From Chryseobacterium sp. JUb7 (GTDB taxonomy: Bacteria > Bacteroidota > Bacteroidia > Flavobacteriales > Weeksellaceae): DNA of 64,000 nt. The stretch spans positions 248,001 through 312,000 of the forward strand of contig NZ_JANUFF010000003.1 of assembly GCF_024806495.1 (NCBI RefSeq), given 5' to 3'. The notes under the pieces were generated by a model, which saw only the letters and a program-made list of their open reading frames with translations, was not told where the DNA came from and ran no database searches. A program made the translations under genes and the position numbers. Positions 1 through 64,000 of this stretch are shown one piece after another. Every line of letters starts with the position of its first letter. Positions within the stretch are counted from its first letter, which is position 1.

Positions 1-309
1 GCAGAAACTCCCAACCAGGCAAAAAGTTTAGGAAGAAAAGTCAAAAACTTTGATCCTCAACGTTGGAATGAACATAAATATGAAATCGTAAAACAGGGAA
101 ATCTGTTGAAGTTTTCACAACATGAAAAGTTTAGAGAATTTTTGCTTTCAACAAATAATAGAATTTTGATAGAAGCAAGTCCATACGATACAATTTGGGG
201 AATCGGAATGTTGGAAACTGATCCAAGAGCAGAAGATCCATCGCAATGGAACGGAGAAAATCTGTTGGGATTTGCTTTGATGGAAGTTAGGGATGAATTA
301 AGAGGGTAA
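1..309 (+). CDS. NADAR (YbiA-type) N-glycosidase, 5' partial
   Basis: The reading frame is open from the first base, so the N-terminus lies upstream of the window; 102 C-terminal residues are visible. They match the NADAR/DUF1768 core: PNQAK, a GR.V..FD...W segment, then EASPYDTIWGIG (about residues 58-69), a WNGENLLG block and the final ALMEVRDEL helix. Known family members hydrolyse N-glycosidic bonds of ADP-ribosyl compounds, including ADP-ribosyl-guanine in DNA and riboflavin-pathway intermediates. An internal TTG at 106 is not the true start because homology continues upstream of it. It opens the visible part of a long + strand run of ADP-ribose genes, which supports a role in reversing base or nucleotide ADP-ribosylation. 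Family call is firm; substrate is inferred. Confidence 0.88.
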   Translation, partial: AETPNQAKSLGRKVKNFDPQRWNEHKYEIVKQGNLLKFSQHEKFREFLLSTNNRILIEASPYDTIWGIGMLETDPRAEDPSQWNGENLLGFALMEVRDELRG

Positions 310-444
310 AAACACAAGACCAAACACAAAATATTAATATTAAAAAGAATCTTAGCTAATCTTTATTATTGAAATTCGAAAAGAATCAAAGCAAAACCAT
401 GCAGTTTTTAATTAGCGTAAAAACAACACAAATAAAAATGAATT

Positions 445-780
445 ATGGAAGAAGACTTAAAACCCAGATTCATCGAGTCGTTACAAAGAAATAATGACCA
501 GATAAGAGAAGACCGTGCCCGAATTATCGGAGAAGATGCAGAGCTGATTTACAAGCGGAGAGTAGAAGATATCGAACTGAAAATCAAAAGACTGGAAAGA
601 GAGCAGGAAGGCTTGATCGACATCAGTCCTTTAGACAAAAACAGTTTGACATTCGCTGATTTTCAGCCGGAAGCATTCGTTCAGAGAGACATTGAATTAT
701 CATTAATCATCAGAAATTTAAATATTCAATTGGAATTAACAAGAACAAGATTCGAATATTTATTTGGTAAAAAATTTTAA
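445..780 (+). CDS. Small charged coiled-coil protein, function unknown
   Basis: A 111-residue protein I do not recognise. Residues 1-60 are almost entirely charged heptad-like helix (RIIGEDAELIYKRRVEDIEL then KIKRLEREQEGL), followed by a short loop with FADFQPEAF and a second helix ending in FEYLFGKKF. It has no signal peptide or membrane segment, so it is probably cytosolic. The stop lies only 3 bases before the start of the vWA gene, so the two are almost certainly co-transcribed and translationally linked; a small partner or adaptor for the vWA protein is the simplest reading. A 135-nt AT-rich spacer separates it from the NADAR gene. Confidence 0.75.
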   Translation: MEEDLKPRFIESLQRNNDQIREDRARIIGEDAELIYKRRVEDIELKIKRLEREQEGLIDISPLDKNSLTFADFQPEAFVQRDIELSLIIRNLNIQLELTRTRFEYLFGKKF

Positions 781-783
781 GTT

Positions 784-1638
784 ATGGGAGGTACAAGATA
801 CGACATGGACGCTCGTTTTGACAGAGCAAAGAAAGCAGGATATGCATCAAAATCTGCAAGTGAAATTTTCACTCAGAATGCAAAAAGAAAGGCACATGAA
901 TCTATGAATCCACATGGTATTTCTTTCAGAGAATCAAGAGATTCTGCGGTTCATCCAAATTCAGTTCCTATTATTTTAGGACTGGACGTAACGGGAAGTA
1001 TGGGACATATTCCTTATGATTTGATTAAAGAAGGTCTTCCAAAATTAATGGGCGGAATTATCCAGGGTGGTGTTCCGGATCCGGCACTTTTATTCTTGGG
1101 AATCGGAGATCATGAATGTGACGGTTATCCTTTACAGGTTGGTCAGTTTGAATCGGGAGATGAAGAGCTTGATATGTGGTTAACAAGAACTTACATAGAG
1201 TCCGGGGGTGGAGGAAATGCAGGAGAAAGTTATTTATTGGCTTGGTATTTTGCGGCTTTTCACACAAGAACAGATGCTTTTGAAAAGAGAAACCAAAAAG
1301 GATTATTGTTCACTGTTGGTGACGAACCTTGTTTGAAAACACTTCCTGCTTCTGCGATCCGAGAATTAATGGGAACGGGTCAACAGACTTTCAAACATAC
1401 GGAACTGTTGGCGGAAGCTCAGAAGAAATATGAAGTTTTTCACATCAGCGTTTTGCATTCCGGACAAGCGGTGAATGCAGATAAAGGCTGGAAAGATTTA
1501 CTAGGACAAAACTGTTTATCTATCGAGGATTACAGAGATGTTCCGAAAGTGATTAAAGATGTGGTTTGTAGTAAATTTAAAGATAGCTTTACGAAAACCA
1601 CAGAGAATTTAGGATTAGATAATATTCAAATGTATTAA
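784..1638 (+). CDS. von Willebrand factor A-like domain protein
   Basis: A 284-residue cytosolic protein. The central strand IILGLDVTGSM carries a DxTxS metal-ion-dependent adhesion (MIDAS) motif at D68, T70 and S72; further metal-site candidates are GIGDH near D109 and TVGDEP near D180. A glycine-rich loop (SGGGGNAGES, about 140-149) precedes a long helix. vWA proteins usually scaffold protein complexes through metal-dependent contacts, often alongside MoxR-like ATPases; none is visible here. It sits between the coiled-coil protein and the PurA paralogue with 2-3 nt gaps, so a role in assembling or sensing for this ADP-ribose locus is plausible but unproven. The first 60 residues are basic and unassigned. 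Confidence 0.75.
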   Translation: MGGTRYDMDARFDRAKKAGYASKSASEIFTQNAKRKAHESMNPHGISFRESRDSAVHPNSVPIILGLDVTGSMGHIPYDLIKEGLPKLMGGIIQGGVPDPALLFLGIGDHECDGYPLQVGQFESGDEELDMWLTRTYIESGGGGNAGESYLLAWYFAAFHTRTDAFEKRNQKGLLFTVGDEPCLKTLPASAIRELMGTGQQTFKHTELLAEAQKKYEVFHISVLHSGQAVNADKGWKDLLGQNCLSIEDYRDVPKVIKDVVCSKFKDSFTKTTENLGLDNIQMY

Positions 1639-1640
1639 AA

Positions 1641-2711
1641 ATGAAAACAGCACAAATAATTATAGGCTTGGGATTTGGGGATGAAGGTAAAGGCATCACA
1701 ACCGATTTTCTGGCTCAGCAACATCCTGAGTCTGTAGTTATTCGGTTTTCAGGAGGTCAGCAGGCGGCGCATACGGTGATAATTGATGATAAAAAGCACG
1801 TTCATTCCAGCTTTGCGAGTGGTGCGCTGCGTGGTTTGCCTTCGTATTTTACAGAACATTGCACGATTCACCCGACGTTTTTATTCAACGAAAGGGAAGA
1901 ATTAATTCAGAAAAATGGAAATATTGAATTGACAATCCATCCTTTGGCAAAAGTAACGACACCTTTTGATGTTTTATATAACAGAAAAAATATCAAAAAT
2001 TTAGAACACGGAACATGCGGAAAAGGAGTGGGTGCAACGATGAAGAGAAATGAAAGTCCGTTTAAATTATTTGCCATCGATTTAATTGCTCCAAGAACGA
2101 TGTTGATTGAAAAATTAAAAGGAATTGCCAATTATTACGGTTTTGAAGAAGGAGAAGAAATTGAAAATGCGTTGCAGGATTTTTTAGAAGCGATTGATGA
2201 TATTGACTGGAAAATAGAAGGTTATGAGTATTTAAAATCATTTAATCATCTTATTTTTGAAGGCAGCCAAGGAATTTTATTGGATATGGATCACGGGGTT
2301 TTTCCAAATGTGACTTTTGCAAATACCACTTCAAAAAATGCCTATGAAATCTGTCAGTTATTAAAAGTTGAAGACATCGAAATGTTTTACGTGACGAGGA
2401 GCTACTCAACACGACACGGAAGCGGATGGATGAGCAATGAAAAATCATTAAACCTGAAAAATAATGAAGAAGAAACCTGTACTTTTAATGAATTTCAAAA
2501 GGATTTGCGTTTCGGAGAGTTGGATTATGATTTGTTAAACTACGCTTTGAAATTAGATGAAGCTTATGTTGTTACTCAAAAGAAAAATCTGGTGGTAACT
2601 TGTCTGGATCAATTGGATGAAACATTTAAAATAGAAAATCTAAAGGTGAAATTTGATTCTGTTTTTGGATCTTATTCACCTTATTCTAAGGATTTTAAAA
2701 GAATTAATTGA
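1641..2711 (+). CDS. Divergent adenylosuccinate synthetase (PurA) paralogue
   Basis: A 356-residue PurA-superfamily protein, shorter than housekeeping PurA (about 425-430). Retained: the GDEGKG loop at 13-18 with catalytic Asp14, the phosphate-loop His44 in GGQQAAHT, FEGSQG (206-211) and LLDMDHG with PNVT, STRHG (256-260), and a guanine-recognition TxLD-type block (TCLD, 320-323, Lys replaced by Cys). Changed: GGHNAGHT has become GGQQAAHT, and the NEF...TGRRRR segment that holds L-aspartate in PurA is shortened to NEFQKDLRFGELD (283-295), removing the TTGRR loop. It therefore probably activates a 6-oxopurine-like group with GTP but uses another acceptor or substrate. Its position inside an ADP-ribose locus argues against a purine-synthesis role. 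PurZ-like nucleotide modification is one alternative. Confidence 0.82.
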   Translation: MKTAQIIIGLGFGDEGKGITTDFLAQQHPESVVIRFSGGQQAAHTVIIDDKKHVHSSFASGALRGLPSYFTEHCTIHPTFLFNEREELIQKNGNIELTIHPLAKVTTPFDVLYNRKNIKNLEHGTCGKGVGATMKRNESPFKLFAIDLIAPRTMLIEKLKGIANYYGFEEGEEIENALQDFLEAIDDIDWKIEGYEYLKSFNHLIFEGSQGILLDMDHGVFPNVTFANTTSKNAYEICQLLKVEDIEMFYVTRSYSTRHGSGWMSNEKSLNLKNNEEETCTFNEFQKDLRFGELDYDLLNYALKLDEAYVVTQKKNLVVTCLDQLDETFKIENLKVKFDSVFGSYSPYSKDFKRIN

Positions 2712-2748
2712 AATCTAATATCATGAAAACTCTTTGAGATCTTAATTC

Positions 2749-2784
2749 AGTGAAATCGAAGATTCGACGTAGTCAAACGCCTTT
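2749..2784 (+). repeat. 36-bp direct repeat, copy 1
   Basis: An uninterrupted 36-base segment beginning AGTGAAATCGAAGATTCGAC and ending in CGCCTTT recurs identically at 3785-3820. The two copies lie just before and just after the SLOG-like/macro gene pair. Neighbouring TTTGCG-GTTAAAAA tracts resemble dispersed intergenic repeats common in flavobacterial genomes. Confidence 0.9.
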
Positions 2785-2849
2785 GCGTTAAAAATAAATT
2801 GAAAGGCTTTAGCCAAAACTTAAATAAAAAGAATATAAAAAACACAACG

Positions 2850-3257
2850 ATGAAAAAAATATATGTATCTGGAAATGGGAATTTGTCGTGGGAAAATTTT
2901 CATCAATTTTATCTCGAACCAATAAAAAAATTAAACCTTTCCGAATGTGAATTTATTATTGGGGATTTTTCAGGAACTGATACTTTAATGATGGAATTTT
3001 TAAAGGATAAAACTGAAAACGTAACGATTCTTCATGTCGGAAAAAGACCAAGATATTTTGCTAATGCTTTTAAAACAAAGGCGGAAAAATGGAATGTAAT
3101 TGGAGGATTTATGACGAATTATGAAAGAGACATGTTCGGAATTGATCTTTGTACTCATTTTTTAGCGATTGATTTTAATACCGATGAAAAAAGAAAAAGC
3201 GGAACATTAAAAAACATTGAAAAGTGTCTCAGTTTGGGTAAACTAAAAATCACATAA
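2850..3257 (+). CDS. SLOG/Rossmann-like nucleotide-binding protein
   Basis: I start at ATG 2850 (135 aa) because an A-rich leader precedes it and homology begins there (MKKIYVSG). A TTG-initiated extension from 2799 would translate repeat sequence. The fold signature is a first strand YVSGNG, a strand-loop FIIGDFSGTD (36-44), and a C-terminal SGT...EKCLSLGK helix. This matches the SLOG superfamily pattern (strand, G-D-x-x-G-x-D, terminal S-G-T helix) of LOG-, YspA- and DUF2493-type proteins. Family members bind or cleave nucleotides and are often predicted sensors of nucleotide or ADP-ribose ligands. The next gene, a macro protein, starts 2 nt after its stop. The family assignment is from motif reading only. 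Confidence 0.62.
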   Translation: MKKIYVSGNGNLSWENFHQFYLEPIKKLNLSECEFIIGDFSGTDTLMMEFLKDKTENVTILHVGKRPRYFANAFKTKAEKWNVIGGFMTNYERDMFGIDLCTHFLAIDFNTDEKRKSGTLKNIEKCLSLGKLKIT

Positions 3258-3259
3258 AC

Positions 3260-3733
3260 ATGAAAACGATTAAATATTTAAAAGGCGACGCAACAAATCC
3301 GAAAACTGAAGGAAATAAGATCATTACCCATATCTGCAATGATATTGGAGGTTGGGGAAAAGGTTTTGTTTTAGCCATTTCAAATCGATGGAAGAAGCCT
3401 GAAAATGAATATAGAAAATGGTTTCAAAACGGTGAAAACTTTAACCTTGGAGAAATTCAAATGGTTAAAGTTGAAGATGATCTTTGGGTTTGTAATATGA
3501 TCGGTCAGCATAAAACGATTTCTAATTCGAAAGGAATTCCGCCTATCAGATATGAAGAAGTTGAAAAGTGTCTTGAAAAATTAGCAGACGAAGCGTTAAA
3601 ATTAAATGCAAGTATTCATATGCCGAGAATTGGTTGTGGTTTAGCAGGTGGAAAATGGGAAGAAATTGAACCAATTATCGAAAGAACTTTGCTAACAAAT
3701 AACTTGGAAGTATATGTTTATGATTTTGAATAA
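3260..3733 (+). CDS. Macro domain protein, ALC1/TARG1-type
   Basis: A single 157-residue macro domain. Characteristic elements are KGDATNP (8-14), THICNDIGGWGKGFVLAIS (23-41) and PRIGCGLAGGKWEEIEPII (122-140). The ICND/GGWGKGF loop and the RIGCGLAGG..W block define the ALC1-like class with TARG1 and Poa1p, whose members remove terminal ADP-ribose or dephosphorylate ADP-ribose-1''-phosphate. ADP-ribose-1''-phosphate lies downstream of the cyclic product released by Tpt1/KptA, and a KptA gene lies 5 kb further on. It forms a two-gene unit with the SLOG-like gene, bracketed by the 36-bp repeats. Class is confident; substrate inferred. Confidence 0.88.
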   Translation: MKTIKYLKGDATNPKTEGNKIITHICNDIGGWGKGFVLAISNRWKKPENEYRKWFQNGENFNLGEIQMVKVEDDLWVCNMIGQHKTISNSKGIPPIRYEEVEKCLEKLADEALKLNASIHMPRIGCGLAGGKWEEIEPIIERTLLTNNLEVYVYDFE

Positions 3734-3784
3734 AATAATTACTTGAAATTTGACAACATAAAGAATCCTTTGCGAGCTTCGTTA

Positions 3785-3820
3785 AGTGAAATCGAAGATT
3801 CGACGTAGTCAAACGCCTTT
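3785..3820 (+). repeat. 36-bp direct repeat, copy 2
   Basis: Identical to 2749-2784 over all 36 bases and in the same orientation. It lies in the 176-nt gap between the macro gene and the ART-PARG fusion gene, surrounded by CTTTGCG and GTTAAAAA tracts like those beside copy 1. Confidence 0.9.
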
Positions 3821-3909
3821 CCGAACTTAAAAATCAACAGAATAATTTACAAAAAACTTTGCGCCCCTTGAGTTAAAAAACAAATTAAAAATATAAAAAA
3901 AGCACAACC

Positions 3910-5139
3910 ATGAAAACAAGAACACTATACAGACCCGTCGGAGAAAAAGAAATGCTTTTAATTATAGAAAACAATTTCAAAAAATTTCCTCCAAGATTGG
4001 AATGGCAACCCATTTTCTATCCCGTTTTAAATGAAGACTACGCTTCCGAAATCGCAGAAAAATGGAACACGAGAGATGAAGCTGGAAATTATCTCGGTTT
4101 TGTAACCAAATTTGAAGTGCTGGAAGATGAAGTGAATAAATATCCTGCCCAAAATGTCGGAGCCAAAAATCACAACGAATTATGGATTCCTTCGGAAGAA
4201 TTGGATATTTTTAATCAGGCAATTGTAGGAAATATTAAAGTGACAAAAGTATTTATAGGGAAAGATTTTAAAGAACCTGCGAATGCTGATGTAGAAAATT
4301 TACTATTAAACATAAAAAAACTAACGATGACCAATAAAGGAATGGCAAAAGATACACTAGAAATCCTTGCCAAGAAATATTATATAAACGAACACAACGA
4401 AAAAATAAATATAGAAAACGAACTGGAAATTTCCACAAAAGGAACCATTTTGTTTTCACCGGAGGAACTTTCAAAAATAACAAAAAATGAACTTCCGGAA
4501 ACCAGTTTTGAAACTCAGTTTGAAGTCTGGAGATGCAGTTCTTTAAAAGCAATTTTACAATTAGCCGAAGAAGAAAATCAGGAGAAATTGATGTGTCTGA
4601 ATTTCGCATCAGCGAAAAATCCGGGCGGAGGTTTCATCAACGGAGCCGAAGCTCAGGAAGAAAGTTTGGCGAGAACTTCCGGGTTGCATGAAAGCTTGCT
4701 TCAGGGTTGGGATTATTACAAAATTCATCGCGAAATGGAATCTTGTTTTTATACAGATACGATGATTTACAGCCCGAAAGTTCCGGTTTTCAGAAAAGAT
4801 AAAGGCGAATTGTTACCGAAACCTGTTCTATGTAATTTTATAACGTCTCCCGCTGTAAATGCAGGTGTTGTAAAACGTCAGGAACCGGAAAGAGCTCATG
4901 AGATTTTCGGGGCAATGGATGTGAGAACAGATAAAATGTTGGCTTTGGCTTTAAATCAGGGAAATGAAACCTTGATTTTAGGAGCTTGGGGATGTGGAGT
5001 TTTCAAGAATGATCCGAAAGAAATTGCGGAATTATTTAAAAAACACCTTCACGGAAAATATAAAAATAAATTTAAAAGAGTGGTTTTTGCGATTCTCTCG
5101 AAGAAGGAGGAAATGATACAGCCATTCGAAGAAATATAA
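3910..5139 (+). CDS. Putative ART-like domain fused to bacterial PARG
   Basis: A 409-residue two-domain protein. Residues about 195-405 are a bacterial-type poly(ADP-ribose) glycohydrolase (TIGR02452-like): AKNPGGG at 236-241, then the GGG-X7-QEE signature with QEE at 249-251, the catalytic glutamate pair. Residues 1-118 form a separate domain found alone in many bacteria and often annotated ADP-ribosylation/crystallin J1. It reads TLYRPVG (5-11), FYPVLN followed by a YA..IA..W helix (36-52), and HNELWIP (88-94). The spacing of a strand with LYR, a strand-helix with FYPV, and a late NE strand resembles the three-part core of ADP-ribosyltransferases. If that is right, the protein joins a writer to an eraser. 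The PARG call is firm; the ART-like reading is inference. Its stop overlaps the next start by one base. Confidence 0.85.
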   Translation: MKTRTLYRPVGEKEMLLIIENNFKKFPPRLEWQPIFYPVLNEDYASEIAEKWNTRDEAGNYLGFVTKFEVLEDEVNKYPAQNVGAKNHNELWIPSEELDIFNQAIVGNIKVTKVFIGKDFKEPANADVENLLLNIKKLTMTNKGMAKDTLEILAKKYYINEHNEKINIENELEISTKGTILFSPEELSKITKNELPETSFETQFEVWRCSSLKAILQLAEEENQEKLMCLNFASAKNPGGGFINGAEAQEESLARTSGLHESLLQGWDYYKIHREMESCFYTDTMIYSPKVPVFRKDKGELLPKPVLCNFITSPAVNAGVVKRQEPERAHEIFGAMDVRTDKMLALALNQGNETLILGAWGCGVFKNDPKEIAELFKKHLHGKYKNKFKRVVFAILSKKEEMIQPFEEI

Positions 5140-5774
5140 TGGAAGTCAAATTAAAAAAATATAAAGAACAATTACTGGATTGGCCTGAAAAAGGGCATCA
5201 CATCATGGCGCAATATGATGATGAAAAAATCATTGTTTATCAGTCGTATCGAAAAGAAATTGGTGAATTTGCAGTTAAAAATCAATATTTTGGCGGCGCA
5301 TTCAGCTTAGGAAGAATGACTTGGATAAAACCAAATTTTCTTTGGATGATATACCGAAATGGTTGGGGAACGAAGGAAGGTCAGGAATATGTTTTGGCAA
5401 TTCACTTAAAAATAGATGCTTTTAAAAAGTATCTTGAAAATGCTGTTTATTCTTCATACAACGACAGATTGGGAATCTCCAGAGAAGAATGGCAAAATCA
5501 GGTGAAAGAATCTTCTGCGAGACTGCAATGGGATCCGGATCACGATCCTTTTGGCGGAAAACTGGAAAGAAGAGCGATTCAGATTGGATTGAGAAATGAA
5601 TTTACCCGTTCTTTTGCTAAAGATGATTTAATTTTAATTGAAAATATTTCAGATTTTGTAAAAGAACAGCATCAATTTGTATTGAATGATGATTTAGATA
5701 GTCTGATGATTCCTGAAGAAAAAGCATTGCTTTTTGATGATGAAGATTTAAATAAGAAATTAAGGTTAAAATAA
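5139..5774 (+). CDS. DUF4291 family protein
   Basis: A 211-residue protein matching DUF4291 clearly: IIVYQSYRKEIGEFAVKNQ, then RMTWIKPNFLWMIYRNGW (59-96 region), and a later LQWDPDHDPFGGKLERRAIQ block. No catalytic role is established for the family to my knowledge. It is cytosolic, with no signal peptide. The start ATG overlaps the PARG stop by one base, and its own stop overlaps the ATG of the following ADP-ribosylglycohydrolase by one base (TAATG), so translation is coupled on both sides. This strong coupling to erasers suggests it is a writer, target or substrate-binding partner in ADP-ribose metabolism. The C-terminal 40 residues are acidic and probably flexible. Confidence 0.86.
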   Translation: MEVKLKKYKEQLLDWPEKGHHIMAQYDDEKIIVYQSYRKEIGEFAVKNQYFGGAFSLGRMTWIKPNFLWMIYRNGWGTKEGQEYVLAIHLKIDAFKKYLENAVYSSYNDRLGISREEWQNQVKESSARLQWDPDHDPFGGKLERRAIQIGLRNEFTRSFAKDDLILIENISDFVKEQHQFVLNDDLDSLMIPEEKALLFDDEDLNKKLRLK

Positions 5775-6682
5775 TGAAAGATAAACTCTTACTGCCTTCA
5801 ATGTCACTTATGGGAATTTCCATAGGCGATGCTTTTGGAGAATGTTTTTTCGGGGAAGAAAGTTTGATGAAATCTTATATTCATCAAAGAATCATTCCTG
5901 AAAGTTCTTTAGATTTTACTGACGATACGATTATGGCGATTGCTGTTTTCAAATCTTTGGAAAAATTTGGAGAAATCAATCAGGATTTTTTAGCAGAAGA
6001 GTTTACAAGAAATTATTATTTAGATATCAACAGAGGGTATGGACCTTCGATGCATCAATATTTCAGAGCGATAAAAAGTGGAGAAAACTGGAAAGAAGTT
6101 TCTTACTCAAAGTTTGAAGGACAAGGTTCGATGGGAAATGGTGGTGCGATGAGAGCTTCGGTGATTGGAGCTTATTTTTATAATGATTTTGATAAGCTTA
6201 AATTGAATGCAGAGCTTTCCTGTGAAGTAACTCATGCGAACAGAGAAGCGATCGAAGGAACAAAAGCAATAGCATTGGCTGCAGCTTTTGCCGTTCTGGA
6301 GAAATTAGGATTATTAAAACTTAATCAGCAGGATTTTATTCGGAAAATTCAGGATGAATTAATTGATTCTGATATGAAAAGTAAGCTGAACAAAGCCTTA
6401 TATTTAGATGGAAATCCAAGTATTGAATTATTGGTTAAAACCTTAGGAAACGGAATTAAAATGACCGCTCAGGATACTGTTCCGCTTGTTATCTGGATGC
6501 TTTCGAGATACAGAAACAATTTTGAAGAATGTCTTTGGAATACCGTTTCTGCGTTGGGTGACAGAGATACAACCTGTGCGATGGCTGGAGGAATAAGCAT
6601 TTTATGCTGCGATGAAAATTCAGTTCAGGATTGGACGAAAAATGTTGAACAACCATTTAAAACTAAATATTATGAAAATTGA
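5774..6682 (+). CDS. ADP-ribosylglycohydrolase (DraG/ARH family), first copy
   Basis: A 302-residue all-helical ARH-type hydrolase. The binuclear Mg2+/Mn2+ site is visible: GDAFGE (18-23), FTDDT (48-52) and the C-terminal GDRDTT (262-267). SMGNGGAMR (119-127) and the [16 protein letters not shown] helix (150-165) are typical of the family. Such enzymes remove ADP-ribose from arginine, serine, DNA thymidine or other acceptors, or cleave free ADP-ribose derivatives. The 3' end overlaps the MacroD-type gene by 11 nt in another frame. A second, quite different ARH lies 1.3 kb downstream, so the two probably act on different linkages. Confidence 0.93.
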
Positions 6683-7178
6683 AGTAACCTTAGGAGACAT
6701 CACCAAAATTAAAGCAGACGCTATTGTGAACGCTGCGAATTCATCCTTATTGGGTGGCGGCGGAGTGGATGGAGCGATTCACCGAGCGGGTGGTGACGCC
6801 ATTTTGGAAGAATGCAGAGCGATCAGAAACCGACAGGGAAAATGTAAAACAGGAGAAGCTGTTGTAACCACAGCCGGAAATCTTCCTGCAAAGTATGTCA
6901 TTCACACCGTCGGTCCGGTTTGGAATGATAATGAAGAAGAAAGCTCCGAATTGTTGGCGAATTGCTATAAAAATTCATTACAACTGGCCGATAGTTTAGA
7001 GGTGAAAACAATTTCTTTTCCCGGAATCAGTACCGGAGTTTATGGCTTTCCAAAAGAACTGGCCGCAAAAATTGCTGTTGATGAGGTGCGAAAATTTCAG
7101 TCGAACAACATTGAAAAAGTAATTTTTGTCTGTTTTGGAGATGAAAATGAAGAGATTTATAAAAAATTATTGGAATAA
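6672..7178 (+). CDS. MacroD/YmdB-type macro domain ADP-ribose hydrolase
   Basis: Start set at ATG 6672, where the family begins ([11 protein letters not shown]), giving 168 aa; the longer frame from 6612 only reads the tail of the previous gene. Diagnostic motifs are [22 protein letters not shown] (16-37) and [12 protein letters not shown] (116-127). Known relatives hydrolyse O-acetyl-ADP-ribose, the sirtuin by-product, and mono-ADP-ribosyl-glutamate/aspartate. A sirtuin gene follows 101 nt downstream, so clearance of O-acyl-ADP-ribose made by that sirtuin is a natural role. The 11-nt overlap with the upstream ARH implies coupled translation. Confidence 0.94.
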
Positions 7179-7279
7179 ATTCAAGTATTTCGATTTTAAA
7201 TATTTCAAAGATGGATTTAATTTTCAGATTAAAAATCTGCATAATTTGCTAAATCTGCGAGAGATTAAAAATTAAACAA

Positions 7280-7966
7280 ATGAAAAAATTAACCATATTA
7301 ACCGGCGCAGGAATCAGTGCCGAAAGCGGAATAAAAACATTCAGAGACGGAGATGGTCTTTGGGAAAATCATAGTATAACGGATGTAGCAAGTCCGGAAG
7401 GATGGCGAAAAGACAGAGCTTTGGTATTGGAATTTTATAACCAGAGACGTCGCCAGCTTCATGAAGTGGAGCCGAATGATGCGCACAAATTAATTGCCGA
7501 TTTGGAGAAACATTTCGATGTTCAGATTATCACACAAAATATTGATGATCTGCACGAAAGAGCGGGTTCCACGAATATCATACATGTTCACGGAGAACTG
7601 TTCAAATCATGTTCTTGTAATAATAAAGGATTGATTTACGAACAAAAAGGAGATATCAATATCGGTGATAAAGCGGAAGACGGTGCTCAGTTAAGACCTT
7701 TCATTGTTTGGTTCGGAGAAGATGTTCCATTAATGAAGGAGGCAACCAAAAAAGCTAAAGAAGCCGATATTTTCTTAGTTATTGGAACCTCTTTGCAGGT
7801 ATATCCGGCTGCGGGATTGCTTCATGATATTAAAGATGATTGTCTTTTAATTGTCATCAATCCCAACGAAACAGGTTTCGGGTACGGACAAAGAGCGGTT
7901 GTGATGAAAGAAACGGCAACAAAAGGAATGAAATTATTGTACGATAAATTGTTAAATCTTGCCTAA
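7280..7966 (+). CDS. Sirtuin (NAD-dependent protein deacylase), zinc-less type
   Basis: A 228-residue Sir2-family enzyme: GAGISAESGI (9-18), TFRDGDGLW (20-28), TQNIDDLHERAG (85-96), catalytic His104 in HVHGE, and VIGTSLQVYPAAG. Tyr53 and Arg56 (FYNQRR) match the Y-x-x-R pair that lets SIRT5/CobB-like class III sirtuins bind acidic acyl groups, so desuccinylation or demalonylation is possible. The zinc module looks lost: only C111 and C113 remain, and the segment expected to hold the second Cys pair reads QLRPFIVWFGE. Zinc-less sirtuins are common in Bacteroidetes. Position between MacroD and an ARH, with a 1-nt TAATG overlap to the latter, supports joint NAD+/ADP-ribose handling. Confidence 0.93.
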   Translation: MKKLTILTGAGISAESGIKTFRDGDGLWENHSITDVASPEGWRKDRALVLEFYNQRRRQLHEVEPNDAHKLIADLEKHFDVQIITQNIDDLHERAGSTNIIHVHGELFKSCSCNNKGLIYEQKGDINIGDKAEDGAQLRPFIVWFGEDVPLMKEATKKAKEADIFLVIGTSLQVYPAAGLLHDIKDDCLLIVINPNETGFGYGQRAVVMKETATKGMKLLYDKLLNLA

Positions 7967-8931
7967 TGGAAAACATTGTAAAAGCAGGAATCTTCGGAGT
8001 TTGTATCGGTGATGCGTTGGGTGTTCCGGTGGAATTCAGAAGTAGAGAACAGTTAAAACGTTCACCTGTTACAAAAATGAGAGCTTTAGGAACCCATCGT
8101 CAACCTGCAGGAACGTGGAGTGATGATGGTTCTTTAACATTATGTCTGGCAGATAGTCTTTGCAATGGATATTATCTGGAAGATATGGCTCTGAAATTCC
8201 TGCAATGGTATAATGCGGAAATTTGGACACCGCATGGACACGTTTTCGATATTGGAATTGCAACTTCACAAGCGATTCAAAGAATCAGTAAAGGAATTTC
8301 TCCGACTTTATGTGGAGGAACTTCGGAATTTGATAATGGAAACGGTTCTCTGATGAGGATTTTGCCTTTATTATTTTACATTAAAGATTTTCCGATTGAA
8401 AAACGTTTCGATATTGTAAAAGATGTTTCCAGCATCACCCACGGACATATACGTTCTGTTTTGGCATGTTTTATATATTTGGAATTTGCTTTGGAAATTC
8501 TGAAAGGAAAAGATAAATGGGAAGCTTATGAAGTAATGCAGAAAACAGTTCGTGAATTTTTGGATAACAATCCTATCTGTTCCCAAGAGGAAATGGATAA
8601 ATTCCACAGAATTTTAGAATTAAGAATTGGTGAATATGATTTAGTTCCCTTACATACTTTGGAGGAAGAGGAAATAAGCTCTTCGGGTTACGTTCTTCAT
8701 AGTCTGGAAGCCTCATTATGGTGTTTTCTAAATTCTGATAGCTATTCTGAAGCTGTGTTGAAAGCTGTCAATTTAGGAGAAGATACCGATACTACCGGAG
8801 CGATCACAGGCGGAATTGCCGGAATTTATTATGGGGTTGAAGATATTCCTGAGGAATGGGTTTCCGTGCTTGCTAGAAAAGAAGATATAGAAGAACTCTG
8901 TATTATATTAGATAGAAAATTAATGAAATAA
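7966..8931 (+). CDS. ADP-ribosylglycohydrolase (DraG/ARH family), second copy
   Basis: A 321-residue ARH-family hydrolase of the common bacterial crystallin-J1 type. It opens GVCIGDALGVPVEF (11-24), followed by GTWSDDGSLTL (49-59, metal ligands D53 and D54), NGNGSLMR (124-131), a VSSITHGH segment (154-161) and the C-terminal metal motif GEDTDTTGA (271-279). Similarity to the first ARH is limited to these motifs; that copy has FTDDT and GDRDTT instead. The start is fixed by the TAATG overlap with the sirtuin stop. It likely removes ADP-ribose from a protein or nucleic-acid acceptor. Product class confident; acceptor unknown. Confidence 0.93.
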   Translation: MENIVKAGIFGVCIGDALGVPVEFRSREQLKRSPVTKMRALGTHRQPAGTWSDDGSLTLCLADSLCNGYYLEDMALKFLQWYNAEIWTPHGHVFDIGIATSQAIQRISKGISPTLCGGTSEFDNGNGSLMRILPLLFYIKDFPIEKRFDIVKDVSSITHGHIRSVLACFIYLEFALEILKGKDKWEAYEVMQKTVREFLDNNPICSQEEMDKFHRILELRIGEYDLVPLHTLEEEEISSSGYVLHSLEASLWCFLNSDSYSEAVLKAVNLGEDTDTTGAITGGIAGIYYGVEDIPEEWVSVLARKEDIEELCIILDRKLMK

Positions 8932-8944
8932 AAAAACATAAACC

Positions 8945-9490
8945 ATGAACGAACAACAAAAGAAAAAAATAAGCAAATTTATCAGTTTAGTTCTAAGACA
9001 TAAACCAGAAATCATCAATCTAAATTTAGATGAAAATGGCTGGACAGATGTTGACGAATTAATCACAAAATCAAAAAGAGATGCCCATCAGGGTCTTACC
9101 TTTGAAGAACTCGAAGAAATTGTAGAAACCAACGATAAAAAACGTTTTATTTTTAATGAAGATAAAACAAGGATCAGGGCAAATCAGGGGCATTCAATTG
9201 ATATTGATCTGGCCTTGAAACCGCAACAACCACCGGAATTTCTCTATCATGGAACGGCTCAAAGTAATATCGATTCCATTTTAGAAAATGGGATTGAAAA
9301 AAGAAATCGGCAGCACGTTCATCTAAGTCAGGACAAAGAAACCGCAACCAAAGTCGGAATGCGCCACGGAAAACCAGTTATTCTGATTATTAAAACAAAG
9401 GAAATGTCTGAAGACGGAATCGAGTTTTATCTATCAGAAAATAATGTCTGGCTTACCGATTTTGTTGATGCAAAATATATTTCAAATTAA
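8945..9490 (+). CDS. kptA: RNA 2'-phosphotransferase Tpt1/KptA
   Basis: A 181-residue full-length Tpt1/KptA. The N-terminal winged-helix lobe has ISLVLRHKPE (R18, H19) and DENGWTDVDELI; R67 occurs in KKRFIF. The C-terminal ART-fold lobe has LYHGT (100-104), NIDSILENGI and RQHVHLS (122-128). The family transfers an RNA 2'-phosphate to NAD+, releasing nicotinamide and ADP-ribose-1'',2''-cyclic phosphate; in bacteria it may repair RNA ligated by 2'-phosphate-forming ligases or ADP-ribosylate ends. It is directly followed, with no gap, by a metallophosphatase start at 9491. Both the product and the enzyme's fold fit the ADP-ribose theme. Confidence 0.95.
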   Translation: MNEQQKKKISKFISLVLRHKPEIINLNLDENGWTDVDELITKSKRDAHQGLTFEELEEIVETNDKKRFIFNEDKTRIRANQGHSIDIDLALKPQQPPEFLYHGTAQSNIDSILENGIEKRNRQHVHLSQDKETATKVGMRHGKPVILIIKTKEMSEDGIEFYLSENNVWLTDFVDAKYISN

Positions 9491-10222
9491 ATGAAAAGAA
9501 CATTCGCAATAGGAGATATTCACGGAGGATTTAAAGCACTGAAACAGGTTTGGGAAAGAGCCAACGTCACTGAAAATGATAAATTAATTTTCCTCGGAGA
9601 TTATGTCGATGGCTGGAGTGAATCTTCCCAAATCATTCAGTTTTTAATCGAACTTTCCGAAAAACAGGAATGTATTTTCATCAAAGGAAATCATGATGCA
9701 TGGACGGAAGACTGGCTTTCTTTGGGAACCGCCCCTGATGTCTGGCTTTTTAATGGTGGACAAAGCACAGTTGACAGTTATTCTGATTACAGTTTAGAAG
9801 AGTTGGAAACTCATCTGGAGTTTTTTCAACGGATGCAAAACTATTACGTTGATGAAGAAAACCGCTTGTTTATACATGCCGGTTATTCTTCTATGCATGG
9901 TCCTGAAAAAGAGGTGTATTCCAGCAATTACCGTTGGGACAGAACTTTATGGGAAACTGCAGTCGCTATGGATAGAAAACTGTCTAAAAACTCCGAATTA
10001 TATCCGAAAAGATTGCTCTTGTACAAAGAAATTTTCATCGGTCATACACCAACTTTACATTTGGGAATCAAAGAGCCTGTCAACAAAGCCAATGTCTGGA
10101 ATTTAGATACAGGCGCTGCTTTTATGGGTTCTCTTACGATGATGGATGTTGAAACCAAAGAATTCTGGCAAAGCGACCCGCTTCCGGCTTTGTATCCTGA
10201 CGAAAAAGGAAGGAATAATTAA
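9491..10222 (+). CDS. Calcineurin-like metallophosphoesterase
   Basis: A 243-residue PPP-type phosphoesterase: GDIHGGF (8-14), FLGDYVDGWSES (about 35-46), IKGNHDAW, and later HAGYSS and FIGHTPT, giving the full set of metal-binding Asp/His/Asn residues. It resembles bacterial Ser/Thr protein phosphatases and the Pnkp-type 2'-3' phosphoesterase. The start directly abuts the kptA stop, so it probably works with KptA, for example removing 2',3'-cyclic or terminal phosphates or processing ADP-ribose phosphates. Protein phosphatase activity is the main alternative. It is the last gene of the island before a 349-nt non-coding stretch. Confidence 0.88.
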   Translation: MKRTFAIGDIHGGFKALKQVWERANVTENDKLIFLGDYVDGWSESSQIIQFLIELSEKQECIFIKGNHDAWTEDWLSLGTAPDVWLFNGGQSTVDSYSDYSLEELETHLEFFQRMQNYYVDEENRLFIHAGYSSMHGPEKEVYSSNYRWDRTLWETAVAMDRKLSKNSELYPKRLLLYKEIFIGHTPTLHLGIKEPVNKANVWNLDTGAAFMGSLTMMDVETKEFWQSDPLPALYPDEKGRNN

Positions 10223-10571
10223 ATTGAAATAATTTCCACAAATTTCACAGATCTTTATGTTTTAACTGTAAAAATATGCATAATCATCTGTGTAAATCAG
10301 TGAAATCTGTGGAAAATAAATTATACATCAAGTTTGTCATTCCGTTAGGGATCCAGGCAGAAAAAATAGCTTAGATTCCACGCTCCACTTTGCTCCGCTC
10401 TGAATGACAAACATTGTGTTTATTTTTCTTTGCTAAGTGAAGCGCCTTTGCGAACGAAAAATATGCAGAACAACTTTAAATAAAATCTTTGCCACCTCTG
10501 CGTTAAAAAAATTCATTGATTTTTCAGTTTTAGAAAAAGAAAGTAATTTTGAAGCTTGAAATATCATCTCA
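10223..10571. other. Intergenic repeat-rich region
   Basis: No gene is visible. Two inverted repeats occupy it: an outer one with arms 10232-10248 and 10300-10316 (15 of 17 matching, GTGAAAT.TGTGGAAA type) and a second with perfect 11-nt arms GTTTGTCATTC (10332-10342) and GAATGACAAAC (10402-10412). After them come TTTGCG and GCGTTAAAAAAATT tracts like those at 2.7 and 3.8 kb, then the promoter of the peptidase gene. The repeats mark the end of the ADP-ribose island and could fold in RNA as a transcription end. Confidence 0.6.
10544..10551 (+). promoter_or_regulatory. Candidate -7 promoter element, M14 peptidase
   Basis: TAATTTTG fits the Bacteroidetes -7 consensus TAnnTTTG and lies 20 nt before the ATG at 10572. 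A TTG at 10516-10518 is a weak -33 candidate, at a slightly long spacing. Confidence 0.4.
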
Positions 10572-12296
10572 ATGAAACTGAAATATCTTTTACTTTTCCT
10601 TAGTTCATCATTATTTTTTGCACAAACTCAATTCCAGACACCTTTCGAAAAAGGAAATGGAAATCAGACCGTTATTTACGACGAGATGAATGCGTATTAT
10701 CAAAATTTAGCGAAAAATTTTAATACCATTCAATATTTAAAAAAAGGAGAAGATGACAATGGAAAACCAATGTATGTGGTTATTTACAATCCATTTCCGG
10801 AAAAAGATTTAAATCAGCTAAGAAAAGAAAAAGCAATTCTCTTCGTCAACAACGGAATTCATCCGGGTGAACCTGACGGCATTGATGCAACGATGATGTT
10901 GATGCGCGATCTGGCAACAAAGAAAATCAAAACGCCACAGAATTTTGTAATTGCAGCCATTTCTGCATACAATGTAAGCGGAATGCTGAATCGTGGTTCG
11001 TTTTCCAGAGCCAATCAAAACGGCCCGGAACAATATGGTTTCCGTGGAAATGCAAGAAATTACGATTTAAACCGAGATTTCATTAAAGCAGATACAAAAA
11101 ATGCAAGAAGCTTTCAGGAAATTTATCAATGGCTGAAACCGGATGTTTTCATTGATAATCACGTGAGTAACGGCGCAGATTATCAGTACACTTTTACTTA
11201 TATTTCCACTTTCAAAGAACGTTTGGGAAATGTATTGGGTGAATATTTCTACAATAATTACCAGGCTAAAAATCTTGAAGATTTAAAGAAACTAGGTTAC
11301 GAAAGTACGCCTTATGTCAATATTCATGGGGATGTTCCTGAGGTTGGTTTTGCTTCTTTCGAAGATTCACCAAGATATTCAACGGGCTACACGACTTTGT
11401 TTAATTCTCTGGGAACCGTTCCTGAAACGCACATGTTGAAACCTTACGAGAAAAGGGTAGATGCAACGTACAAATATATGTTGGTGAATCTTCAGAATTT
11501 AGATAAAGATTACAAAAAGATAAAACAGCTCCGAATTGAAAATTTAAAACAATATCAAGCCGGAAAACAGTACGGAATTCGCTGGAAAATCGATTCTACA
11601 AAATATTCTACGATGGATTTCAAAGGTTTTGAAGGAAAATATAAACCGAGTGACATTTCAGGAAAACCAAGATTGTATTATGACAGAAATAAGCCTTTTA
11701 CAAAGAACATAAAACTCTTTACAACCGCGGTTCCGACAGGTTATATCACCATTCCGAAATATTATGTAATTCCGCAGTCACAATATCGCGTGATTGAAGA
11801 ATTTAAAAGAAATCAGATTCAGATGAAAATGATTCAGAAAGACAGTACTATTGGGGTGGAATCGTATAAAATCAATGATTTTAAAACCGTGAAAAATCCT
11901 TATGAAGGACACTATCTGCATTTTGAAACAACGGTAGACAAATCAAATAAAAATCTGACTTTCTCTGCCGGCGATTATATTATTCCTACAAATCAAGATG
12001 GGGTAAAATATATCATTGAAACTTTAGAACCTGAAGCGTTGGATTCTTTCTTCAACTGGAATTTCTTCGACGGAATTTTAGCACAAAAAGAATATTATTC
12101 TGCCTATATTTTTGAAGACACGGCAGCAGAATTATTAAAAAAAGATAAAGATTTAAAACAAAAGTTCGATGCTAAAAAAGCATCCGATAAAAAGTTTGCA
12201 GACGACGGAACAGCTCAGCTGGATTGGGTGTACAGAAACTCACCGTATTTCGAAGAAAAAACGCTCAGACAATACCCGATTTACAGAATTTTGTAA
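10572..12296 (+). CDS. Secreted M14-family zinc carboxypeptidase
   Basis: A 574-residue exported protein with a signal peptide (KLKYLLLFLSSSLFFAQ, residues 2-18). Zinc ligands of the M14 fold are H97 and E100 in GIHPGEPDG and H197 in FIDNHVSNG; ARNYDLNRDF (161-170) matches the substrate-binding Arg/Asn region. M14 enzymes cleave C-terminal residues or peptidoglycan stem peptides. The roughly 300-residue C-terminal part is beta-rich and unassigned. No lipobox or T9SS sorting domain is evident, so it is probably periplasmic. It is monocistronic, ending in a bidirectional hairpin. Confidence 0.88.
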   Translation: MKLKYLLLFLSSSLFFAQTQFQTPFEKGNGNQTVIYDEMNAYYQNLAKNFNTIQYLKKGEDDNGKPMYVVIYNPFPEKDLNQLRKEKAILFVNNGIHPGEPDGIDATMMLMRDLATKKIKTPQNFVIAAISAYNVSGMLNRGSFSRANQNGPEQYGFRGNARNYDLNRDFIKADTKNARSFQEIYQWLKPDVFIDNHVSNGADYQYTFTYISTFKERLGNVLGEYFYNNYQAKNLEDLKKLGYESTPYVNIHGDVPEVGFASFEDSPRYSTGYTTLFNSLGTVPETHMLKPYEKRVDATYKYMLVNLQNLDKDYKKIKQLRIENLKQYQAGKQYGIRWKIDSTKYSTMDFKGFEGKYKPSDISGKPRLYYDRNKPFTKNIKLFTTAVPTGYITIPKYYVIPQSQYRVIEEFKRNQIQMKMIQKDSTIGVESYKINDFKTVKNPYEGHYLHFETTVDKSNKNLTFSAGDYIIPTNQDGVKYIIETLEPEALDSFFNWNFFDGILAQKEYYSAYIFEDTAAELLKKDKDLKQKFDAKKASDKKFADDGTAQLDWVYRNSPYFEEKTLRQYPIYRIL

Positions 12297-12313
12297 GCTT
12301 ACAGAAGTTTAAT

Positions 12314-12347
12314 AAAAAAATAAGCTACAATGTGCAGCTTATTTTTT
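12314..12347. terminator. Bidirectional intrinsic terminator
   Basis: Stem AATAAGCT / AGCTTATT with a 9-nt loop, preceded by a run of A and followed by a run of T. It can serve the peptidase gene on + and the small gene ending at 12357 on minus. Confidence 0.8.
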
Positions 12348-12356
12348 ATGGTGGAT

Positions 12357-12515
12357 CTAGTTGATGAAATTGGGATTTCCCGTTGCTCCCTGGGGCAGAA
12401 AAACAACTTTTCTTTTGATGTTTTTTGCCTTTTCCAGTGCTTTGATTGCTTTTTGCCTCTCAATTTCCCTGTTGAAATGGGAGTTGTTGTTTTCAGATTG
12501 TGTAGATGAATTCAT
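12357..12515 (-). CDS. Small hypothetical protein
   Basis: A 52-residue frame starting MNSSTQSENNN at 12515; an 11-codon upstream extension to 12545 is less likely. The middle is a charged helix (REIERQKAIKALEKAKNIKR) and the end reads FLPQGATGNPNFIN. It has no signal peptide or Cys. It lies between two terminators, so it must be transcribed from its own promoter. The antisense frame at the same place is hydrophobic and is likely a shadow. Not recognised; moderate belief that it is real, based on the helical composition and the terminator immediately after its stop. Confidence 0.45.
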   Translation of the reverse strand: MNSSTQSENNNSHFNREIERQKAIKALEKAKNIKRKVVFLPQGATGNPNFIN

Positions 12516-12603
12516 ATATAATATTTTTTGGTGTGTTAAAATCATCTAATCTAAAAGTGTACCATTTTTAAGACAAAAATTAAAGTGTGGTATCTAAAAT
12601 AAA

Positions 12604-12630
12604 AAAGACGTTTCCAGGTGAAACGTCTTT
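12604..12630 (-). terminator. Intrinsic terminator of the JmjC-like gene
   Basis: Stem AAGACGTTT / AAACGTCTT with a short loop, followed on the minus strand by a run of T, immediately after the stop codon at 12635. Confidence 0.8.
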
Positions 12631-12634
12631 CATT

Positions 12635-13516
12635 TTATTTTGGTAAGCCTCTTTTTAAAGCTAATTCAGCTCGTTTGATGGCTACTTTTTCTTTCCAGTC
12701 CATGTATTTCTTTTTGAAATTGGACTTCATAATATCGTCGAACTTACGCTGAACCGTAAGATTCCATAAAGAATGTGCTTTTACGGCCCACGACTTGTCC
12801 CAGGCTCTCAGAGACAGAGAGAAGCTGCCGTCCAGATATTTCATCCAGTGCCACCAGCCTGTCGGCATAAACAGGGTGTCACCGTGCTCAAGATAACAGT
12901 CGATACCTTCTATCCCATCCAGTGCAGGGAATTTTTCGAAGTCAGGATTTTCAATATCATAATCTTCCAGTGCGTAGGTTGCGTAGGGAAGCTGATAAAG
13001 CCTTTCTTTCCACTTATTCTCAAATAGCATCACATGCTTTCTTCCATTGAAATGAGTATGGAAAATATGAGCTAAATCGATATCAAAATGTAAGAAAGTA
13101 ACTGAACTCTGGCCTCCGAAAAACATACTTGGGTATTTATCTAAAAACCCTCCCATAAGAGCCTTTGGCGAAATATATTCTTCAAGCAGTTTTGGAGCAT
13201 GTTTTATAGGGTCAAAAAAGAAAATTCTAAGATCAGTAGGCTCTCTTTGGATGAGATCAATATAATCTGCAAATTTCATTTTTGTGGTAGGCGTGTTAAT
13301 GGGAGCGGCAGGATCGGCCTTTTTAGAATCATAAAGAGGTACTTCTACATCCCCGACTACCTCCTTCATATATTCCATTGTCCATTTCTGGTAAGCAGGC
13401 CATTTTCTTGCCATGTTTTTGATCACAACAGGCTTTCTTGGCTTTAGATATTTTTCGATAAACTCTTCCTGAGTAATATCATCTACAACATCTATAGGCT
13501 TTAAGTTAATTCCCAT
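12635..13516 (-). CDS. Cupin-like (JmjC-type) 2-oxoglutarate/Fe(II) oxygenase
   Basis: A 293-residue Cupin_8/JmjC-like protein. The iron triad appears as H143 and D145 (FLHFDID) with H223 (PTGWWHWM), and a basic residue after GRKHV could hold 2-oxoglutarate. The opening RKPVVIKNMARKWPAYQKW block is typical of family members related to FIH and other protein hydroxylases. Target unknown; hydroxylation of a ribosomal or other protein side chain is the usual family role. It is monocistronic with its own terminator and a long AT-rich upstream region. C-terminal residues 255-293 are basic helix. Confidence 0.86.
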   Translation of the reverse strand: MGINLKPIDVVDDITQEEFIEKYLKPRKPVVIKNMARKWPAYQKWTMEYMKEVVGDVEVPLYDSKKADPAAPINTPTTKMKFADYIDLIQREPTDLRIFFFDPIKHAPKLLEEYISPKALMGGFLDKYPSMFFGGQSSVTFLHFDIDLAHIFHTHFNGRKHVMLFENKWKERLYQLPYATYALEDYDIENPDFEKFPALDGIEGIDCYLEHGDTLFMPTGWWHWMKYLDGSFSLSLRAWDKSWAVKAHSLWNLTVQRKFDDIMKSNFKKKYMDWKEKVAIKRAELALKRGLPK

Positions 13517-14020
13517 TTTATAAATTTTATGTTACAAAATTATTAAATAAAAGATTATGATACAGAGTTTAAGTTTATTTTAATCTATGATTCAAATCAT
13601 TATTTTGAATATTTAGACTAAATAAAAAATATTTGAATAAAAGTTTTTGTATTAAATATAGAAATACCCTGTAAGAATATTACAGGGCAAAAACACAAAT
13701 TGATTGAATAAAAATTCATTCTGTTGCTAAGATAAAACTTTTATTTTATTGAAAAATTTTGTAAAAGTTGATATTATAGGGTGTTATGTGTGCTTCATAT
13801 TTATTTTTTTCTAATAAATGACTTTGAATGAAATACACTTTAAGAAGAAGATATTTTTTGTAGTATTTTTTTAGGAACAATTAAAAAAAGCAAATTTTTT
13901 CAATAATTTATAACTATGTTTGTAGTGATAAGTGGGCTTTAACTTTTTATCCTAAAATACATCTCTATAAAAGTGTAACAAAAAATGGTTAGTATTAACT
14001 AATTAGGCAAATAATAAATT
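13517..14020. other. AT-rich intergenic region with one perfect hairpin
   Basis: No convincing gene. It serves as the divergent control region of the JmjC-like and TonB-type genes. A perfect 8-bp stem (CCCTGTAA / TTACAGGG, 13667-13687, 5-nt loop) stands in otherwise very AT-rich DNA. The -7 element for the rightward gene is at 13915-13922. Confidence 0.55.
13915..13922 (+). promoter_or_regulatory. Candidate -7 promoter element, TonB-type gene
   Basis: TATGTTTG matches TAnnTTTG, 98 nt before the ATG at 14021, implying a leader of roughly 90 nt. No clear -33 TTG is seen. Confidence 0.45.
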
Positions 14021-16729
14021 ATGAAAAAGAATATTTCTTTATTTCTGATGCTTCTTTTCTCTGTGCTCACTTTCGCACAAAAAACGGTTTCGGGGAAAAT
14101 TACAGACTCAGATGGAGAAGCTGTGCCGAGTGCAAGTGTCACGATTGAAGAACCTGGAAAAGATGCTATTCTGGCTTATGGAATTTCTAATTCCAAAGGA
14201 GAATATAAAGTAACTTTTACATCATCAGAGGCTAAAGTAGATTTGAAAGTGAAAGCTTTCAACCAAAAACCTCTGACCCAGCAGATATCAAACAGCGACC
14301 AGACGCTAAGCTTTAAAATGCAGTCTGAAACAACAGAAATAAAGGAAGTTCAGTTAAAAACAAAAATGATCACCTCAAGAGGGGATACCATTGCTTATGA
14401 TCTGAAGGCGTTCGACAGTAAAAATGACAGAACACTTGCTGATGTTATGAAGAAAATTCCTGGTATTGAAGTGAATACAGACGGAACCATTCTTTATCAG
14501 GGAAATGCGATTAATAAATTCTATGTCAACGGAAAAGACCTGATGGAAGGAGGATACGGAACAATCAACAACTCTCTTCCGAAAGATGCCGTATCGAAAG
14601 TTGAAGTACTGGAAAATCACCAGCCTGTAAAAATTCTTCAGGATAAAGTGCCTTCTGATCAGGCAGCCATCAATATCAAACTGAAAAACTCAGTGACCAT
14701 GACAGGACGTGGTGAGGTCGGAATAGGCGCAGATCCTTTACTTTGGAATATAAAACTAACCCCAATGTTCTTCGGACAGAAAAGTCAATGGGTGGTTAAT
14801 TACAAAGCTAATAATGTGGGTGAGCAGGTGGAAAATGAAGGGAACATTCTAGCTTTCGGAAGTGGCTGGGAAGGAAGAAGAATCAATGCTTCCCAAAATG
14901 ACTGGCTGAATGTGGAAACGGCAAGTACACCGAATACCCCGGTAAAAAGATATTTGATGAATAATGTTCATTATTTGTCTGCAAATTATCTGACGAATAT
15001 CGACAGTAAAAAAGAATGGGAGCTGAAAGCAAACGCCAATTATACAAACAACGCTGTAGAAAGAGAAGATTATAGAGAAACAACTTATTCAGATGGTTCC
15101 AAAGTAATCAATAGCACAAGAAATAATTTCTATACAGATAAAATAAAAGGTGAATTAATTTTTACCAAGAATGCAAAAAAAGGATTCTTTAAAAATACAA
15201 CAAGTTTCAGCCAGTTTTGGAACGGAGACAGAGCGCTTGCCATAAGAGAGGGAAGAACAGGAAACGAATCTGTACAGTCTCCAACTTCATCTTTTCAGAA
15301 TTCATTAAGTACAATCATTCCGTGGAAAGAAAAAATGGTGAATTTTAAGTCATTTATTAATTATCAGGATGACAGCCAGACGCTTCAGGTTTCTCCTGCC
15401 AGCTATATGCAGATTCCTTTTAAAGTAAGTGCAGATTTAATCGGAAGAATCAATTTTGCACCGGGATCTATCGCCGAACAAAGATTCAGACTGAAAACTT
15501 TAGACACTTCTCATTCTGCAAATATTAGTTTTTCAACAAAAGGCTGGACTTTTACTCCACAAGTAGGATTTGATTTTTCATCAGATCAGTTAAATACAAA
15601 TTTTGACGGATTAGCTGTTCCTTTGAATACGGGAGATATACAACCCGACTTCAATAGCTCTGCTTATGAAAATGATTTAAGATTTACAGAAATCAATCCT
15701 AATGCATCATTAGGGGTTAACTATAAATCTGAAAACTGGAGTTTATTTGCCAACTTCCCTGTAAATTTCAACAATATTAAAGCCGAAGATGAGCTTAGAG
15801 GTGTTTCAAAATCTCTGAATAAAACGACTTTTACCCCTAACGTTTTTGCTCAGTATTCATTTGCATCTTTCTGGAAAGCAAGTGTAAACGGAAGTATCAG
15901 CAATAACTTCGGAGACATTAAATCAGCTTATGCAGGATACATGTTACTTTCACCAACAGGTTTTAACGTAATGGATCCGAATAACCCGATCCCTCAAACG
16001 ACTACGTCAGCTGCAGGATCAAGAATTGAATACAGAAACCCGTTAAACAATCTATTCTTTAATGTGAATTACTCATTAAGTGACAGCAAAAGAAACCTGC
16101 TTGGAGCTCCGATCCTTGATCCTACAACAGGATTTACATTAATGCAGTATAAAAACCAGGAAAATCATTCAAAAAGCAACAGATTCAGTGTTGAGGTTGG
16201 AAAATATTTTCCAAAGTTCAAAACAAACGCATCACTTAGCTATGGTAATACAACATCAGTTTCAGATGCATTTTTAGATGATGAAGAATTTAAAAATAAA
16301 AACAATGCTCAGACCTATGGTTTCAAGCTTAATAATACATATTTCAGCTGGATGAGTCTGGATTATAATATGAGTCTTTCAAGAACTAAGCAGGACAGCC
16401 GTGGGGGAACATTGGGTACAAATAAGGGATACAATCATAATTTAGGAGTATTCTTTTATCCGATTGAAAACCATACTATAGGATTCAACTGGGATCAGGT
16501 GAATACAACGAACGGTTCTGCTAAATATAATAATCCGTTCTACGATATATCTTATCAGTTCTCATGGGCTAAAAAGAAAATTGATTTTGAACTGAAGTGG
16601 ATGAATGTCGGAAACCGCAGAGTATTTGAAACGTATGATCTGGACGGACAGTATAATGCTATTCGATACACCAGAATCCAGCTTCGACCTAGCCAAGTTA
16701 TGTTCACTGTAAAATTTAACTTTAAATAA
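14021..16729 (+). CDS. TonB-dependent receptor-like outer-membrane protein
   Basis: A 902-residue outer-membrane protein. Signal peptide ends LTFAQ (about residue 19); a carboxypeptidase-regulatory-like domain follows (VSGKITDSDGEAVPSASVTI, 22-41), then a plug-like region (SRGDTIAYDLKAF, LADVMKKIPGIEVNTDGTI, FYVNGKDL) and a long beta-barrel ending in an aromatic/basic strand, FTVKFNFK. The plug type is the one that usually accompanies GLPGLI proteins in Bacteroidetes, and a GLPGLI gene does follow, separated only by an antisense DinB gene. The pair is thought to handle a secreted or imported peptide or metal ligand, but the function is unknown. A strong terminator follows directly. Confidence 0.87.
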   Translation: MKKNISLFLMLLFSVLTFAQKTVSGKITDSDGEAVPSASVTIEEPGKDAILAYGISNSKGEYKVTFTSSEAKVDLKVKAFNQKPLTQQISNSDQTLSFKMQSETTEIKEVQLKTKMITSRGDTIAYDLKAFDSKNDRTLADVMKKIPGIEVNTDGTILYQGNAINKFYVNGKDLMEGGYGTINNSLPKDAVSKVEVLENHQPVKILQDKVPSDQAAINIKLKNSVTMTGRGEVGIGADPLLWNIKLTPMFFGQKSQWVVNYKANNVGEQVENEGNILAFGSGWEGRRINASQNDWLNVETASTPNTPVKRYLMNNVHYLSANYLTNIDSKKEWELKANANYTNNAVEREDYRETTYSDGSKVINSTRNNFYTDKIKGELIFTKNAKKGFFKNTTSFSQFWNGDRALAIREGRTGNESVQSPTSSFQNSLSTIIPWKEKMVNFKSFINYQDDSQTLQVSPASYMQIPFKVSADLIGRINFAPGSIAEQRFRLKTLDTSHSANISFSTKGWTFTPQVGFDFSSDQLNTNFDGLAVPLNTGDIQPDFNSSAYENDLRFTEINPNASLGVNYKSENWSLFANFPVNFNNIKAEDELRGVSKSLNKTTFTPNVFAQYSFASFWKASVNGSISNNFGDIKSAYAGYMLLSPTGFNVMDPNNPIPQTTTSAAGSRIEYRNPLNNLFFNVNYSLSDSKRNLLGAPILDPTTGFTLMQYKNQENHSKSNRFSVEVGKYFPKFKTNASLSYGNTTSVSDAFLDDEEFKNKNNAQTYGFKLNNTYFSWMSLDYNMSLSRTKQDSRGGTLGTNKGYNHNLGVFFYPIENHTIGFNWDQVNTTNGSAKYNNPFYDISYQFSWAKKKIDFELKWMNVGNRRVFETYDLDGQYNAIRYTRIQLRPSQVMFTVKFNFK

Positions 16730-16733
16730 AAGC

Positions 16734-16764
16734 AAACCCAACCTCACTGAGGTTGGGTTTTTAA
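16734..16764 (+). terminator. Intrinsic terminator
   Basis: Stem AAACCCAACCTCA / TGAGGTTGGGTTT with a 1-nt centre, then a T-run, 5 nt after the TonB-type stop. The DinB gene on the other strand ends at 16791, so it may use the same stem. Confidence 0.88.
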
Positions 16765-16790
16765 TTATAGATAATGAGAATTATATTAAG

Positions 16791-17288
16791 TTAAAATCCG
16801 GGATGATCAGCAGACGGACCGTAACTTCCCGGTAACGGAATATCATTAAGACGGTAATAAACACCTAGCTGTGCTCTGTGATGGGTGATTTGGTTCAGAC
16901 TATGGCGTATTGATCCGTATTTGGTCCATTTTGCGAGTTCTTCACCATTATTTTTCAAAGCCCAATATTGATTGAGGTCATCTTCATTGGCATTGCTTAA
17001 AGCATTCTGGCTTGATTGATGGTTTTCATCCAAAACTTTTAGTAAGTCATCTTTTGTTGAAAGTTGTTTGGGTTTATAATCTGTGTTTGCAAAATCCAGA
17101 TCAGAAGTGTTGAGCATTGTATCTGCCCAGCCGAAAACTTCCCCGATATGGGTGGCAAGAGGCATCATTTTCATGCTTTTTTCGTGAGGAGCAAAGTCAT
17201 TTTTGGTGTCAGGATAGATTTCAAAAAACTTTCTGGTCGTCTGATACTCTTCTTGAAGTTCATTTTTTAATTGAGATAAAGTGTCCAT
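16791..17288 (-). CDS. DinB-like damage-inducible metal-binding protein
   Basis: Start chosen at ATG 17288 (MDTLSQLKNELQ), giving 165 aa; the longer open frame adds a hydrophobic N-terminus encoded by spacer sequence. It is a DinB/YfiT-type four-helix bundle: metal-ligand candidates are the His in LATHIGEVFGWAD and the pair in QITHHRAQLGVYYRL. Family members in Bacteroidetes and Bacillus are thiol- or stress-linked transferases (bacillithiol S-transferase type) or of unknown activity. It lies antisense between the TonB-type and GLPGLI genes, interrupting what is usually a co-directional pair. Confidence 0.86.
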   Translation of the reverse strand: MDTLSQLKNELQEEYQTTRKFFEIYPDTKNDFAPHEKSMKMMPLATHIGEVFGWADTMLNTSDLDFANTDYKPKQLSTKDDLLKVLDENHQSSQNALSNANEDDLNQYWALKNNGEELAKWTKYGSIRHSLNQITHHRAQLGVYYRLNDIPLPGSYGPSADHPGF

Positions 17289-17475
17289 ATAATTTTGTTT
17301 TTTAGGTATCTTAAAGATAAAATTTTTAGGAATGAAATTTTTTAAAAGAATCATAAATTTTAATTGATCTATAGTTTTTAAGAGACGTTTCAAATGGACT
17401 GTCACAAAAAAAATAAAAAAAATCTGTAACAAAATCTACAAACTATAAACTAATAACAATAAACATTAAATAAAA

Positions 17476-18372
17476 ATGAAAAAACTATTCTCTTTATTTT
17501 TTATCGTTGTTCTGGTTTTTGCAAATGCCCAGGAGTCTAAAGAAACAGCCAACCGCTTTTTTTATGAACTGACTTTTAAGCCCAAGAAAGATTCTGCAAA
17601 ACTGGATAAAGTAATTGCGATATTAGATATCACAGGAAAAAAATCAATTTATCAGGATTATACAGTCCCTGCACAGGACTCAATTATTAAAGCTGCCGTG
17701 GAGGAAATGGAAAAAACCAAATCTTTTAAGGATATGAGCAAACTGATAAAAATGCCGAAATTTTCTTACAAAATCATAAAAACATATCCGGGAATGAAAC
17801 AACAATATATTGATAGAATCAGTATGAATTTGTTTGGATTTGATGATGATGTTAAATTAAACTGGAATATTTTACCTGAAAAAGAAAAGGTAGGAGAATA
17901 TAACACTCAAAAGGCAACAACAGAATTCGGAGGAAGAAAATGGACGGCATGGTTCAGTACAGATATTCCATTTCAGGACGGGCCGTATAAATTCTATGGT
18001 CTTCCGGGGTTAATTGTTAAGGTTGAAGACTCTGAGAAAAATTATTCTTGGAAATTAAGCGGAAACAAGAAAATTGAAAACTATGAAGAATTGACTTATT
18101 CTGATAAGATCAATGCAAAGTATGGAATTCCTACAACGGTTACTCCAACAACGAAAGAAAAATTTGATAAAGCTTATGTAGGATTTAAGCAGGATCCAAT
18201 GGCAGAATTCCGCCAGAAAGTGACGCCGGAAATGATGAGTATGAAAATGCCGGGCTCAGATCTTACCATCGGAGATTTTGCTAAGAAACAGGAAAAAATG
18301 GCGAAAGATTTTTTCAACGCTAACGACAATCCTATTGAAAAAAATCAGGCTCAGGATAAAAAGAAAAAATAG
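17476..18372 (+). CDS. GLPGLI family protein
   Basis: A 298-residue exported protein with a signal peptide ending FANAQ (residue 19). The name-giving motif appears as FYGLPGLIVKVED, preceded by a W-rich strand (RKWTAWFSTDIPFQDGPYK). The C-terminal 100 residues are Lys-, Met- and Gln-rich (MMSMKMPGSD, then NQAQDKKKK), possibly metal-binding or flexible. The biological role of GLPGLI proteins is unknown; they recur next to TonB-dependent receptors of the type encoded at 14021. A 10-bp stem terminator follows the stop. Confidence 0.9.
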   Translation: MKKLFSLFFIVVLVFANAQESKETANRFFYELTFKPKKDSAKLDKVIAILDITGKKSIYQDYTVPAQDSIIKAAVEEMEKTKSFKDMSKLIKMPKFSYKIIKTYPGMKQQYIDRISMNLFGFDDDVKLNWNILPEKEKVGEYNTQKATTEFGGRKWTAWFSTDIPFQDGPYKFYGLPGLIVKVEDSEKNYSWKLSGNKKIENYEELTYSDKINAKYGIPTTVTPTTKEKFDKAYVGFKQDPMAEFRQKVTPEMMSMKMPGSDLTIGDFAKKQEKMAKDFFNANDNPIEKNQAQDKKKK

Positions 18373-18400
18373 CATTCATATCAACTAAATTATATTTAAG

Positions 18401-18438
18401 TCACCCCAAATGCATTTTGTGTTTGGGGTGATTTTTTT
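18401..18438 (+). terminator. Intrinsic terminator
   Basis: Perfect stem TCACCCCAAA / TTTGGGGTGA (18401-18410 with 18422-18431) followed by seven T, 28 nt after the GLPGLI stop. Confidence 0.9.
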
Positions 18439-18526
18439 CTCAATTAGTATATTTAACATAATATGATAAAAACGCAGAAAAACACCATGAATAAAGAATA
18501 AATTGATGAAAAATATGTCGAAATAT

Positions 18527-18557
18527 TTGGATACTTATTTAAATTAGTTTATTTTTG
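18527..18557 (+). promoter_or_regulatory. Promoter of the small secreted protein gene
   Basis: -33 TTG at 18527-18529 and -7 TATTTTTG at 18550-18557, 20 nt apart, in agreement with the Bacteroidetes promoter consensus. The ATG follows 30 nt after the -7. Confidence 0.6.
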
Positions 18558-18587
18558 ATAAAAACATTTTAAAAAAATTATTTCGTC

Positions 18588-18866
18588 ATGAAAAAACTCA
18601 TTTTCGGATCATTACTAATGATCTCTATGGTTACATTTGCAAAAACTGCAGAAACAAATCCAACATCAGATTTCTTAAAAAAAGAAGACAAAGTTTTAGT
18701 TGCTAAAAAAACAATTCAAAGCGAGGGCAATGAAGTTAAAAAAATTACGGTAACGGCAAAAAAAGCGATTGACCCTTGCGTGATTGCTGTTGTAGTTCCG
18801 CCACCAACAAATTTGGATGCTTTATTAGCCTGTCTTAAATCAATATCTGATTCTGTACAGCCGTAA
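18588..18866 (+). CDS. Small secreted protein, unknown function
   Basis: A 92-residue precursor with a signal peptide (KKLIFGSLLMISMVTFAK). The mature part is Lys-rich, then ends in a compact hydrophobic segment with two Cys: KKAIDPCVIAVVVPPPTN followed by LDALLACLKSISDSVQP. The two Cys, 18 residues apart, could form one disulfide. I do not recognise the family. It has its own promoter and lies just after the GLPGLI gene, so a link to the TonB/GLPGLI pair (cargo or ligand) is possible, but it could equally be an independent envelope protein. Confidence 0.72.
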   Translation: MKKLIFGSLLMISMVTFAKTAETNPTSDFLKKEDKVLVAKKTIQSEGNEVKKITVTAKKAIDPCVIAVVVPPPTNLDALLACLKSISDSVQP

Positions 18867-18882
18867 AATATAAAGAACTATA

Positions 18883-18926
18883 GAACAAATTTAAGAGACT
18901 GGATATTTATATTCAGTCTTTGTTCA
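18883..18926 (+). terminator. Probable terminator hairpin
   Basis: Nested arms GAACAAA / TTTGTTC and AGACTG / CAGTCT around an AT loop, between the small secreted protein gene and the feo promoter. No long T-run follows, so termination strength is uncertain. Confidence 0.5.
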
Positions 18927-18935
18927 TTTAAACCG

Positions 18936-18958
18936 TTATTTAGATTAAATTTAAATAA
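18936..18958. promoter_or_regulatory. Near-perfect 23-bp palindrome upstream of feoAB
   Basis: Two 11-nt half sites, TTATTTAGATT and AATTTAAATAA, flank a single central A; 10 of 11 positions are complementary. It ends 2 nt before the -7 element of the feo operon, exactly where a Fur- or DtxR-type repressor would block RNA polymerase. The iron-repressor role is inference from position and symmetry. Confidence 0.65.
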
Positions 18959-18960
18959 CG

Positions 18961-18968
18961 TATATTTG
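18961..18968 (+). promoter_or_regulatory. -7 promoter element of feoAB
   Basis: TATATTTG matches TAnnTTTG and lies 19 nt before the TTG start of feoA, giving a very short leader. It sits beside the 23-bp palindrome. Confidence 0.65.
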
Positions 18969-18987
18969 CAGACACAAAAAGTAGGCT

Positions 18988-19242
18988 TTGAAAGAGAAGG
19001 ATTTACATAAGTTGAGCGGATTTCCCAAAAACAAAATGGGAAAAATTTTGGGGTATGATAACGATCATCTGAAGATGCCCAATAAGATCATTGAAATGGG
19101 TCTTCTTCCGGAGACATCGTTCAGGATTTTGTATCAGGCGCCCTTTAATGGACCAATGTATGTAGAGTTCGGAGATGAGAAAAGCCGTATCGCCCTTCGT
19201 GAAGAAGAAGGAGATTTTATTATTGTTGAAGAATTGAATTAA
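18988..19242 (+). CDS. feoA: Ferrous iron transport protein A
   Basis: An 84-residue SH3-like FeoA. The start is TTG at 18988; the next in-frame ATG would delete the first strand, and homology (LHKLSGFPKNKMGKILGYDN) begins near the TTG. The core reads KIIEMGLLPETSFRILYQAPFNGPMYVEF, with a last strand ALREEEGDFIIVEEL. FeoA binds FeoB in the cytosol and tunes its GTPase and transport activity. Its stop overlaps the feoB ATG (TAATG). Expression is probably iron-controlled through the palindrome at 18936. Confidence 0.92.
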   Translation: MKEKDLHKLSGFPKNKMGKILGYDNDHLKMPNKIIEMGLLPETSFRILYQAPFNGPMYVEFGDEKSRIALREEEGDFIIVEELN

Positions 19243-21275
19243 TGCAGGAAAACAAGAAAAAACAGGTACTTTTAGTCGGAAATCCTAATGTAGGAAAGTC
19301 AACGGTTTTCAATGCGCTTTGCAACAAAAAACAGAAAACCGGAAATTATGCGGGTGTTACTGTGGCGAGCCATTCGGGACATTATGCATATAAAAATGAG
19401 GAAGTTGAGGTAGTCGACTTACCGGGCTCTTACAGTTTGTATCCAAGTTCGGAAGATGAAGCCATTTTTTCTAAATTTCTTATTGATAACCAGAAGGACT
19501 ATGCTGGTGTTATCTATATTCTTGAAGCATTAAGTTTAAAAAGAGGCTTGCTTTTATTTCAACAGATTCAGGATCTTGGAATTCCGATGATTTTGGTGGT
19601 AAACCAGATTGACCAGGCGGAAAGAAGGGGAATCACAATTGATATTCAGAAATTTTCAGAGTCTTTAGGGATAAAAATCATTCAGACCAATGCCAAGGAA
19701 CAGATTGGTATTGATGAAATTAAAGAGGCTGTTTTAAAAAATAATTTTGTAAAAACCGATAAAGCTTCATTCGAAACCCCGGATGAACATAAAGATTTTA
19801 TACGAAAAGTAGCAGCTCATAAAGGGCTTGATAATGAGTATAAAGCCTGGATGAGTCTTTCTTTGGGAACAGATTTGGGAAGAATAGGGGCTGTTGTTGA
19901 GCAGATGAATGAGCCGGATTCTAAAAGTCTTGTTCCGAAAAGATTACAGGTTCAGGAGACTGTTAGGAGATATCAGAACGTTGATAAAATTCTATCTAAT
20001 GTCATTACCAAAAAACCACAGTTCAAAGAGTTATTAACAGAGAAGCTTGATAAGGTTTTAGTACATAAATTCTGGGGATATATTATTTTTATGATGATTT
20101 TACTCATCATTTTCCAAAGTGTTTTCTTTCTGGCGGAATATCCGATGAACTGGATTGATGATTTATTCGCATGGCTCTCAGCTTTTACAGGTGAGCATTT
20201 GCCGGAAGGTCCGTTGAATTCATTGATTTCAAACGGAATCATTCCCGGGCTGGGCGGAATTATTGTCTTCGCTCCTCAGATCGGGATTCTACTATATTTT
20301 CTTTATTTGCTGGAGGATTCCGGATATATGGCAAGGGTCGTTTTTCTTATGGACAGGCTTTTGAGACCATTCGGATTAAACGGAAAAAGTATTGTTCCGT
20401 TGGTTTCAGGGACGGCTTGTGCGATTCCGGCGGTAATTTCTACAAGAAATATTGAAAATTTAAAAGAAAGATTGTTAACCATACTCGTGACGCCGTTTAT
20501 GACATGTTCTGCAAGGCTTCCTGTGTACAGTATCATTATTGGGTTAATTATTTCAGATAAAACTTTTTTAGGAATACAGTATAAAGCCTTGGTCCTGATG
20601 GGAATGTATTTATTAGGATTCTTTGTGGCCCTGCTTTCTGCAGCTATTCTTAATAAATTTATTAAAAGTAAAGGTAAAACGTATCTGGTAATGGATTTGC
20701 CAACTTATAAAAAACCACTTTTCGGATATGATCTGAAAATGGTTTTAGGAAAAGTTTGGGACTTTATTACAGGAGCGGGAAAAATTATTTTCATTGTAAG
20801 TATCATCATCTGGTTTTTGAGCTATTTTGGTCCGAAACAAAAGCCGGATCAGTTTGTGGCAACAAATGTGGAACTTGATCATTCTTATCTCGCTAAAATG
20901 GGGAAAGGAATAGAACCGGTAATTGCTCCTTTGGGGTACGACTGGAAAATGGGGGTCGGAATCCTAACAAGCTTCGTGGCACGAGAAGTTTTTGTAGGAA
21001 CAATGTCAACTTTGTACAGTTTGGATGATGATGCTCCGGAAGTGAAAGTGATTGATAAAATGAGACACGACGTAAAGCCAAATGGAGAAAAAGTCTTCAA
21101 TTTTGCAACGGGGGTGTCAGTGCTTTTATTTTATGCATTTGCAATGCAGTGTGTTTCTACACTTGCAGTAGTCTACAGAGAAACCAAAAGCTGGAAATGG
21201 ACCGCTTTTCAGGTTGTGATGATGACAGGTTTGGCATATTTTGTGTCGATGTTTGCTTATCAAATATTAAAATAA
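19242..21275 (+). CDS. feoB: Ferrous iron transporter FeoB
   Basis: A 677-residue Fe(II) transporter. The N-terminal G domain has GNPNVGKST (13-21, G1), a G2 Thr in NYAGVTV, DLPGSYSL (G3) and NQID (G4). A linker follows, then the membrane part with two Gate repeats: PGLGGIIVFAPQIGILLYFLYLLEDSGYMAR and the later GVGILTSFVAREVFVGTMST. SGTACAIPAV and TCSARLP hold conserved Cys/Ser pore residues. It imports Fe2+ across the inner membrane. Start is set by overlap with feoA; the stop overlaps the next ATG by one base. Confidence 0.97.
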   Translation: MQENKKKQVLLVGNPNVGKSTVFNALCNKKQKTGNYAGVTVASHSGHYAYKNEEVEVVDLPGSYSLYPSSEDEAIFSKFLIDNQKDYAGVIYILEALSLKRGLLLFQQIQDLGIPMILVVNQIDQAERRGITIDIQKFSESLGIKIIQTNAKEQIGIDEIKEAVLKNNFVKTDKASFETPDEHKDFIRKVAAHKGLDNEYKAWMSLSLGTDLGRIGAVVEQMNEPDSKSLVPKRLQVQETVRRYQNVDKILSNVITKKPQFKELLTEKLDKVLVHKFWGYIIFMMILLIIFQSVFFLAEYPMNWIDDLFAWLSAFTGEHLPEGPLNSLISNGIIPGLGGIIVFAPQIGILLYFLYLLEDSGYMARVVFLMDRLLRPFGLNGKSIVPLVSGTACAIPAVISTRNIENLKERLLTILVTPFMTCSARLPVYSIIIGLIISDKTFLGIQYKALVLMGMYLLGFFVALLSAAILNKFIKSKGKTYLVMDLPTYKKPLFGYDLKMVLGKVWDFITGAGKIIFIVSIIIWFLSYFGPKQKPDQFVATNVELDHSYLAKMGKGIEPVIAPLGYDWKMGVGILTSFVAREVFVGTMSTLYSLDDDAPEVKVIDKMRHDVKPNGEKVFNFATGVSVLLFYAFAMQCVSTLAVVYRETKSWKWTAFQVVMMTGLAYFVSMFAYQILK

Positions 21276-21427
21276 TGGACTCTTCATTAATTTTACAGTA
21301 CGTAATTGTTTTACTGATCGTTGGATTTGCCTGCTATTCTTTATTCAGAATATTGAGAAAGAATTTTGCGCCGAAAAAATTCAGTTCAAAAAGAACCAAT
21401 TGCGATAAAGATTGCGGGTGCTCGTAA
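21275..21427 (+). CDS. FeoB-associated Cys-rich membrane protein
   Basis: Start at ATG 21275, overlapping the feoB stop by one base, giving 50 aa. A single transmembrane helix (LILQYVIVLLIVGFACYSLF, 5-24) is followed by a basic stretch (RKNFAPKKFSSKR) and a Cys cluster at the end, NCDKDCGCS. This is the layout of the FeoB-associated Cys-rich family that replaces FeoC in many Bacteroidetes and Firmicutes; it probably docks on FeoB and may bind iron or sense redox. The longer frame starting at 21149 only reads feoB in another frame. Confidence 0.88.
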   Translation: MDSSLILQYVIVLLIVGFACYSLFRILRKNFAPKKFSSKRTNCDKDCGCS

Positions 21428-21499
21428 TTTACCCTCACTAAGTCTGTATTAAAAAAAAATGTGGTATTTTCATTTTCTGAAATTTAAACACATTTGGAT

Positions 21500-22522
21500 T
21501 GATATCAGAAAAAATACCTTTTATCTTTACTTTTTCTGTGGGCTATCCATGGAAAAGCACAACAGGATACTGCTCGGATCAGGTCTTACGCAGACCGGGT
21601 GATGGTTCGTGTCAATTTAGATACCAATATAGAGAACTATACATTTTATGAAGGAGAAGAAGGAAATCAGAAGGAAACGGTACTTTCTATCAATAATAAA
21701 ATAAAAACATCTGTTTCTATAGATTACAGAATTATAAGTGCCACCCTGTCTTTTACCCCTAAATTCATTTCCTGGAATAAATACAATCCTCTGAAAGGAA
21801 ACAGTTCTTACACCGATTTTACCTTCAGGTTTTTCCCTAAAAGATTTATCCAGACTCTGTATTATAAAAATGTAAAAGGTTTTTATATTGAAAATATGCA
21901 GGATATTCTTCCGGGATGGCAAAAAGATAAAGATGCTTATATTCAGTTTCCGGATCTGCGGGTACAAACTTTCGGAGGGTCCACAGCTTATGCGCTCAAT
22001 AAAGATTTTTCCGTAAAAAGTATTTATACCCAAGGTGAATGGCAAACGAAGAGCAAAGGAAGCTGGACGCCTTTTTTAGATTACGATTATACTATTTTCA
22101 GCAATACCATAGAAGGACAGAAAAGCAAAGAAACTCAGTTTAATATTGGAGCCAATATGGGCTATTTTTACAATTGGGTAATTGCTGAGAAAGTTAATAT
22201 TGCTCCTTATGTTGCCTTAGGATTTGGAGGAAAATTTTCGAGTTTCAGAGATACATTAACGGATGGGTCAAAAGGGGCTAAAGAAAATACTCAATTTGTA
22301 ACCGTAAAATTTGCCAGTGGTCTTCACGTAGGATACAATACAGATCATTTCCTGTTTGGCGGAAAGCTCAATTTTAATGCAAATGCCTACAATCAGGAAG
22401 AGAATTATACGGTTGAAAACAGCAATTATTTCGGTCTGATTTATGTAGGATATCGTTTTGCTCCTCCAAAGGTGGTAAAAAGCAATTATGATAAGCTTCA
22501 GAAAAAAATCCCCATCTTATAA
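21500..22522 (+). CDS. DUF4421 family outer-membrane-type protein
   Basis: The DUF4421 homology (SYADRVMVRVNLDTNIENY and onward) is clear and the frame reaches a C-terminal barrel strand, YFGLIYVGYRFAPP. No ATG exists in this frame upstream of 21599. Extending to a TTG at 21500 adds ISEKIPFIFTFSVAIHGKAQ, a good signal peptide ending AQ (340 aa in all). A competing explanation is an ATG at 21460 in the neighbouring frame (MWYFHFLKFKHIW, KNTFYLYFFCGLS) joined through a frameshift near 21545-21555. I place the start at 21500 with low certainty. The protein is a likely beta-barrel of unknown function. Confidence 0.72.
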
Positions 22523-22538
22523 GTAAAGTCTTTTTAAG

Positions 22539-22546
22539 TATCTTTG
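22539..22546 (+). promoter_or_regulatory. -7 promoter element upstream of glmM
   Basis: TATCTTTG matches TAnnTTTG and lies 49 nt before the ATG at 22595. No -33 TTG is obvious. Confidence 0.5.
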
Positions 22547-22594
22547 CTACGGAAAAAATAATACATAAACCAATTAAATATATATAAAAACATA

Positions 22595-23977
22595 ATGTCG
22601 TTAATCAAGTCTATTTCAGGGATAAGAGGAACAATAGGTGGAAAAGTGAATGATAACTTGACGCCTCTTGATGTGGTAAAATTCGCTTCGGCGTTCGGAA
22701 CCTGGCTTCAAAATAATAAAAATAAAAAAGATTTAACCTTAATTATCGGAAGAGATGCCAGAATTTCGGGTCAGATGGTTTCTTCTTTGGTAACAGCAAC
22801 GTTACAGGGACTGGGAATCAATGTTGTTGATCTGGGACTTTCTACAACACCTACTGTTGAGATTATGGTACCGGAACTGAAAGCTGACGGAGGGATTATC
22901 CTTACTGCTTCTCATAATCCAAAGCAATGGAACGCACTGAAGTTATTAAATGAAAAAGGAGAGTTTATCACCGGAGAAAATGGAGCGGAAGTTTTAGCGC
23001 TGGCTGAAAATGAAGATTTCAACTATGCAGAAGTAGATGATTTGGGTCAATATGAAACAAGAGATGATGCTTTTGATATCCATATTCAGCAGATTCTGGA
23101 CCTGCCAATGGTAGATGTCGAAGCAATTAAAGCGAAAAACTTCAAAGTCGTTTTAGACGCCGTAAATTCTACAGGAGGGATTGCAATTCCGATGTTATTG
23201 GATAAACTAGGTTGCGAAACCGTAAAATTATATTGCGAGCCGACAGGTCATTTTCCTCACAATCCTGAGCCATTGAAAGAGCATTTAGGAGATATCTGTG
23301 AATTGGTGAAGAAAGAAAATGCTGACTTAGGAGTGGTAGTAGATCCTGACGTTGACAGATTGGCTTTGATTGATGAAAAGGGCGAAATGTTCGGGGAAGA
23401 ATATACTCTGGTTGCTGTAGCAGATTATTTACTGAAAAATAAAAATGGGGCAGCTATTTCAAATCTTTCTTCAAGCCGTGCGTTGAGAGACGTTGCACAT
23501 ACTCACAATTCAGAATATTTTGCAAGTGCAGTTGGAGAAGTGAATGTGGTTACTTTAATGAAAGAAAAAAATGCCGTAATCGGAGGTGAAGGAAACGGAG
23601 GAATTATCTATCCTGATTTGCACTACGGAAGAGATTCTTTAGTTGGTGTTGCCTTATTTCTGACTCATCTTGCCAAAGAAAATAAAACTGTTTCCGAATT
23701 GAGAGCGGGGTATCCAAGCTATTTTATGGGTAAAAAGAAAATCGAACTGACTCCGGAGATCAATGTAGATGATATTTTGGCTCAAATGGAAAAAGAATAT
23801 CAAAATGAAGAAGTTTCTACGGTAGACGGTGTAAAAATAGATTTTGAAAACAACTGGGTTCATCTTCGTAAATCGAATACCGAGCCGATTATCAGAATTT
23901 ATACTGAAGCTAAATCACAGGAAGAAGCAGACAGGCTAGGAGACGATATCATTGCAAAAATCAAAAGTTTGATTTAA
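22595..23977 (+). CDS. glmM: Phosphoglucosamine mutase / phosphohexomutase
   Basis: A 460-residue alpha-D-phosphohexomutase with all four domains. Phosphoserine loop TASHNPKQWN has S106; the metal loop is VVDPDVDRLAL; the sugar-binding loop is GGEGNGG; the phosphate loop is RKSNTEPIIRIY. It interconverts hexose-6-P and hexose-1-P; in Bacteroidetes this form is usually annotated GlmM, making glucosamine-1-P for peptidoglycan and LPS precursors. Phosphomannomutase activity is the alternative, and sequence reading alone cannot decide. It is monocistronic with a terminator. Confidence 0.87.
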   Translation: MSLIKSISGIRGTIGGKVNDNLTPLDVVKFASAFGTWLQNNKNKKDLTLIIGRDARISGQMVSSLVTATLQGLGINVVDLGLSTTPTVEIMVPELKADGGIILTASHNPKQWNALKLLNEKGEFITGENGAEVLALAENEDFNYAEVDDLGQYETRDDAFDIHIQQILDLPMVDVEAIKAKNFKVVLDAVNSTGGIAIPMLLDKLGCETVKLYCEPTGHFPHNPEPLKEHLGDICELVKKENADLGVVVDPDVDRLALIDEKGEMFGEEYTLVAVADYLLKNKNGAAISNLSSSRALRDVAHTHNSEYFASAVGEVNVVTLMKEKNAVIGGEGNGGIIYPDLHYGRDSLVGVALFLTHLAKENKTVSELRAGYPSYFMGKKKIELTPEINVDDILAQMEKEYQNEEVSTVDGVKIDFENNWVHLRKSNTEPIIRIYTEAKSQEEADRLGDDIIAKIKSLI

Positions 23978-23989
23978 AAAATATAACAG

Positions 23990-24019
23990 GAACGGGACTT
24001 TTGGTCTCGTTCTTTTTTT
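23990..24019 (+). terminator. Intrinsic terminator of glmM
   Basis: Stem GAACGGGAC / GTCTCGTTC (one G-T pair) with a TTTTG loop and a seven-T tail. The tail ends 5 nt before the ATG of the Crp/Fnr gene. Confidence 0.85.
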
Positions 24020-24024
24020 ACAAT

Positions 24025-24603
24025 ATGTTTGAACACTTACAAAACAGATTTTCTTTCCCGAAAGATACCTGGGGAAAATACAGAAAGAACTTCACGCGTC
24101 TGGAAGTCCCTGCAAGGACAATCCTTTTAAAAGAGCATGAAATCTCACAAAATGCCTATTTTATTGAGAAGGGAATTGTAAGAGCCTGGTATAATAATGA
24201 CGGGAAAGATATTACGTTTCAGTTTTTCATGGAAAATACAATGTTTTCATCACTCGAAAGCTTTCGTAAAGGATTACCCAGCATGGTTTCGTTTGAGACC
24301 ATAGAATCTTGTGTTTTGTGGCAGATTGATAAGCCGACTGCAGATAAAATTTTAGAAGAAGTCTACGAAGACCCAAAATTGAGAGCTGAATTTATGGATT
24401 CTGTTTTTGAGCGGGTTTTCGACTATATGAAACATTTTTTTTCGTTTATTAAAGAAAGCCCACAGGAGCGTTATCTCAATCTTTGCAGAGAAAAACCCAA
24501 TATTATCAAAAGAGTTCCCCAGCATTATATTGCATCTTATCTGGGTATTACAACCGTTCATTTAAGCCGAATTAAAAGCAAGATTTTGAAAGACAGGCTT
24601 TGA
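24025..24603 (+). CDS. Crp/Fnr-family transcriptional regulator
   Basis: Start at ATG 24025 (MFEHLQNRF, 192 aa); an eight-codon TTG extension lies inside the terminator hairpin. The N-terminal cyclic-nucleotide-binding fold shows EHEISQNAYFIEKGIVRAWY and DITFQFFMENTMFSS; the C-terminal helices include QHYIASYLGITTVHLSRIKSKIL, a shortened HTH. No Fe-S cysteines are present, so it is not an oxygen-sensing Fnr. Many flavobacterial proteins of this type control neighbouring oxidoreductase genes, and one lies 513 nt downstream. Ligand unknown. Confidence 0.87.
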   Translation: MFEHLQNRFSFPKDTWGKYRKNFTRLEVPARTILLKEHEISQNAYFIEKGIVRAWYNNDGKDITFQFFMENTMFSSLESFRKGLPSMVSFETIESCVLWQIDKPTADKILEEVYEDPKLRAEFMDSVFERVFDYMKHFFSFIKESPQERYLNLCREKPNIIKRVPQHYIASYLGITTVHLSRIKSKILKDRL

Positions 24604-24688
24604 AAAGATGGAAGATGGAGGTTTCTTTGCGACTGCAATATAATTGAATGAATAAAGAACTTCTTCATTTTTAAAAGCAAAGTTTAAA

Positions 24689-24860
24689 AGCCTGTTTAAA
24701 TTTAGTTCAAAAAATATCTAAGATTTCGACAAGCTCAGTCTGACACCGCCAAATTATACATCTAGTATCAGGATTGTCAGTCTGAGCCTGTAGAAGACTA
24801 AAGTTATTATTTGCTAAAAATCAGGATACTAAAAATATTAGAAAGAAATTTAAACAGGCT
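24689..24860. repeat. 172-bp nested inverted-repeat (MITE/REP-like) element
   Basis: Perfect 15-bp terminal inverted repeats AGCCTGTTTAAATTT (24689-24703) and AAATTTAAACAGGCT (24846-24860) enclose a second hairpin: TTCGACAAGCTCAGTCTGAC (from 24725) against a complementary arm at 24775-24795 (18 of 21 matching). No coding capacity. Related inner arms recur at 61576-61648. Confidence 0.75.
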
Positions 24861-25090
24861 CTAATTCAAAATAAAAATACATTCAAGTGAGCAAGATCAA
24901 TCAACAAGTTGATTTGATAAAGCGATGTTTTCAAGCTTCGTGAAGCAAATTTATTTGCCTTGGCCTTCTAAAAAATAATACAGAAAGAGTCACAATCTTT
25001 GCGGCAAAAAATTATTATTTCCTAAATCTTCAACTCTCAACTTCCAACAACTCATAACAAATGTTATTGCACTTTGAGTCGCTTTCAAAA

Positions 25091-25098
25091 TAATTTTG
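25091..25098 (+). promoter_or_regulatory. -7 promoter element, MDR oxidoreductase
   Basis: TAATTTTG matches TAnnTTTG; a TTG at 25067-25069 is 21 nt upstream and a reasonable -33. The ATG follows at 25117. Confidence 0.55.
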
Positions 25099-25116
25099 TA
25101 TTAAAATATAAAACAA

Positions 25117-26088
25117 ATGAAAGCAGCAGTAGTATTTGAAAAAGGAGGTATTCCACAATATGCAGATTTCCCTGATCCGATAATTAATGATGATCATGAG
25201 GCTCAGATTTTTGTAAAAGCAGCATCTATCAAACACCTCGACAGAGCCCGGGCCAGTGGTAAACATTATTCCACAGAAAATAAAGAACATCAGCCAGCTA
25301 TCATCGGCAGCGATGGAGTAGGATTTCTCGAAAATGGATCTAAAGTTTATTTTTTTAGTAAAAAAGGTACTGTTGCCGAAAAAGCAGTGGCTGATAAAAA
25401 GATGATCGTTCCCATTCCCGAAGAACTTGATTTTGCGGTTGCGGCAGCATTGCCGAATGCTGTGATGGGATCAGCAATGGGGCTGAAGTTTAAAACGAAA
25501 TTAAAGGCCGGAGAAACGGTTCTTATCAATGGGGCAACCGGAATAACAGGGAAAGTAGCGATACAGATCGCTAAGTTATATGGTGCTGAAAAGGTGATTG
25601 CTACAGGAAGAAATAAGGAAGCTCTGCAATCTTTACTTGATTTGGGAGCAGATGAGGTGATCTCTTTGGAGTTAAATGAGGAAGAATTTAAGCGAAAAAT
25701 TAAAGAGATACATGATAATACACCTATTGATGTGATCGTAGATTATATCTGGGGTCGTTCCGTAGAAAATATTTTATCCGCTTTAAAAGGTGACGGCACT
25801 TTTTCTCATAAAACGCGTTTGGTTTCAGTAGGAGGAATGAGTGGTGATACCATTCAGCTGTCATCACAGATTTTAAGAGGCACAGATATTCAGATTTCAG
25901 GTTCGGGGTTGGGAAGCTGGACTCAGGAAGAGATGAAATTACTCCTTTCGGAGACTATTCCCGAGATGTTTCAGGCTGCCGTTAACGGAAAATTAAAAAT
26001 AGATACAGAAACAGTTTACTTAAAAGATATTGAAAGAGTTTGGGAAAGCGAAATTCCGAACAGAAAACGATTAATTGTGTTAATTTAA
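25117..26088 (+). CDS. Zinc-independent MDR-family NADPH:quinone-type oxidoreductase
   Basis: A 323-residue medium-chain dehydrogenase/reductase. The N-terminal GroES-like domain has IIGSDGVGFLENGSKVYFF; the Rossmann domain has INGATGITGKVAIQIAKLYGAEKVIATGRN, with Gly pattern and a following TGRN consistent with NADPH preference. Catalytic and structural zinc ligands are absent, as in quinone oxidoreductases and enoyl reductases. Substrate is not predictable. It lies downstream of, and in line with, the Crp/Fnr regulator, but has its own promoter. Confidence 0.86.
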   Translation: MKAAVVFEKGGIPQYADFPDPIINDDHEAQIFVKAASIKHLDRARASGKHYSTENKEHQPAIIGSDGVGFLENGSKVYFFSKKGTVAEKAVADKKMIVPIPEELDFAVAAALPNAVMGSAMGLKFKTKLKAGETVLINGATGITGKVAIQIAKLYGAEKVIATGRNKEALQSLLDLGADEVISLELNEEEFKRKIKEIHDNTPIDVIVDYIWGRSVENILSALKGDGTFSHKTRLVSVGGMSGDTIQLSSQILRGTDIQISGSGLGSWTQEEMKLLLSETIPEMFQAAVNGKLKIDTETVYLKDIERVWESEIPNRKRLIVLI

Positions 26089-26297
26089 TGATAACTCCTC
26101 TTTTTTTATCCACAATGGTTTGATTATAATCTTCTTTTCACTATCTTTAAGATAGAAATTTACGAAGATGAATGTCAAAAAAAATTCGCAACTTTGCATA
26201 CATTTTGAATTATAAATTTCAGAAGTAATATTAATTTAAACAAGTTTGTCGAGGTTTGTAAGCATATTCAAACATTGGCTGACGAAGGATAAAAGTA

Positions 26298-27677
26298 TTG
26301 GAAGAATATTTTGGAAATGAACTTGTAAAAAAGTTCGAGGAAATGATGGAAAATAATGATGAATTCTACTTTGATACAGAAGAGTTAGAAGACATTATTG
26401 TTTATTATCTGGAGCTGGGTGACTTTAATTACGCTGATACAGCGGTGAATTATGGTCTGAAGCTTCATCCCAATTCTCTGGATATCAAGATTAAAAAACT
26501 TGAAATTCTTCTGGAGTGGGAAGACTATAATACGGCAAAAGAGCTTATCGATGAGTTGAAGGGTTCGTCAATGGAGAATACCGACTTCCTGGTTTGCTAT
26601 GCGAAGTATTATTCGAATTTAGGAAATCCTAAAAGATCCATAGAAATTTGTAAAAAAGCATTGGAACTGAAAGAAGAAGAAAACTTCCTTCACAACTTCA
26701 TTGCGGATGAATATGTAAATTTAGGAGATCCTTTTAACGCTCTTAAACATTATAAAAAAGCTTTGAAAGAAGATCCAACGGATGAATATTCGCTGGAGAA
26801 CAGTATGATCTGCTTTGCCGATTTGAATAAGAGTGACGAGGCCATTGCGTTTCTTAACGAATATCTGGATGAATTTGCCTATTCGGAAGTCGCATGGTTT
26901 GAATATGGACAGTTTTATTTCAACAGAAAGAATTATGAAGAGGCTATAAAAGGGTACGATTACCTGTTGGCCATTAACTCGAGTTCTGTTGGAGTATATG
27001 CGAATAAAGCAGCTTGCTATGAAGCATTAGGACAATACCAAAAAGCGATTGAAGTTTATGAAGAAATGCTGGAGCTTGAATATACTAAAGCTTTCACATT
27101 TTATAAAATCGGTCTTTGTTATAAAGCATTAAAACAGCCGATTGTAGCTTTAAATGCTTTCCAGAAATCATTGAGGGAAGATCCTCAGTTTTATCTGGCG
27201 ATGATGGAGCAGTCTTATCTTTATGAAGAGATGGGCGGAATGTCTGAGGCATTACACTTTGCAAAAGAAGCCACTCATTTGAATGAAAATAATCTTGATT
27301 ATCAAAAAAGATTAGCATTTTTATTCATTGATTCAGGGAAATTTGAAGAAAGCCTTTCTTGTCTGAAGAAATTGGTTGATGCAGAACCCTCAAGGTTCTA
27401 TAACTGGTATGCTTTTTCAGAAGTACTCATGTTATTGGGTGAGTATGAAGAGGCTGTTACGATCTTAAACAGAGCTTTAAGAGCGCACGACAGGGCAGAA
27501 TTGTACTATCAGCTTAGCAATTGCTATTTTAATTTAAAAGATCAGGAAAAAGGGATCGAATCTCTTCAGAAAGCTTTAGAACTGGATCCTTCTCTGGCTA
27601 CGGATATGCAGAAAAAATATCCTTACATCAAAGATGAGGTGAAAAAGGTTAAGGCGAAAGTGAAAAAGAAAAACTAA
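26298..27677 (+). CDS. Large tetratricopeptide-repeat protein
   Basis: A 459-residue protein made almost wholly of TPR helices, about 11-12 repeats from residue 30 to 440, for example FNALKHYKKALKEDPTDEYS, YQKAIEVYEEMLELEY, and EKGIESLQKALELDP. It ends in a Lys-rich tail, KVKAKVKKKN. The start is TTG at 26298 (MEEYFGNELVKKFEEMMENN); no ATG gives the same complete first helix. No signal peptide, so a cytosolic scaffold. Specific partners are unknown. A bidirectional terminator follows about 80 nt downstream. Confidence 0.85.
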   Translation: MEEYFGNELVKKFEEMMENNDEFYFDTEELEDIIVYYLELGDFNYADTAVNYGLKLHPNSLDIKIKKLEILLEWEDYNTAKELIDELKGSSMENTDFLVCYAKYYSNLGNPKRSIEICKKALELKEEENFLHNFIADEYVNLGDPFNALKHYKKALKEDPTDEYSLENSMICFADLNKSDEAIAFLNEYLDEFAYSEVAWFEYGQFYFNRKNYEEAIKGYDYLLAINSSSVGVYANKAACYEALGQYQKAIEVYEEMLELEYTKAFTFYKIGLCYKALKQPIVALNAFQKSLREDPQFYLAMMEQSYLYEEMGGMSEALHFAKEATHLNENNLDYQKRLAFLFIDSGKFEESLSCLKKLVDAEPSRFYNWYAFSEVLMLLGEYEEAVTILNRALRAHDRAELYYQLSNCYFNLKDQEKGIESLQKALELDPSLATDMQKKYPYIKDEVKKVKAKVKKKN

Positions 27678-27757
27678 AGGGTTGTAAGCTTGTGACGGAA
27701 GTCTGAAATTTTACAGCTAGACTGTTTTTTTTAAATTTAACTTAAATTTGACTCACA

Positions 27758-27792
27758 TAAAAATCCTGCAGCAATGCAGGATTTATTTTTTT
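27758..27792. terminator. Bidirectional terminator
   Basis: Perfect stem AAATCCTGCA / TGCAGGATTT with a GCAA loop, A-run before and T-run after. It overlaps the stop of the leftward EamA gene and also serves the TPR gene. Confidence 0.85.
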
Positions 27793-28673
27793 ATAGTGCT
27801 TGGCTTACTTCTTAAAAAGATCAATCCTGCGATAATAATACCGGCGCCGACAAATTGCAGGATACTGAGTTTTTCACCATCCAGGAATCCCCAAATAATA
27901 GCTACAATAGGCATCAATAGAGTAACGGTCGATGCAAAAAGAGGCGTGGATACTTTTAAAAGTCTATAATTCATCATCATCGCCAGCCCTGTTCCGAAAA
28001 CAGAAAGCAAACCGACAAACATAAGTCCGGTTAAATTATTTTCACTAAAACTAAAGGTTGAAAAGAAGCCCGTAAAGCTTAAAGCAATTAATGAGGGAAA
28101 AAATAATACGAAAGAAAAGACAAAGGCAGATAAAACCGTTGATGAGACTTCCATTAATTTAGATTTTACGGTGGTTGTACTTAAAGCATAGCATAAAGTG
28201 GCCAGCAGTAATAATAAAATCGGAATCAGTTTGAATTTTCCGCCTTCCCCGTCGCCTCCAAAAGCTAATAAACATACTCCGGTAAAGCTTATCATGGTCC
28301 CGATAATCTGTTGTTTCGTGGTTTCAAATTTCCATATCAAAGCACCGACAATAATCACAAAAATAGGCATCATGGAGTTGATAATTCCGGCGATGCTGCT
28401 ACTCACTTCTGTTTCGGCAATCGGAAATAAAAACATAGGAATAAAGTTCCCTGTAAACGCTGCAAGCAGAAGCCATTTTAGATGCTTTTTCGGGAATAAT
28501 TTATACTTTGAAATCGCAACTGGCATTAAAATAATTCCTGCAATTAAGACCCTTAAAGCGCCAACCTGATACGGGCTGAAATGCTCAAGTGATTTTTTAA
28601 TCAAAATAAATGATGATCCCCAAATAATACTCAGGACGACCAAAAGAATCCATTTTTCTTTATCTGCGTTCAT
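27783..28673 (-). CDS. EamA/DMT-family inner-membrane transporter
   Basis: A 296-residue protein with ten hydrophobic helices in two EamA repeats; the first opens WILLVVLSIIWGSSFILIKK and a repeat boundary lies near residue 148. Conserved GALRVLIAGIILMP and SVFGTGLAMMMNYRLLK segments fit drug/metabolite transporters. These export amino acids, nucleotides or other metabolites; substrate unknown. The start overlaps the 3' end of aat by 14 nt, so the two are co-translated. Confidence 0.9.
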   Translation of the reverse strand: MNADKEKWILLVVLSIIWGSSFILIKKSLEHFSPYQVGALRVLIAGIILMPVAISKYKLFPKKHLKWLLLAAFTGNFIPMFLFPIAETEVSSSIAGIINSMMPIFVIIVGALIWKFETTKQQIIGTMISFTGVCLLAFGGDGEGGKFKLIPILLLLLATLCYALSTTTVKSKLMEVSSTVLSAFVFSFVLFFPSLIALSFTGFFSTFSFSENNLTGLMFVGLLSVFGTGLAMMMNYRLLKVSTPLFASTVTLLMPIVAIIWGFLDGEKLSILQFVGAGIIIAGLIFLRSKPSTIKK

Positions 28674-29313
28674 TGTTTTTATGTAAAATTTTTAAAAACT
28701 CCATTTTAGGAATCATTCTGGCGCCCAGACTTTCTAGGTGCTCTGTATGAGATTGACAATCAATTAACTCTATGTTGTTTTTGTTACTTTCAACAAAGTG
28801 TATAAATCCTGCTTTTGAGGCATTACTCACTTTTGCAAACATACTTTCACCGCAGAAAACATTACCGATCTGAAGCCCGTAAAATCCACCTACCAGTTCG
28901 TCATTTTGCCAGACTTCAATACTTCGTGCCAGTCCATATTCGTGTAACTGAATGAAAGTTTCCATCAATTCATCCGAAAGCCAGGTTCCTGTTTGTCCTT
29001 TTCTGTTGGTCTGCTGGCAGTTTTTAATGACTTCTCTGAAGTTTTTGTTTTCAGAAAAGGTAAATACATTGCGCTGCAGTATTTTTTTCATCGATTTTGA
29101 GATCTTCAATTCCTCCGGATGCAGTACAAATCGCGGATCCGGGCACCACCAAAGAATTTCTTCCCCGGGATTATACCAAGGAAAAATTCCCAACTGATAA
29201 GCAAACCAGATTCTTTCTATTGACAGATCACCGCCAAAAGCGATCAGGCCTTCATGGCCATCATAAATTTCCGGATCGGGGAATGAAATCTCGTTTTCGT
29301 CTAATCGAACCAT
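28660..29313 (-). CDS. aat: Leucyl/phenylalanyl-tRNA-protein transferase
   Basis: A 217-residue Aat, the usual length. Family landmarks: GLIAFGGDLSIERIWFAYQLGIFPWY, EILWWCPDPRFVL, GTWLSDELMETFIQLHEYGLARSIEVW, and LVGGFYGLQIGNVFCGESMF. The enzyme transfers Leu or Phe from tRNA to proteins with N-terminal Arg or Lys, creating an N-degron read by ClpS/ClpAP. It is the first gene of a two-gene operon with the EamA transporter. Confidence 0.96.
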   Translation of the reverse strand: MVRLDENEISFPDPEIYDGHEGLIAFGGDLSIERIWFAYQLGIFPWYNPGEEILWWCPDPRFVLHPEELKISKSMKKILQRNVFTFSENKNFREVIKNCQQTNRKGQTGTWLSDELMETFIQLHEYGLARSIEVWQNDELVGGFYGLQIGNVFCGESMFAKVSNASKAGFIHFVESNKNNIELIDCQSHTEHLESLGARMIPKMEFLKILHKNNERR

Positions 29314-29320
29314 TTTTTAA

Positions 29321-29352
29321 GGAAAAAAAATCCCACTTAAGAAAGCAGGATT
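29321..29352 (-). terminator. Intrinsic terminator of the DUF3127 gene
   Basis: On the minus strand AATCCTGCTT pairs with AAGTGGGATT (two G-T pairs) and eight T follow. It lies between DUF3127 and aat, so they are separate transcription units. Confidence 0.72.
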
Positions 29353-29376
29353 AATATTTCAAGTATTATCTTTTAA

Positions 29377-29754
29377 TTAAAAAGGTAAATCGTCGTCATC
29401 GTCTCCGGCAAACGGATTTTCGTTGGATACTGGAGATGCCGATTGTGAATGGGCAGCCTGTGTAGGTTCTGAACCGTTATCAAACACCTTTTCTACTCTC
29501 CAACCTGTAATTGAGTTGAAGTATTTAGTTTCACCTTGAGGAGAAACCCATTCTCTTCCTCTGATGTTGATTCCCACCTTTACATTCTCTCCTTCTTTTA
29601 AATTATCCAATAAATTGATCTTATCAGACAAAAATTCTATGTTTATCGGCTGAGGATACTGCTCCTGCGTCAAAATCACCATTTCTCTTTTCTGGAAACC
29701 GCTCGCAAAAGTCTGAGCATCAAATATTTTCTTTACCGTTCCTTGTAATTCCAT
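29377..29754 (-). CDS. DUF3127 protein, OB-fold with SSB-like acidic tail
   Basis: A 125-residue DUF3127 protein: ELQGTVKKIFDAQTFASGFQKREMVILT forms the first strands of an OB fold, followed by VGINIRGREWV and KYFNSITGWRVEKV. Residues 92-117 are a flexible Ser/Gln/Asn linker and the C-terminus is DDDDDLPF. That ending copies the protein-recruiting tip of single-stranded DNA-binding proteins (DDDIPF type). It is therefore plausibly an accessory ssDNA- or RNA-binding protein that recruits SSB partners. Family well recognised; activity inferred. Confidence 0.9.
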   Translation of the reverse strand: MELQGTVKKIFDAQTFASGFQKREMVILTQEQYPQPINIEFLSDKINLLDNLKEGENVKVGINIRGREWVSPQGETKYFNSITGWRVEKVFDNGSEPTQAAHSQSASPVSNENPFAGDDDDDLPF

Positions 29755-29852
29755 ATCATAATAATTAACGATGTAAAAGTAAGAAAATGAATCGTAATAA
29801 AGGCTACGAGAGAAAAAAAATGTAAAAATTTTAATTTTTTTTGCTAAAAAGT

Positions 29853-29882
29853 TTGGAGGTAAAAGAATTTATCCTATCTTTG
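29853..29882 (+). promoter_or_regulatory. Promoter of the tRNA cluster
   Basis: -33 TTG at 29853-29855 and -7 TATCTTTG at 29875-29882, 19 nt apart: a textbook Bacteroidetes promoter. Predicted start about 57 nt before the first tRNA. Confidence 0.75.
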
Positions 29883-29945
29883 CACCACTGAAAACGGAAA
29901 AACGAAACAAGTTCTTTTAAAAAATAAGTTTTCAGAATTAGCAAC

Positions 29946-30027
29946 GCGGATGTGGTGTAATTGGTAGCCACGCCAGACTTAGGATCTGGTGCCGAGAGGC
30001 GTGGGGGTTCGAGTCCCTTCATCCGCA
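29946..30027 (+). tRNA. tRNA-Leu (UAG)
   Basis: 82 nt. Acceptor GCGGATG / CATCCGC, anticodon stem CCAGA / TCTGG with loop CTTAGGA (anticodon UAG), a long class II variable arm (GTGCCGAGAGGCG) and T arm GGGGTTCGAGTCCC. CCA is not encoded. First of three tandem tRNAs. Confidence 0.96.
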
Positions 30028-30033
30028 CAGTAT

Positions 30034-30109
30034 GCGAAAATAGCTCAGCTGGTAGAGCACAACCTTGCCAAGGTTGGGGTCGCGGGTTCGAATCCCGTTT
30101 TTCGCTCCA
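30034..30109 (+). tRNA. tRNA-Gly (GCC), CCA encoded
   Basis: 76 nt including an encoded 3' CCA. Acceptor GCGAAAA / TTTTCGC, D arm TAGCTCAGCTGGTAGAGCA, anticodon stem CAACC / GGTTG with loop TTGCCAA (anticodon GCC), T arm GCGGGTTCGAATCCCG. It starts 7 nt after tRNA-Leu(UAG). Confidence 0.96.
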
Positions 30110-30115
30110 CTCCAT

Positions 30116-30199
30116 GCCCTGGTGGTGGAACTGGTAGACACGCAGGACTTAAAATCCTGTGCCTCTTTTGGCGTGCGGGTTCAAGTCCCGCCCGGGGTA
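30116..30199 (+). tRNA. tRNA-Leu (UAA)
   Basis: 84 nt. Acceptor GCCCTGG / CCGGGGT with two G-T pairs, anticodon stem CAGGA / TCCTG with loop CTTAAAA (anticodon UAA), class II variable arm, T arm GCGGGTTCAAGTCCCGC. A is the discriminator and CCA is not encoded. Last of the cluster, followed by a terminator. Confidence 0.95.
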
Positions 30200-30202
30200 C
30201 TA

Positions 30203-30241
30203 AAACCCTCTGTAATTTTTTACGGAGGGTTTTTTGTTTTT
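30203..30241 (+). terminator. Terminator of the tRNA cluster
   Basis: Stem AAACCCTCTGTAA / TTACGGAGGGTTT with a 4-nt T loop (one mismatch) and a long T-rich tail, directly after tRNA-Leu(UAA). Confidence 0.9.
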
Positions 30242-30612
30242 AAGCAGGTTAAAAACAGGTGAATCTATTTCATTATCAATACCGGTTTTCTATGGTATTC
30301 CTTCATTAATAATTCAATGAAAATCTATATAAAAAAGAGAAGATATAAAATCAATGAGATTTTGTAGATTGATTGAAATAATTTTTTAAAATTTATTCTA
30401 TTTCCACATGTATCCTGACTTTAAGAATTATAAATAGAATGATGGAAGTACATCTTTTATACTTCATGTGTTTTGTAAGCTGTTGTAATTGAGTATTTTG
30501 TATTTTTAAAGTGTAATTGCAGTAGTATATTTTTAATCTATCTGCAGTAAATTTGCTAAATATTTAATACAAGTAATATATATCTATTGATAATATCATT
30601 CTTGTTGTTTCG
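30242..30612. other. AT-rich intergenic region downstream of the tRNAs
   Basis: I see no gene or strong repeat. A -7-like TAAATTTG at 30548-30555 lies 58 nt before the ATG of the HTH gene and is the likely promoter. tRNA 3' ends are common integration sites, but no integrase or duplicated tRNA end was found here. Confidence 0.5.
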
Positions 30613-31101
30613 ATGGATATTTCTATTAATCTACACTCAATATTTATGCAACATTTAAAAGACATCCATATGGGTTCTTTGATCCGACAGAGGGTCATTG
30701 AATGTGAGCTCGATATTTTAAGAATTTGTAATTTCCTTAAATGTGATGAAAAAGCCATAGACGAAATGTATGTAAGCAGCTCACTGGATTGCGATCTGCT
30801 CTTGCAGTGGAGTAAGCTTCTTGAGTATGATTTTTTTAGAATATATTCTCAACATCTGATCTTTTACGCGCCCCAGGCGTCTTTCAAAAATAATACTTCT
30901 ACATCGGCTAATACAGCTTTACCGCAATTTCGAAAAAATATTTATACAAAAGAAATGATCGATTTTATTATAGATCTTATTCAGACCAACAGGAAGACAA
31001 AAATTCAGGTTATAAGAGAATATAAGATTCCTAAAACCACCCTTTATAAGTGGATGAACAAATACAATCTATCTGAAAATTTTGAAAAAGTAAATTCGTG
31101 A
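30613..31101 (+). CDS. Orphan HTH protein of transposase-like type (first of pair)
   Basis: A 162-residue cytosolic protein. The N-terminal half (residues 15-90) contains VIECELDILRICNFLKCDEK, an HTH-like helix pair, and WSKLLEYDFFRIYSQHLIFYAP, a block I recognise from a family common in Chryseobacterium and often labelled transposase. The C-terminal half ends with KIQVIREYKIPKTTLYKWMNKYN, a second HTH like IS3-type OrfA. No catalytic DDE domain or terminal repeats are nearby, so it is probably a domesticated DNA-binding protein. It is followed 16 nt later by a second HTH protein. Confidence 0.75.
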   Translation: MDISINLHSIFMQHLKDIHMGSLIRQRVIECELDILRICNFLKCDEKAIDEMYVSSSLDCDLLLQWSKLLEYDFFRIYSQHLIFYAPQASFKNNTSTSANTALPQFRKNIYTKEMIDFIIDLIQTNRKTKIQVIREYKIPKTTLYKWMNKYNLSENFEKVNS

Positions 31102-31117
31102 TAAAAAAATCAAATCT

Positions 31118-31468
31118 ATGATAAAACAAGACCCGAATCATAAAACGACTTCGCCGGATTATAAAAGGATTTTTAAGGATATGATAGAAATGAAGTATCC
31201 TGAAAAAAAAGAGATATGCAAAAATATACTCAGTAAAAAAGAACTGTCAAGTTTGGATATTTTAAGCCTTAACAGAAAAATATTTGGGAATGAAGATAAA
31301 GAAACGGAACAGTTTAATCAGTCTCATCGTTCATATGACAAGGAAACTATTCTTGAAATTCTTGATCATCAGAAAAAAAACAAACTGAATAATTCTGAGC
31401 TGGCAAGAGATCTCAAAATGAGTAGAAATACGATTGCCAAATGGAAAAAATTATTTTGTTCGAATTAA
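31118..31468 (+). CDS. Orphan HTH protein (second of pair)
   Basis: A 116-residue, highly basic protein. The N-terminal part (YKRIFKDMIEMKYPEKKEIC, then ILSKKELSSLDILSLNRKIF) is a helical unit often seen together with the preceding family; the C-terminus (NNSELARDLKMSRNTIAKWKKLF) is a clear helix-turn-helix. No catalytic domain. The 16-nt spacing implies co-transcription with the upstream gene. Probable regulator or remnant of a mobile-element accessory protein; a strong terminator follows. Confidence 0.75.
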   Translation: MIKQDPNHKTTSPDYKRIFKDMIEMKYPEKKEICKNILSKKELSSLDILSLNRKIFGNEDKETEQFNQSHRSYDKETILEILDHQKKNKLNNSELARDLKMSRNTIAKWKKLFCSN

Positions 31469-31509
31469 ATATTCAGTCGAAATAATGATTAGATTAAATT
31501 TTATAGGAT

Positions 31510-31541
31510 AAGATCTCTCAGATTTGAGGGATCTTTTATTT
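31510..31541 (+). terminator. Intrinsic terminator
   Basis: Stem AAGATCTCTCA / TGAGGGATCTT (one mismatch pair, 4-nt loop) followed by a T-rich tail, 42 nt after the HTH gene stop. Confidence 0.83.
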
Positions 31542-31577
31542 TTACCCATTTTCTTGTTTTCTATTAAAAAAATAAAT

Positions 31578-31640
31578 TCTGTACCCATAAAAATACAAAC
31601 TTCTGTATCTGTATCCTAGATTAATTAGGTTTTACCTTTG
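31578..31640 (+). promoter_or_regulatory. Promoter with direct repeats, likely MocR-controlled
   Basis: The -7 element TACCTTTG is at 31633-31640. Upstream, TTCTGTACCC (31578), TTCTGTATCT (31601) and CTGTATCCT (31609) are direct repeats placed over the -33 region. MocR-type regulators are known to bind direct repeats and one is encoded downstream at 32082. The link is inference. Confidence 0.45.
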
Positions 31641-31660
31641 TTTACATAAAAGCAGGTAAT

Positions 31661-32026
31661 ATGGAAACGACTCTTCAATATCAGGATCGGCTTCAATTTG
31701 CTGAAGTCTATATATCAGACATGTCGGAGCTGAAAACTATTTTTCTTCAAAAGTTCAATGTCAGTAAGGTTAATGAAAACTTTGGAATTCCTTTTCTATT
31801 GGTGAAAAAGAATCATAAAACGGTGGCTTTTGCCAGTTTAGTGATTAATCAGGATGATGAAATTGATTTTGAAATTTATGAAACCGAACGCTGTACAAAA
31901 GAAGAAACGGATAAATTAAAAGATCAGGCAAAGACTTATTTTGAAAGAAAGGATTCAGAGAATTTTACAAACAGAGAGCAGCTTATAAGCAGTATTGCCA
32001 GAATGATTCACTGGCTGAATTCCTGA
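31661..32026 (+). CDS. Hypothetical protein upstream of a MocR regulator
   Basis: A 121-residue cytosolic protein I do not recognise. It is alpha/beta with a strand FGIPFLLVKKNHKTVAFASLVI and an acidic middle (NQDDEIDFEIYETE), then a long helix. No signal peptide or Cys motif. It lies 55 nt upstream of the MocR gene in the same direction and behind a promoter with direct repeats, which suggests it belongs to the regulator's own unit, perhaps as its first target. Confidence 0.7.
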   Translation: METTLQYQDRLQFAEVYISDMSELKTIFLQKFNVSKVNENFGIPFLLVKKNHKTVAFASLVINQDDEIDFEIYETERCTKEETDKLKDQAKTYFERKDSENFTNREQLISSIARMIHWLNS

Positions 32027-32081
32027 TGGTATAAATCTGATCTGATTTTGTTAAATTGTACATGTACTTAAAAAGAATTGT

Positions 32082-33497
32082 ATGTCAAGGGATGTTTTAT
32101 ATCTTAAAATTGCAAAATCCGTAACGGAGCAGATCCAGAGTGAGACTCTTCAGTTTGGAGACCGGCTGCCATCACTCAGAAGTGCGCAGAAACTCTATAA
32201 TGTAAGCTTAAACACTGTTAAACAAGCCTATATGGAGCTTGAAAGCAGGTCTCTGGTAGAATCAAGACCCAAGTACGGTTATTTCGTGAGTCAGACTTCT
32301 CAACGTAAGTTAGAGCTTCCTTCTGTTGCTAAAATGAAAATATCTGAAGGGAAAAATACGCCTCAGGATTTAGTGGATAAAGTATTCGGAACAATTGCCG
32401 GAACAGATGTGACTCAGTTTGCCCTGGGAATTCCCGGGAAAAGTTTTCTGCCTTTAGCCAAGCTTAAGAAATCGATCGTCAATGTTATAAAAAATAAAAA
32501 TGACAGCGGTACCGATTACGAACCCGTGCAGGGAAGTGTGCATCTTCGACGCGAAATGGCAAAATGGGCATTGGTTTTAGAAGGTAAAATTACGGAGGAT
32601 GATCTGGTGATCACTTCCGGAGCAATGAATGCAGTGTATAACTGTCTGATGGCTGTTACCAAACCCGGAGATTCTGTAGCCGTGGAAAGCCCTGCATATT
32701 TTGGGATATTGCAGGCTATTCAGTTGTTGGGATTAAAGGTGGTGGAAATTCCTACTCACCCTATTTTGGGTGTAGATTTGGATGAATTAAAGAAAGTTCT
32801 TCCCACATTATCGGCATGCTGTTTTGTGACCAATTTCAACAATCCGTTAGGCTTTCAGATGCCGGATGATAACAAGAAAGAGCTGGTAAGGCTGATTACA
32901 GAATATAATGTTCCTCTGATTGAGGATGATATTTACGGAAATCTTTATTTCGGGGCAGAAAGACCCAAACCATGCAAATATTATGATGAAGCAGGTCTTG
33001 TCATGTGGATAGGATCTGTTTCAAAGGCTTTGGCGCCGGGATATCGGGTCGGGTGGGTAGCTCCCGGAAAATTTAAAGAGAAAATAATCCGTCAGAAAAT
33101 TGTACAGACGGTTTGCAGCCCTTCACTGTATTCTGATGTAATTGCAGATTTTCTTGAGCATGGCCGTTATGATCATCATTTACGAACTTTCAGAAATAAA
33201 TTATACGCCAATTATCTTCAGATTCAAAAGTCTGTAGCGGCTTATTTTCCTGATAACACAAAGGTTTCAGGACCAAAAGGTGGGTTTATGCTCTGGCTGG
33301 AGCTTGATAAAAGAATCTGCACAGAAGATCTTTATGATGAAGCCTTCAGTCAGAAAATTAATTTTGCCCCCGGGAGAATGTTTTCTCAATACAACCAATA
33401 TCAGAATTGTATGCGTCTTAACTATGCCTTAGAATGGACAGATCGCGTAGAAAGTGATCTTGAAAAACTGGGTAAAATGATAAAAAACAGAATTTAA
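32082..33497 (+). CDS. MocR-family regulator: GntR HTH fused to aminotransferase fold
   Basis: A 471-residue MocR/PdxR-type protein. Residues 1-75 are a GntR winged helix (YLKIAKSVTEQIQSETLQFG, then RLPSLRSAQKLYNVSLNTVKQAY). Residues 100-470 are a fold-type I PLP domain: TSGAMNAVYNCLMAV, NFNNPLGFQMP, IEDDIYGNL, and the PLP lysine in WIGSVSKALAPGYRVGW. Such proteins sense PLP, GABA, taurine or amino acids and activate nearby metabolic genes. A 10-bp palindrome GTACATGTAC (32058-32067) lies just before its start. A GNAT gene follows 17 nt downstream. Confidence 0.93.
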   Translation: MSRDVLYLKIAKSVTEQIQSETLQFGDRLPSLRSAQKLYNVSLNTVKQAYMELESRSLVESRPKYGYFVSQTSQRKLELPSVAKMKISEGKNTPQDLVDKVFGTIAGTDVTQFALGIPGKSFLPLAKLKKSIVNVIKNKNDSGTDYEPVQGSVHLRREMAKWALVLEGKITEDDLVITSGAMNAVYNCLMAVTKPGDSVAVESPAYFGILQAIQLLGLKVVEIPTHPILGVDLDELKKVLPTLSACCFVTNFNNPLGFQMPDDNKKELVRLITEYNVPLIEDDIYGNLYFGAERPKPCKYYDEAGLVMWIGSVSKALAPGYRVGWVAPGKFKEKIIRQKIVQTVCSPSLYSDVIADFLEHGRYDHHLRTFRNKLYANYLQIQKSVAAYFPDNTKVSGPKGGFMLWLELDKRICTEDLYDEAFSQKINFAPGRMFSQYNQYQNCMRLNYALEWTDRVESDLEKLGKMIKNRI

Positions 33498-33513
33498 TAT
33501 AAAAAACAAAGCA

Positions 33514-33999
33514 ATGAGTGATTCTAATAATGAAGTGATAATTGTGGAATATGAATCAGGATATCAAAAGGATTTCAGAAGATTGAATGAAGAATGGATC
33601 AGTAAATTCTTTAAAATGGAGGCAAGTGATTATAAGGCACTGGATCATCCTCAGGAATATATTCTCGATAAAGGAGGAAGAATTGTTTTTGCTCTTCTGA
33701 ATAATGAAGTAGTGGGAACCTGTGCATTGATAAAGTCCTCTGCTGAACCCTTGATATTTGAATTGGCGAAAATGGCAGTAAGCCCGAAAGCGCAGGGTAA
33801 AAAGATTGGATATTTAATCGGTGATGCATTAATTGATAGGGCTGAAAAGATGAATGCTAAAGAAATTTTTCTTGAAACAAATTCTTCTCTTGTTCCGGCT
33901 ATAAAACTCTACGAGAAACTGGGATTTAAACATGTTCCTACGGTAGACTCACCTTATGAGCGCTGCGATACAAGAATGCTTTTGAAGCTGGACCAATAG
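33514..33999 (+). CDS. GNAT-family N-acetyltransferase
   Basis: A 161-residue GCN5-related acyltransferase. Acetyl-CoA site: LAKMAVSPKAQGKKIGYLIGDALI (Q/R-x-x-G-x-G/A type), followed by EIFLETNSSLVPAIKLYEKLGF. It likely acetylates a small amine or amino acid. Only 17 nt separates it from the MocR gene, so it is probably co-expressed and may act on the metabolite sensed by that regulator. Confidence 0.88.
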   Translation: MSDSNNEVIIVEYESGYQKDFRRLNEEWISKFFKMEASDYKALDHPQEYILDKGGRIVFALLNNEVVGTCALIKSSAEPLIFELAKMAVSPKAQGKKIGYLIGDALIDRAEKMNAKEIFLETNSSLVPAIKLYEKLGFKHVPTVDSPYERCDTRMLLKLDQ

Positions 34000-34010
34000 A
34001 AACAAAAAAA

Positions 34011-34050
34011 GATATTAGAACTTGGACCGGATGATCTTTGTTCTAATATC
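34011..34050. terminator. Hairpin between convergent genes
   Basis: Perfect 11-bp stem GATATTAGAAC / GTTCTAATATC with an 18-nt loop; A-run on the left and AAAAA on the right, so it can act in either direction between the GNAT gene and the leftward phosphodiesterase gene. Confidence 0.65.
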
Positions 34051-34088
34051 AAAAATGTAAATCTAATAATTACTTTAATGCGATGTAT

Positions 34089-35942
34089 CTATTTTTTAAT
34101 AAAAGTTTTTGAAAGAGATTTTGATGCCCCGATGATTTTGATAAAATAAAGACCGTTTGATAGCCCGTTGATGTCAATTTTTTCATCATAACTTCCATTG
34201 GAAGACTTTACTTTTTTTGATAAAACCAATGATCCTTTTGCGTCAATAATTTCAGCTTTCATTTCCTTTTCTTCAGATTTGAATTGAATATTGATGTTCT
34301 GAGAAGCAGGATTGGGATAAATTTTAAAATCATTAGCTGTAGCCTTGATGTCGCCGGTAGATAAGCTTCCGTTTTGACAAACAGGAATTCTATTGACTCC
34401 ATCTATACCCCATGAAGACTGAACGGGGATGCACAACCAGTTTAATACCGTTGGGAAATGATCTGTTTCTCTTGTTGTGGTCAGATAATTATAAATTTTA
34501 AAAGTATTTGCAGTATTGGCACTATAAGTTGGAGATCCAGTGATTGCTGCATTATTGTTATTTGGACTAGAGTCAACCAATGTGTTTCCGGAAGTCTGAT
34601 CGCACTTATAATTGGCCAGTAACTGATTATAATAAGGATGTGAAGAAGTAACATCCTGGTTGGCCCAGTTGATAATCACATCATTCGGAAGTGCTGAATT
34701 CCAGATTCTGATATCTTTAAAAGAAGCTGCTAAATTTAGATTGTAAGTATTCGTTCCATCCTGATTGATGGTTAATGGCAGCCCAGAGTCAATATTTCCG
34801 ATCATATTCATTTTAGCAAAAGTTACCGGAACACCGTCTTCGTACATTGTTACCAATCCGTCTCTGTCAAAGCTTACAGCGATATGTTTCCATTGGTTGG
34901 TTTCTACTTTTCCGCCTACCAGATCTATTCTGTTGGTTCCGTCACCGATATTCATTTTAAAAGTTTGCCCTGAATATCCTGAAATGACAAAACCTTTATT
35001 TTTTCCGTTAGCCCAGTTTTTATTGCTCAGCATCACCGGATCGCTTGAATAGGCTGCATTCGGTTTTACCCAGAATTCAATCGTGAAATCCTGACCAGCC
35101 CCAAAATTGAAAGGTGTCTGATTAGCAGGCTTTGCGTAGGTTCCTGCCGGAAAGCTCAGTTGGCTGAATGTTTTGCTGGATTCTAAAACCGTTTTACTGA
35201 TCTGCTGAGGCGTAAATCCGGGATTGGAATATACTGTGAAAATATCTCTTTCAGAAAGGCTTCCTCCACCATGTGAAGAATCTGTAGCTCCGTGGTCTGT
35301 CGTTAAAACAACCAGCCAGTCTTCATTATTATAAGTAGATCTTGCTTTCATAGCATTTACAATTTCACCGATATAAGTGTCTGTGGTCTGCATAGATGAT
35401 ACATATTGAGGCGTATTCGCATTAAATCCATAGGAGTGTCCCGCATGGTCTACATCATCAAAATCAACGAATAAAATATCAGGATTGTCATTTTGTAAAG
35501 CATTTACAGCTGCATTTTTTACCGCCAGATCACTTGCTAAATTGGTCTGTATGTCTGCATTTTGAATAATCTGGTCATTGATCGGAGCCCAATGAGCCAA
35601 AGAGATCGTTTTTAAATTCGGATTGTACGTTTCTGCTCTTGTCAGAAAATCGGGATAGTTTGTATAGTTTGGACTGGTAAAATTATTGTCCTGAACATTG
35701 TGTTTCGTATGCCAGACTCCTGTCAGCATGGTACTCCAGCCGTTTCCGCTCCAGGTTGTAGCGGCACAAAGCCCATCCAGAGAATAAATAGATTGATTGA
35801 TCAGATTGTGAATGTTGGGTGTATTGGAAGACATCATGACATCCGCGCGGCAACCATCAATACCGATAAAAAGAACTTTTTTAGTCTGAGCTCCAAAAAA
35901 GCAGCTCATTAAAACAGCCATTGAGAATAGTTTTGTTTTCAT
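34089..35942 (-). CDS. Secreted phosphodiesterase with LamG and T9SS sorting domains
   Basis: A 617-residue exported protein. Signal peptide ends FFGAQ; residues 20-250 are an alkaline-phosphatase-superfamily phosphodiesterase (nucleotide pyrophosphatase type: GIDGCRAD with metal Asp, ATTWSGNGW with the nucleophile Thr, VDFDDVDHAGH, TTDHGA). Residues 280-440 are a laminin-G-like concanavalin fold (FTIEFWVKPNAAY, QWKHIAVSFDRDG). Residues 545-617 are a type IX secretion sorting domain (FKIYPNPASQNINIQF to SKTFIKK). It is surface-exposed or released. Position at the end of a phosphonate-type cluster suggests it frees phosphonate or phosphate headgroups outside the cell. Confidence 0.92.
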   Translation of the reverse strand: MKTKLFSMAVLMSCFFGAQTKKVLFIGIDGCRADVMMSSNTPNIHNLINQSIYSLDGLCAATTWSGNGWSTMLTGVWHTKHNVQDNNFTSPNYTNYPDFLTRAETYNPNLKTISLAHWAPINDQIIQNADIQTNLASDLAVKNAAVNALQNDNPDILFVDFDDVDHAGHSYGFNANTPQYVSSMQTTDTYIGEIVNAMKARSTYNNEDWLVVLTTDHGATDSSHGGGSLSERDIFTVYSNPGFTPQQISKTVLESSKTFSQLSFPAGTYAKPANQTPFNFGAGQDFTIEFWVKPNAAYSSDPVMLSNKNWANGKNKGFVISGYSGQTFKMNIGDGTNRIDLVGGKVETNQWKHIAVSFDRDGLVTMYEDGVPVTFAKMNMIGNIDSGLPLTINQDGTNTYNLNLAASFKDIRIWNSALPNDVIINWANQDVTSSHPYYNQLLANYKCDQTSGNTLVDSSPNNNNAAITGSPTYSANTANTFKIYNYLTTTRETDHFPTVLNWLCIPVQSSWGIDGVNRIPVCQNGSLSTGDIKATANDFKIYPNPASQNINIQFKSEEKEMKAEIIDAKGSLVLSKKVKSSNGSYDEKIDINGLSNGLYFIKIIGASKSLSKTFIKK

Positions 35943-35969
35943 AAAGTAAGAGTTTTGAAAAAAGAAAAA

Positions 35970-36026
35970 GTTTACAAATAGTAATTTTAATTTAATAATT
36001 GTAAAATTAATTTACTATTTGTAAAC
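35970..36026. promoter_or_regulatory. Perfect 15-bp inverted repeat, candidate operator
   Basis: GTTTACAAATAGTAA (35970-35984) and its exact reverse complement (36012-36026) lie 27 nt apart, 28-84 nt upstream of the phosphodiesterase start. Closely related 15-mers occur upstream of the TonB operon (42389-42403) and of the HTH-cupin regulator (43127-43141), 13 of 15 bases matching in each. Confidence 0.65.
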
Positions 36027-36124
36027 ATGTGTGAACCCAATATTAATTATTTGATAATTAAATAGTTCTGATATATAAACTAAAATTGAGGCTGAATAAG
36101 TAAGCTAAAATTGAAAGAAGTAGT

Positions 36125-36793
36125 TTAAAGAATGTCTTCAGCCTCAGAAATTGTATTTAAAATATAATCGGGATTTGATTTTTCGAGTTCCGTTCGGGTT
36201 TGAGCTCCCGATAATACGGCGATAGTAAGCCCGCAGCCTGCATTTTTCCCTTCTTCAATATCTATGACGGAATCTCCGGCCTTTAAAACCGATTCGGGTC
36301 TAGTGATATTAAATTTCTCCATTGCAAGATGGATCATGGCGGGGCTTGGGCGGCTTTCTGAAACATCATCTGCAGTGATCATAGCATCAAAATGGACATT
36401 TTCTTTCCAGTTTAATCTATCTAAAAGTTGCTGTGCGATTTCACCGGTATATCCTGTATTCAGCACCACTTTTTTATTTTTTGACCTCATGCTCAGCAAG
36501 AAATTTTCAACTCCATCGATTGGTTTTACATCAAGATTCTGATAGGAAAGTTTTAACTGATCTGAAAAATTTTCAAAAATAGCGGATGCATCTTCTTCGT
36601 TTCCTCCAATTTCCTTTAATAAGCTGGTAATAGCTTCCAGTTTTTCCATACCGGCACAGACAGATAAAACTTTTTCTAAAGTGACATGGTAACCATAATC
36701 ATTTACAGAATTCATCACTGTTTTATACACCACATTATCTTCATCGATCGTTGTTCCGGCCATATCCAGAACCAATAATTCTATATTTTTCAT
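36125..36793 (-). CDS. Phosphonatase-like HAD hydrolase (PhnX-like)
   Basis: A 222-residue HAD hydrolase of the phosphonatase-like group (TIGR03351 type). Motif I LDMAGTTIDED has the DxAGT signature of phosphonoacetaldehyde hydrolase; Lys51 in CAGMEKLEAI aligns with the Schiff-base lysine region of PhnX; motif II/III appear as LNTGYTGE and SRPSPAM, motif IV as KAGDSVIDIEEG. Expected role: cleavage of the C-P bond of phosphonoacetaldehyde or a related aldehyde. It starts 5 nt after the FAD oxidoreductase stop, the partnership that defines this family. Confidence 0.9.
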   Translation of the reverse strand: MKNIELLVLDMAGTTIDEDNVVYKTVMNSVNDYGYHVTLEKVLSVCAGMEKLEAITSLLKEIGGNEEDASAIFENFSDQLKLSYQNLDVKPIDGVENFLLSMRSKNKKVVLNTGYTGEIAQQLLDRLNWKENVHFDAMITADDVSESRPSPAMIHLAMEKFNITRPESVLKAGDSVIDIEEGKNAGCGLTIAVLSGAQTRTELEKSNPDYILNTISEAEDIL

Positions 36794-36798
36794 TTAAT

Positions 36799-37953
36799 TT
36801 ATGCGTAAATTTTATCTATATTAAATTTTGAAAAGCCTCCGCTTCCTGTCATTCCTTTCCCTCCGATCCCGGTTATAATGTGAATATTCGGAGAAGGCAT
36901 ATGTTCAAAAATATCCTGGGTTTTGCATTGTGAATAAATTCCAAACCATCTTCTCTGAATTTCGTAAGTAGGTAAATCGATAATTTTTTTGGCTTCATTG
37001 ATCATAAATTCATCAATTTCCATATTAAGATCATAGCCAAGGTCATCAGCGTTTTTTGCATCAGCATATTCGTGTGAGTCGCCCAAAATAATTGATCCGT
37101 CAAGTGCCTGTTTGAAAAGAATATGAATTCCGAACTTCTTCTCGAAAGAATTTTTTTCCTCTGAAGCTTTAATGGGATGAAAAGAAGGACATTCTTCAAA
37201 AGCCTCGTATCTTCTGATGGAAAGACCTGTTAAAATATTTCCAGGAAGAGAATAAATTCCCTGTGGTTTTGTCTGCAACATCTGTAGCTTGCTGACTTCC
37301 AGATCACTTTCATTAAATACAGTTGGGTACAATGTTTTAAACTCATGACCGCCGCAGATGATGATTTTTGAAGCATTAAATTCGGTTCCGTCTGACGCGA
37401 TAGCTATACATCCGTTATCATTTTCATAAGTTTCGGAAACAGTGGTATTGTAGAAAATTTTTAATCCTGATTTTTCCTGCAAAAGGCTGTGGAGTTTTAC
37501 AATCATTTCTGCAGAATCCACGGATATTTCGTTTGGAAAAAACAGGCCTCCTTTGCAATAGTCAGAGCGTAAGCCATCATATTTTTGAATACAGTCGTTT
37601 TTTGATAAAAGAATTGATTTGTAATCGTTGTTCTTATTCATTTCATAAAGCTCTTCAATAAGCTGAAGTTCTTCATCGTTGGAGGCAATATACACAGAAC
37701 CGTTTTTTCTTATCGTTAAATCTGCCTGAGCATGAAGTTCATCATAAATTTTTAAACTTTCTTTTCCGAAATTCTGCCATTTAATGTCCATTCCGGAAGG
37801 GACAACCTGTCCGAAATTTCTAACCGTTGCTCCCTGAGGTACAGAATTTCTTTCCAGCAAGGCTACTTTAAGATTTTTCTTCAGCGCATGATAGGCATGG
37901 AATGTTCCTAATATTCCGCCTCCTACAACGATTAAGTCAAATTTTGTTGTCAT
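36799..37953 (-). CDS. FAD-dependent amine oxidoreductase (HpnW type)
   Basis: A 384-residue DAO-family flavoprotein: GGGILGTFHAYHAL dinucleotide fold (11-24), VPQGATVRNFGQV, and GIGGKGMTGSGGF near the C-terminus. It matches the TIGR03364 (HpnW) group, known for synteny with PhnX-like hydrolases. Oxidative deamination of an aminophosphonate (for example 2-aminoethylphosphonate or its N-methyl form) would yield the aldehyde used by the next enzyme. Start is 3 nt after the permease stop. Substrate inferred from context. Confidence 0.91.
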   Translation of the reverse strand: MTTKFDLIVVGGGILGTFHAYHALKKNLKVALLERNSVPQGATVRNFGQVVPSGMDIKWQNFGKESLKIYDELHAQADLTIRKNGSVYIASNDEELQLIEELYEMNKNNDYKSILLSKNDCIQKYDGLRSDYCKGGLFFPNEISVDSAEMIVKLHSLLQEKSGLKIFYNTTVSETYENDNGCIAIASDGTEFNASKIIICGGHEFKTLYPTVFNESDLEVSKLQMLQTKPQGIYSLPGNILTGLSIRRYEAFEECPSFHPIKASEEKNSFEKKFGIHILFKQALDGSIILGDSHEYADAKNADDLGYDLNMEIDEFMINEAKKIIDLPTYEIQRRWFGIYSQCKTQDIFEHMPSPNIHIITGIGGKGMTGSGGFSKFNIDKIYA

Positions 37954-37956
37954 TTT

Positions 37957-39264
37957 TTAACTATAATTTTTAATTTTCGATGAATCGAAATTGATATATT
38001 GATTATTACCCGATTTGGGTTTTGCTTTTCTTCGGAATGCCAGAAAAGCAATAACCGAAGACGTTAATACAATGGCTACAATGATATAATTCAGTTTAAT
38101 ATAAAAATTAAGCCATGAAGTATGGGCAAATCCGAAGTTTTTGTACAGTAAAATTAAAACGCTTCCCAGATAACCAAAAGAATCCACGACGTACACCAGA
38201 AAGCCTACATTTCCTTTAATATCAAAAGCGGCGATCATTCTGTCAAAATAAATTCCGTTAAAAGGAACATAACAGATATACATCCCAAATCCGGAAAGAA
38301 CCATCCACATAAACGGTGAAACCGACCCCGTCTGAAAAAGATAGGTTGAAAAGCCAACCAGAGAAACTCCTGCAAAAAGAATATAATGGTAATAAGCGAA
38401 AGCTTTTTTATTGTTTTTAACTTTCACCATGAAGCTCAAAATAAGGAGAACCATAATTGCAATGGGAATTTCCGTGAGGGTGAAGATTGAACTGTCGAAT
38501 TTGATGTGCAGCCCATCCCAGATTTCACGGTTGAAATTGTCTCTGAAATCTCTTAAAATAGTTAAGCTCACATATAAAAAAGTAATGCACACGATCGGAA
38601 TAAAAAACTGTTTGATGAGCTCTTTCCTGCCTTTTTTATCAAGTGGTTGTCTCTTATTTTTCAGTAAAATGTCCTCTTCCGTCGGCTGAGGGATTTTCTC
38701 AATAAGAAAACCAAATAATATTAACGGGATAATGAAAATCAATCCGGCAGAAAATGGCATCCAGAATTCTGAAATATTAAAGGTATCCATTAAAAATTTC
38801 CCGACAGATTTTGTAAACCCCGAAGAAACTACAAAGCTTGAGCATAAAAACAATCCGATAATTTCAGTGGTTTTTCTTCCTTCGATATAGGAGAAAACAA
38901 TTCCCCAGATCATTCCGAGTGGTACACCATTAATAAACATAAAAATAATGTTGTAAGGAGCCGGAACTACAGCAAATCCTAATAGGGAAAGCTCTGCAAC
39001 CGCAATGAAGGTGAATAAATAGAAGATTCTTTTTTCAGGTTTTAATTCTGAAATAAATTTTATTCCGATAAATTTTGAAATAAAATAGCCGACCGCCTGA
39101 GCAATTATAATTAAAATCTTATAATCGATCCCGAAATAAGAAAGACTTTCAAAAGAAGCTACTGTAAATGGTTTTCTAAAGCCATACATGCAAAAGTAGA
39201 TCCCAAAAGCAGCGAATGCTGCTTTCAGGGTTACCTGTGATTTTTTATTAATGGATTGGGCCAT
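37957..39264 (-). CDS. DUF5690 MFS-like inner-membrane permease
   Basis: A 435-residue membrane protein with about 12 helices. AAFGIYFCMYGFRKPFTVASF near the N-terminus and a GlpT/UhpT-like layout indicate an organophosphate/phosphonate-antiporter-like MFS transporter of the DUF5690 family. It likely moves the phosphonate substrate across the inner membrane after passage through the upstream TonB receptor. It lies 11 nt after the receptor stop and 3 nt before the oxidoreductase start, clearly in one operon. Confidence 0.88.
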   Translation of the reverse strand: MAQSINKKSQVTLKAAFAAFGIYFCMYGFRKPFTVASFESLSYFGIDYKILIIIAQAVGYFISKFIGIKFISELKPEKRIFYLFTFIAVAELSLLGFAVVPAPYNIIFMFINGVPLGMIWGIVFSYIEGRKTTEIIGLFLCSSFVVSSGFTKSVGKFLMDTFNISEFWMPFSAGLIFIIPLILFGFLIEKIPQPTEEDILLKNKRQPLDKKGRKELIKQFFIPIVCITFLYVSLTILRDFRDNFNREIWDGLHIKFDSSIFTLTEIPIAIMVLLILSFMVKVKNNKKAFAYYHYILFAGVSLVGFSTYLFQTGSVSPFMWMVLSGFGMYICYVPFNGIYFDRMIAAFDIKGNVGFLVYVVDSFGYLGSVLILLYKNFGFAHTSWLNFYIKLNYIIVAIVLTSSVIAFLAFRRKAKPKSGNNQYINFDSSKIKNYS

Positions 39265-39275
39265 TTTTAATTAAT

Positions 39276-42101
39276 TTAGAAATTTAATTTTATTCCCAGA
39301 TTACATCTTACACCATAATATTCAACCTGTTCCGGGCGCGTTTCATCTTTTCCGAAATGATAAATCAATGGTTTGTTCAGGATGTTATTGACATCAGCGT
39401 ACAGCATCAAGTGTTTTGTAAACTGGTAAGATCCTCCAAAGTCTAAGCTGCTGTATTTACCATAATAAGAATCGTTTAAATCTTCTTCGGCATATTCAAC
39501 TGCGTATTTCCCTTTATGGTTATAGGCCAGTCTGGCATTGAATCCCTTTTTCTCAAAGAATAGCTGAATATTATACAATTCTTTCGCCTGATAGGGCAGT
39601 TTTACCTTTCTTCCACTTGGTTTTTCCATTTCTGAGGTCATGAAAGTGGCGTTAAGCTGTGTTCCGAAATATTGTAAGAAGCCAGGCAGGAAATCAAATC
39701 TTCTGTTGATCCCCAGCTCAATTCCTCCCAACCAGGCTGCTTTACCATTATTCGGAGCGGTAAACTGTACTCCGTTCATTCCGTTATATGTCCCGATAAA
39801 AGAATCCTGAAAAATAGGATCTGTAATCGATTTGTAGAAAACACCACCACTTAAAATCCCGACATTTGAGAAATAATATTCGCCCATCAAATCAAAATTC
39901 AAAGAATAGGTGGGATTAAGGTTAGGATTTCCTCCTTTAAATTCGTTATCAGCTTCTATATAAGTTCCTCCCGGAGTCAAATCTCCAAAATTGGGTCTTG
40001 AGAACGTTCTGGTTGCTGCAAAACGAAGGTTTGTTTTATCGTTTAAAGCATACTTAAGGTGTAACATCGGCAACACGGCAAGATAATTTTTAGTGTTTTC
40101 AACCGGAGTTAAAACATCATCAATTACACTATAGCCTTTTACTTTTGTATGGGTATTTGATAATCTGATTCCTCCCAAGATGGTAATTTTCTCATTCACT
40201 TTGTAGGTTCCCATACCATAAGCGTCAGCATGTTTTTCGAATACGTCAAAATTTCGTCCTAATGCTTTGTTGTATTCCAGTGCTTCTGAATCTGCGGTGT
40301 TTATTTTCAAACTTCCGTTATTCTGAAACCAGAACTGATCCATTCCTCCGGTTGAGAGTACAGGTCCGAACGTATTGCCGATGTGGGCGTTCATTTCGCT
40401 TAAATATTTCGTTCCGTTCGGTTGTGAGGTGATGTATTGAGAATAGTCTGATAAAAGTGGGGCAGTTCCATTCGCCCAGGTATAGAAAATATCGGAGAAT
40501 CTTGCATTACGTTCTTTGTCACGATATTTAAAACCATATTTTAAAGTTAATTTGTCGGATGCATTAATTTCGTGATTGAAAGCAGCTACAATTTTATCTT
40601 TTTCTTCAACGAAAACTTTGTAAAATTCAAGATCGGTGAATCTCATTTGTGAAGCATCCATTTTGAAATTAGGATCGCTGTAGAAACCAAATAATGCATC
40701 AGGATCTTTATAATCCAGTTTTCCGCCATCAGCTTTCCAATAAGCTCTCGGTCCGTTTCCATGATCTGCAATATAATCAGGATTGATACCGACACCAGAT
40801 TGAGTATATTTAATGACATAATAGGAATTGTTCTGCTTATCAGGAATATTTCCATACTTAAACCGGTTATCGTAATAAGACAGGTCCCAGTCTATTTTTC
40901 CTTTCTTTACGGTGTGAATTCCGCCTAATGAAATAGACGTCAATTCTGTAATTAATAAGTTGTGAATATTTTGCAGCTCCACTCTTGCTGTGCCATTTCC
41001 GGCATTGAATTTATCAAATCTTATTCTGTGCTTGTAGTGGGTTTCATCATCAGAGAGAGTTCCGTACATTCCTTTTAAATATATTGTGCTCTTGGGTGAC
41101 AGCACATATTCGAATGCTGTATTGATTCCTGTTGTTTTTCTTACCCCGTTATAATCCCGGAGTTCCAGTCTGAATACTCCTTCATCACCACTTCTTCTTG
41201 CTTCAAAGTTATCCGTCGACCAGTTTCTGGTGAAATGTGCAAAGTTGAATAAATAGCCGAATTTTTTATCCTTTGTCCTGCCTCCGTAAAGCAATCCGAT
41301 GTTGTAAACTCCTTTATCAGATTTTGCATTATAGCCACTTCCCAAAGTTGCTTTGAATTCGGTTTTCATGGGTGGTGTTTTGGTGATGAAATTTACACCT
41401 CCACCTATTCCGTCTGCCTCCATATCGGGCGTGAAAGATTTATTAACATGAACGTAAGAAATCAGCTCTGTAGGAAAAAAGTCAAAAGCTGTAGCTCTGG
41501 AGGTGGTTTCCTCTTCTGCGGTTGGCAGCCTGTTTCCGTTAATAGTTGTCGATGCCCAAAATGGAGGAAGTCCTCTTAGAGAAACAAATCTTCCCTCTCC
41601 CTGATCTCTTTCAATTGAAACTCCCTGGACTCTCTGAACGGTTTCTGCAGCATTTCTGTCCGGTAACTTTCCGATTCCGTCTGAAGCAATGACATTGGAA
41701 ATATTGATTGCATTTTTCTGAATGTTTAATGCTCTGGCTTCCGTATTTTTCATCGTTCCGGAAACAACTACTTCATCGATGTTTTTTTGTTTCTGGGAAA
41801 GCCTTATACTTCCTAAATCTACTGTTTCTCCTGTTTTTATATCTAGATCGATATTTGAGGGCTCATAACCAATATAACTTATCTGTAGAATATATTTTCC
41901 TGTTTCCAGGTCGTTGATTGTGAATTTTCCGTCAACGTCTGTCGATGTATTTTTGGAAGTTCCGTTGATTTTTATGGAAGCTCCCGGAAGAGGCTGGCTG
42001 TCATCCAGCACAGTTCCTATGATTAATTGTTTTTGTGCTGATATAAAGGTGATGCAACAGACAAAAACAAGGATAAGCAAATTCTCTAAATTTGTTTTCA
42101 T
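39276..42101 (-). CDS. TonB-dependent receptor of the phosphonate-type cluster
   Basis: Start at ATG 42101 (KTNLENLLILVFVCCITFISAQ signal peptide), 941 aa; an 11-codon upstream extension lacks signal character. Domains: carboxypeptidase-regulatory-like (LIIGTVLDDSQPLPGASIKI), plug (INISNVIASDGIGKLPDRNAAETVQRVQGVSIERDQGEGRF in part), and a 22-strand-type barrel ending YYGVRCNLGIKLNF. The plug is of the TonB-box/DUF-type used for siderophores or organic ligands. It would admit the substrate across the outer membrane. First gene of the four-gene operon; a candidate operator lies 288 nt upstream. Confidence 0.92.
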   Translation of the reverse strand: MKTNLENLLILVFVCCITFISAQKQLIIGTVLDDSQPLPGASIKINGTSKNTSTDVDGKFTINDLETGKYILQISYIGYEPSNIDLDIKTGETVDLGSIRLSQKQKNIDEVVVSGTMKNTEARALNIQKNAINISNVIASDGIGKLPDRNAAETVQRVQGVSIERDQGEGRFVSLRGLPPFWASTTINGNRLPTAEEETTSRATAFDFFPTELISYVHVNKSFTPDMEADGIGGGVNFITKTPPMKTEFKATLGSGYNAKSDKGVYNIGLLYGGRTKDKKFGYLFNFAHFTRNWSTDNFEARRSGDEGVFRLELRDYNGVRKTTGINTAFEYVLSPKSTIYLKGMYGTLSDDETHYKHRIRFDKFNAGNGTARVELQNIHNLLITELTSISLGGIHTVKKGKIDWDLSYYDNRFKYGNIPDKQNNSYYVIKYTQSGVGINPDYIADHGNGPRAYWKADGGKLDYKDPDALFGFYSDPNFKMDASQMRFTDLEFYKVFVEEKDKIVAAFNHEINASDKLTLKYGFKYRDKERNARFSDIFYTWANGTAPLLSDYSQYITSQPNGTKYLSEMNAHIGNTFGPVLSTGGMDQFWFQNNGSLKINTADSEALEYNKALGRNFDVFEKHADAYGMGTYKVNEKITILGGIRLSNTHTKVKGYSVIDDVLTPVENTKNYLAVLPMLHLKYALNDKTNLRFAATRTFSRPNFGDLTPGGTYIEADNEFKGGNPNLNPTYSLNFDLMGEYYFSNVGILSGGVFYKSITDPIFQDSFIGTYNGMNGVQFTAPNNGKAAWLGGIELGINRRFDFLPGFLQYFGTQLNATFMTSEMEKPSGRKVKLPYQAKELYNIQLFFEKKGFNARLAYNHKGKYAVEYAEEDLNDSYYGKYSSLDFGGSYQFTKHLMLYADVNNILNKPLIYHFGKDETRPEQVEYYGVRCNLGIKLNF

Positions 42102-42480
42102 TTTTACAAATATTAAATTTTTTATGCAAATCAACTTAATAATTTTAATATATGTAATAATTTTATGTTAAGTAATGATTAATAATTGATAAGAGTTTGT
42201 TAAGCAGATTTTACGGACGAATTTTATCTGTAAAAATTAAAAATCCATATCAAATGGGCATTTAAAAGGGGTTTTGGTGAATTTTAAGAATAGCTTTTAC
42301 GTTTAAGTAGTGTATCGCTTTTATTGAAAATAGTAGAATTTTTGATTAACGATACGTTAATTTTAACCTTGCTCAAAAATGAGAAAGTTGAATATTTGTA
42401 AACTTTTATGCTAAAACAAAGTTTAGTTATTGTAAAAAATGAAAGGAATTAAAGATCAAAAAATTACTTTGAGTACATTA
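42102..42480. other. Control region of the TonB operon
   Basis: No gene. Features: a GTTTACAAA-type half site on the minus strand at 42389-42403; a palindrome TTAACG-ATA-CGTTAA at 42346-42360; and a -7-like CATTTTTG on minus near 42374-42381. If that -7 is used, the leader is roughly 260 nt long, enough for RNA-level control. Confidence 0.5.
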
Positions 42481-43056
42481 TTAATTTTGATTGGAATAGA
42501 AATAAAGAACAAGCATGACACAGCTTTCTTCACTTATGCTAACTGGGACATGTGGAAATTTTCCGTTAAAATATAAAGAATCGCCTTCTTTTAAAATAAC
42601 CTCCTCATTGTCAATGATGTATTTAACTTCGCCTTTTAAGATGTATTTAAATTCCCAGGCATCGGTGATTACTTTTTCTCTTTTAGAATTCGGTTCAAGA
42701 GTTAATAAAACAGCTTCGAATCCCAATGAGTGCAGGCTTTTGCTGAAGATATGCATGTATTTAAATCCTTCAGCTTCCACTTCTTTTTCGATGAGCTGCT
42801 GATTTTCTTTGGGAAGATGGATGAATTTGGCATTTGATTTTTTTTCAACGCCTTCAAAAAAATAGCTGGCATCAATTTCCAGAGACTGAATTAAATCCAA
42901 AAGTACAGGAAGAGAAGGGATGGTCCTTCCGTTTTCAATCCGCGAAACTAAACCGTTGCTTACATTGGCTCTGAAAGCCAGTTCATTGATGGTTAAATTA
43001 TTCTTTTTTCTGATGTCTTTTAATCTTTTGCCGATACCTATTAAAAAATCATTCAT
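42481..43056 (-). CDS. HTH (XRE)-cupin transcriptional regulator
   Basis: A 191-residue regulator: an N-terminal XRE helix-turn-helix (LKDIRKKNNLTINELAFRANVSNGLVSRIENGR) and a C-terminal cupin (FKYILKGEVKYIIDNEEVILKEGDSLYFNGKFPHVPVS). XRE-cupin proteins usually sense a small metabolite in the cupin and repress or activate an adjacent catabolic cluster, here the TonB/permease/oxidoreductase/hydrolase genes directly downstream. The GTTTACAAA-type motif overlaps the -33 of its own promoter, suggesting autoregulation. Confidence 0.92.
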   Translation of the reverse strand: MNDFLIGIGKRLKDIRKKNNLTINELAFRANVSNGLVSRIENGRTIPSLPVLLDLIQSLEIDASYFFEGVEKKSNAKFIHLPKENQQLIEKEVEAEGFKYMHIFSKSLHSLGFEAVLLTLEPNSKREKVITDAWEFKYILKGEVKYIIDNEEVILKEGDSLYFNGKFPHVPVSISEESCVMLVLYFYSNQN

Positions 43057-43102
43057 AATATTCTATAATTTAACCAAGTGTTTCACTTATTTTTATTACT
43101 GA

Positions 43103-43135
43103 CAAATGTAATATTATTCTCAATAGGTTTACAAA
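43103..43135 (-). promoter_or_regulatory. Promoter of the HTH-cupin gene overlapped by a candidate operator
   Basis: On minus, -7 TACATTTG (43110-43103) and -33 TTG (43134-43132) are 21 nt apart. The -33 falls inside GTTTACAAA at 43127-43135, so binding there would block transcription. Confidence 0.55.
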
Positions 43136-43285
43136 GATTAAAATCAATTAATAAAAATTTATTGCAGCGGAAACGGATAGAGTAAAGGCTAAAAAGGGAT
43201 GGTGAAGAATTAATAAATGATATTTTGTAAGTTTCCGTCACCCGGCTTCCTTCTACCGGTAACTCTCTAACCCAAATAATTTTTC

Positions 43286-43293
43286 TATTTTTG
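43286..43293 (+). promoter_or_regulatory. -7 promoter element of the two-component genes
   Basis: TATTTTTG matches TAnnTTTG and lies 17 nt before the ATG at 43311. Confidence 0.5.
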
Positions 43294-43310
43294 TCTAATT
43301 CCTTATTTCA

Positions 43311-44021
43311 ATGAAAAAAATTATTCTGATCGAAGACGAAACGAGCGTTGTCTCTTTTATAAAAAAAGGACTTCAGGAAAACGGCTATGAAATTTCTGTT
43401 GCTTTTGACGGACGTACCGGTGTACAATTGGTGCAGTCAAATGATTTCGATCTTGTAATTTTGGATATCATGCTTCCTGAAATGAATGGACTGGATGTCT
43501 GTAAAGAGATCCGAAAAACCAATAAGCATGTTCCTATTTTGTTTTTAACGGCTTTGGGAACTTCAGAAAATATCGTTCTCGGACTGGAAAGCGGAGGCGA
43601 TGACTATCTGGTAAAACCTTTTAAGTTTATAGAATTGGTAGCCCGCGTAAAATCCTTATTGAGGAGAAGTAATGGAAGTGGAAATATTCAGGAAGTTGCA
43701 GAGCCGGAAATTGATAATGAACATGTTTTTCAGTTTTCAGATCTTATACTGAATGATTATACAAAAAAAGTGACCCGTGGAGGAGAAGAGATTTCCCTGA
43801 CTTCTACAGAATATAAACTTCTGATGTATTTTCTTAATAACCCTGAAAAAGTAATTTCAAGGGCTGAAATTCTAGATGCTGTTTGGGGGGTGAATTATGA
43901 ACTGGGAACTAATGTCGTGGATGTATATGTCAATTACCTAAGAAAGAAATTAGATCATCAGGACGATAATAAATTGATTCATACGGTGATAGGGATGGGC
44001 TACGTGTTGAAAAAACCATAA
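43311..44021 (+). CDS. OmpR/PhoB-family response regulator
   Basis: A 236-residue two-domain regulator. Receiver: IEDETSV acidic pocket, phospho-acceptor Asp in DLVILDIMLPEMNGLDVC, Thr in FLTALG and Lys in YLVKPF. Winged helix: ISLTSTEYKLLMYFLNNPEKVISRAEILDAVWG and TNVVDVYVNYLRKKLD. The cognate kinase starts 3 nt after its stop. OmpR-type regulators bind direct repeats about 11 bp apart; such an array lies at 45511-45567. Confidence 0.95.
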   Translation: MKKIILIEDETSVVSFIKKGLQENGYEISVAFDGRTGVQLVQSNDFDLVILDIMLPEMNGLDVCKEIRKTNKHVPILFLTALGTSENIVLGLESGGDDYLVKPFKFIELVARVKSLLRRSNGSGNIQEVAEPEIDNEHVFQFSDLILNDYTKKVTRGGEEISLTSTEYKLLMYFLNNPEKVISRAEILDAVWGVNYELGTNVVDVYVNYLRKKLDHQDDNKLIHTVIGMGYVLKKP

Positions 44022-44024
44022 TGG

Positions 44025-45437
44025 ATGTTTAATAAAGTGATCACAAATCAGACCAAAACGATGGTGCTTTTGATGTTGGTTTTTACCGCCATCATATTGT
44101 TGTTTAGCGGATTGGTTTATTTCTCGATCGTTAATTTTTCGCATCAGAGGTTTTATGAGTTGCTGAAAATCCGTACGACTACGATTGTACAGATTGAAAA
44201 AAGCAAAGAAGATCTTGATTTGCCTGAAAACTACGTCTTAAACAGTCTTAATGATGAGGAGCTTCCGATGGAAAAAGACTATGTTTTTGCCGTTCCTACC
44301 GATTCCAATTTTAAAAAAATCTCCCATGAGGTTCATATTCCCGATTATTTTTTCAAAAGCATTGTAAAAAATGGGGAAGCCAATTATAATGACAAAGAGT
44401 TCTATTATATCGGGCAGACTTTTAAATATGATGATAAAGATTATATTGCCATAGCCTCGGCCAAAAACCATTATGTGGTTTATTATTTGGGATTTTTAAA
44501 GAGAACATTGATTACCTGTATTGTGCTTTCACTCTTCTTTAGTATGATTTTTTCTTTTTATTTGTCTAAAACTTTATTCAGACCGATTTTAAAAATTACC
44601 GGGAAGGTAAAAGAGATAAGCTCGGAAAATCTCCATTTAAGACTTGAAGCTCAACCGGATAATAAAGAACTTAATGAGTTGGTAGATACCTTTAATGATA
44701 TGTTGAATCGTATCGAAACCTCTTTTGAAACTCAAAATCACCTGATTGGAAATGTGTCTCACGAGCTGAGAACACCGCTTACTTCTATCATGGGCGAAGC
44801 AGATGTTGCACTTTCTATCAGCAGAACCGCTGATGAATATAAAGAAACTCTGGAAGTCATTCTGGATGAAGCGGAAAAGCTTGATAAGAAAATCAAAGCA
44901 TTATTAATGATCGCCCAAACCGGTTTTGACGGAAAGATTCAGAAAATTGACAAGGTAAGAATCGATCAGCTGCTTTGGGATGTTATTGAAACTTTAAGAA
45001 GGCTGGATTCAAGAAACAATATCTATCTGGATATAAGTATGTTGCCGGATAACCCCAAAAAACTTAAAGTTCAGGGAAATGAACAGTTGCTGCATCTTGC
45101 CGTGACCAATATTATTAACAATGGCTGCAAGTATTCTAATTTTCAGCAGGTTAAAGTTTCATTGGGAGCGACAGATACCGATGTATACATCATTATAAAA
45201 GATAATGGCATCGGAATTCCGGAAGTGGAAATGAATAAAATTTATGATCCTTTCTTCCGGGCCTCGAATACCAAAAACTACGAAGGCTACGGAATCGGTC
45301 TTCCTTTGGCGAGAAATATTGTGAGGATGCACCATGGTGAATTGATTGTAAGTTCTCATGAAAATCAGGGGACAACGGTTCAGATGCGTTTTCCGAATTT
45401 TTACAGTATGATGATGCAGGAAGGAAAAGAAGTCTGA
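44025..45437 (+). CDS. Membrane sensor histidine kinase
   Basis: A 470-residue class I kinase. First TM helix at about 10-32, a roughly 115-residue extracytoplasmic sensor, second TM at 155-177 (TLITCIVLSLFFSMIFSFYL), HAMP, then HisKA with NVSHELRTPLTS and HATPase with NIINNGCKYSN (N box), DNGIGIPEVEM (G1), YGIGLPLARNIVRMHHG and the G2 box. Operon partner of the OmpR-type regulator. Signal unknown. Confidence 0.95.
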   Translation: MFNKVITNQTKTMVLLMLVFTAIILLFSGLVYFSIVNFSHQRFYELLKIRTTTIVQIEKSKEDLDLPENYVLNSLNDEELPMEKDYVFAVPTDSNFKKISHEVHIPDYFFKSIVKNGEANYNDKEFYYIGQTFKYDDKDYIAIASAKNHYVVYYLGFLKRTLITCIVLSLFFSMIFSFYLSKTLFRPILKITGKVKEISSENLHLRLEAQPDNKELNELVDTFNDMLNRIETSFETQNHLIGNVSHELRTPLTSIMGEADVALSISRTADEYKETLEVILDEAEKLDKKIKALLMIAQTGFDGKIQKIDKVRIDQLLWDVIETLRRLDSRNNIYLDISMLPDNPKKLKVQGNEQLLHLAVTNIINNGCKYSNFQQVKVSLGATDTDVYIIIKDNGIGIPEVEMNKIYDPFFRASNTKNYEGYGIGLPLARNIVRMHHGELIVSSHENQGTTVQMRFPNFYSMMMQEGKEV

Positions 45438-45510
45438 TTTGGCTTCATTATCCCGATTTTAGGGCAAAACTTATTATTGCAGTATAGATAAACGGCTTTT
45501 CTTGGCTGTA

Positions 45511-45607
45511 TTAACTGCTGTTAACAATTTTCTAATCTCATTTTAATCTCTTTAATCACATTTTAATTCTATTCCAAAGAGCTTCTAATTTGGTCAGTAT
45601 AGTTTTG
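45511..45607 (+). promoter_or_regulatory. Phased TTAA(T/C) repeat array and promoter
   Basis: Six TTAAC/TTAAT-type (one CTAAT) units start near 45511, 45521, 45532, 45543, 45552 and 45563, roughly one per helical turn. They lie just upstream of a -7 element TAGTTTTG at 45600-45607 for the UspA-like gene. Direct repeats at about 11 bp are the usual binding pattern of OmpR/PhoB regulators, and one is encoded immediately upstream. Binding is inferred. Confidence 0.55.
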
Positions 45608-45649
45608 TATTATCAAAATAAGATAACACGAAACTAAATATTACATCAT

Positions 45650-46144
45650 ATGACCAGAAAAATTTTAATTGCCACAGATTACTCTCTTGAGTCATTGAAT
45701 ATATTGAAAAAAGTACTTAAAGAGAAAGATGCGAATGAAGACCCGAATCAGTATGACATTCTTTTGGTTTCGGGATATGATATGGGAGATTCTATCAGAG
45801 ATCTTCTGTTTACAACTAAAAGTACCGTCTTTAATAAAATAAGACCACAGGAATTTAACGATGCTTTTGGAATTATAAAAAATAAATACCCTCATTTAAT
45901 TAATAAAATCATCTGCGATATTTTTACAGGAAGCTTCCAGAGAACTTTTAATAATTATGTAAAAGCAGAAAATATTGAAGAGGCTTATTATTCGCCTTCC
46001 ATTAAAAGCAGAGGTAAAGGGAAATTCGATATTATTCCTTATGTCAAAAAATGCAAAGACCTTCCATCTCACGAAATTAAAGTTGAGATTCCTGAAAGAC
46101 TTCCTGAAAGAGGAAGATTGGCCGAGATCTTTGTTGAGGTCTAG
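45650..46144 (+). CDS. UspA-like alpha/beta protein
   Basis: A 164-residue protein opening ILIATDYSLESLNILKKVLKE, the first strand and helix of a universal-stress-protein fold, then YDILLVSGYDMGDSIRDLLF and a later strand KIICDIFTGSF. The typical ATP-binding G-x-x-G-x-x-x-x-x-G-S/T segment at the end of UspA is not evident, so it may not bind ATP. It is the first gene behind the phased repeat array, 29 nt before a DUF1275 gene. Hypothetical; fold reading is moderate. Confidence 0.6.
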   Translation: MTRKILIATDYSLESLNILKKVLKEKDANEDPNQYDILLVSGYDMGDSIRDLLFTTKSTVFNKIRPQEFNDAFGIIKNKYPHLINKIICDIFTGSFQRTFNNYVKAENIEEAYYSPSIKSRGKGKFDIIPYVKKCKDLPSHEIKVEIPERLPERGRLAEIFVEV

Positions 46145-46173
46145 AAAATAAACCCACTATTAAAAATTAAAAA

Positions 46174-47013
46174 ATGTTAAGAAATTATAGTAACAGCAGG
46201 ACGTTGGGAGACAACATTAGACTGGGAACGCTGACTGCCTTCACGGCAGGTACTATAAATATAGCATCCTTGTTAATATTTCTCTCTTTTACGTCAAACG
46301 TAACAGGACACTATGCCATTTTAGCGGCAGAAATCAGTAAAGGAAACTGGACACAGGTAGCCGTTGTAGGACTTTGGATTTTCCTTTTCTTCTTCGGAAG
46401 CTTCGTATCAAATTTTATTGTGATTAATTTCAATAAAAAGAGTAAATATTTCGCGCACGCCATGCCTATTGTGTTGGAGATCATCTGTTTATTATTTGTA
46501 GGGGTGTACGGACAGTTTTTTTATCAGAAAACCCTTGAAGAAACAGAATATTTAGTAGCCTTAATGCTATTTGCGACAGGTCTTCAGAATGGTTTGACGG
46601 CAAGTATCTCGAACTTCTCCGTGAAGACCACCCACCTTACGGGTACCACGACCGATTTGGGGATTTTATTTTCCATGTTTACCCAGAAAAAATTTAGAAA
46701 AAACGGGGAGCTGATCGGAAGAGCAAAACTCTTGTCAAGTATCATGGTGGCCTATGTTTTGGGTGCGGTGTTCTCAGGATTAACGTATTATTATCTGGAA
46801 TTCAGAGTGTTTTATGTTATCAGCTTTTGTTTGTTGGTCGTTATTGGTTATGATGCCTATAAAATTCATATCAGACACTTCAATACGCAGTACAGATACA
46901 GTAAAATTTATAAGAAGCCGAATTTAATGGCATACTTATATGATAAAATCCATGGGATTCCTGAAATTAAACCCAAAAGAGAAAAGAAGCGAAAGCTTGT
47001 ATTTGATGAATAA
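46174..47013 (+). CDS. DUF1275 (YoaK-type) membrane protein
   Basis: A 279-residue inner-membrane protein with six to seven helices: LTAFTAGTINIASLLIFLSF, TSNVTGHYAILAAEIS, WIFLFFFGSFVSNFIVINF, GLQNGLTASISNFSVKTTHLTGTTTDLGI. The conserved SNVTG, QNG and TTHLTG.TTD motifs are those of DUF1275/YoaK. Function unknown; possibly a transporter. It is co-transcribed with the UspA-like gene and is likely under the adjacent two-component system. Confidence 0.9.
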   Translation: MLRNYSNSRTLGDNIRLGTLTAFTAGTINIASLLIFLSFTSNVTGHYAILAAEISKGNWTQVAVVGLWIFLFFFGSFVSNFIVINFNKKSKYFAHAMPIVLEIICLLFVGVYGQFFYQKTLEETEYLVALMLFATGLQNGLTASISNFSVKTTHLTGTTTDLGILFSMFTQKKFRKNGELIGRAKLLSSIMVAYVLGAVFSGLTYYYLEFRVFYVISFCLLVVIGYDAYKIHIRHFNTQYRYSKIYKKPNLMAYLYDKIHGIPEIKPKREKKRKLVFDE

Positions 47014-47110
47014 ATATTCTGATGATAATAATCTGAAGAATATATTTTAAAAAGACAATGTTAAATAAGAGATATAAATATCAGTATTAATTTTGTGTAA
47101 ACTAGCTGTG

Positions 47111-47149
47111 AAACACCTCTTTTCTGTCATGGGAAAGGGGTGTTCTTTT
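47111..47149 (+). terminator. Intrinsic terminator
   Basis: Stem AACACCTCTTTTC pairs imperfectly with GGGAAAGGGGTGTT and a T-rich tail follows, about 100 nt after the DUF1275 stop. Confidence 0.78.
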
Positions 47150-47280
47150 AAAACAGGGCGATGAGTAGTGATCATCTTTTAAACTCAGGCTGATCATGGT
47201 AATGGGGATAAAGTGGCAGAATTGTTGATAATTAAATTTTAATTCACGGTTTTATTGTTTTAATTCCCGTTTTCATTAAC

Positions 47281-47288
47281 TATTTTTG
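47281..47288 (+). promoter_or_regulatory. -7 promoter element of mutL
   Basis: TATTTTTG matches TAnnTTTG; a TTG at 47255-47257 lies 23 nt upstream. The mutL ATG follows at 47309. Confidence 0.5.
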
Positions 47289-47308
47289 TAAGTTGATTTA
47301 CTTATTTT

Positions 47309-49090
47309 ATGTCAGATATTATTCAGCTTTTACCGGATCATGTAGCCAACCAAATTGCGGCAGGAGAGGTGGTGCAGAGACCAGCATCTATCGTGAAAGA
47401 ACTTTTGGAAAATGCTATTGATGCAGAAGCTACCAAAATAGAGTTGATCCTTAGAGATGCCGGAAAAAATCTGATACAGGTTGTAGATGATGGGAAGGGG
47501 ATGTCTGAAACAGATGCCAGAATGGCGTTTGAAAGACATGCGACATCCAAAATCCGAGGTACAGAAGATATTTTTAAGATTATAACGAAAGGATTTCGTG
47601 GTGAGGCACTGGCTTCTATTGCCGCGGTTTCTCAGGTTGAATTACGAACAAAACAGAAAACTGCTACAATTGGCACCAATATCTATATTGAAGGAGGTGT
47701 TTTTCAGTTTCAGGATCCGATACAAACTGCAGAAGGTTCTAATTTTTTAGTTAAAAATCTGTTTTATAATGTTCCTGCCAGAAGGAAGTTTCTTAAAAAT
47801 AATAATGTCGAATTCAGACATGTAATTGATGAATTTCAGCGTATTGCATTAGCTCATGAAAGTCTTGAGTTTTCTTTGTTTCATGATGACGAAGCGATTT
47901 TCAGACTGAGAAAAGGAAGCTTAATGCAGCGTATTGTAGATGTTTTCGGAAGAAAATTACAACCGCAGTTAATTCCTATTAAAGAAGATATTATCTGGTG
48001 TAAGCTTCAGGGATTTGTCGCCAAGCCGGAAGGTGCTAAAAAGACCCGGGGAGAGCAGTTTCTTTTTGTAAACGGCAGGTATTTTAAAAGTCCATATTTT
48101 AATAAAGCGGTTCAGGAAGCTTTTGAAGGATTATTGTTGCCGGGCTATGTTCCGACATTTTTCCTTTATTTAGATCTTGATCCTGAAAAAATAGATGTTA
48201 ATATTCATCCGCAGAAAACGGAAGTAAAATTTGAGGATGAGCACCTTATTTTTGCTTTAATCCGTTCTACGATAAAAAGATCTTTAGGGATTTATAATGT
48301 AGCTCCAAGTCTTGATTTTGAGAGAGATCCTGAATTGGACAGCATGATGAATTCTTCTCCAAGTAAAAGCAATGGTGGAGGAATGATCAAAATGCCTGAG
48401 ATTATCGTCGATAAAGATTACAATCCGTTTTTGGAAGAAAGAGAGGTTTTTAATCAGGGAGAAATTCAGAACCTGACAGAGATGTACCATACCAATATCA
48501 CGGCCGAGCCTTCAAAAATCAATCTTTTTGAAGATGAAGATTTTGATGAAGATCTGATGAGGTTGCCCAATGGATATTGGTTATTCAATAAAGGGGACAG
48601 AACGTTGATGCTGGATTTAGGAAGAATGCACAGACTGATGGTTTCTGAAAGCAGTAAGCCTACTAAAAAAAGTGCGACAGGCAGTCATGCACTGCTATTT
48701 TCTTTGGAATACCACATGAATGAGATTGAGAATACAAAGTATAAATCGATCAAGAAATATCTTCCGGAGCTGGGCTTTGAGATGAGTGTGGCTCATGAAA
48801 GCGTATTGAGAATAGATGCCGTTCCTGAAGGATTGAAAGAGACTCAGGTAATGAAATTCCTTGAAAATCTTTTTGAGATTCTGGAGTACAAAACGGAAGA
48901 AGAGTTTATGCAGTTTTATCAAAATCAATGGGGTAAGCTGCAGTCGAAATCGAGATTTGATTTTATTTATAAAAAAGATGCGGAACAGCTTATCAAAGAT
49001 TTTACGGCATTAGGTTTCCCGGAGTTTTTACCCAACGGAAAAAGATGCTTCTTTGAAGTTCCTTTTAATGATTTTAAAAATAAATTTTAA
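47309..49090 (+). CDS. mutL: DNA mismatch repair protein MutL
   Basis: A 593-residue MutL. The GHKL ATPase is intact: IVKELLENAIDAEA, VVDDGKGM, HATSKI and TKGFRGEALASIAAV, then LFVNGRYF. The variable linker spans about 345-430. The C-terminal dimerisation domain has lost the metal endonuclease motif: where DQHAxxExxxxE is expected it reads LDLGRMHRLMVSES, and the late CPHGRP block reads LPNGKRCFFEVP. It acts with MutS in mismatch repair. Start and reading frame are unambiguous. First gene of a run mutL-rhomboid-EEP-EEP-lipoprotein. Confidence 0.95.
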   Translation: MSDIIQLLPDHVANQIAAGEVVQRPASIVKELLENAIDAEATKIELILRDAGKNLIQVVDDGKGMSETDARMAFERHATSKIRGTEDIFKIITKGFRGEALASIAAVSQVELRTKQKTATIGTNIYIEGGVFQFQDPIQTAEGSNFLVKNLFYNVPARRKFLKNNNVEFRHVIDEFQRIALAHESLEFSLFHDDEAIFRLRKGSLMQRIVDVFGRKLQPQLIPIKEDIIWCKLQGFVAKPEGAKKTRGEQFLFVNGRYFKSPYFNKAVQEAFEGLLLPGYVPTFFLYLDLDPEKIDVNIHPQKTEVKFEDEHLIFALIRSTIKRSLGIYNVAPSLDFERDPELDSMMNSSPSKSNGGGMIKMPEIIVDKDYNPFLEEREVFNQGEIQNLTEMYHTNITAEPSKINLFEDEDFDEDLMRLPNGYWLFNKGDRTLMLDLGRMHRLMVSESSKPTKKSATGSHALLFSLEYHMNEIENTKYKSIKKYLPELGFEMSVAHESVLRIDAVPEGLKETQVMKFLENLFEILEYKTEEEFMQFYQNQWGKLQSKSRFDFIYKKDAEQLIKDFTALGFPEFLPNGKRCFFEVPFNDFKNKF

Positions 49091-49093
49091 AAG

Positions 49094-49834
49094 ATGTTTA
49101 ATAATATACCACCGGTTACAAGAAATATCATCATTCTTAATGTTATTGTTTTTATAATAGCAAATTTCTTGTTTCCGCAATTATATAATTCACTTTCCGG
49201 ATTTTATCCATTTTCACCGAATTTCAAATCATGGCAGATTATTACCCATATGTTTATGCATGGTGGGTTTATGCATATTTTGTTTAATATGTTTACGCTT
49301 TGGAGCTTTGGGCCGATTTTGGAGCAAACATTAGGTGAGAAAAAATATTTAATACTTTATTTTGCAAGTGGGTTAGGGGCATTCTTTTTGTTTAACCTTT
49401 GGAATTTTATTGAGGTACAGCAAATTGTTTCTACTCTGGACAGCTTAGGAATTAATGCTGCTGAAATTTATCCTAAAGCAGCAATTGGATATTCTGGAAA
49501 TTTAAATATTAGTGCGACAACACAGGAAGGACAAGAATTGTCTCAACAGCTGTATATTGCATTAAGAACGCCGATGGTGGGTGCTTCTGGAGCTATTTTT
49601 GGTGTAGTGACTGCTTTTGCAACATTGTATCCAGATTCTAAGATTGCGATGATGTTTATCCCTGTTCCTATTAAAGTTAAATACCTGATGCCGGTTGTCA
49701 TTGCTGTTTCTGTATATTTAGGAGTATCAGGAAACGGAGGTGGAATTGCGCATCTTGCGCACGTAGGTGGTGCTCTGGTCGGCTGGGTTTTAGCAAGAAT
49801 CTGGAAGAAACATTTATACCGATTTAATCCGTAA
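49094..49834 (+). CDS. Rhomboid-family intramembrane serine protease
   Basis: A 246-residue six-TM rhomboid: HMFMHGGFMHILFNMFTLWSFG, the nucleophile loop GASGAIFGVVTAFA, and the catalytic His in GIAHLAHVGGALVGW. The loop between the second and third helices carries an insert of about 55 residues (IEVQQIVSTLDSLGINAAEI). It cleaves membrane-anchored proteins within the bilayer. It starts 4 nt after mutL and ends 10 nt before the first EEP gene. Confidence 0.93.
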   Translation: MFNNIPPVTRNIIILNVIVFIIANFLFPQLYNSLSGFYPFSPNFKSWQIITHMFMHGGFMHILFNMFTLWSFGPILEQTLGEKKYLILYFASGLGAFFLFNLWNFIEVQQIVSTLDSLGINAAEIYPKAAIGYSGNLNISATTQEGQELSQQLYIALRTPMVGASGAIFGVVTAFATLYPDSKIAMMFIPVPIKVKYLMPVVIAVSVYLGVSGNGGGIAHLAHVGGALVGWVLARIWKKHLYRFNP

Positions 49835-49843
49835 CAGATATTC

Positions 49844-50839
49844 ATGAAGGTTCTTCGACTTGTATTTTTAATATTCCATATAGGTATTTTTCTGCTTCTG
49901 TTAGGAATGTTGATGAATGCCTATGTTCCGCCGAAGATATTCCCATGGTTTAATTTGCTTTCTCTGGGCTTTCCTGTTTTGGTGATAGGATATGTTCTGC
50001 TTACTTTTTTCTGGATTTTCAGCTGGAAAAAGAGAGCATTTCTATTTATGTTTCTGGGATTAATCTTTATAGGTCCTGTTAAGAGATGGGTCAATTATTC
50101 GTCGGATAAAAAACAAAGTGCCGATTTAAAAATTGTTTCTTTTAACATAAAGGCAGGAGGTTTCGGTGTTGAAAATATTGAGAAATATATAAATAGCCTT
50201 AATGCTGATGTTGTTTTGCTGCAGGAATACGGAGGTGATAAAAAATATGAATTCACAGGATTGAAAAGTGGCCAGGAAACCCAATTGATTTCAATCTATT
50301 CAAAATATAAGATTATTGATCAAAAACAGCTGATCGACAGCAATTATGAATACAATAATGCCTATGCCAATCAGACTGATATTGAGATAAAAGGAAAGAT
50401 TTACCGCTTTATCAATGTATATCTGCAGCCTTTTAAGTTTGAAAAAAGCATGGTAAAGCTGAATGGAAATAGTGATGCCGATGAGGAAAAGCTAAAAAAT
50501 ATCGTCAAAAGATTAATTCCTACCTTTAAAATGCATCAGGAACAGGTAGAAAAAGTCCGAAAAGGAATAGATAATTCACCTTATCCTGTGATCTTAGTGG
50601 GTGATTTTAATTCGGTTCCCAATTCTTATGAATATTATCATTTATCTGAAGGTTTGAAAGATGCATTTGTTGAAGTTGGAAAAGGAAGTGCTACAAGTTT
50701 TCACGATTATAAATTTCCAATTAGAATTGACTATGTTTTTTCGTCAAAAACAATAGAGCCAATAAGTTATAAAGTAGACCGCTCTGTAAAGCTTTCAGAC
50801 CATTATCCTGTTATTTCGACCTTTAAACTCAATCCTTAA
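49844..50839 (+). CDS. Membrane-anchored EEP-family phosphatase/nuclease (copy 1)
   Basis: A 331-residue protein. Residues 1-90 carry three hydrophobic helices (IFHIGIFLLLLGMLMNAYVPP, LLSLGFPVLVIGYVLL, FMFLGLIFIG); residues 95-331 are an endonuclease/exonuclease/phosphatase domain: VSFNIKAGG, VVLLQEYGG (metal Glu), VGDFNSVPNSYEYY, and SDHYPVISTF (catalytic His). Family members act on DNA, inositol phosphates or sphingolipids. The catalytic domain probably faces the periplasm. A paralogue follows 76 nt downstream. Confidence 0.88.
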   Translation: MKVLRLVFLIFHIGIFLLLLGMLMNAYVPPKIFPWFNLLSLGFPVLVIGYVLLTFFWIFSWKKRAFLFMFLGLIFIGPVKRWVNYSSDKKQSADLKIVSFNIKAGGFGVENIEKYINSLNADVVLLQEYGGDKKYEFTGLKSGQETQLISIYSKYKIIDQKQLIDSNYEYNNAYANQTDIEIKGKIYRFINVYLQPFKFEKSMVKLNGNSDADEEKLKNIVKRLIPTFKMHQEQVEKVRKGIDNSPYPVILVGDFNSVPNSYEYYHLSEGLKDAFVEVGKGSATSFHDYKFPIRIDYVFSSKTIEPISYKVDRSVKLSDHYPVISTFKLNP

Positions 50840-50915
50840 ACTCATAAAAAAACGTTAAAATATTGATCTTGGTAGGGTTTTTGCTTAAAAATCAAAGTAC
50901 CTAGACTGTTTTTTC

Positions 50916-51890
50916 ATGAAGTTTCGCCAGATTCTGTTATTTGTTCATATTACCGTTGCTGTATTACTGTTGTGTACACTCGGAAATGCATGGGTTCCTC
51001 CTAATCTTTTGGGGGCTCTGAATCTGTTGTCACTAGGTTTTCCTTATTTAATATCATTATATATCCTATTAACTTTAGTCTGGGTCGTTAAGCGGAAAAA
51101 AATTGCCATTGCTTTTGTCTTAGGAATATTTCTTTTTTACAATCCGATCAGAAGATGGGTAAATTTTACCCCCAAAACAGCTAATGTTAAAAGTATAAGA
51201 GATATCAAAGTACTTACTTTTAATGTAAAGTATGGAGATTTTGGATGGGACAAGGTTAAAAAATATATCACAGATCAAAATGCAGATATTATTCTGGTAC
51301 AGGAGCGTGATACCAACAGGGCTTTAAGACAGGATCTCGTAAAATATCCTTCGGTTATTCTAAAAACAAAACATAAAATCGTAAGACAGGAAGAGTTGAT
51401 CACAGATAATTCCCGTGGAAATTCCTTTTATGCTGATGTAGATATCAATGGTAAGATCATAAGAATTGTAAATGTATATCTGGAACCATTCAGACTGCAT
51501 AAATCAATGCTTCAGTTTAATGGTTTCGGAAAACAGGCGGGGAAAATTAATGATCTTCTCTCTCACATGATTCCTACTTTTAAGGCGCATGAAGAGCAGA
51601 TCAGAAAAATCAGAAAGGTAGTGGACCTTTCACCTTATCCTGTAATTCTTGCGGGAGATTTCAACTCTGTTCCCAATTCTTATGAATATTATAATTTAGG
51701 GAAGGATCTTCAGGATGCTTTTTTAGAAGCCGGAAACGGAAGTTCTACAAGTTTCCACGATTATAAAGTCCCTTTAAGAATTGATTATATTTTCAGTTCA
51801 AAATCCATCATTCCACTAAGCTATAAAGTAGATCAGTCTGTAAAATTATCGGATCACTATCCTGTAATTGCAGAATTTCTGCTAAATTAG
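50916..51890 (+). CDS. Membrane-anchored EEP-family phosphatase/nuclease (copy 2)
   Basis: A 324-residue tandem paralogue of the preceding protein, with the same three-helix N-terminus (LCTLGNAWVPPNLLGALNLL) and the same active-site blocks: LTFNVKYGDFG, IILVQERD, AGDFNSVPNSYEYYN and SDHYPVIAEF. The two share a GAL/SLGFP helix and the ending KVDxSVKLSDHYPVI but differ between these blocks, indicating an old duplication. Both retain the catalytic residues, so neither is an obvious relic. It overlaps no neighbour; a lipoprotein gene starts 5 nt after its stop. Confidence 0.88.
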   Translation: MKFRQILLFVHITVAVLLLCTLGNAWVPPNLLGALNLLSLGFPYLISLYILLTLVWVVKRKKIAIAFVLGIFLFYNPIRRWVNFTPKTANVKSIRDIKVLTFNVKYGDFGWDKVKKYITDQNADIILVQERDTNRALRQDLVKYPSVILKTKHKIVRQEELITDNSRGNSFYADVDINGKIIRIVNVYLEPFRLHKSMLQFNGFGKQAGKINDLLSHMIPTFKAHEEQIRKIRKVVDLSPYPVILAGDFNSVPNSYEYYNLGKDLQDAFLEAGNGSSTSFHDYKVPLRIDYIFSSKSIIPLSYKVDQSVKLSDHYPVIAEFLLN

Positions 51891-51894
51891 TTCC

Positions 51895-52257
51895 ATGAAA
51901 AATTTTCTGTTTTTAATTATTACTTTTTCTCTTTTTACCCTTTCCTGTTCGAAAAAAGAACCGGATGATTTCTACCCTACGGATACGGCGAAGGCGAGCT
52001 ATGATACTGTACCAAAAGATTCTTTTTCAGCGGGTGCCACTTCTGTTGATATCGTGCGCCAGATAAGAATGTCTTCACAGAAGTACAAGGATTCTTTAAA
52101 AGAGGCCTTAAAAGCTCAGGAGCAGGAGAAAAAGCTAAAAGAAGAATTAGAAAAAGAAAACAAAAAGAAGCAGGAAGAGGAAAAGAAAAAAACTGAACAG
52201 GAAAAGAAGCCGCAAAAATCTGAAACACCAACTTCTTCTGAAACAAAAACGGAATAA
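51895..52257 (+). CDS. Lipoprotein with charged helical tail
   Basis: A 120-residue predicted lipoprotein. The signal peptide ends in the lipobox FTLSC (Cys18) and the mature start C-SKKEPDD has acidic residues typical of Bacteroidetes lipoprotein export signals for surface display. Residues 60-105 are an almost pure Lys/Glu/Gln coiled coil, ending in a Ser/Thr tail. Function unknown. Its position directly after the EEP genes suggests a shared operon. Confidence 0.82.
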   Translation: MKNFLFLIITFSLFTLSCSKKEPDDFYPTDTAKASYDTVPKDSFSAGATSVDIVRQIRMSSQKYKDSLKEALKAQEQEKKLKEELEKENKKKQEEEKKKTEQEKKPQKSETPTSSETKTE

Positions 52258-52277
52258 ATTATTTTAAATTATATAGT

Positions 52278-52688
52278 ATGAAAAAACACATTTTAACAGC
52301 AGGTATCATTTCTTTTTTAATTGTATCATGCACGAAATCAACAACCAAAACCGAGCAGACTGAAAGTCCGGATGGATCAGTTACGACAACTACAACCACG
52401 GTGTCAGAAAGTGGGGTAAATGTAGATACTTCAAAAATTAGCAAGACCAAAGAAGAAGTACAGACGAAAGTAGATGAAGCAGGAAACAAGATCGATGATG
52501 CTGCTCAGAAGGCAAAAGATAAAATAGATGCTACGGCAGATAAAACAAAACAGGACCTTCACAAAGCAGGACAGGATATAAAAACAGAAGCCAATAAAGT
52601 GGGCAAAGATGCGAAAGCCGCCGCTGCAAAAGGGGCTTCAAAGGTAGAAGATGCTGCTAAAAAATTAAAAGACGATTTAAGTAAATAA
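52278..52688 (+). CDS. Lipoprotein with LEA-like 11-mer repeats
   Basis: A 136-residue predicted lipoprotein: lipobox LIVSC with Cys18, a Thr-rich spacer (VTTTTTTVSES), then residues 60-135 of Ala/Lys/Asp-rich 11-mer repeats (KIDDAAQKAKDKIDATADKT, then similar units) that resemble late-embryogenesis-abundant or apolipoprotein-like amphipathic helices. Such proteins are often desiccation- or stress-linked. Function inferred only from composition. A strong terminator follows. Confidence 0.8.
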   Translation: MKKHILTAGIISFLIVSCTKSTTKTEQTESPDGSVTTTTTTVSESGVNVDTSKISKTKEEVQTKVDEAGNKIDDAAQKAKDKIDATADKTKQDLHKAGQDIKTEANKVGKDAKAAAAKGASKVEDAAKKLKDDLSK

Positions 52689-52693
52689 AAGTA

Positions 52694-52722
52694 AAACCGC
52701 AGATTTCTCTGCGGTTTTTTTT
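52694..52722. terminator. Terminator between convergent genes
   Basis: Perfect stem AAACCGCAGA / TCTGCGGTTT with a TTTC loop and eight T. It overlaps the end of the leftward GH3 gene. Confidence 0.9.
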
Positions 52723-54235
52723 ATTTGTTGAGCTCCAGTAAAGGATCAATATATTCTCTGTCGTTGCTTAATCTCGGAACTTTATTCTGACCACCGAGTT
52801 TTCCTTTAGATTCCAGCCAGTGGTAAAAAAGATTGGGCTTTGCAATATGGACAATAGGCCTTTTTAAGGTCATGTTGTTGTATCTCTTTGCTTCGTAGTC
52901 TGAATTGATAGACTTTAAATGCTGATCAAAAATATCAACAAAACGCTCTAAGCTATCCGGTTTTTCACAGAATTCAAAAATCCACTCATGAGCTCCGCCT
53001 TCATTTTCTTTCATGAAAACTGGTGCTCCTGTGAAGTCAGAGACCAATGCATTGGTTTCTTCACAAGCTTTTGAAAGTGCAGATTCTACATTGGTGATCA
53101 TCAGCTCTTCTCCAAAAGCGTTAATATAATGCTTGGTTCTTCCTGTAATTTTAATTCGGAATGGACTGATAGACGTGAAAACCACTGTATCGCCAATTAA
53201 ATATCTCCATAGACCGCCATTGGTTGTAATAACCATTGCGTAGTTTTTTCCGATTTCCACATCTTCCAGGCTTACTACTTTAGGATTTGAAAAGTGGAAT
53301 TGATCCATTGGAATAAACTCATAAAAAATGCCGTAATCGAGCATTAAAAGCATTTCATCACTGTTTGACCTGTCCTGGATTCCGAAAAACCCCTCAGAAG
53401 CATTGTAAATTTCGTAATAATTGATGTTTTTTCCGATGATTTGTTTGTATTGCTCTTTGTATGGTTTAAAGCTGATACCGCCATGGAAAAAAACTTCGAG
53501 ATTAGGCCAGAGCTCGGAAATATTTTTAACATCAGTTTCTTTTAAAACCTTTTGCAAAAGCACCATCATCCAGCTGGGGACACCTAAAATACTTCCGACA
53601 TCTTCATTTTTAACCTCCGAAACGATTGCTTTTAGCTTGCTTTCCCATTCACCCATTAAAGAGACCTTTTTACTTGGAGTGGTGGTAATTTCTACCCAAA
53701 ACGGAAGATTGTCAATCAGGATGGCGGATAAATCCCCAAATTTTGTGTTGAAATCCGCATACAGCTCCGAGCTACCGCCCAAACGTAGATTTTTATTGGT
53801 GAAAAGTTGATTTTCAGGATGGTTATTGGCATAAATGGAAACCATATCTTTTCCTGCCTTCATGTGACAGTATTCAAGACTTTCTGCCGAAATAGGGATG
53901 AATTTACTTCTTGCATTTGTTGTCCCTGAAGACTTGGCAAAATGTTTAATATATCCCGGCCAGCTTACGTCTTTGTACCCCTGTCTTGCTCTTTCAATAT
54001 AAGGTTCAAAATCTTCATAAGTAACAATAGGAACCTTATTTTTAAAGTCCTGATAACTTGATATAGAATTAAAGCCATTCTTCCTCCCATACTCGGTATC
54101 TTCCGCATGAAAAAGTTGTGAAAATAGAATACCTTTCTGAGTTTCAATAGGATGGTCTATGAAATTCTGGATCTGATCTATTCTCTGACGAATAAACCAG
54201 TTTACCACAGTATTGAAAAGTGCTTTCGTTGCCAT
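52721..54235 (-). CDS. GH3 auxin-responsive-promoter family acyl-adenylating enzyme
   Basis: A 504-residue GH3-family protein of the ANL superfamily. The adenylation loop is FAKSSGTTNARSKFIPIS; later blocks include FFHGGISFKPYKEQY, YEIYNASEGFFGIQ (YxASE motif), LWRYLIGDTVVF and FRIKITGRTKHYINAFGEEL. Plant GH3 enzymes conjugate amino acids to hormones; bacterial members probably adenylate and conjugate other carboxylates. Substrate unknown. Monocistronic. Confidence 0.92.
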   Translation of the reverse strand: MATKALFNTVVNWFIRQRIDQIQNFIDHPIETQKGILFSQLFHAEDTEYGRKNGFNSISSYQDFKNKVPIVTYEDFEPYIERARQGYKDVSWPGYIKHFAKSSGTTNARSKFIPISAESLEYCHMKAGKDMVSIYANNHPENQLFTNKNLRLGGSSELYADFNTKFGDLSAILIDNLPFWVEITTTPSKKVSLMGEWESKLKAIVSEVKNEDVGSILGVPSWMMVLLQKVLKETDVKNISELWPNLEVFFHGGISFKPYKEQYKQIIGKNINYYEIYNASEGFFGIQDRSNSDEMLLMLDYGIFYEFIPMDQFHFSNPKVVSLEDVEIGKNYAMVITTNGGLWRYLIGDTVVFTSISPFRIKITGRTKHYINAFGEELMITNVESALSKACEETNALVSDFTGAPVFMKENEGGAHEWIFEFCEKPDSLERFVDIFDQHLKSINSDYEAKRYNNMTLKRPIVHIAKPNLFYHWLESKGKLGGQNKVPRLSNDREYIDPLLELNK

Positions 54236-54293
54236 TTCAACAAATATAACAATATTTGGATTTTCAGAGAATTTTTTATTCTGTTAAATAAAA

Positions 54294-54318
54294 AAACCGC
54301 TACAATTTGTAACGGTTT
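54294..54318 (-). terminator. Terminator of the bacilliredoxin gene
   Basis: Stem AAACCGCTACA / TGTAACGGTTT (10 of 11) with a T-run on the minus strand, just after the stop at 54340. Confidence 0.82.
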
Positions 54319-54339
54319 AGTATGTCGATTTATTGTTTC

Positions 54340-54750
54340 TTAGCAATACTCATCATAAGCAGCCTGAAGATTCGCAGCAATAGCTCCTGCAGGATTTCCT
54401 TCAATGTGGTGTCTTTCAAGCATATGAACCAATTCTCCGTCTTTAAAAAGTGCTACACACGGTGAGCTTGGAGGGAATGGTGCTAAATGCTTTCTTGCCT
54501 CTACCACAGCTTCCGTATCAAAACCTGCGAAAACAGTCGTTAAATGATCCGGCTTTTTATCTCCTGTTAAAGAATATACAACTCCCGGTCTTGCAGCTCC
54601 TGCAGCACATCCGCATACAGAATTGATCACCAATAGAGTAGTTCCTGATTGTTTTAAAGCTTCTTCTACCTGAGCAGGTGATGTTAAATCTTCGAAACCT
54701 TTATCTGTAAGTTCTGCCTTCATTGGCAGTACTAAATCTGTTGGATACAT
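54340..54750 (-). CDS. Bacilliredoxin BrxA/BrxB (YphP/YqiW)
   Basis: Start at ATG 54750 (MYPTDLVLP), 136 aa; the eight-codon extension (MHRLKNKN) is spacer. The thioredoxin-like fold carries the CGC active site in NSVCGCAAGAARPGV and the conserved AFPPSSP..ALFKDGELVHMLERHHIEG. Bacilliredoxins remove bacillithiol or other low-molecular-weight thiols from protein Cys. Many Bacteroidetes make bacillithiol, and a DinB-type protein at 16791 may be related to the same chemistry. Confidence 0.94.
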   Translation of the reverse strand: MYPTDLVLPMKAELTDKGFEDLTSPAQVEEALKQSGTTLLVINSVCGCAAGAARPGVVYSLTGDKKPDHLTTVFAGFDTEAVVEARKHLAPFPPSSPCVALFKDGELVHMLERHHIEGNPAGAIAANLQAAYDEYC

Positions 54751-55157
54751 ATTTTTGTTTTTTAATCTATGCAAAGTTAAACAATTCTTGTCGTTTGTTC
54801 AATACATAAAAACTATCAGAAGATTTAGAAAATAGAATTAATTGAATATTAATAATTTAAATATATTCAAAAAAAAGTGAATTAAAAACGTTAATATTGA
54901 AAAATTATTATTAAATTTGAAATGATTCTGAAAAACAAACGACCATGAAAAAAAGATTTACAACCTTCCCTCTTCAAAATGAAGCATTGAGCTCTGTATA
55001 AAAGCAGATTGGATGAAAGTAAAATAAAATGAAGCCCGAAACGTATACGTTTCGGGCTTCTTTAATCAAATCGATATGCAAAGGATGAATATCCTGGTAA
55101 AATAGTTTGTTTGGGTTGCTTATTGATGCTAAAAAATAGCCAACAATCAACCAACAG
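54751..55157. other. Gap containing a candidate short transcript
   Basis: No conventional gene. It contains a -7 element TAAATTTG (54912-54919), an 18-codon ORF (54945-55001, MKKRFTTFPLQNEALSSV) and a perfect 30-bp palindrome (55031-55060). The remaining DNA is AT-rich, with nothing else recognisable. Confidence 0.55.
54926..55064 (+). ncRNA. Candidate small RNA or micropeptide transcript
   Basis: A promoter-like -7 TAAATTTG at 54912-54919 and a perfect 15-bp stem palindrome at 55031-55060 followed by CTTTAATC would define a transcript of about 135-140 nt. It holds an 18-codon ORF with an A-rich leader. The stem has no loop as drawn and the T-run is weak, so termination is uncertain. Confidence 0.35.
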
Positions 55158-55604
55158 CTACGAAAGCAGCTTTTTCGCCATTTCGGAAATACTTTTTCCG
55201 TCAGACTTTCCAGCAAATGCTTTGGAAGCAACCCCCATTACTTTTCCTAAATCTTTCATAGATTCAGCTCCGGTTTCTGCGATAATCTGCTTCATTTCAG
55301 CCTCCAGTTCTTCCGGTGAAAGCTGTTTTGGTAAAAACTGCTCGATCACTTTCATCTGAGCTTCTTCCACTTCAGCAAGATCGTTTCTTCCCTGAGCCGT
55401 AAATTGCTCATAAGAATCTTTACGCTGCTTGATCATTCTCTGAACAATGGCAATTTCCTGCTCTGCAGAAACTTCAGCGCCTCTGGCTTCCGTTTTTAAT
55501 AATAATATCTGGGATTTTACAGCACGGAGAGAGTCCAAAGCAACTTTATCTTTTGCTCTCATTGCTGTTTTTATAGCTTCGCTTATTGTATTTTCTAAAC
55601 TCAT
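55158..55604 (-). CDS. GatB/YqeY domain protein
   Basis: A 148-residue YqeY-like protein: SLENTISEAIKTAMRAKDKVALDSLRAVKS, MIKQRKDSYEQFTAQGRNDLAEVEEAQMKVIEQFLPKQLS and GKVMGVASKAFAGKSDGKSISEMAKK. YqeY is the helical tail domain of GatB, which binds tRNA in the amidotransferase, here free-standing. It lies downstream of ftsZ with a 99-nt spacer containing an inverted repeat (arms near 55627-55645 and 55675-55698). Confidence 0.92.
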   Translation of the reverse strand: MSLENTISEAIKTAMRAKDKVALDSLRAVKSQILLLKTEARGAEVSAEQEIAIVQRMIKQRKDSYEQFTAQGRNDLAEVEEAQMKVIEQFLPKQLSPEELEAEMKQIIAETGAESMKDLGKVMGVASKAFAGKSDGKSISEMAKKLLS

Positions 55605-55703
55605 GGTTTTTTTCTTTAGGCTTTAGGCAATAAGCAGTAGGCTTTTAAATATTGTTTTCAAGGCATTTATGCCTATAACTTACTGCTTATCGCTTATTGC
55701 AAT

Positions 55704-57608
55704 TTAATCAACATCTTTATTTAAAAATCTATTCTCTCTGATCTGCATGTTTCCATTGTTGTCAGAAAGATAGGTATTGATGTTCTGTTCTGAAGCATTA
55801 TTTCCATCAATAGAAATATTTTTTCTTTTGAATGCCGGAACAGATTCGAATTCACTTGTGCTGTCAAAGCTCTGATAGCGAGAGTTGAATTCCTTTAATT
55901 TATTTCTTCTTTCAATGACTCTTTCCTGATCTACAGTTTTATTAACAAACGTAAATTCTGTATCTGCAGGTTTTGAAGTTTCAATTTCTGCTTTGGCTTC
56001 AAAAGCGGGTTTGGTCTCTTCTTTTGCCTGAAAGAAAGTTTCTACTTTTTGAGTTGTTTCTTCTGTTGTCTGAACTGCAGTATTGGTCGGAGTCTGAAAC
56101 TCAGCTTTTGGCTGTCCATAATCAGATTTAGGCTCATTGGTAGTATCGTTTACAAAGAAACTGAATTCCACAGGTTTTGATTCTGAAAAAGTATTGCTTG
56201 GCGTATTATCTGTCCTAGGCTCTTCTTTTTTATCAAAATCAAATGTGAAAGACTGAATTTCCAAATCGTTCGGATCCTCACCTTCGTCTTCGTCTGAAGA
56301 AAACAGACTGTATGATTCTTCCTGCTCCTCTTCCTGTCTCCAGTTCTGAGCTGGTGTATCTTCTTCGTTATCAAAGAATTTTATTTCAGCTTTTTTCTCT
56401 TCGTTGTCAATAATCATTTTTTTTTCAGTAGATGTCATACCAAACTGAGGACTGTCGTTGTCTTCGTCATCCAATCTGAAATGATTTTTATCTCCGAAAT
56501 TGTAATTATATTCTGGGGCAGCAGATCCTCTTTCCTCTCTTGTCTTAAAAGGAGATTCTTTTGGAGTATCAAAGCTGTCGTTTAAGCTGATCTTGATTTT
56601 TTCTGTAGGTCCTGCAAATTTTTTGTCTTCGTTTGAAAAACCTGTTGCGATGACAAGAACACTTACTGCGTCTCCTAATTCGTCATCTGCTCCAACCCCG
56701 AAAATAATATCAGCAGTATGTCCCGCTTCTTTCTGGATATGATCCATGATGATACCGATTTCGTCCATGGTTACTTCTTCAGCACCACTTCTGATCAATA
56801 ACAGAACGTTTTTAGCACCTGTGATCTTATTATCATTCAACAATGGAGAGTCAAGTGCCTTTCTTACCGCTTCTTCTGCTTTATTTTCGCCAGAAGCTGT
56901 TCCTGTAGACATTAATGCTGTACCCGAATTCTGAAGTACAGATTTCGCATCTCTAAAGTCAATGTTTACATCGAAATACCCGGTAATAACTTCCGCCATC
57001 CCTTTGGCAGCATTCGTTAAAACTTCATCGGCTTTTGAGAAGCCCTGTTTGAATCCAAGGTTTCCAAATTGTTGTCTTAATTTATCATTATTAATGACAA
57101 TTAATGAATCAACATTATTTCTTAATTTATCAAGACCGTTTTCGGCTTGTTCTAGTCTTCTTTTACCTTCAAAGCTGAAAGGAACAGTAACGATCCCCAC
57201 CGTTAAAATTCCCATGTCTTTTGCTACTTTAGCAATAACAGGAGCTGCACCGGTACCGGTTCCACCACCCATTCCGGCAGTAATGAAAACCATTTTGGTG
57301 TTTTGTCCCATCGCAGCCTTGATATCTTCGATGCTTTCGATAGCTGATTTTTCACCAACTTCCGGATCGGCACCTGCTCCAAGACCTTCTGTGATGGTAG
57401 TTCCCAACTGTACTTTGTTGGCAACGGGGTTATTATCTAAAGTTTGAGCATCCGTATTACAAATTACGAAATCTACTCCGTGTATCCCTTTCTCGTACAT
57501 GTGCTTCAGGGCGTTGTTTCCACCGCCTCCTACACCGATTACTTTGATGATGGATGAATTTCCCTTTGGCAAATCAAATGAAAATCCTTGTGTTCCTATA
57601 TTTTCCAT
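55704..57608 (-). CDS. ftsZ: Cell division GTPase FtsZ
   Basis: Start at ATG 57608 (MENIGTQGFSFDLPKG), 634 aa; an 18-codon extension is hydrophobic and unlikely. Tubulin-like core: VIGVGGGGNNALKHMYE, AGMGGGTGTGAAPVIA (GTP signature), and the T7 synergy loop NIDFRDAKSVL. A long acidic, Pro/Thr-rich linker of about 290 residues (350-620) is typical of flavobacterial FtsZ, and the C-terminus NRFLNKDVD would be the conserved FtsA-binding tail. It forms the Z-ring. Confidence 0.98.
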   Translation of the reverse strand: MENIGTQGFSFDLPKGNSSIIKVIGVGGGGNNALKHMYEKGIHGVDFVICNTDAQTLDNNPVANKVQLGTTITEGLGAGADPEVGEKSAIESIEDIKAAMGQNTKMVFITAGMGGGTGTGAAPVIAKVAKDMGILTVGIVTVPFSFEGKRRLEQAENGLDKLRNNVDSLIVINNDKLRQQFGNLGFKQGFSKADEVLTNAAKGMAEVITGYFDVNIDFRDAKSVLQNSGTALMSTGTASGENKAEEAVRKALDSPLLNDNKITGAKNVLLLIRSGAEEVTMDEIGIIMDHIQKEAGHTADIIFGVGADDELGDAVSVLVIATGFSNEDKKFAGPTEKIKISLNDSFDTPKESPFKTREERGSAAPEYNYNFGDKNHFRLDDEDNDSPQFGMTSTEKKMIIDNEEKKAEIKFFDNEEDTPAQNWRQEEEQEESYSLFSSDEDEGEDPNDLEIQSFTFDFDKKEEPRTDNTPSNTFSESKPVEFSFFVNDTTNEPKSDYGQPKAEFQTPTNTAVQTTEETTQKVETFFQAKEETKPAFEAKAEIETSKPADTEFTFVNKTVDQERVIERRNKLKEFNSRYQSFDSTSEFESVPAFKRKNISIDGNNASEQNINTYLSDNNGNMQIRENRFLNKDVD

Positions 57609-57691
57609 ACTTATATTTTTAATAATTGATAACCGACTTATGATAATAGATAAGAAAGTCATTTATCGATTACCATTCATCATTTATAATT

Positions 57692-59083
57692 TTACTCTAC
57701 TTCTTCAAAGAATTTTTTTACTTTTTCCATCAGCGACTGACCAAATGTTAATCTTGCCGCTTTTTTACTCTCTTGCTGTTCGTTCACAATTTCTTGCTGC
57801 TGAATAGGCGCTGCCTGCTGAATCGGCTGAACGGTTTCTGCCGGGGTAGTAGCTTTTACAGCTTCCGGCTGAGGTTTTTCCTGAACAATTTCTTCTTCTT
57901 CGACAATAATAAGTTTTTTATCTCTAATTTTTAAACTTTCCATTAATAAACCAATAGAAGTCGCAAATTCAGGTCCTTTAAGATACTGATTTTTATCATT
58001 CGCAATGTATTCGTTTGCAAATCCGATTCTGCTGTCGAAACCAGTTGTATAATTAGCAAGCTGACGAAGATGCTTCAAGTTTGAACCACCACCTGTCAGA
58101 ACAATTCCTGCGATCAGTTTTTTCTTCTGTTCGAAAGCTCCGTAAGCTTTTAATTCAGTATTGACCATTTCAAGAATTTCTTCCACTCTAGCATTGATAA
58201 TCTGTGCTAAAGTTTTTAAAGAAATTTCTTTATCCGGTCTTCCGTGAAGTCCCGGGATGGTAACATAGGTACTGTCTTTTTCAAGCTCAGGAACCGCAGA
58301 TCCGAATTTTACTTTCAGTTGCTCTGCATGTTTTTCGATAATTGAACAGCCTTCTTTGATGTCTTCCGTAATAATCCCGCCTCCGTAAGGAATTACACAA
58401 GTATGACGGATGATATTATCTTTAAAGATTGCGATATCCGTAGTACCGCCACCAATGTCAACAATAGCGACTCCGGCTTCTTTTTCTTCTTTTGTAAGCA
58501 CTGCTTCAGATGATGCCAATGGCTCTAAAGTAAGGGCTTCCATTTCTAATCCAGCTTCTCTTACACACCTTGCAATGTTTCGGATGCTTCCCATTTGGCC
58601 TACAACGACGTGGAAATTAGCTTCCAGACGTTTTCCGTGCATCCCAACGGGTTCTTGAATTTCACCTTCTGAATCCACCTTATATTCTTGTGGCAGAACG
58701 TGAATAATTTCTTCTCCAGGAAGCATGACCAGCTTTTTTACCTGATCTTTTAGTGCTTCAATGTCGTCGTCCGTGATGAATTTATCAGGATGTTCACGCA
58801 TAATATAATCAGAGTGCTGCAAAGAACGGATATGTTTTCCTGCAATCCCCACCGTGACTTTACGGATGGGTACTCCTGCGCTTGACTGTGCCTCAGACAC
58901 AGCTGCTTTGATTGAATTAATGGTTTGTGAAATATTATTCACGATACCTTTGTGAACCCCAAGACTTTTCGCCTTTCCTACACCGAGAACTTCTATTTTC
59001 CCGTGTGCATTCCTCCTTCCGACAATCGCAACAATCTTTGTTGTCCCGATGTCCAGACCTACTGAATACTCTTGATTATCCAT
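57692..59083 (-). CDS. ftsA: Cell division protein FtsA
   Basis: A 463-residue actin-like ATPase: VGLDIGTTKIVAIVG (phosphate 1), VAIVDIGGGTTDIAIF, VLTGGGSNLKHL. The variable insert and a C-terminal amphipathic helix (LTFGQSLMEKVKKFFEEVE) that would tether FtsZ to the membrane are present. It starts between ftsQ and ftsZ, in the expected order, with a 103-nt gap after ftsQ. Confidence 0.97.
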   Translation of the reverse strand: MDNQEYSVGLDIGTTKIVAIVGRRNAHGKIEVLGVGKAKSLGVHKGIVNNISQTINSIKAAVSEAQSSAGVPIRKVTVGIAGKHIRSLQHSDYIMREHPDKFITDDDIEALKDQVKKLVMLPGEEIIHVLPQEYKVDSEGEIQEPVGMHGKRLEANFHVVVGQMGSIRNIARCVREAGLEMEALTLEPLASSEAVLTKEEKEAGVAIVDIGGGTTDIAIFKDNIIRHTCVIPYGGGIITEDIKEGCSIIEKHAEQLKVKFGSAVPELEKDSTYVTIPGLHGRPDKEISLKTLAQIINARVEEILEMVNTELKAYGAFEQKKKLIAGIVLTGGGSNLKHLRQLANYTTGFDSRIGFANEYIANDKNQYLKGPEFATSIGLLMESLKIRDKKLIIVEEEEIVQEKPQPEAVKATTPAETVQPIQQAAPIQQQEIVNEQQESKKAARLTFGQSLMEKVKKFFEEVE

Positions 59084-59187
59084 TTTTATGTCGATTTGAT
59101 TTTTTTTCTGTTTATCCCTGTTTTACTATTTAATAAGTTTAATAGGATTTTACCCTTCATATAGCTGCCCGTACGGACTCTTTTTCA

Positions 59188-60162
59188 TTATTCTATTTTG
59201 ACTTTTGCTTTTGTTTTCGGTTTTGACGCCGTCTGTTTCTCTGTTTTTTTTGTGTCTTTGGGTTTGGCTACTGTTTTTGGCTTTGTACTTTCCTTTGGTT
59301 TTGGTGGTGTGGAGCTTGCTTTTTTTACCTCAGTTGTTTTCTTCGGTTTTACTTCCGTTTTCTTTACAACTGCTGGAGCCAAGGGCTTTGCCAATACTTT
59401 ATTTCCTGCTTTTAAGATACTGTCGTTTTCTTTAAAATAAGGATTTAGAGTCGCTACAATCTGGTTCTGATATTTTATAGATACCATATTGTATTTTTGA
59501 GGATCCTGATATACAAGATATTTTTCTACAAATGCTTTAAAACCTTTTACTTTTAAATCAATATTATCCAAATCTCCCAATTCTACTTTATAATTTCCTT
59601 CGCTCGTCAGAAGATTATAATCACCATTGTTATCTTTCGATATTCCAATGAAATATTTTTTACTGAAATCGTCTTTATCAATTTTTTCAACGAGCTCTGC
59701 CAGTTTTTCATATTCATCTTTTTTTACATTTCCCGTCACCAGCATGCAGGGATGTGAATATGTTCTTGAAATGGGAAATTCAATTCCTTTTTCATCCACA
59801 TAAAAGTCTTTTCCATCTTTATTTAACCTGAAAACAGGAACTCTCTGTTTGATGTCTAAATTTAATTTTCCATTTAAGTTCAGATAAACATTGGCACTGT
59901 CAATAGCCGGCAATGCATTAATTCGTTTTTCCAAAGCCGGAATATCGAGATCACCTACTTTTTCTGAAGGGTTTTCTTTTTTTACAATCTCTCTGATATC
60001 TTTTTCGTCAACAAAATATACCGGAGTTTTTTCATTCATTTTTACAGAAATCTTATTATCCGTAATCTTCTGACTGTTGAATCTCTTCAAAGAGAAACTC
60101 AACAGAAACCCAAGGAGGATTACTGTGATAGCAATTTTTAATATTCTGTATTTATTTTTCAT
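59188..60162 (-). CDS. ftsQ: Cell division protein FtsQ
   Basis: Start at ATG 60162 (MKNKYRILKIAITVILLGFLL), 324 aa; the eight-codon extension would overlap murC. One TM helix (9-29), a POTRA-like periplasmic domain with VYFVDEKDIREIVKKENPSEKVGDLDIPALEKRI, and a beta domain ending near 255. The last 70 residues are a Lys/Pro/Thr-rich disordered tail (KKTEVKPKKTTEVK and similar). It links FtsB/L and FtsW in the divisome. Confidence 0.92.
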   Translation of the reverse strand: MKNKYRILKIAITVILLGFLLSFSLKRFNSQKITDNKISVKMNEKTPVYFVDEKDIREIVKKENPSEKVGDLDIPALEKRINALPAIDSANVYLNLNGKLNLDIKQRVPVFRLNKDGKDFYVDEKGIEFPISRTYSHPCMLVTGNVKKDEYEKLAELVEKIDKDDFSKKYFIGISKDNNGDYNLLTSEGNYKVELGDLDNIDLKVKGFKAFVEKYLVYQDPQKYNMVSIKYQNQIVATLNPYFKENDSILKAGNKVLAKPLAPAVVKKTEVKPKKTTEVKKASSTPPKPKESTKPKTVAKPKDTKKTEKQTASKPKTKAKVKIE

Positions 60163-60170
60163 TATTTTAA

Positions 60171-61526
60171 TTAATTTCCAAGCCACTCACAAATAGGGTC
60201 GTACAGCGTATCAATATTTCCGGCACCTACTGTGAGAATGATATCAAAATCTTTTTCTTTTATTTTATTAAAAGCATCAGCTAAAGTGGATACTTCCTTT
60301 TTATCTAATGCTACTTTTTCCAATAACCAACTTGAGTTTATTCCTTCAAAGTTTTCCTGAAGCTCTCTAGCCGGATAAATATCTAGCAAAATCAGTTCAT
60401 CAGACTGGCTTAAGCTTTCTGCAAATCCGTCTGCAAAATCTCTCGTTCTGCTGAAAAGATGAGGCTGAAAAACCACCAATAATTTTTTTTCAGGGTAAAA
60501 AGTCCTGATAGAGCTCATCACCACGTTAATTTCTGTAGGATGGTGAGCATAATCATCAATGTAAATTTTACCGCTTTGGTATCTGTGCTTGGTATATCTT
60601 CTTTTAATTCCTTTAAAATTGGCAATTGCTTTTTTCAAAGTTTCAAAATCCACCCCTAAATTGTTTAAAATCGCCAGTGCAACCGTTGCGTTTTCAACAT
60701 TATGGATTCCCGGAATTTCCCAGATAACATCTTTTACAGTCTCTCTTGGAGTGTGAAAATCAAAATAGATCTTATCATTTTCCATTCTAAGATTATCAGA
60801 ATAGTAATCAGCAACTTCATTCACGGCATACGTGATATGAGGTCTACCTATATCAATTCCTTTTCTTACAAAAAGCTGTTTATCACTTGGGACCAGCCCT
60901 GCAAATTGTTTGAATCCTTCTTCAATGGTATTTTTATCACCATAAATATCCAGATGATCTGCATCTGTAGAGGTGATCACCGCCCAGTCCGGAGAAAGAT
61001 TCAGGAAACTTCTGTCGTATTCATCTGCTTCCACTACAGAATACTGTGATCCATTATACAGAAAATTCGACTTGAAATTTTCTGAGATACCTCCTAAAAA
61101 GCATGAGAAGGGCAAATCGGCCTCTTTGCATAAATGGGCAACCAAGGTAGACGTTGTTGTCTTTCCGTGAGTTCCTGCAACGGCAATACAATCTGTGTTT
61201 TCTGTAATTAAACCTAACACTTTTGCACGCTTCAACACTTCAAACTCATGAGCATTAAAATAATCCAAAATCTCCAATTTTTTAATAGCCGGAGTATAAA
61301 TTACCAAAGTATTTTCTTTCTGAAGAGAAGTGATTCTTTCATCAATGATATCTTCAAAAACAATATCAATTCCCTCGTTCATCAGAGCCGTCGTCAATTT
61401 TGTGTTGGTTTTATCGTAGCCCAAAACTTTTTTGCCCGAAGCATGGAAATAACGTGCCAGAGCACTCATTCCTATACCTCCGATTCCAACGAAGTAAAAA
61501 TTTTGATATGTTTCTAAATTGTTCAT
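60171..61526 (-). CDS. murC: UDP-N-acetylmuramate-L-alanine ligase
   Basis: A 451-residue Mur ligase: GIGGIGMSALARYFHA (UDP site), GTHGKTTTSTLVAH (P-loop), VEADEYDRSFLNL, DADHLDIYGD, and IDDYAHHPTEI. It adds L-Ala to UDP-MurNAc in the cytosol. It lies between murG and ftsQ with an 8-nt gap to the ftsQ start, so the cluster is co-transcribed. Confidence 0.97.
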   Translation of the reverse strand: MNNLETYQNFYFVGIGGIGMSALARYFHASGKKVLGYDKTNTKLTTALMNEGIDIVFEDIIDERITSLQKENTLVIYTPAIKKLEILDYFNAHEFEVLKRAKVLGLITENTDCIAVAGTHGKTTTSTLVAHLCKEADLPFSCFLGGISENFKSNFLYNGSQYSVVEADEYDRSFLNLSPDWAVITSTDADHLDIYGDKNTIEEGFKQFAGLVPSDKQLFVRKGIDIGRPHITYAVNEVADYYSDNLRMENDKIYFDFHTPRETVKDVIWEIPGIHNVENATVALAILNNLGVDFETLKKAIANFKGIKRRYTKHRYQSGKIYIDDYAHHPTEINVVMSSIRTFYPEKKLLVVFQPHLFSRTRDFADGFAESLSQSDELILLDIYPARELQENFEGINSSWLLEKVALDKKEVSTLADAFNKIKEKDFDIILTVGAGNIDTLYDPICEWLGN

Positions 61527-61575
61527 TTTATATTTAATCTTAATGCTTCTATAAAAAAATTTCGTTTTGATGCCT

Positions 61576-61648
61576 TTCTATAAGCTCAGGGTGACATTGT
61601 TAATACTATTCGCTTATCTTCTTATTTTGTCAGGCTGAGCCTGTCGAA
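61576..61648. repeat. Dispersed inverted-repeat (REP-like) element
   Basis: Arms TTCTATAAGCTCAGGGTGAC (61576-61596) and TGTCAGGCTGAGCCTGTCGA (61628-61648) are imperfect complements and share sequence with the inner hairpin at 24725-24795. It lies in the 132-nt gap between murC and murG. Confidence 0.72.
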
Positions 61649-61658
61649 GCCTTTTTAA

Positions 61659-62753
61659 TTATTTTATTACTTTAAAAATCTCGTCTACAATCTCTTTTGC
61701 AGCATTTGGCTTGGCAAAATATTTCAGATTTTCAGACATTTCTTTTCTTACACTTTCATTTTCGCAGATTTCTGAAAGAGTATTCCAGAATTTTTCCTGC
61801 ATTTCAGAGTCTTTTACCATTCTGGCTGCATTTTTTTCAACCAGATTCATAGCATTCTTGGTTTGATGATCTTCCGCTGCAAAAGGGAAGGGAACCAATA
61901 AAACAGGCTTCTGTGCTACGGCCAACTCTGAAATGGCAATCGCACCTGCTCTGGAAACAATCACATCCGCTGCAGAATAGGCTGTTTCCATATCTTTGAT
62001 GAATTCTTTCAGTTGTACGGAAGCTGGAAGCTGGAGGCTGGAAGATAATTCGTTGTAATCCAGCTTTCCGGTCTGCCAGACCAATTGATAACCTTTTTCC
62101 TTAAGGTTTTCTAAATTGTCTTTCCAACCATTATTTAATGTTCTTGACCCTAGAGATCCACCGACAGATAAAATGGTCAGTTTATCTTTGTCAAGTCCCA
62201 TTTTTTCTTTTGCTTGAGTGGTCTCCTGCATTCCTGAAATGATATTCTCGCGAATAGGATTTCCCAGAAATTTTATTTTTTCAGCCGGAAAACCTTCCAC
62301 TTTCGGATAGGCCGTAAATACAGCTTTTGCTTTTTTACTTAAGATCTTATTCGTTACGCCTGCGTGTGCATTCTGCTCCTGAATAAAAATCGGAATTCCC
62401 ATTTTGCTTGCTTCATATAAAGCCGGACCACTTGCAAAACCTCCTGTCCCAACAGCGAAATCCGGAGCAAAGTTTTTAATGATCTTTTTAGATTTAGATA
62501 AACTCTTTAAGATCTTAAATGGCAATCCCAAATTAGATAACATATTTCCTCTGTCGATTCCGGCGATATCAATACCTTCGATTTTATAGCCTGCCTGCGG
62601 AACCTTTTCCATTTCCATTTTTCCGTTGGCACCAATGAACAAAAACTCTGCATCAGGAAATCTCTTTCTGATTTCATCTGCAATAGCGATGGCAGGGAAG
62701 ATGTGACCTCCTGTACCTCCGCCGGATAATAATATTTTCAGTTTTTTGTTCAT
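61659..62753 (-). CDS. murG: Lipid II synthase MurG
   Basis: A 364-residue GT28 glycosyltransferase: LSGGGTGGHIFPAIAIADEI, GGFASGPALYEASKMGIPIFIQEQNAHAG, SVGGSLGSRTLNNG, SRAGAIAISELAVAQKPVLLVPFPFAAEDHQTKNA. It transfers GlcNAc from UDP-GlcNAc to lipid I at the inner membrane. It starts 59 nt after the ftsW stop. Confidence 0.97.
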   Translation of the reverse strand: MNKKLKILLSGGGTGGHIFPAIAIADEIRKRFPDAEFLFIGANGKMEMEKVPQAGYKIEGIDIAGIDRGNMLSNLGLPFKILKSLSKSKKIIKNFAPDFAVGTGGFASGPALYEASKMGIPIFIQEQNAHAGVTNKILSKKAKAVFTAYPKVEGFPAEKIKFLGNPIRENIISGMQETTQAKEKMGLDKDKLTILSVGGSLGSRTLNNGWKDNLENLKEKGYQLVWQTGKLDYNELSSSLQLPASVQLKEFIKDMETAYSAADVIVSRAGAIAISELAVAQKPVLLVPFPFAAEDHQTKNAMNLVEKNAARMVKDSEMQEKFWNTLSEICENESVRKEMSENLKYFAKPNAAKEIVDEIFKVIK

Positions 62754-62812
62754 TTTAAAATCATTTTTCTTAAAAAATAATAGTGCTTTGTCATTTCATT
62801 GTTCGAAATGGC

Positions 62813-64000
62813 CTAAGCGATATCGTTTATTTCGGCTATGCTTTGTTTTTTTCCCATTCCTTCTTCATCATAAATCTGGATCCTGGAGCTGATATTTAAG
62901 ATAATTCCTAACTGCAAATATGTTACCAGCATTGATGTACCTCCATAACTTATCAACGGCAGCGGTTGCCCTGTAACAGGGATTAAATTCACTGCAACTG
63001 CAATATTTACAGCAAGTTGTATGAAAATCATCACTCCGAGACTGAGAACGAGTAAAGACCCGAAAAAAGCGGGCATCTTACTGGCTATCATCACGATACG
63101 GATCATCATAATTAAATATAAACTTATGAGAAAAGCGGCACCAATTACTCCATATTCTTCAACAATTACGGCGAAAATAAAGTCGGATGCAGACTGTGGA
63201 AGCATTTGTTTTAAGGCGCTTTTTCCTGGTCCCATTCCTGTAATTCCACCATGTACAATGGCAGCTTTTGCCTGCATTACCTGATAATTTTTTGCTTTCA
63301 GGCTTTCATCGTCGGTATCTGCTGATTTGGCTTTCGTTGATGTAAAAGTTTCAATACGGCTCATCCATGTGTGAACACGGTTTCCTCCGATCATATTTGT
63401 ATTCAGGGCAATCAGTAAGAAGAAAACAATGGCGATGAATGAGGCTGAAATAAAGCCTGCAATATATTTCCAGTGTAGCTGTCCTATAATCAAAACCACC
63501 ACGGAAACCATTAAAATCATTAATGCTGTAGAACCGTTATCTTTTGCTACCAGTACAAAAACCAATAAAATAGGCCCGAAAATGTACATAATATTCTCAA
63601 TCGGAAGCCTTTCTCTCGTGATTTTCTTGGTCAGATATCTGCAGAGGTAAATAATCAACATTAAAAAGGCAAATGAAGAAGGCTGGAATGAGATAGGGGT
63701 TCCCGGGATTTTCAGCCATCGGGAAGCACTCGCCCCGTCAATGGTTTGTCCTGTAAACATGGTGACAATCAATAGAACTACCATCAAACCGAGCAAAATA
63801 CTGCTGAGCTTTCCGATATATTCGTACTTCACCATTCCGACCACTCTCATGATTCCCAAACCTAAGACTACAAAGAACATATGCTTGATAACGTGACCGG
63901 TCGTGGTCCCGTTATTTACAATGTATTCCAGATTCGAACTTGCAGAATATACAGGGAAGATAGAGAAAATGGAGATCACAAGAATGACCATCCAAAGTAC
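62813..64000 (-). CDS. ftsW: Lipid II polymerase FtsW, 5' partial
   Basis: The frame is open to the window end, so the N-terminus is missing; at least 395 residues are visible. SEDS-family features: FSIFPVYSASSNLEYI, SASRWLKIPGTPISFQPSSFA, AKDNGSTALMILM, GMGPGKSALKQMLPQSASDFIFAVIVEEYG, and PVTGQPLPLISYGGTSML. It polymerises septal peptidoglycan. The visible ATG at 63991 is internal because homology (VLW) continues upstream. Confidence 0.96.
   Translation of the reverse strand, partial: VLWMVILVISIFSIFPVYSASSNLEYIVNNGTTTGHVIKHMFFVVLGLGIMRVVGMVKYEYIGKLSSILLGLMVVLLIVTMFTGQTIDGASASRWLKIPGTPISFQPSSFAFLMLIIYLCRYLTKKITRERLPIENIMYIFGPILLVFVLVAKDNGSTALMILMVSVVVLIIGQLHWKYIAGFISASFIAIVFFLLIALNTNMIGGNRVHTWMSRIETFTSTKAKSADTDDESLKAKNYQVMQAKAAIVHGGITGMGPGKSALKQMLPQSASDFIFAVIVEEYGVIGAAFLISLYLIMMIRIVMIASKMPAFFGSLLVLSLGVMIFIQLAVNIAVAVNLIPVTGQPLPLISYGGTSMLVTYLQLGIILNISSRIQIYDEEGMGKKQSIAEINDIA

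What the first reader, a model, noticed from the sequence alone, without database searches (positions are those of the whole stretch)
34089..43056. Coherent surface-to-cytosol organophosphonate utilisation cluster
Gene order HTH-cupin regulator, TonB receptor, DUF5690 permease, HpnW-type FAD oxidoreductase, PhnX-like hydrolase and T9SS phosphodiesterase. Known: HpnW and PhnX-like families are syntenic. Inference: the phosphodiesterase frees a phosphonate headgroup outside, the receptor and permease import it, the oxidoreductase deaminates it and the hydrolase cuts the C-P bond. TonB-coupled phosphonate uptake would be unusual.
Basis: partly seen in the sequence, partly recalled or inferred. 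Interest (0 to 1): 0.66.

Follow-up and report, generated by a model that had tools for sequence, protein, structure and literature searches.

The report
Outer-membrane-to-cytosol aminophosphonate scavenging operon
These six genes look like a complete system by which a bacterium related to Chryseobacterium clips, imports and breaks down natural carbon-phosphorus compounds, and the same set, with its own DNA control signal, recurs in related bacteria, which would explain how such bacteria get phosphonates through their outer membrane.

Summary
Receptor, DUF5690 permease, flavin oxidase and hydrolase form one tight operon: same strand, gaps -3 to 11 bp, in 63 of 63 named Chryseobacterium loci. 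The oxidase scores well over the TIGR03364 cutoff; PbfD1 of that family turns N-methyl-aminoethylphosphonate into phosphonoacetaldehyde (PMC10590968). The hydrolase keeps the residue aligning with PhnX's Schiff-base lysine in 39 of 39 sequences. The genome has no PhnW, PepM or PhnJ over cutoff. Across Bacteroidota the core recurs with SusC/SusD or TonB receptors, phosphoesterases, and PhnW, PbfA or Phn-HD genes. New here: a palindromic operator, GTTTAC-N5-GTAAAC, precedes the receptor and phosphodiesterase genes. In 55 distant loci it occurs 47 times upstream of cluster genes (at most 7 for 119 permuted half-sites) and tracks the HTH-cupin regulator (19 of 24 loci with it, 4 of 31 without). 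The chemistry is known, and PusCD clusters with phosphonate-degrading enzymes were noted in Flavobacterium. The regulon, DUF5690 as permease and the phosphodiesterase step are predictions.

The parts
42481..43056 (-). HTH-cupin transcriptional regulator (191 aa), predicted local regulator of the cluster
   Evidence: PF01381 + PF07883; matched in 59 of 63 named Chryseobacterium loci and in 26 of 57 context loci; operator tracks its presence, 19/24 versus 4/31 distant loci
39276..42101 (-). TonB-dependent outer-membrane receptor (ATG at 42101; the ORF list gives TTG at 42134)
   Evidence: TIGR01782 490.1 bits, cutoff 310; CarbopepD_reg_2, Plug, barrel; 63 of 63 named Chryseobacterium loci
37957..39264 (-). 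DUF5690 inner-membrane permease with MFS fold, predicted aminophosphonate importer
   Evidence: PF18943 539.5 bits; AlphaFold model pLDDT 85.7, pTM 0.85; best structural match G6PT/SLC37A4, Z 34.4, rmsd 3.1, 361 residues; Foldseek list also led by G6PT, GlpT at rank 35
36799..37953 (-). FAD-dependent aminophosphonate oxidase of family TIGR03364 (PbfD type)
   Evidence: 400.8 bits, cutoff 285.1; characterised member PbfD1 in PMC10590968
36125..36793 (-). PhnX-like HAD hydrolase, predicted to cut the C-P bond of phosphonoacetaldehyde
   Evidence: TIGR03351 215.3 bits, cutoff 218.9; best PDB match phosphonoacetaldehyde hydrolase 2iof; D10, K51, R148, D174, D178 in 39 of 39 sequences, window included
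34089..35942 (-). Secreted phosphodiesterase of the alkaline phosphatase superfamily with laminin-G domain and T9SS type A sorting tail
   Evidence: PF01663, PF13385, PF16356, PF18962, TIGR04183 over cutoff; SprA in the genome, 2044.7 bits; matched in 58 of 63 named Chryseobacterium loci
35970..36026 (.). Three operator-like palindromes upstream of the phosphodiesterase at 35970-35986, 35990-36006 and 36010-36026, 20 bp apart
   Evidence: 2, 3 and 1 mismatches to GTTTACNNNNNGTAAAC
42102..42159 (.). Operator-like pair directly upstream of the receptor ATG at 42102-42118 and 42143-42159, 41 bp apart
   Evidence: 3 and 4 mismatches here, individually weak; a pair 40-42 bp apart upstream of the receptor in 60 of 61 Chryseobacterium loci at up to 4 mismatches
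42387..42437 (.). Two further operator-like sites upstream of the receptor at 42387-42403 and 42421-42437
   Evidence: 2 mismatches each; the first holds one of the 7 exact GTTTACAAATA sites of the 4.95-Mb genome
43127..43143 (.). Single operator-like site upstream of the regulator gene; autoregulation is only a weak suggestion
   Evidence: 2 mismatches; but none of the 145 exact cores was assigned to the regulator promoter, and only 5 of 58 Chryseobacterium regulator promoters show a 40-42-bp pair

Best explanation
A substrate-controlled aminophosphonate scavenging system running from the cell surface to the cytosol. A type IX-secreted phosphodiesterase cleaves an aminophosphonate ester (for example a phosphonolipid or phosphonoglycan headgroup) outside the cell (inferred). 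The TonB receptor takes the released headgroup, or a small conjugate of it, across the outer membrane (inferred from operon, regulon and phylum-wide context). The DUF5690 MFS permease carries it across the inner membrane (inferred). The PbfD-type flavin oxidase converts 2-aminoethylphosphonate and/or its N-methyl form to phosphonoacetaldehyde (shown for relatives, inferred here). The PhnX-like hydrolase cuts the C-P bond through a Schiff-base lysine to acetaldehyde and phosphate (inferred from the conserved active site). The HTH-cupin protein binds arrays of GTTTAC-N5-GTAAAC, spaced about 20 or 41 bp apart, before the receptor operon and the phosphodiesterase, and senses the substrate or a catabolite (sites shown computationally; binding and ligand inferred).
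For: Oxidase over the TIGR03364 cutoff, a family with characterised member PbfD1 (PMC10590968). Hydrolase best PDB match is phosphonoacetaldehyde hydrolase; residue aligned with the catalytic lysine in 39/39. No PhnW, PepM or PhnJ over cutoff in a genome given as 99.98% complete, so the oxidase would be the entry step and the substrate comes from outside. Tight operon in 63/63 loci. Of 43 FAD loci outside Chryseobacterium, 28 have SusC, SusD or window-type receptor within 4 genes of the core, 25 a phosphoesterase, 21 both, and 19 a Phn-HD, PbfA or PhnW gene (members checked). Against 40 windows elsewhere in the same 20 genomes: SusC/TonB receptor 15/20 versus 9/40, SusD 12/20 versus 2/40. Operator: 47 upstream sites versus a mean of 1.8 (max 7) for 119 permuted half-sites, spacer 5 unique, 19/24 loci with regulator versus 4/31 without; sites of at most 2 mismatches precede SusC or TonB receptor in 13 of the 27 distant loci that have one, a PF01663 phosphodiesterase in 3, PhnW in 1. 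DUF5690 has an MFS fold closest to G6PT and lies next to PhnW in L200, a locus without TIGR03364. T9SS SprA present.
Against: Nothing here was measured: no growth, binding or enzyme data. The hydrolase misses both curated cutoffs. The phosphodiesterase is not in the tight operon (gap 84-647 bp), was not matched in 5 of 63 Chryseobacterium loci (one is a 6-kb contig), and other phosphoesterase families stand in its place elsewhere. 15 of 43 distant FAD loci had no SusC, SusD or window-type receptor within 4 genes; 14 of the 27 distant loci with a SusC or receptor have no operator of at most 2 mismatches before it. DUF5690 is not exclusive to phosphonate loci: of 12 fetched loci where it is not beside TIGR03364, 4 have phosphonate genes and 8 show none of the recurrent ones. 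The HMMs were built from the case loci, which inflates those contrasts. Genome-wide the 1-mismatch palindrome is hardly commoner than its reversed control (16 versus 13), and the exact core is rarer than its control (7 versus 10). The receptor-proximal operator pair in the window is weak (3 and 4 mismatches), and the evidence for autoregulation is thin.
Confidence: 0.76

Rival explanations
1. The receptor imports an intact phosphonate-bearing molecule (phosphonoglycan oligomer, phosphonopeptide or small ester), and the ester is cut at the surface or in the periplasm; free AEP is not the receptor ligand.
For: In distant lineages the receptor is often a SusC/SusD pair, a type known for oligomer uptake (recalled), and a linked phosphoesterase group (c8) mostly lacks a lipobox (1 of 13 has one) with signal-peptide-like N-termini in the 5 printed, so it may act in the periplasm.
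Against: In the window the phosphodiesterase carries a T9SS tail, and none of the six cluster proteins is a SusD; a receptor without SusD fits a small ligand at least as well.
Confidence: 0.35
2. The cluster uses phosphate esters such as phosphoethanolamine rather than phosphonates: the phosphodiesterase frees it, the oxidase deaminates it and the HAD enzyme acts as a phosphatase.
For: Alkaline phosphatase superfamily and HAD enzymes commonly hydrolyse P-O bonds (recalled); the HAD is below both phosphonatase cutoffs.
Against: The lysine conserved in 39/39 HAD sequences has, as far as I recall, no role in ordinary HAD phosphatases; TIGR03364 chemistry (PMC10590968); partner genes PbfA, PhnW and Phn-HD are phosphonate-specific.
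Confidence: 0.1
3. The phosphodiesterase is a neighbour with an unrelated role (for example nucleotide or extracellular nucleic acid scavenging).
For: Separate transcript; absent or of a different family in some loci.
Against: Exact GTTTACAAATA core upstream in 48 of 63 Chryseobacterium loci and palindromes of at most 2 mismatches in 3 distant loci; phosphoesterases of several families recur near the core in 25 of 43 distant loci.
Confidence: 0.15

Closest known systems
PbfD-PhnX aminophosphonate oxidation pathway (Zangelmi et al. 2023, PMC10590968)
   Same: FAD oxidase making phosphonoacetaldehyde plus a phosphonatase, without PhnW; PbfD1 is annotated as TIGR03364
   Different: In the parts I saw (abstract, passages, sections 8 and 20) the work is on enzymes, with no TonB receptor, secreted phosphodiesterase, DUF5690 or operator. 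Here the hydrolase is nearer TIGR03351 than PhnX proper
Flavobacterium phosphate utilisation systems, PusCD (Lidbury et al. 2020, PMC8115612)
   Same: Bacteroidota clusters of outer-membrane SusCD-like transporters with phosphoesterases; [quoted passage not shown]
   Different: Those were defined by induction on phosphate depletion; here no SusD among the cluster proteins, a cupin regulator with a predicted operator, and a C-P pathway in the operon itself
AepP 2-aminoethylphosphonate permease (Murphy et al. 2021, PMC8316502)
   Same: MFS permease for AEP, related to GlpT; DUF5690 also has an MFS fold, closest to the glucose-6-phosphate transporter G6PT
   Different: DUF5690 is a separate Pfam family with no NCBIfam hit for the window protein and no paper naming it in the library
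SusC/SusD polysaccharide utilisation loci
   Same: Surface hydrolase, TonB-coupled outer-membrane import, intracellular breakdown and a local regulator (recalled)
   Different: Substrate predicted to be a phosphonate; the window cluster has no glycoside hydrolase

Membership tests
TIGR03364 / PbfD FAD-dependent aminophosphonate oxidase | Score over the curated TIGR03364 cutoff | tested here: met
   400.8 versus 285.1 bits
TIGR03364 / PbfD FAD-dependent aminophosphonate oxidase | Oxidation of AEP or N-methyl-AEP to phosphonoacetaldehyde | not testable with these tools
   Shown for A. baumannii PbfD1 and M. fucicola PbfD2 (PMC10590968, passages)
TIGR03364 / PbfD FAD-dependent aminophosphonate oxidase | Placement in the published PbfD clade | not tested
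   The published sequences were not at hand
Phosphonoacetaldehyde hydrolase PhnX (TIGR01422) | Score over the curated cutoff | tested here: not met
   104.6 versus 220
PhnX-like phosphonatase family TIGR03351 | Score over the curated cutoff | tested here: not met
   215.3 versus 218.9, just below
Phosphonatase chemistry (PhnX type) | HAD aspartate plus Schiff-base lysine of the cap | tested here: met
   D10 and K51 in 39 of 39 sequences; equivalence of K51 to PhnX Lys53 is by eye against the chain shown and recalled numbering
PhnWX pathway | PhnW transaminase | tested here: not met
   Best own-genome hit 55.9 versus cutoff 400.8
C-P lyase pathway | PhnJ | tested here: not met
   No match in own genome
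TonB-dependent receptor | Plug and barrel domains, family score over cutoff | tested here: met
   TIGR01782 490.1 versus 310; Plug and barrel
SusC/SusD pair | SusC over cutoff and a SusD gene in the cluster | tested here: not met
   TIGR04056 73.4 versus 368.25; no SusD among the six cluster proteins. SusC/SusD groups are present in 18 and 20 of 57 context loci
Organophosphate:phosphate antiporters (OPA) | Membership of the OPA branch of MFS | tested here: inconclusive
   MFS fold, best Z 34.4 to G6PT; profile comparison with 4 linked OPA-type permeases 77.9% probability, aligning the invariant arginine of the first helix; no NCBIfam hit for the window protein and none informative for 13 members
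T9SS type A cargo | C-terminal sorting domain and T9SS machinery in the genome | tested here: met
   TIGR04183 46.4 versus 23; SprA 2044.7 versus 200; other T9SS parts not searched
Phosphate utilisation system (PUS) | Induction by phosphate depletion | not testable with these tools
   Expression data needed

The most novel reading that the evidence does not exclude
Bacteroidota carry a phylum-wide class of phosphonate utilisation loci, analogous to polysaccharide utilisation loci, in which TonB/SusCD transporters, secreted phosphoesterases and the orphan DUF5690 permease (an organophosphonate exchanger) feed a cytosolic C-P pathway, with many of them under one HTH-cupin regulator family and a conserved GTTTAC-N5-GTAAAC operator that senses aminophosphonates rather than phosphate.
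Probability: 0.5. Interest if true: 0.74.

Novelty: new variant of a known kind. Interest (0 to 1): 0.6.

Why it matters
Phosphonates are put at 5-25% of dissolved organic phosphorus in the oceans (PMC9671461, passage), and the uptake systems in the paper I saw on the subject (PhnD, AepX, AepP; PMC8316502) act at the inner membrane. This cluster gives a testable outer-membrane route in a large phylum, a first functional proposal for the orphan family DUF5690, and an operator with which further members of the regulon may be found near HTH-cupin genes.

Tried and rejected
Flanking genes as parts: the MocR-like regulator 32082-33497, GNAT 33514-33999 and the response regulator/kinase pair 43311-45437 are on the other strand from the operon in the Chryseobacterium loci where they were matched (46 to 49 of 63). 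In the distant loci only weak matches to the two-component pair were seen (42% identity or less) and none to the other two. They were left out.

Phosphodiesterase structure: the AlphaFold model was poor (pLDDT 52.5) and was neither used nor searched. Labels PhnA-like and PhnY-like for clusters c20 and c21 rest on Pfam for one representative each; the HpnZ label rests on one representative below its cutoff (298.2 versus 328.1); c22 (OPA-type) on one representative, 247.5 versus 407.75 for TIGR00881. Cluster c10 was first labelled PbfA from one representative; a check of members gave 7 of 10 at E <= 1e-150, and the aminotransferase of L203 is only 26% identical to the representative, so L203 is not counted as a phosphonate locus.

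DUF5690 by sequence: no PDB sequence match up to E 0.1 and no informative NCBIfam match, so the permease reading rests on fold and context. Fold alone does not show the substrate: MFS proteins of other families score nearly as high.

Genome-wide operator count: at 1 mismatch the palindrome has 16 sites in the own genome against 13 for the reversed control; the exact core occurs 7 times, 3 in this cluster, against 10 for its control. So frequency alone predicts nothing; the signal is position. The threshold of 2 mismatches was set after a first scan with 3 (96 sites in 25 kb upstream of cluster genes, 79 in 91 kb of other intergenic DNA, 491 in 882 kb of coding DNA). Two of the 55 loci (L103, L108) are 93-95% identical in the core; no other pair reaches 90%.

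One search ended with a script error after printing the tallies; only those are used. Its phosphoesterase (15/20 versus 1/40) and Phn-HD (10/20 versus 0/40) contrasts come from HMMs built on the case loci; PbfA, PhnW and HpnZ showed no significant contrast there (2/20 v 0/40, 1/20 v 0/40, 1/20 v 2/40). Control windows were placed by hand, not by a random generator. Genes in the fetched regions were called by a simple longest-ORF script, which hid at least one DUF5690 gene behind an opposite-strand ORF (L200).

Literature: 10 searches. In what I saw of the listings there was no account of this operator or of DUF5690 as a phosphonate permease; subscription papers and preprints are not held. Papers seen: PMC10590968 abstract, outline, passages and sections 8 and 20; PMC8115612 passages and section 19; PMC8316502, PMC11203657, PMC12366243, PMC11892949, PMC9671461, PMC9381506 and PMC8812569 passages only. 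Others: search listing only.
Full report
OBSERVATION. Six minus-strand genes fill 34089-43056 exactly as described, and the family assignments stand. The only shading is the hydrolase, which scores 215.3 bits against TIGR03351 (cutoff 218.9) and 104.6 against the phosphonatase model TIGR01422 (cutoff 220). The receptor ORF is listed from a TTG at 42134, but an in-frame ATG followed by a signal-like stretch lies at 42101.

CONSERVATION IN CLOSE RELATIVES. In all 63 the receptor, DUF5690, FAD and HAD genes are on one strand, with gaps (extrapolated from tblastn matches) of -1 to 11, -3 to 9 and -1 to 7 bp. The regulator was matched in 59 (gap 293-1205 bp) and the phosphodiesterase in 58 (gap 84-647 bp). 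So the receptor belongs to the same tight operon as the catabolic enzymes, while the regulator and phosphodiesterase probably have their own promoters. Not every relative has the cluster: TIGR03364 was found in 31 of 197 genomes of the family and 3 of 33 genera.

CHEMISTRY. Zangelmi et al. 2023 (PMC10590968) showed that PbfD enzymes oxidise N-methyl-AEP, and some also AEP, to phosphonoacetaldehyde, that PbfD1 is annotated as TIGR03364, and that a PbfD2-PhnX pair is a full pathway in an organism without PhnW. The window genome fits: PhnW best hit 55.9 bits against a cutoff of 400.8, no PhnJ, and no PepM over cutoff (55.5 versus 319.55), which suggests the substrate is imported and not made. The HAD protein's best PDB match is phosphonoacetaldehyde hydrolase, and D10, K51, R148, D174 and D178 are invariant in 39 of 39 sequences, the window's included. 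K51 lies where PhnX has its Schiff-base lysine; that residue's number and role are recalled.

PHYLUM-WIDE CONTEXT. TIGR03364 was found in 33 of 395 phylum genomes (32 over cutoff; 24 of 170 genera) and DUF5690 in 29 of 296 (23 of 139 genera). Of 21 genomes holding both, 17 have them within about 11 kb (hand count). I fetched 45 regions, called genes and clustered them with 12 named loci. Representatives of recurrent neighbours were annotated, and all members of three clusters were checked: Phn-HD oxygenase (TIGR03276 at E <= 1e-30) 14 of 14; PbfA (NF049939 at E <= 1e-150) 7 of 10; PhnW (TIGR02326 at E <= 1e-120) 7 of 7. By representatives only: SusC, SusD, phosphoesterases of the PF01663/PF00884 and PF00149 families, an HpnZ-like dehydrogenase (below its cutoff), PhnA- and PhnY-like proteins (Pfam only), and an OPA-type permease in 4 loci, 3 of them without DUF5690. 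Of 43 FAD loci outside Chryseobacterium, 28 have SusC, SusD or a window-type receptor within four genes of the core, 25 a phosphoesterase and 21 both; 19 have Phn-HD, PbfA or PhnW, 22 if the weaker labels are added.

CONTROL. For 20 genomes I compared the FAD region with 40 hand-placed windows of 19 kb elsewhere in the same genomes: SusC/TonB receptor 15/20 versus 9/40, SusD 12/20 versus 2/40, phosphoesterases 15/20 versus 1/40, Phn-HD 10/20 versus 0/40; PbfA, PhnW and HpnZ showed no significant contrast. The HMMs were built from the case loci, so these contrasts are upper estimates; the receptor contrast is probably the least biased because receptors were readily found in controls.

OPERATOR. 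Upstream regions of the receptor and the phosphodiesterase share an 11-base word, GTTTACAAATA. In the 63 Chryseobacterium loci plus the window stretch (1.31 Mb) there are 145 exact copies; 138 lie upstream of the receptor or phosphodiesterase, 3 in the window and 4 elsewhere; 58 of 63 loci have it before the receptor and 48 before the phosphodiesterase. In the whole 4.95-Mb genome it occurs 7 times, 3 of them here, against 10 for the reversed control word. Extended, it is the palindrome GTTTAC-N5-GTAAAC. In 55 distant loci, not used to find it, there are 47 sites of at most 2 mismatches in intergenic DNA within 400 bp upstream of cluster genes; 119 permuted half-sites give a mean of 1.8 and a maximum of 7; other spacers from 0 to 11 give 1 to 8. 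Sites occur in 19 of 24 loci that hold the regulator and 4 of 31 that do not. They precede SusC or the TonB receptor in 13 of the 27 distant loci that have one, DUF5690 in 6, the hydrolase in 4, a PF01663 phosphodiesterase in 3, the regulator in 3 and PhnW in 1 (one site can count for two divergent genes). Sites come in arrays about 20 or 41 bp apart, two and four helical turns: 60 of 61 Chryseobacterium receptor promoters and 46 of 56 phosphodiesterase promoters have a 40-42-bp pair at up to 4 mismatches, but only 5 of 58 regulator promoters; the window's phosphodiesterase promoter has three sites 20 bp apart. Against this, at 1 mismatch the palindrome is hardly commoner genome-wide than its reversed control (16 versus 13). 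The simplest reading is that the HTH-cupin protein binds these arrays and controls the receptor operon and the phosphodiesterase; control of its own gene is only weakly suggested. This ties the phosphodiesterase and receptor to the catabolic genes independently of gene order.

PERMEASE. No paper in the library names DUF5690. Its model (pLDDT 85.7) is an MFS fold; the best match is human G6PT, SLC37A4 (Z 34.4, 361 residues, 3.1 A), with GlpT lower in the same list and MFS proteins of other families close behind. A profile comparison with 4 OPA-type permeases linked to other loci gives 77.9% and aligns an invariant arginine of the first helix. AepP, a proven AEP permease, is related to GlpT (PMC8316502, passages). 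DUF5690 also sits beside PhnW in a locus without TIGR03364 (L200), but of 12 loci where it is not beside TIGR03364, 4 (L197, L200, L206, L209) have phosphonate genes and 8 show none of the recurrent ones, so the family may not be restricted to phosphonates.

PHOSPHODIESTERASE. It combines a PF01663 domain, a laminin-G domain, DUF4983 and a T9SS tail; SprA, a T9SS component (recalled to be its translocon), is in the genome. Likely metal-site and nucleophile residues (D29, S65, D165, H169, D216, H217, H224) are invariant in the 7 aligned proteins (assignment to NPP positions is by hand). Its substrate is unknown; release of an aminophosphonate headgroup is the inference that fits its location and operator. 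In two distant loci the equivalent protein starts with a lipoprotein-like signal instead (L175, L181), which could also be a surface address.

WHAT IS KNOWN. The enzyme pair is published for relatives. Lidbury et al. [quoted passage not shown] In ten searches of an open-access library (listed under Tried and rejected) I saw no account of the operator, the regulator or DUF5690's role.

VERDICT. It is a new variant of a known kind: a PUL-like, TonB-coupled supply line joined to the PbfD-PhnX pathway, with a regulator-operator pair recurring across Bacteroidota as the main new element.

Noticed in passing
30613-31468: Two adjacent small ORFs (162 and 116 aa) whose C-terminal parts look like similar helix-turn-helix segments by eye; not annotated further.
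   Followed up: no
43311-45437: A response regulator and histidine kinase pair lies just upstream on the other strand, matched there in 49 of 63 Chryseobacterium loci, with only weak matches in distant loci.
   Followed up: partly
   Followed up: partly
   Followed up: partly
   Followed up: no
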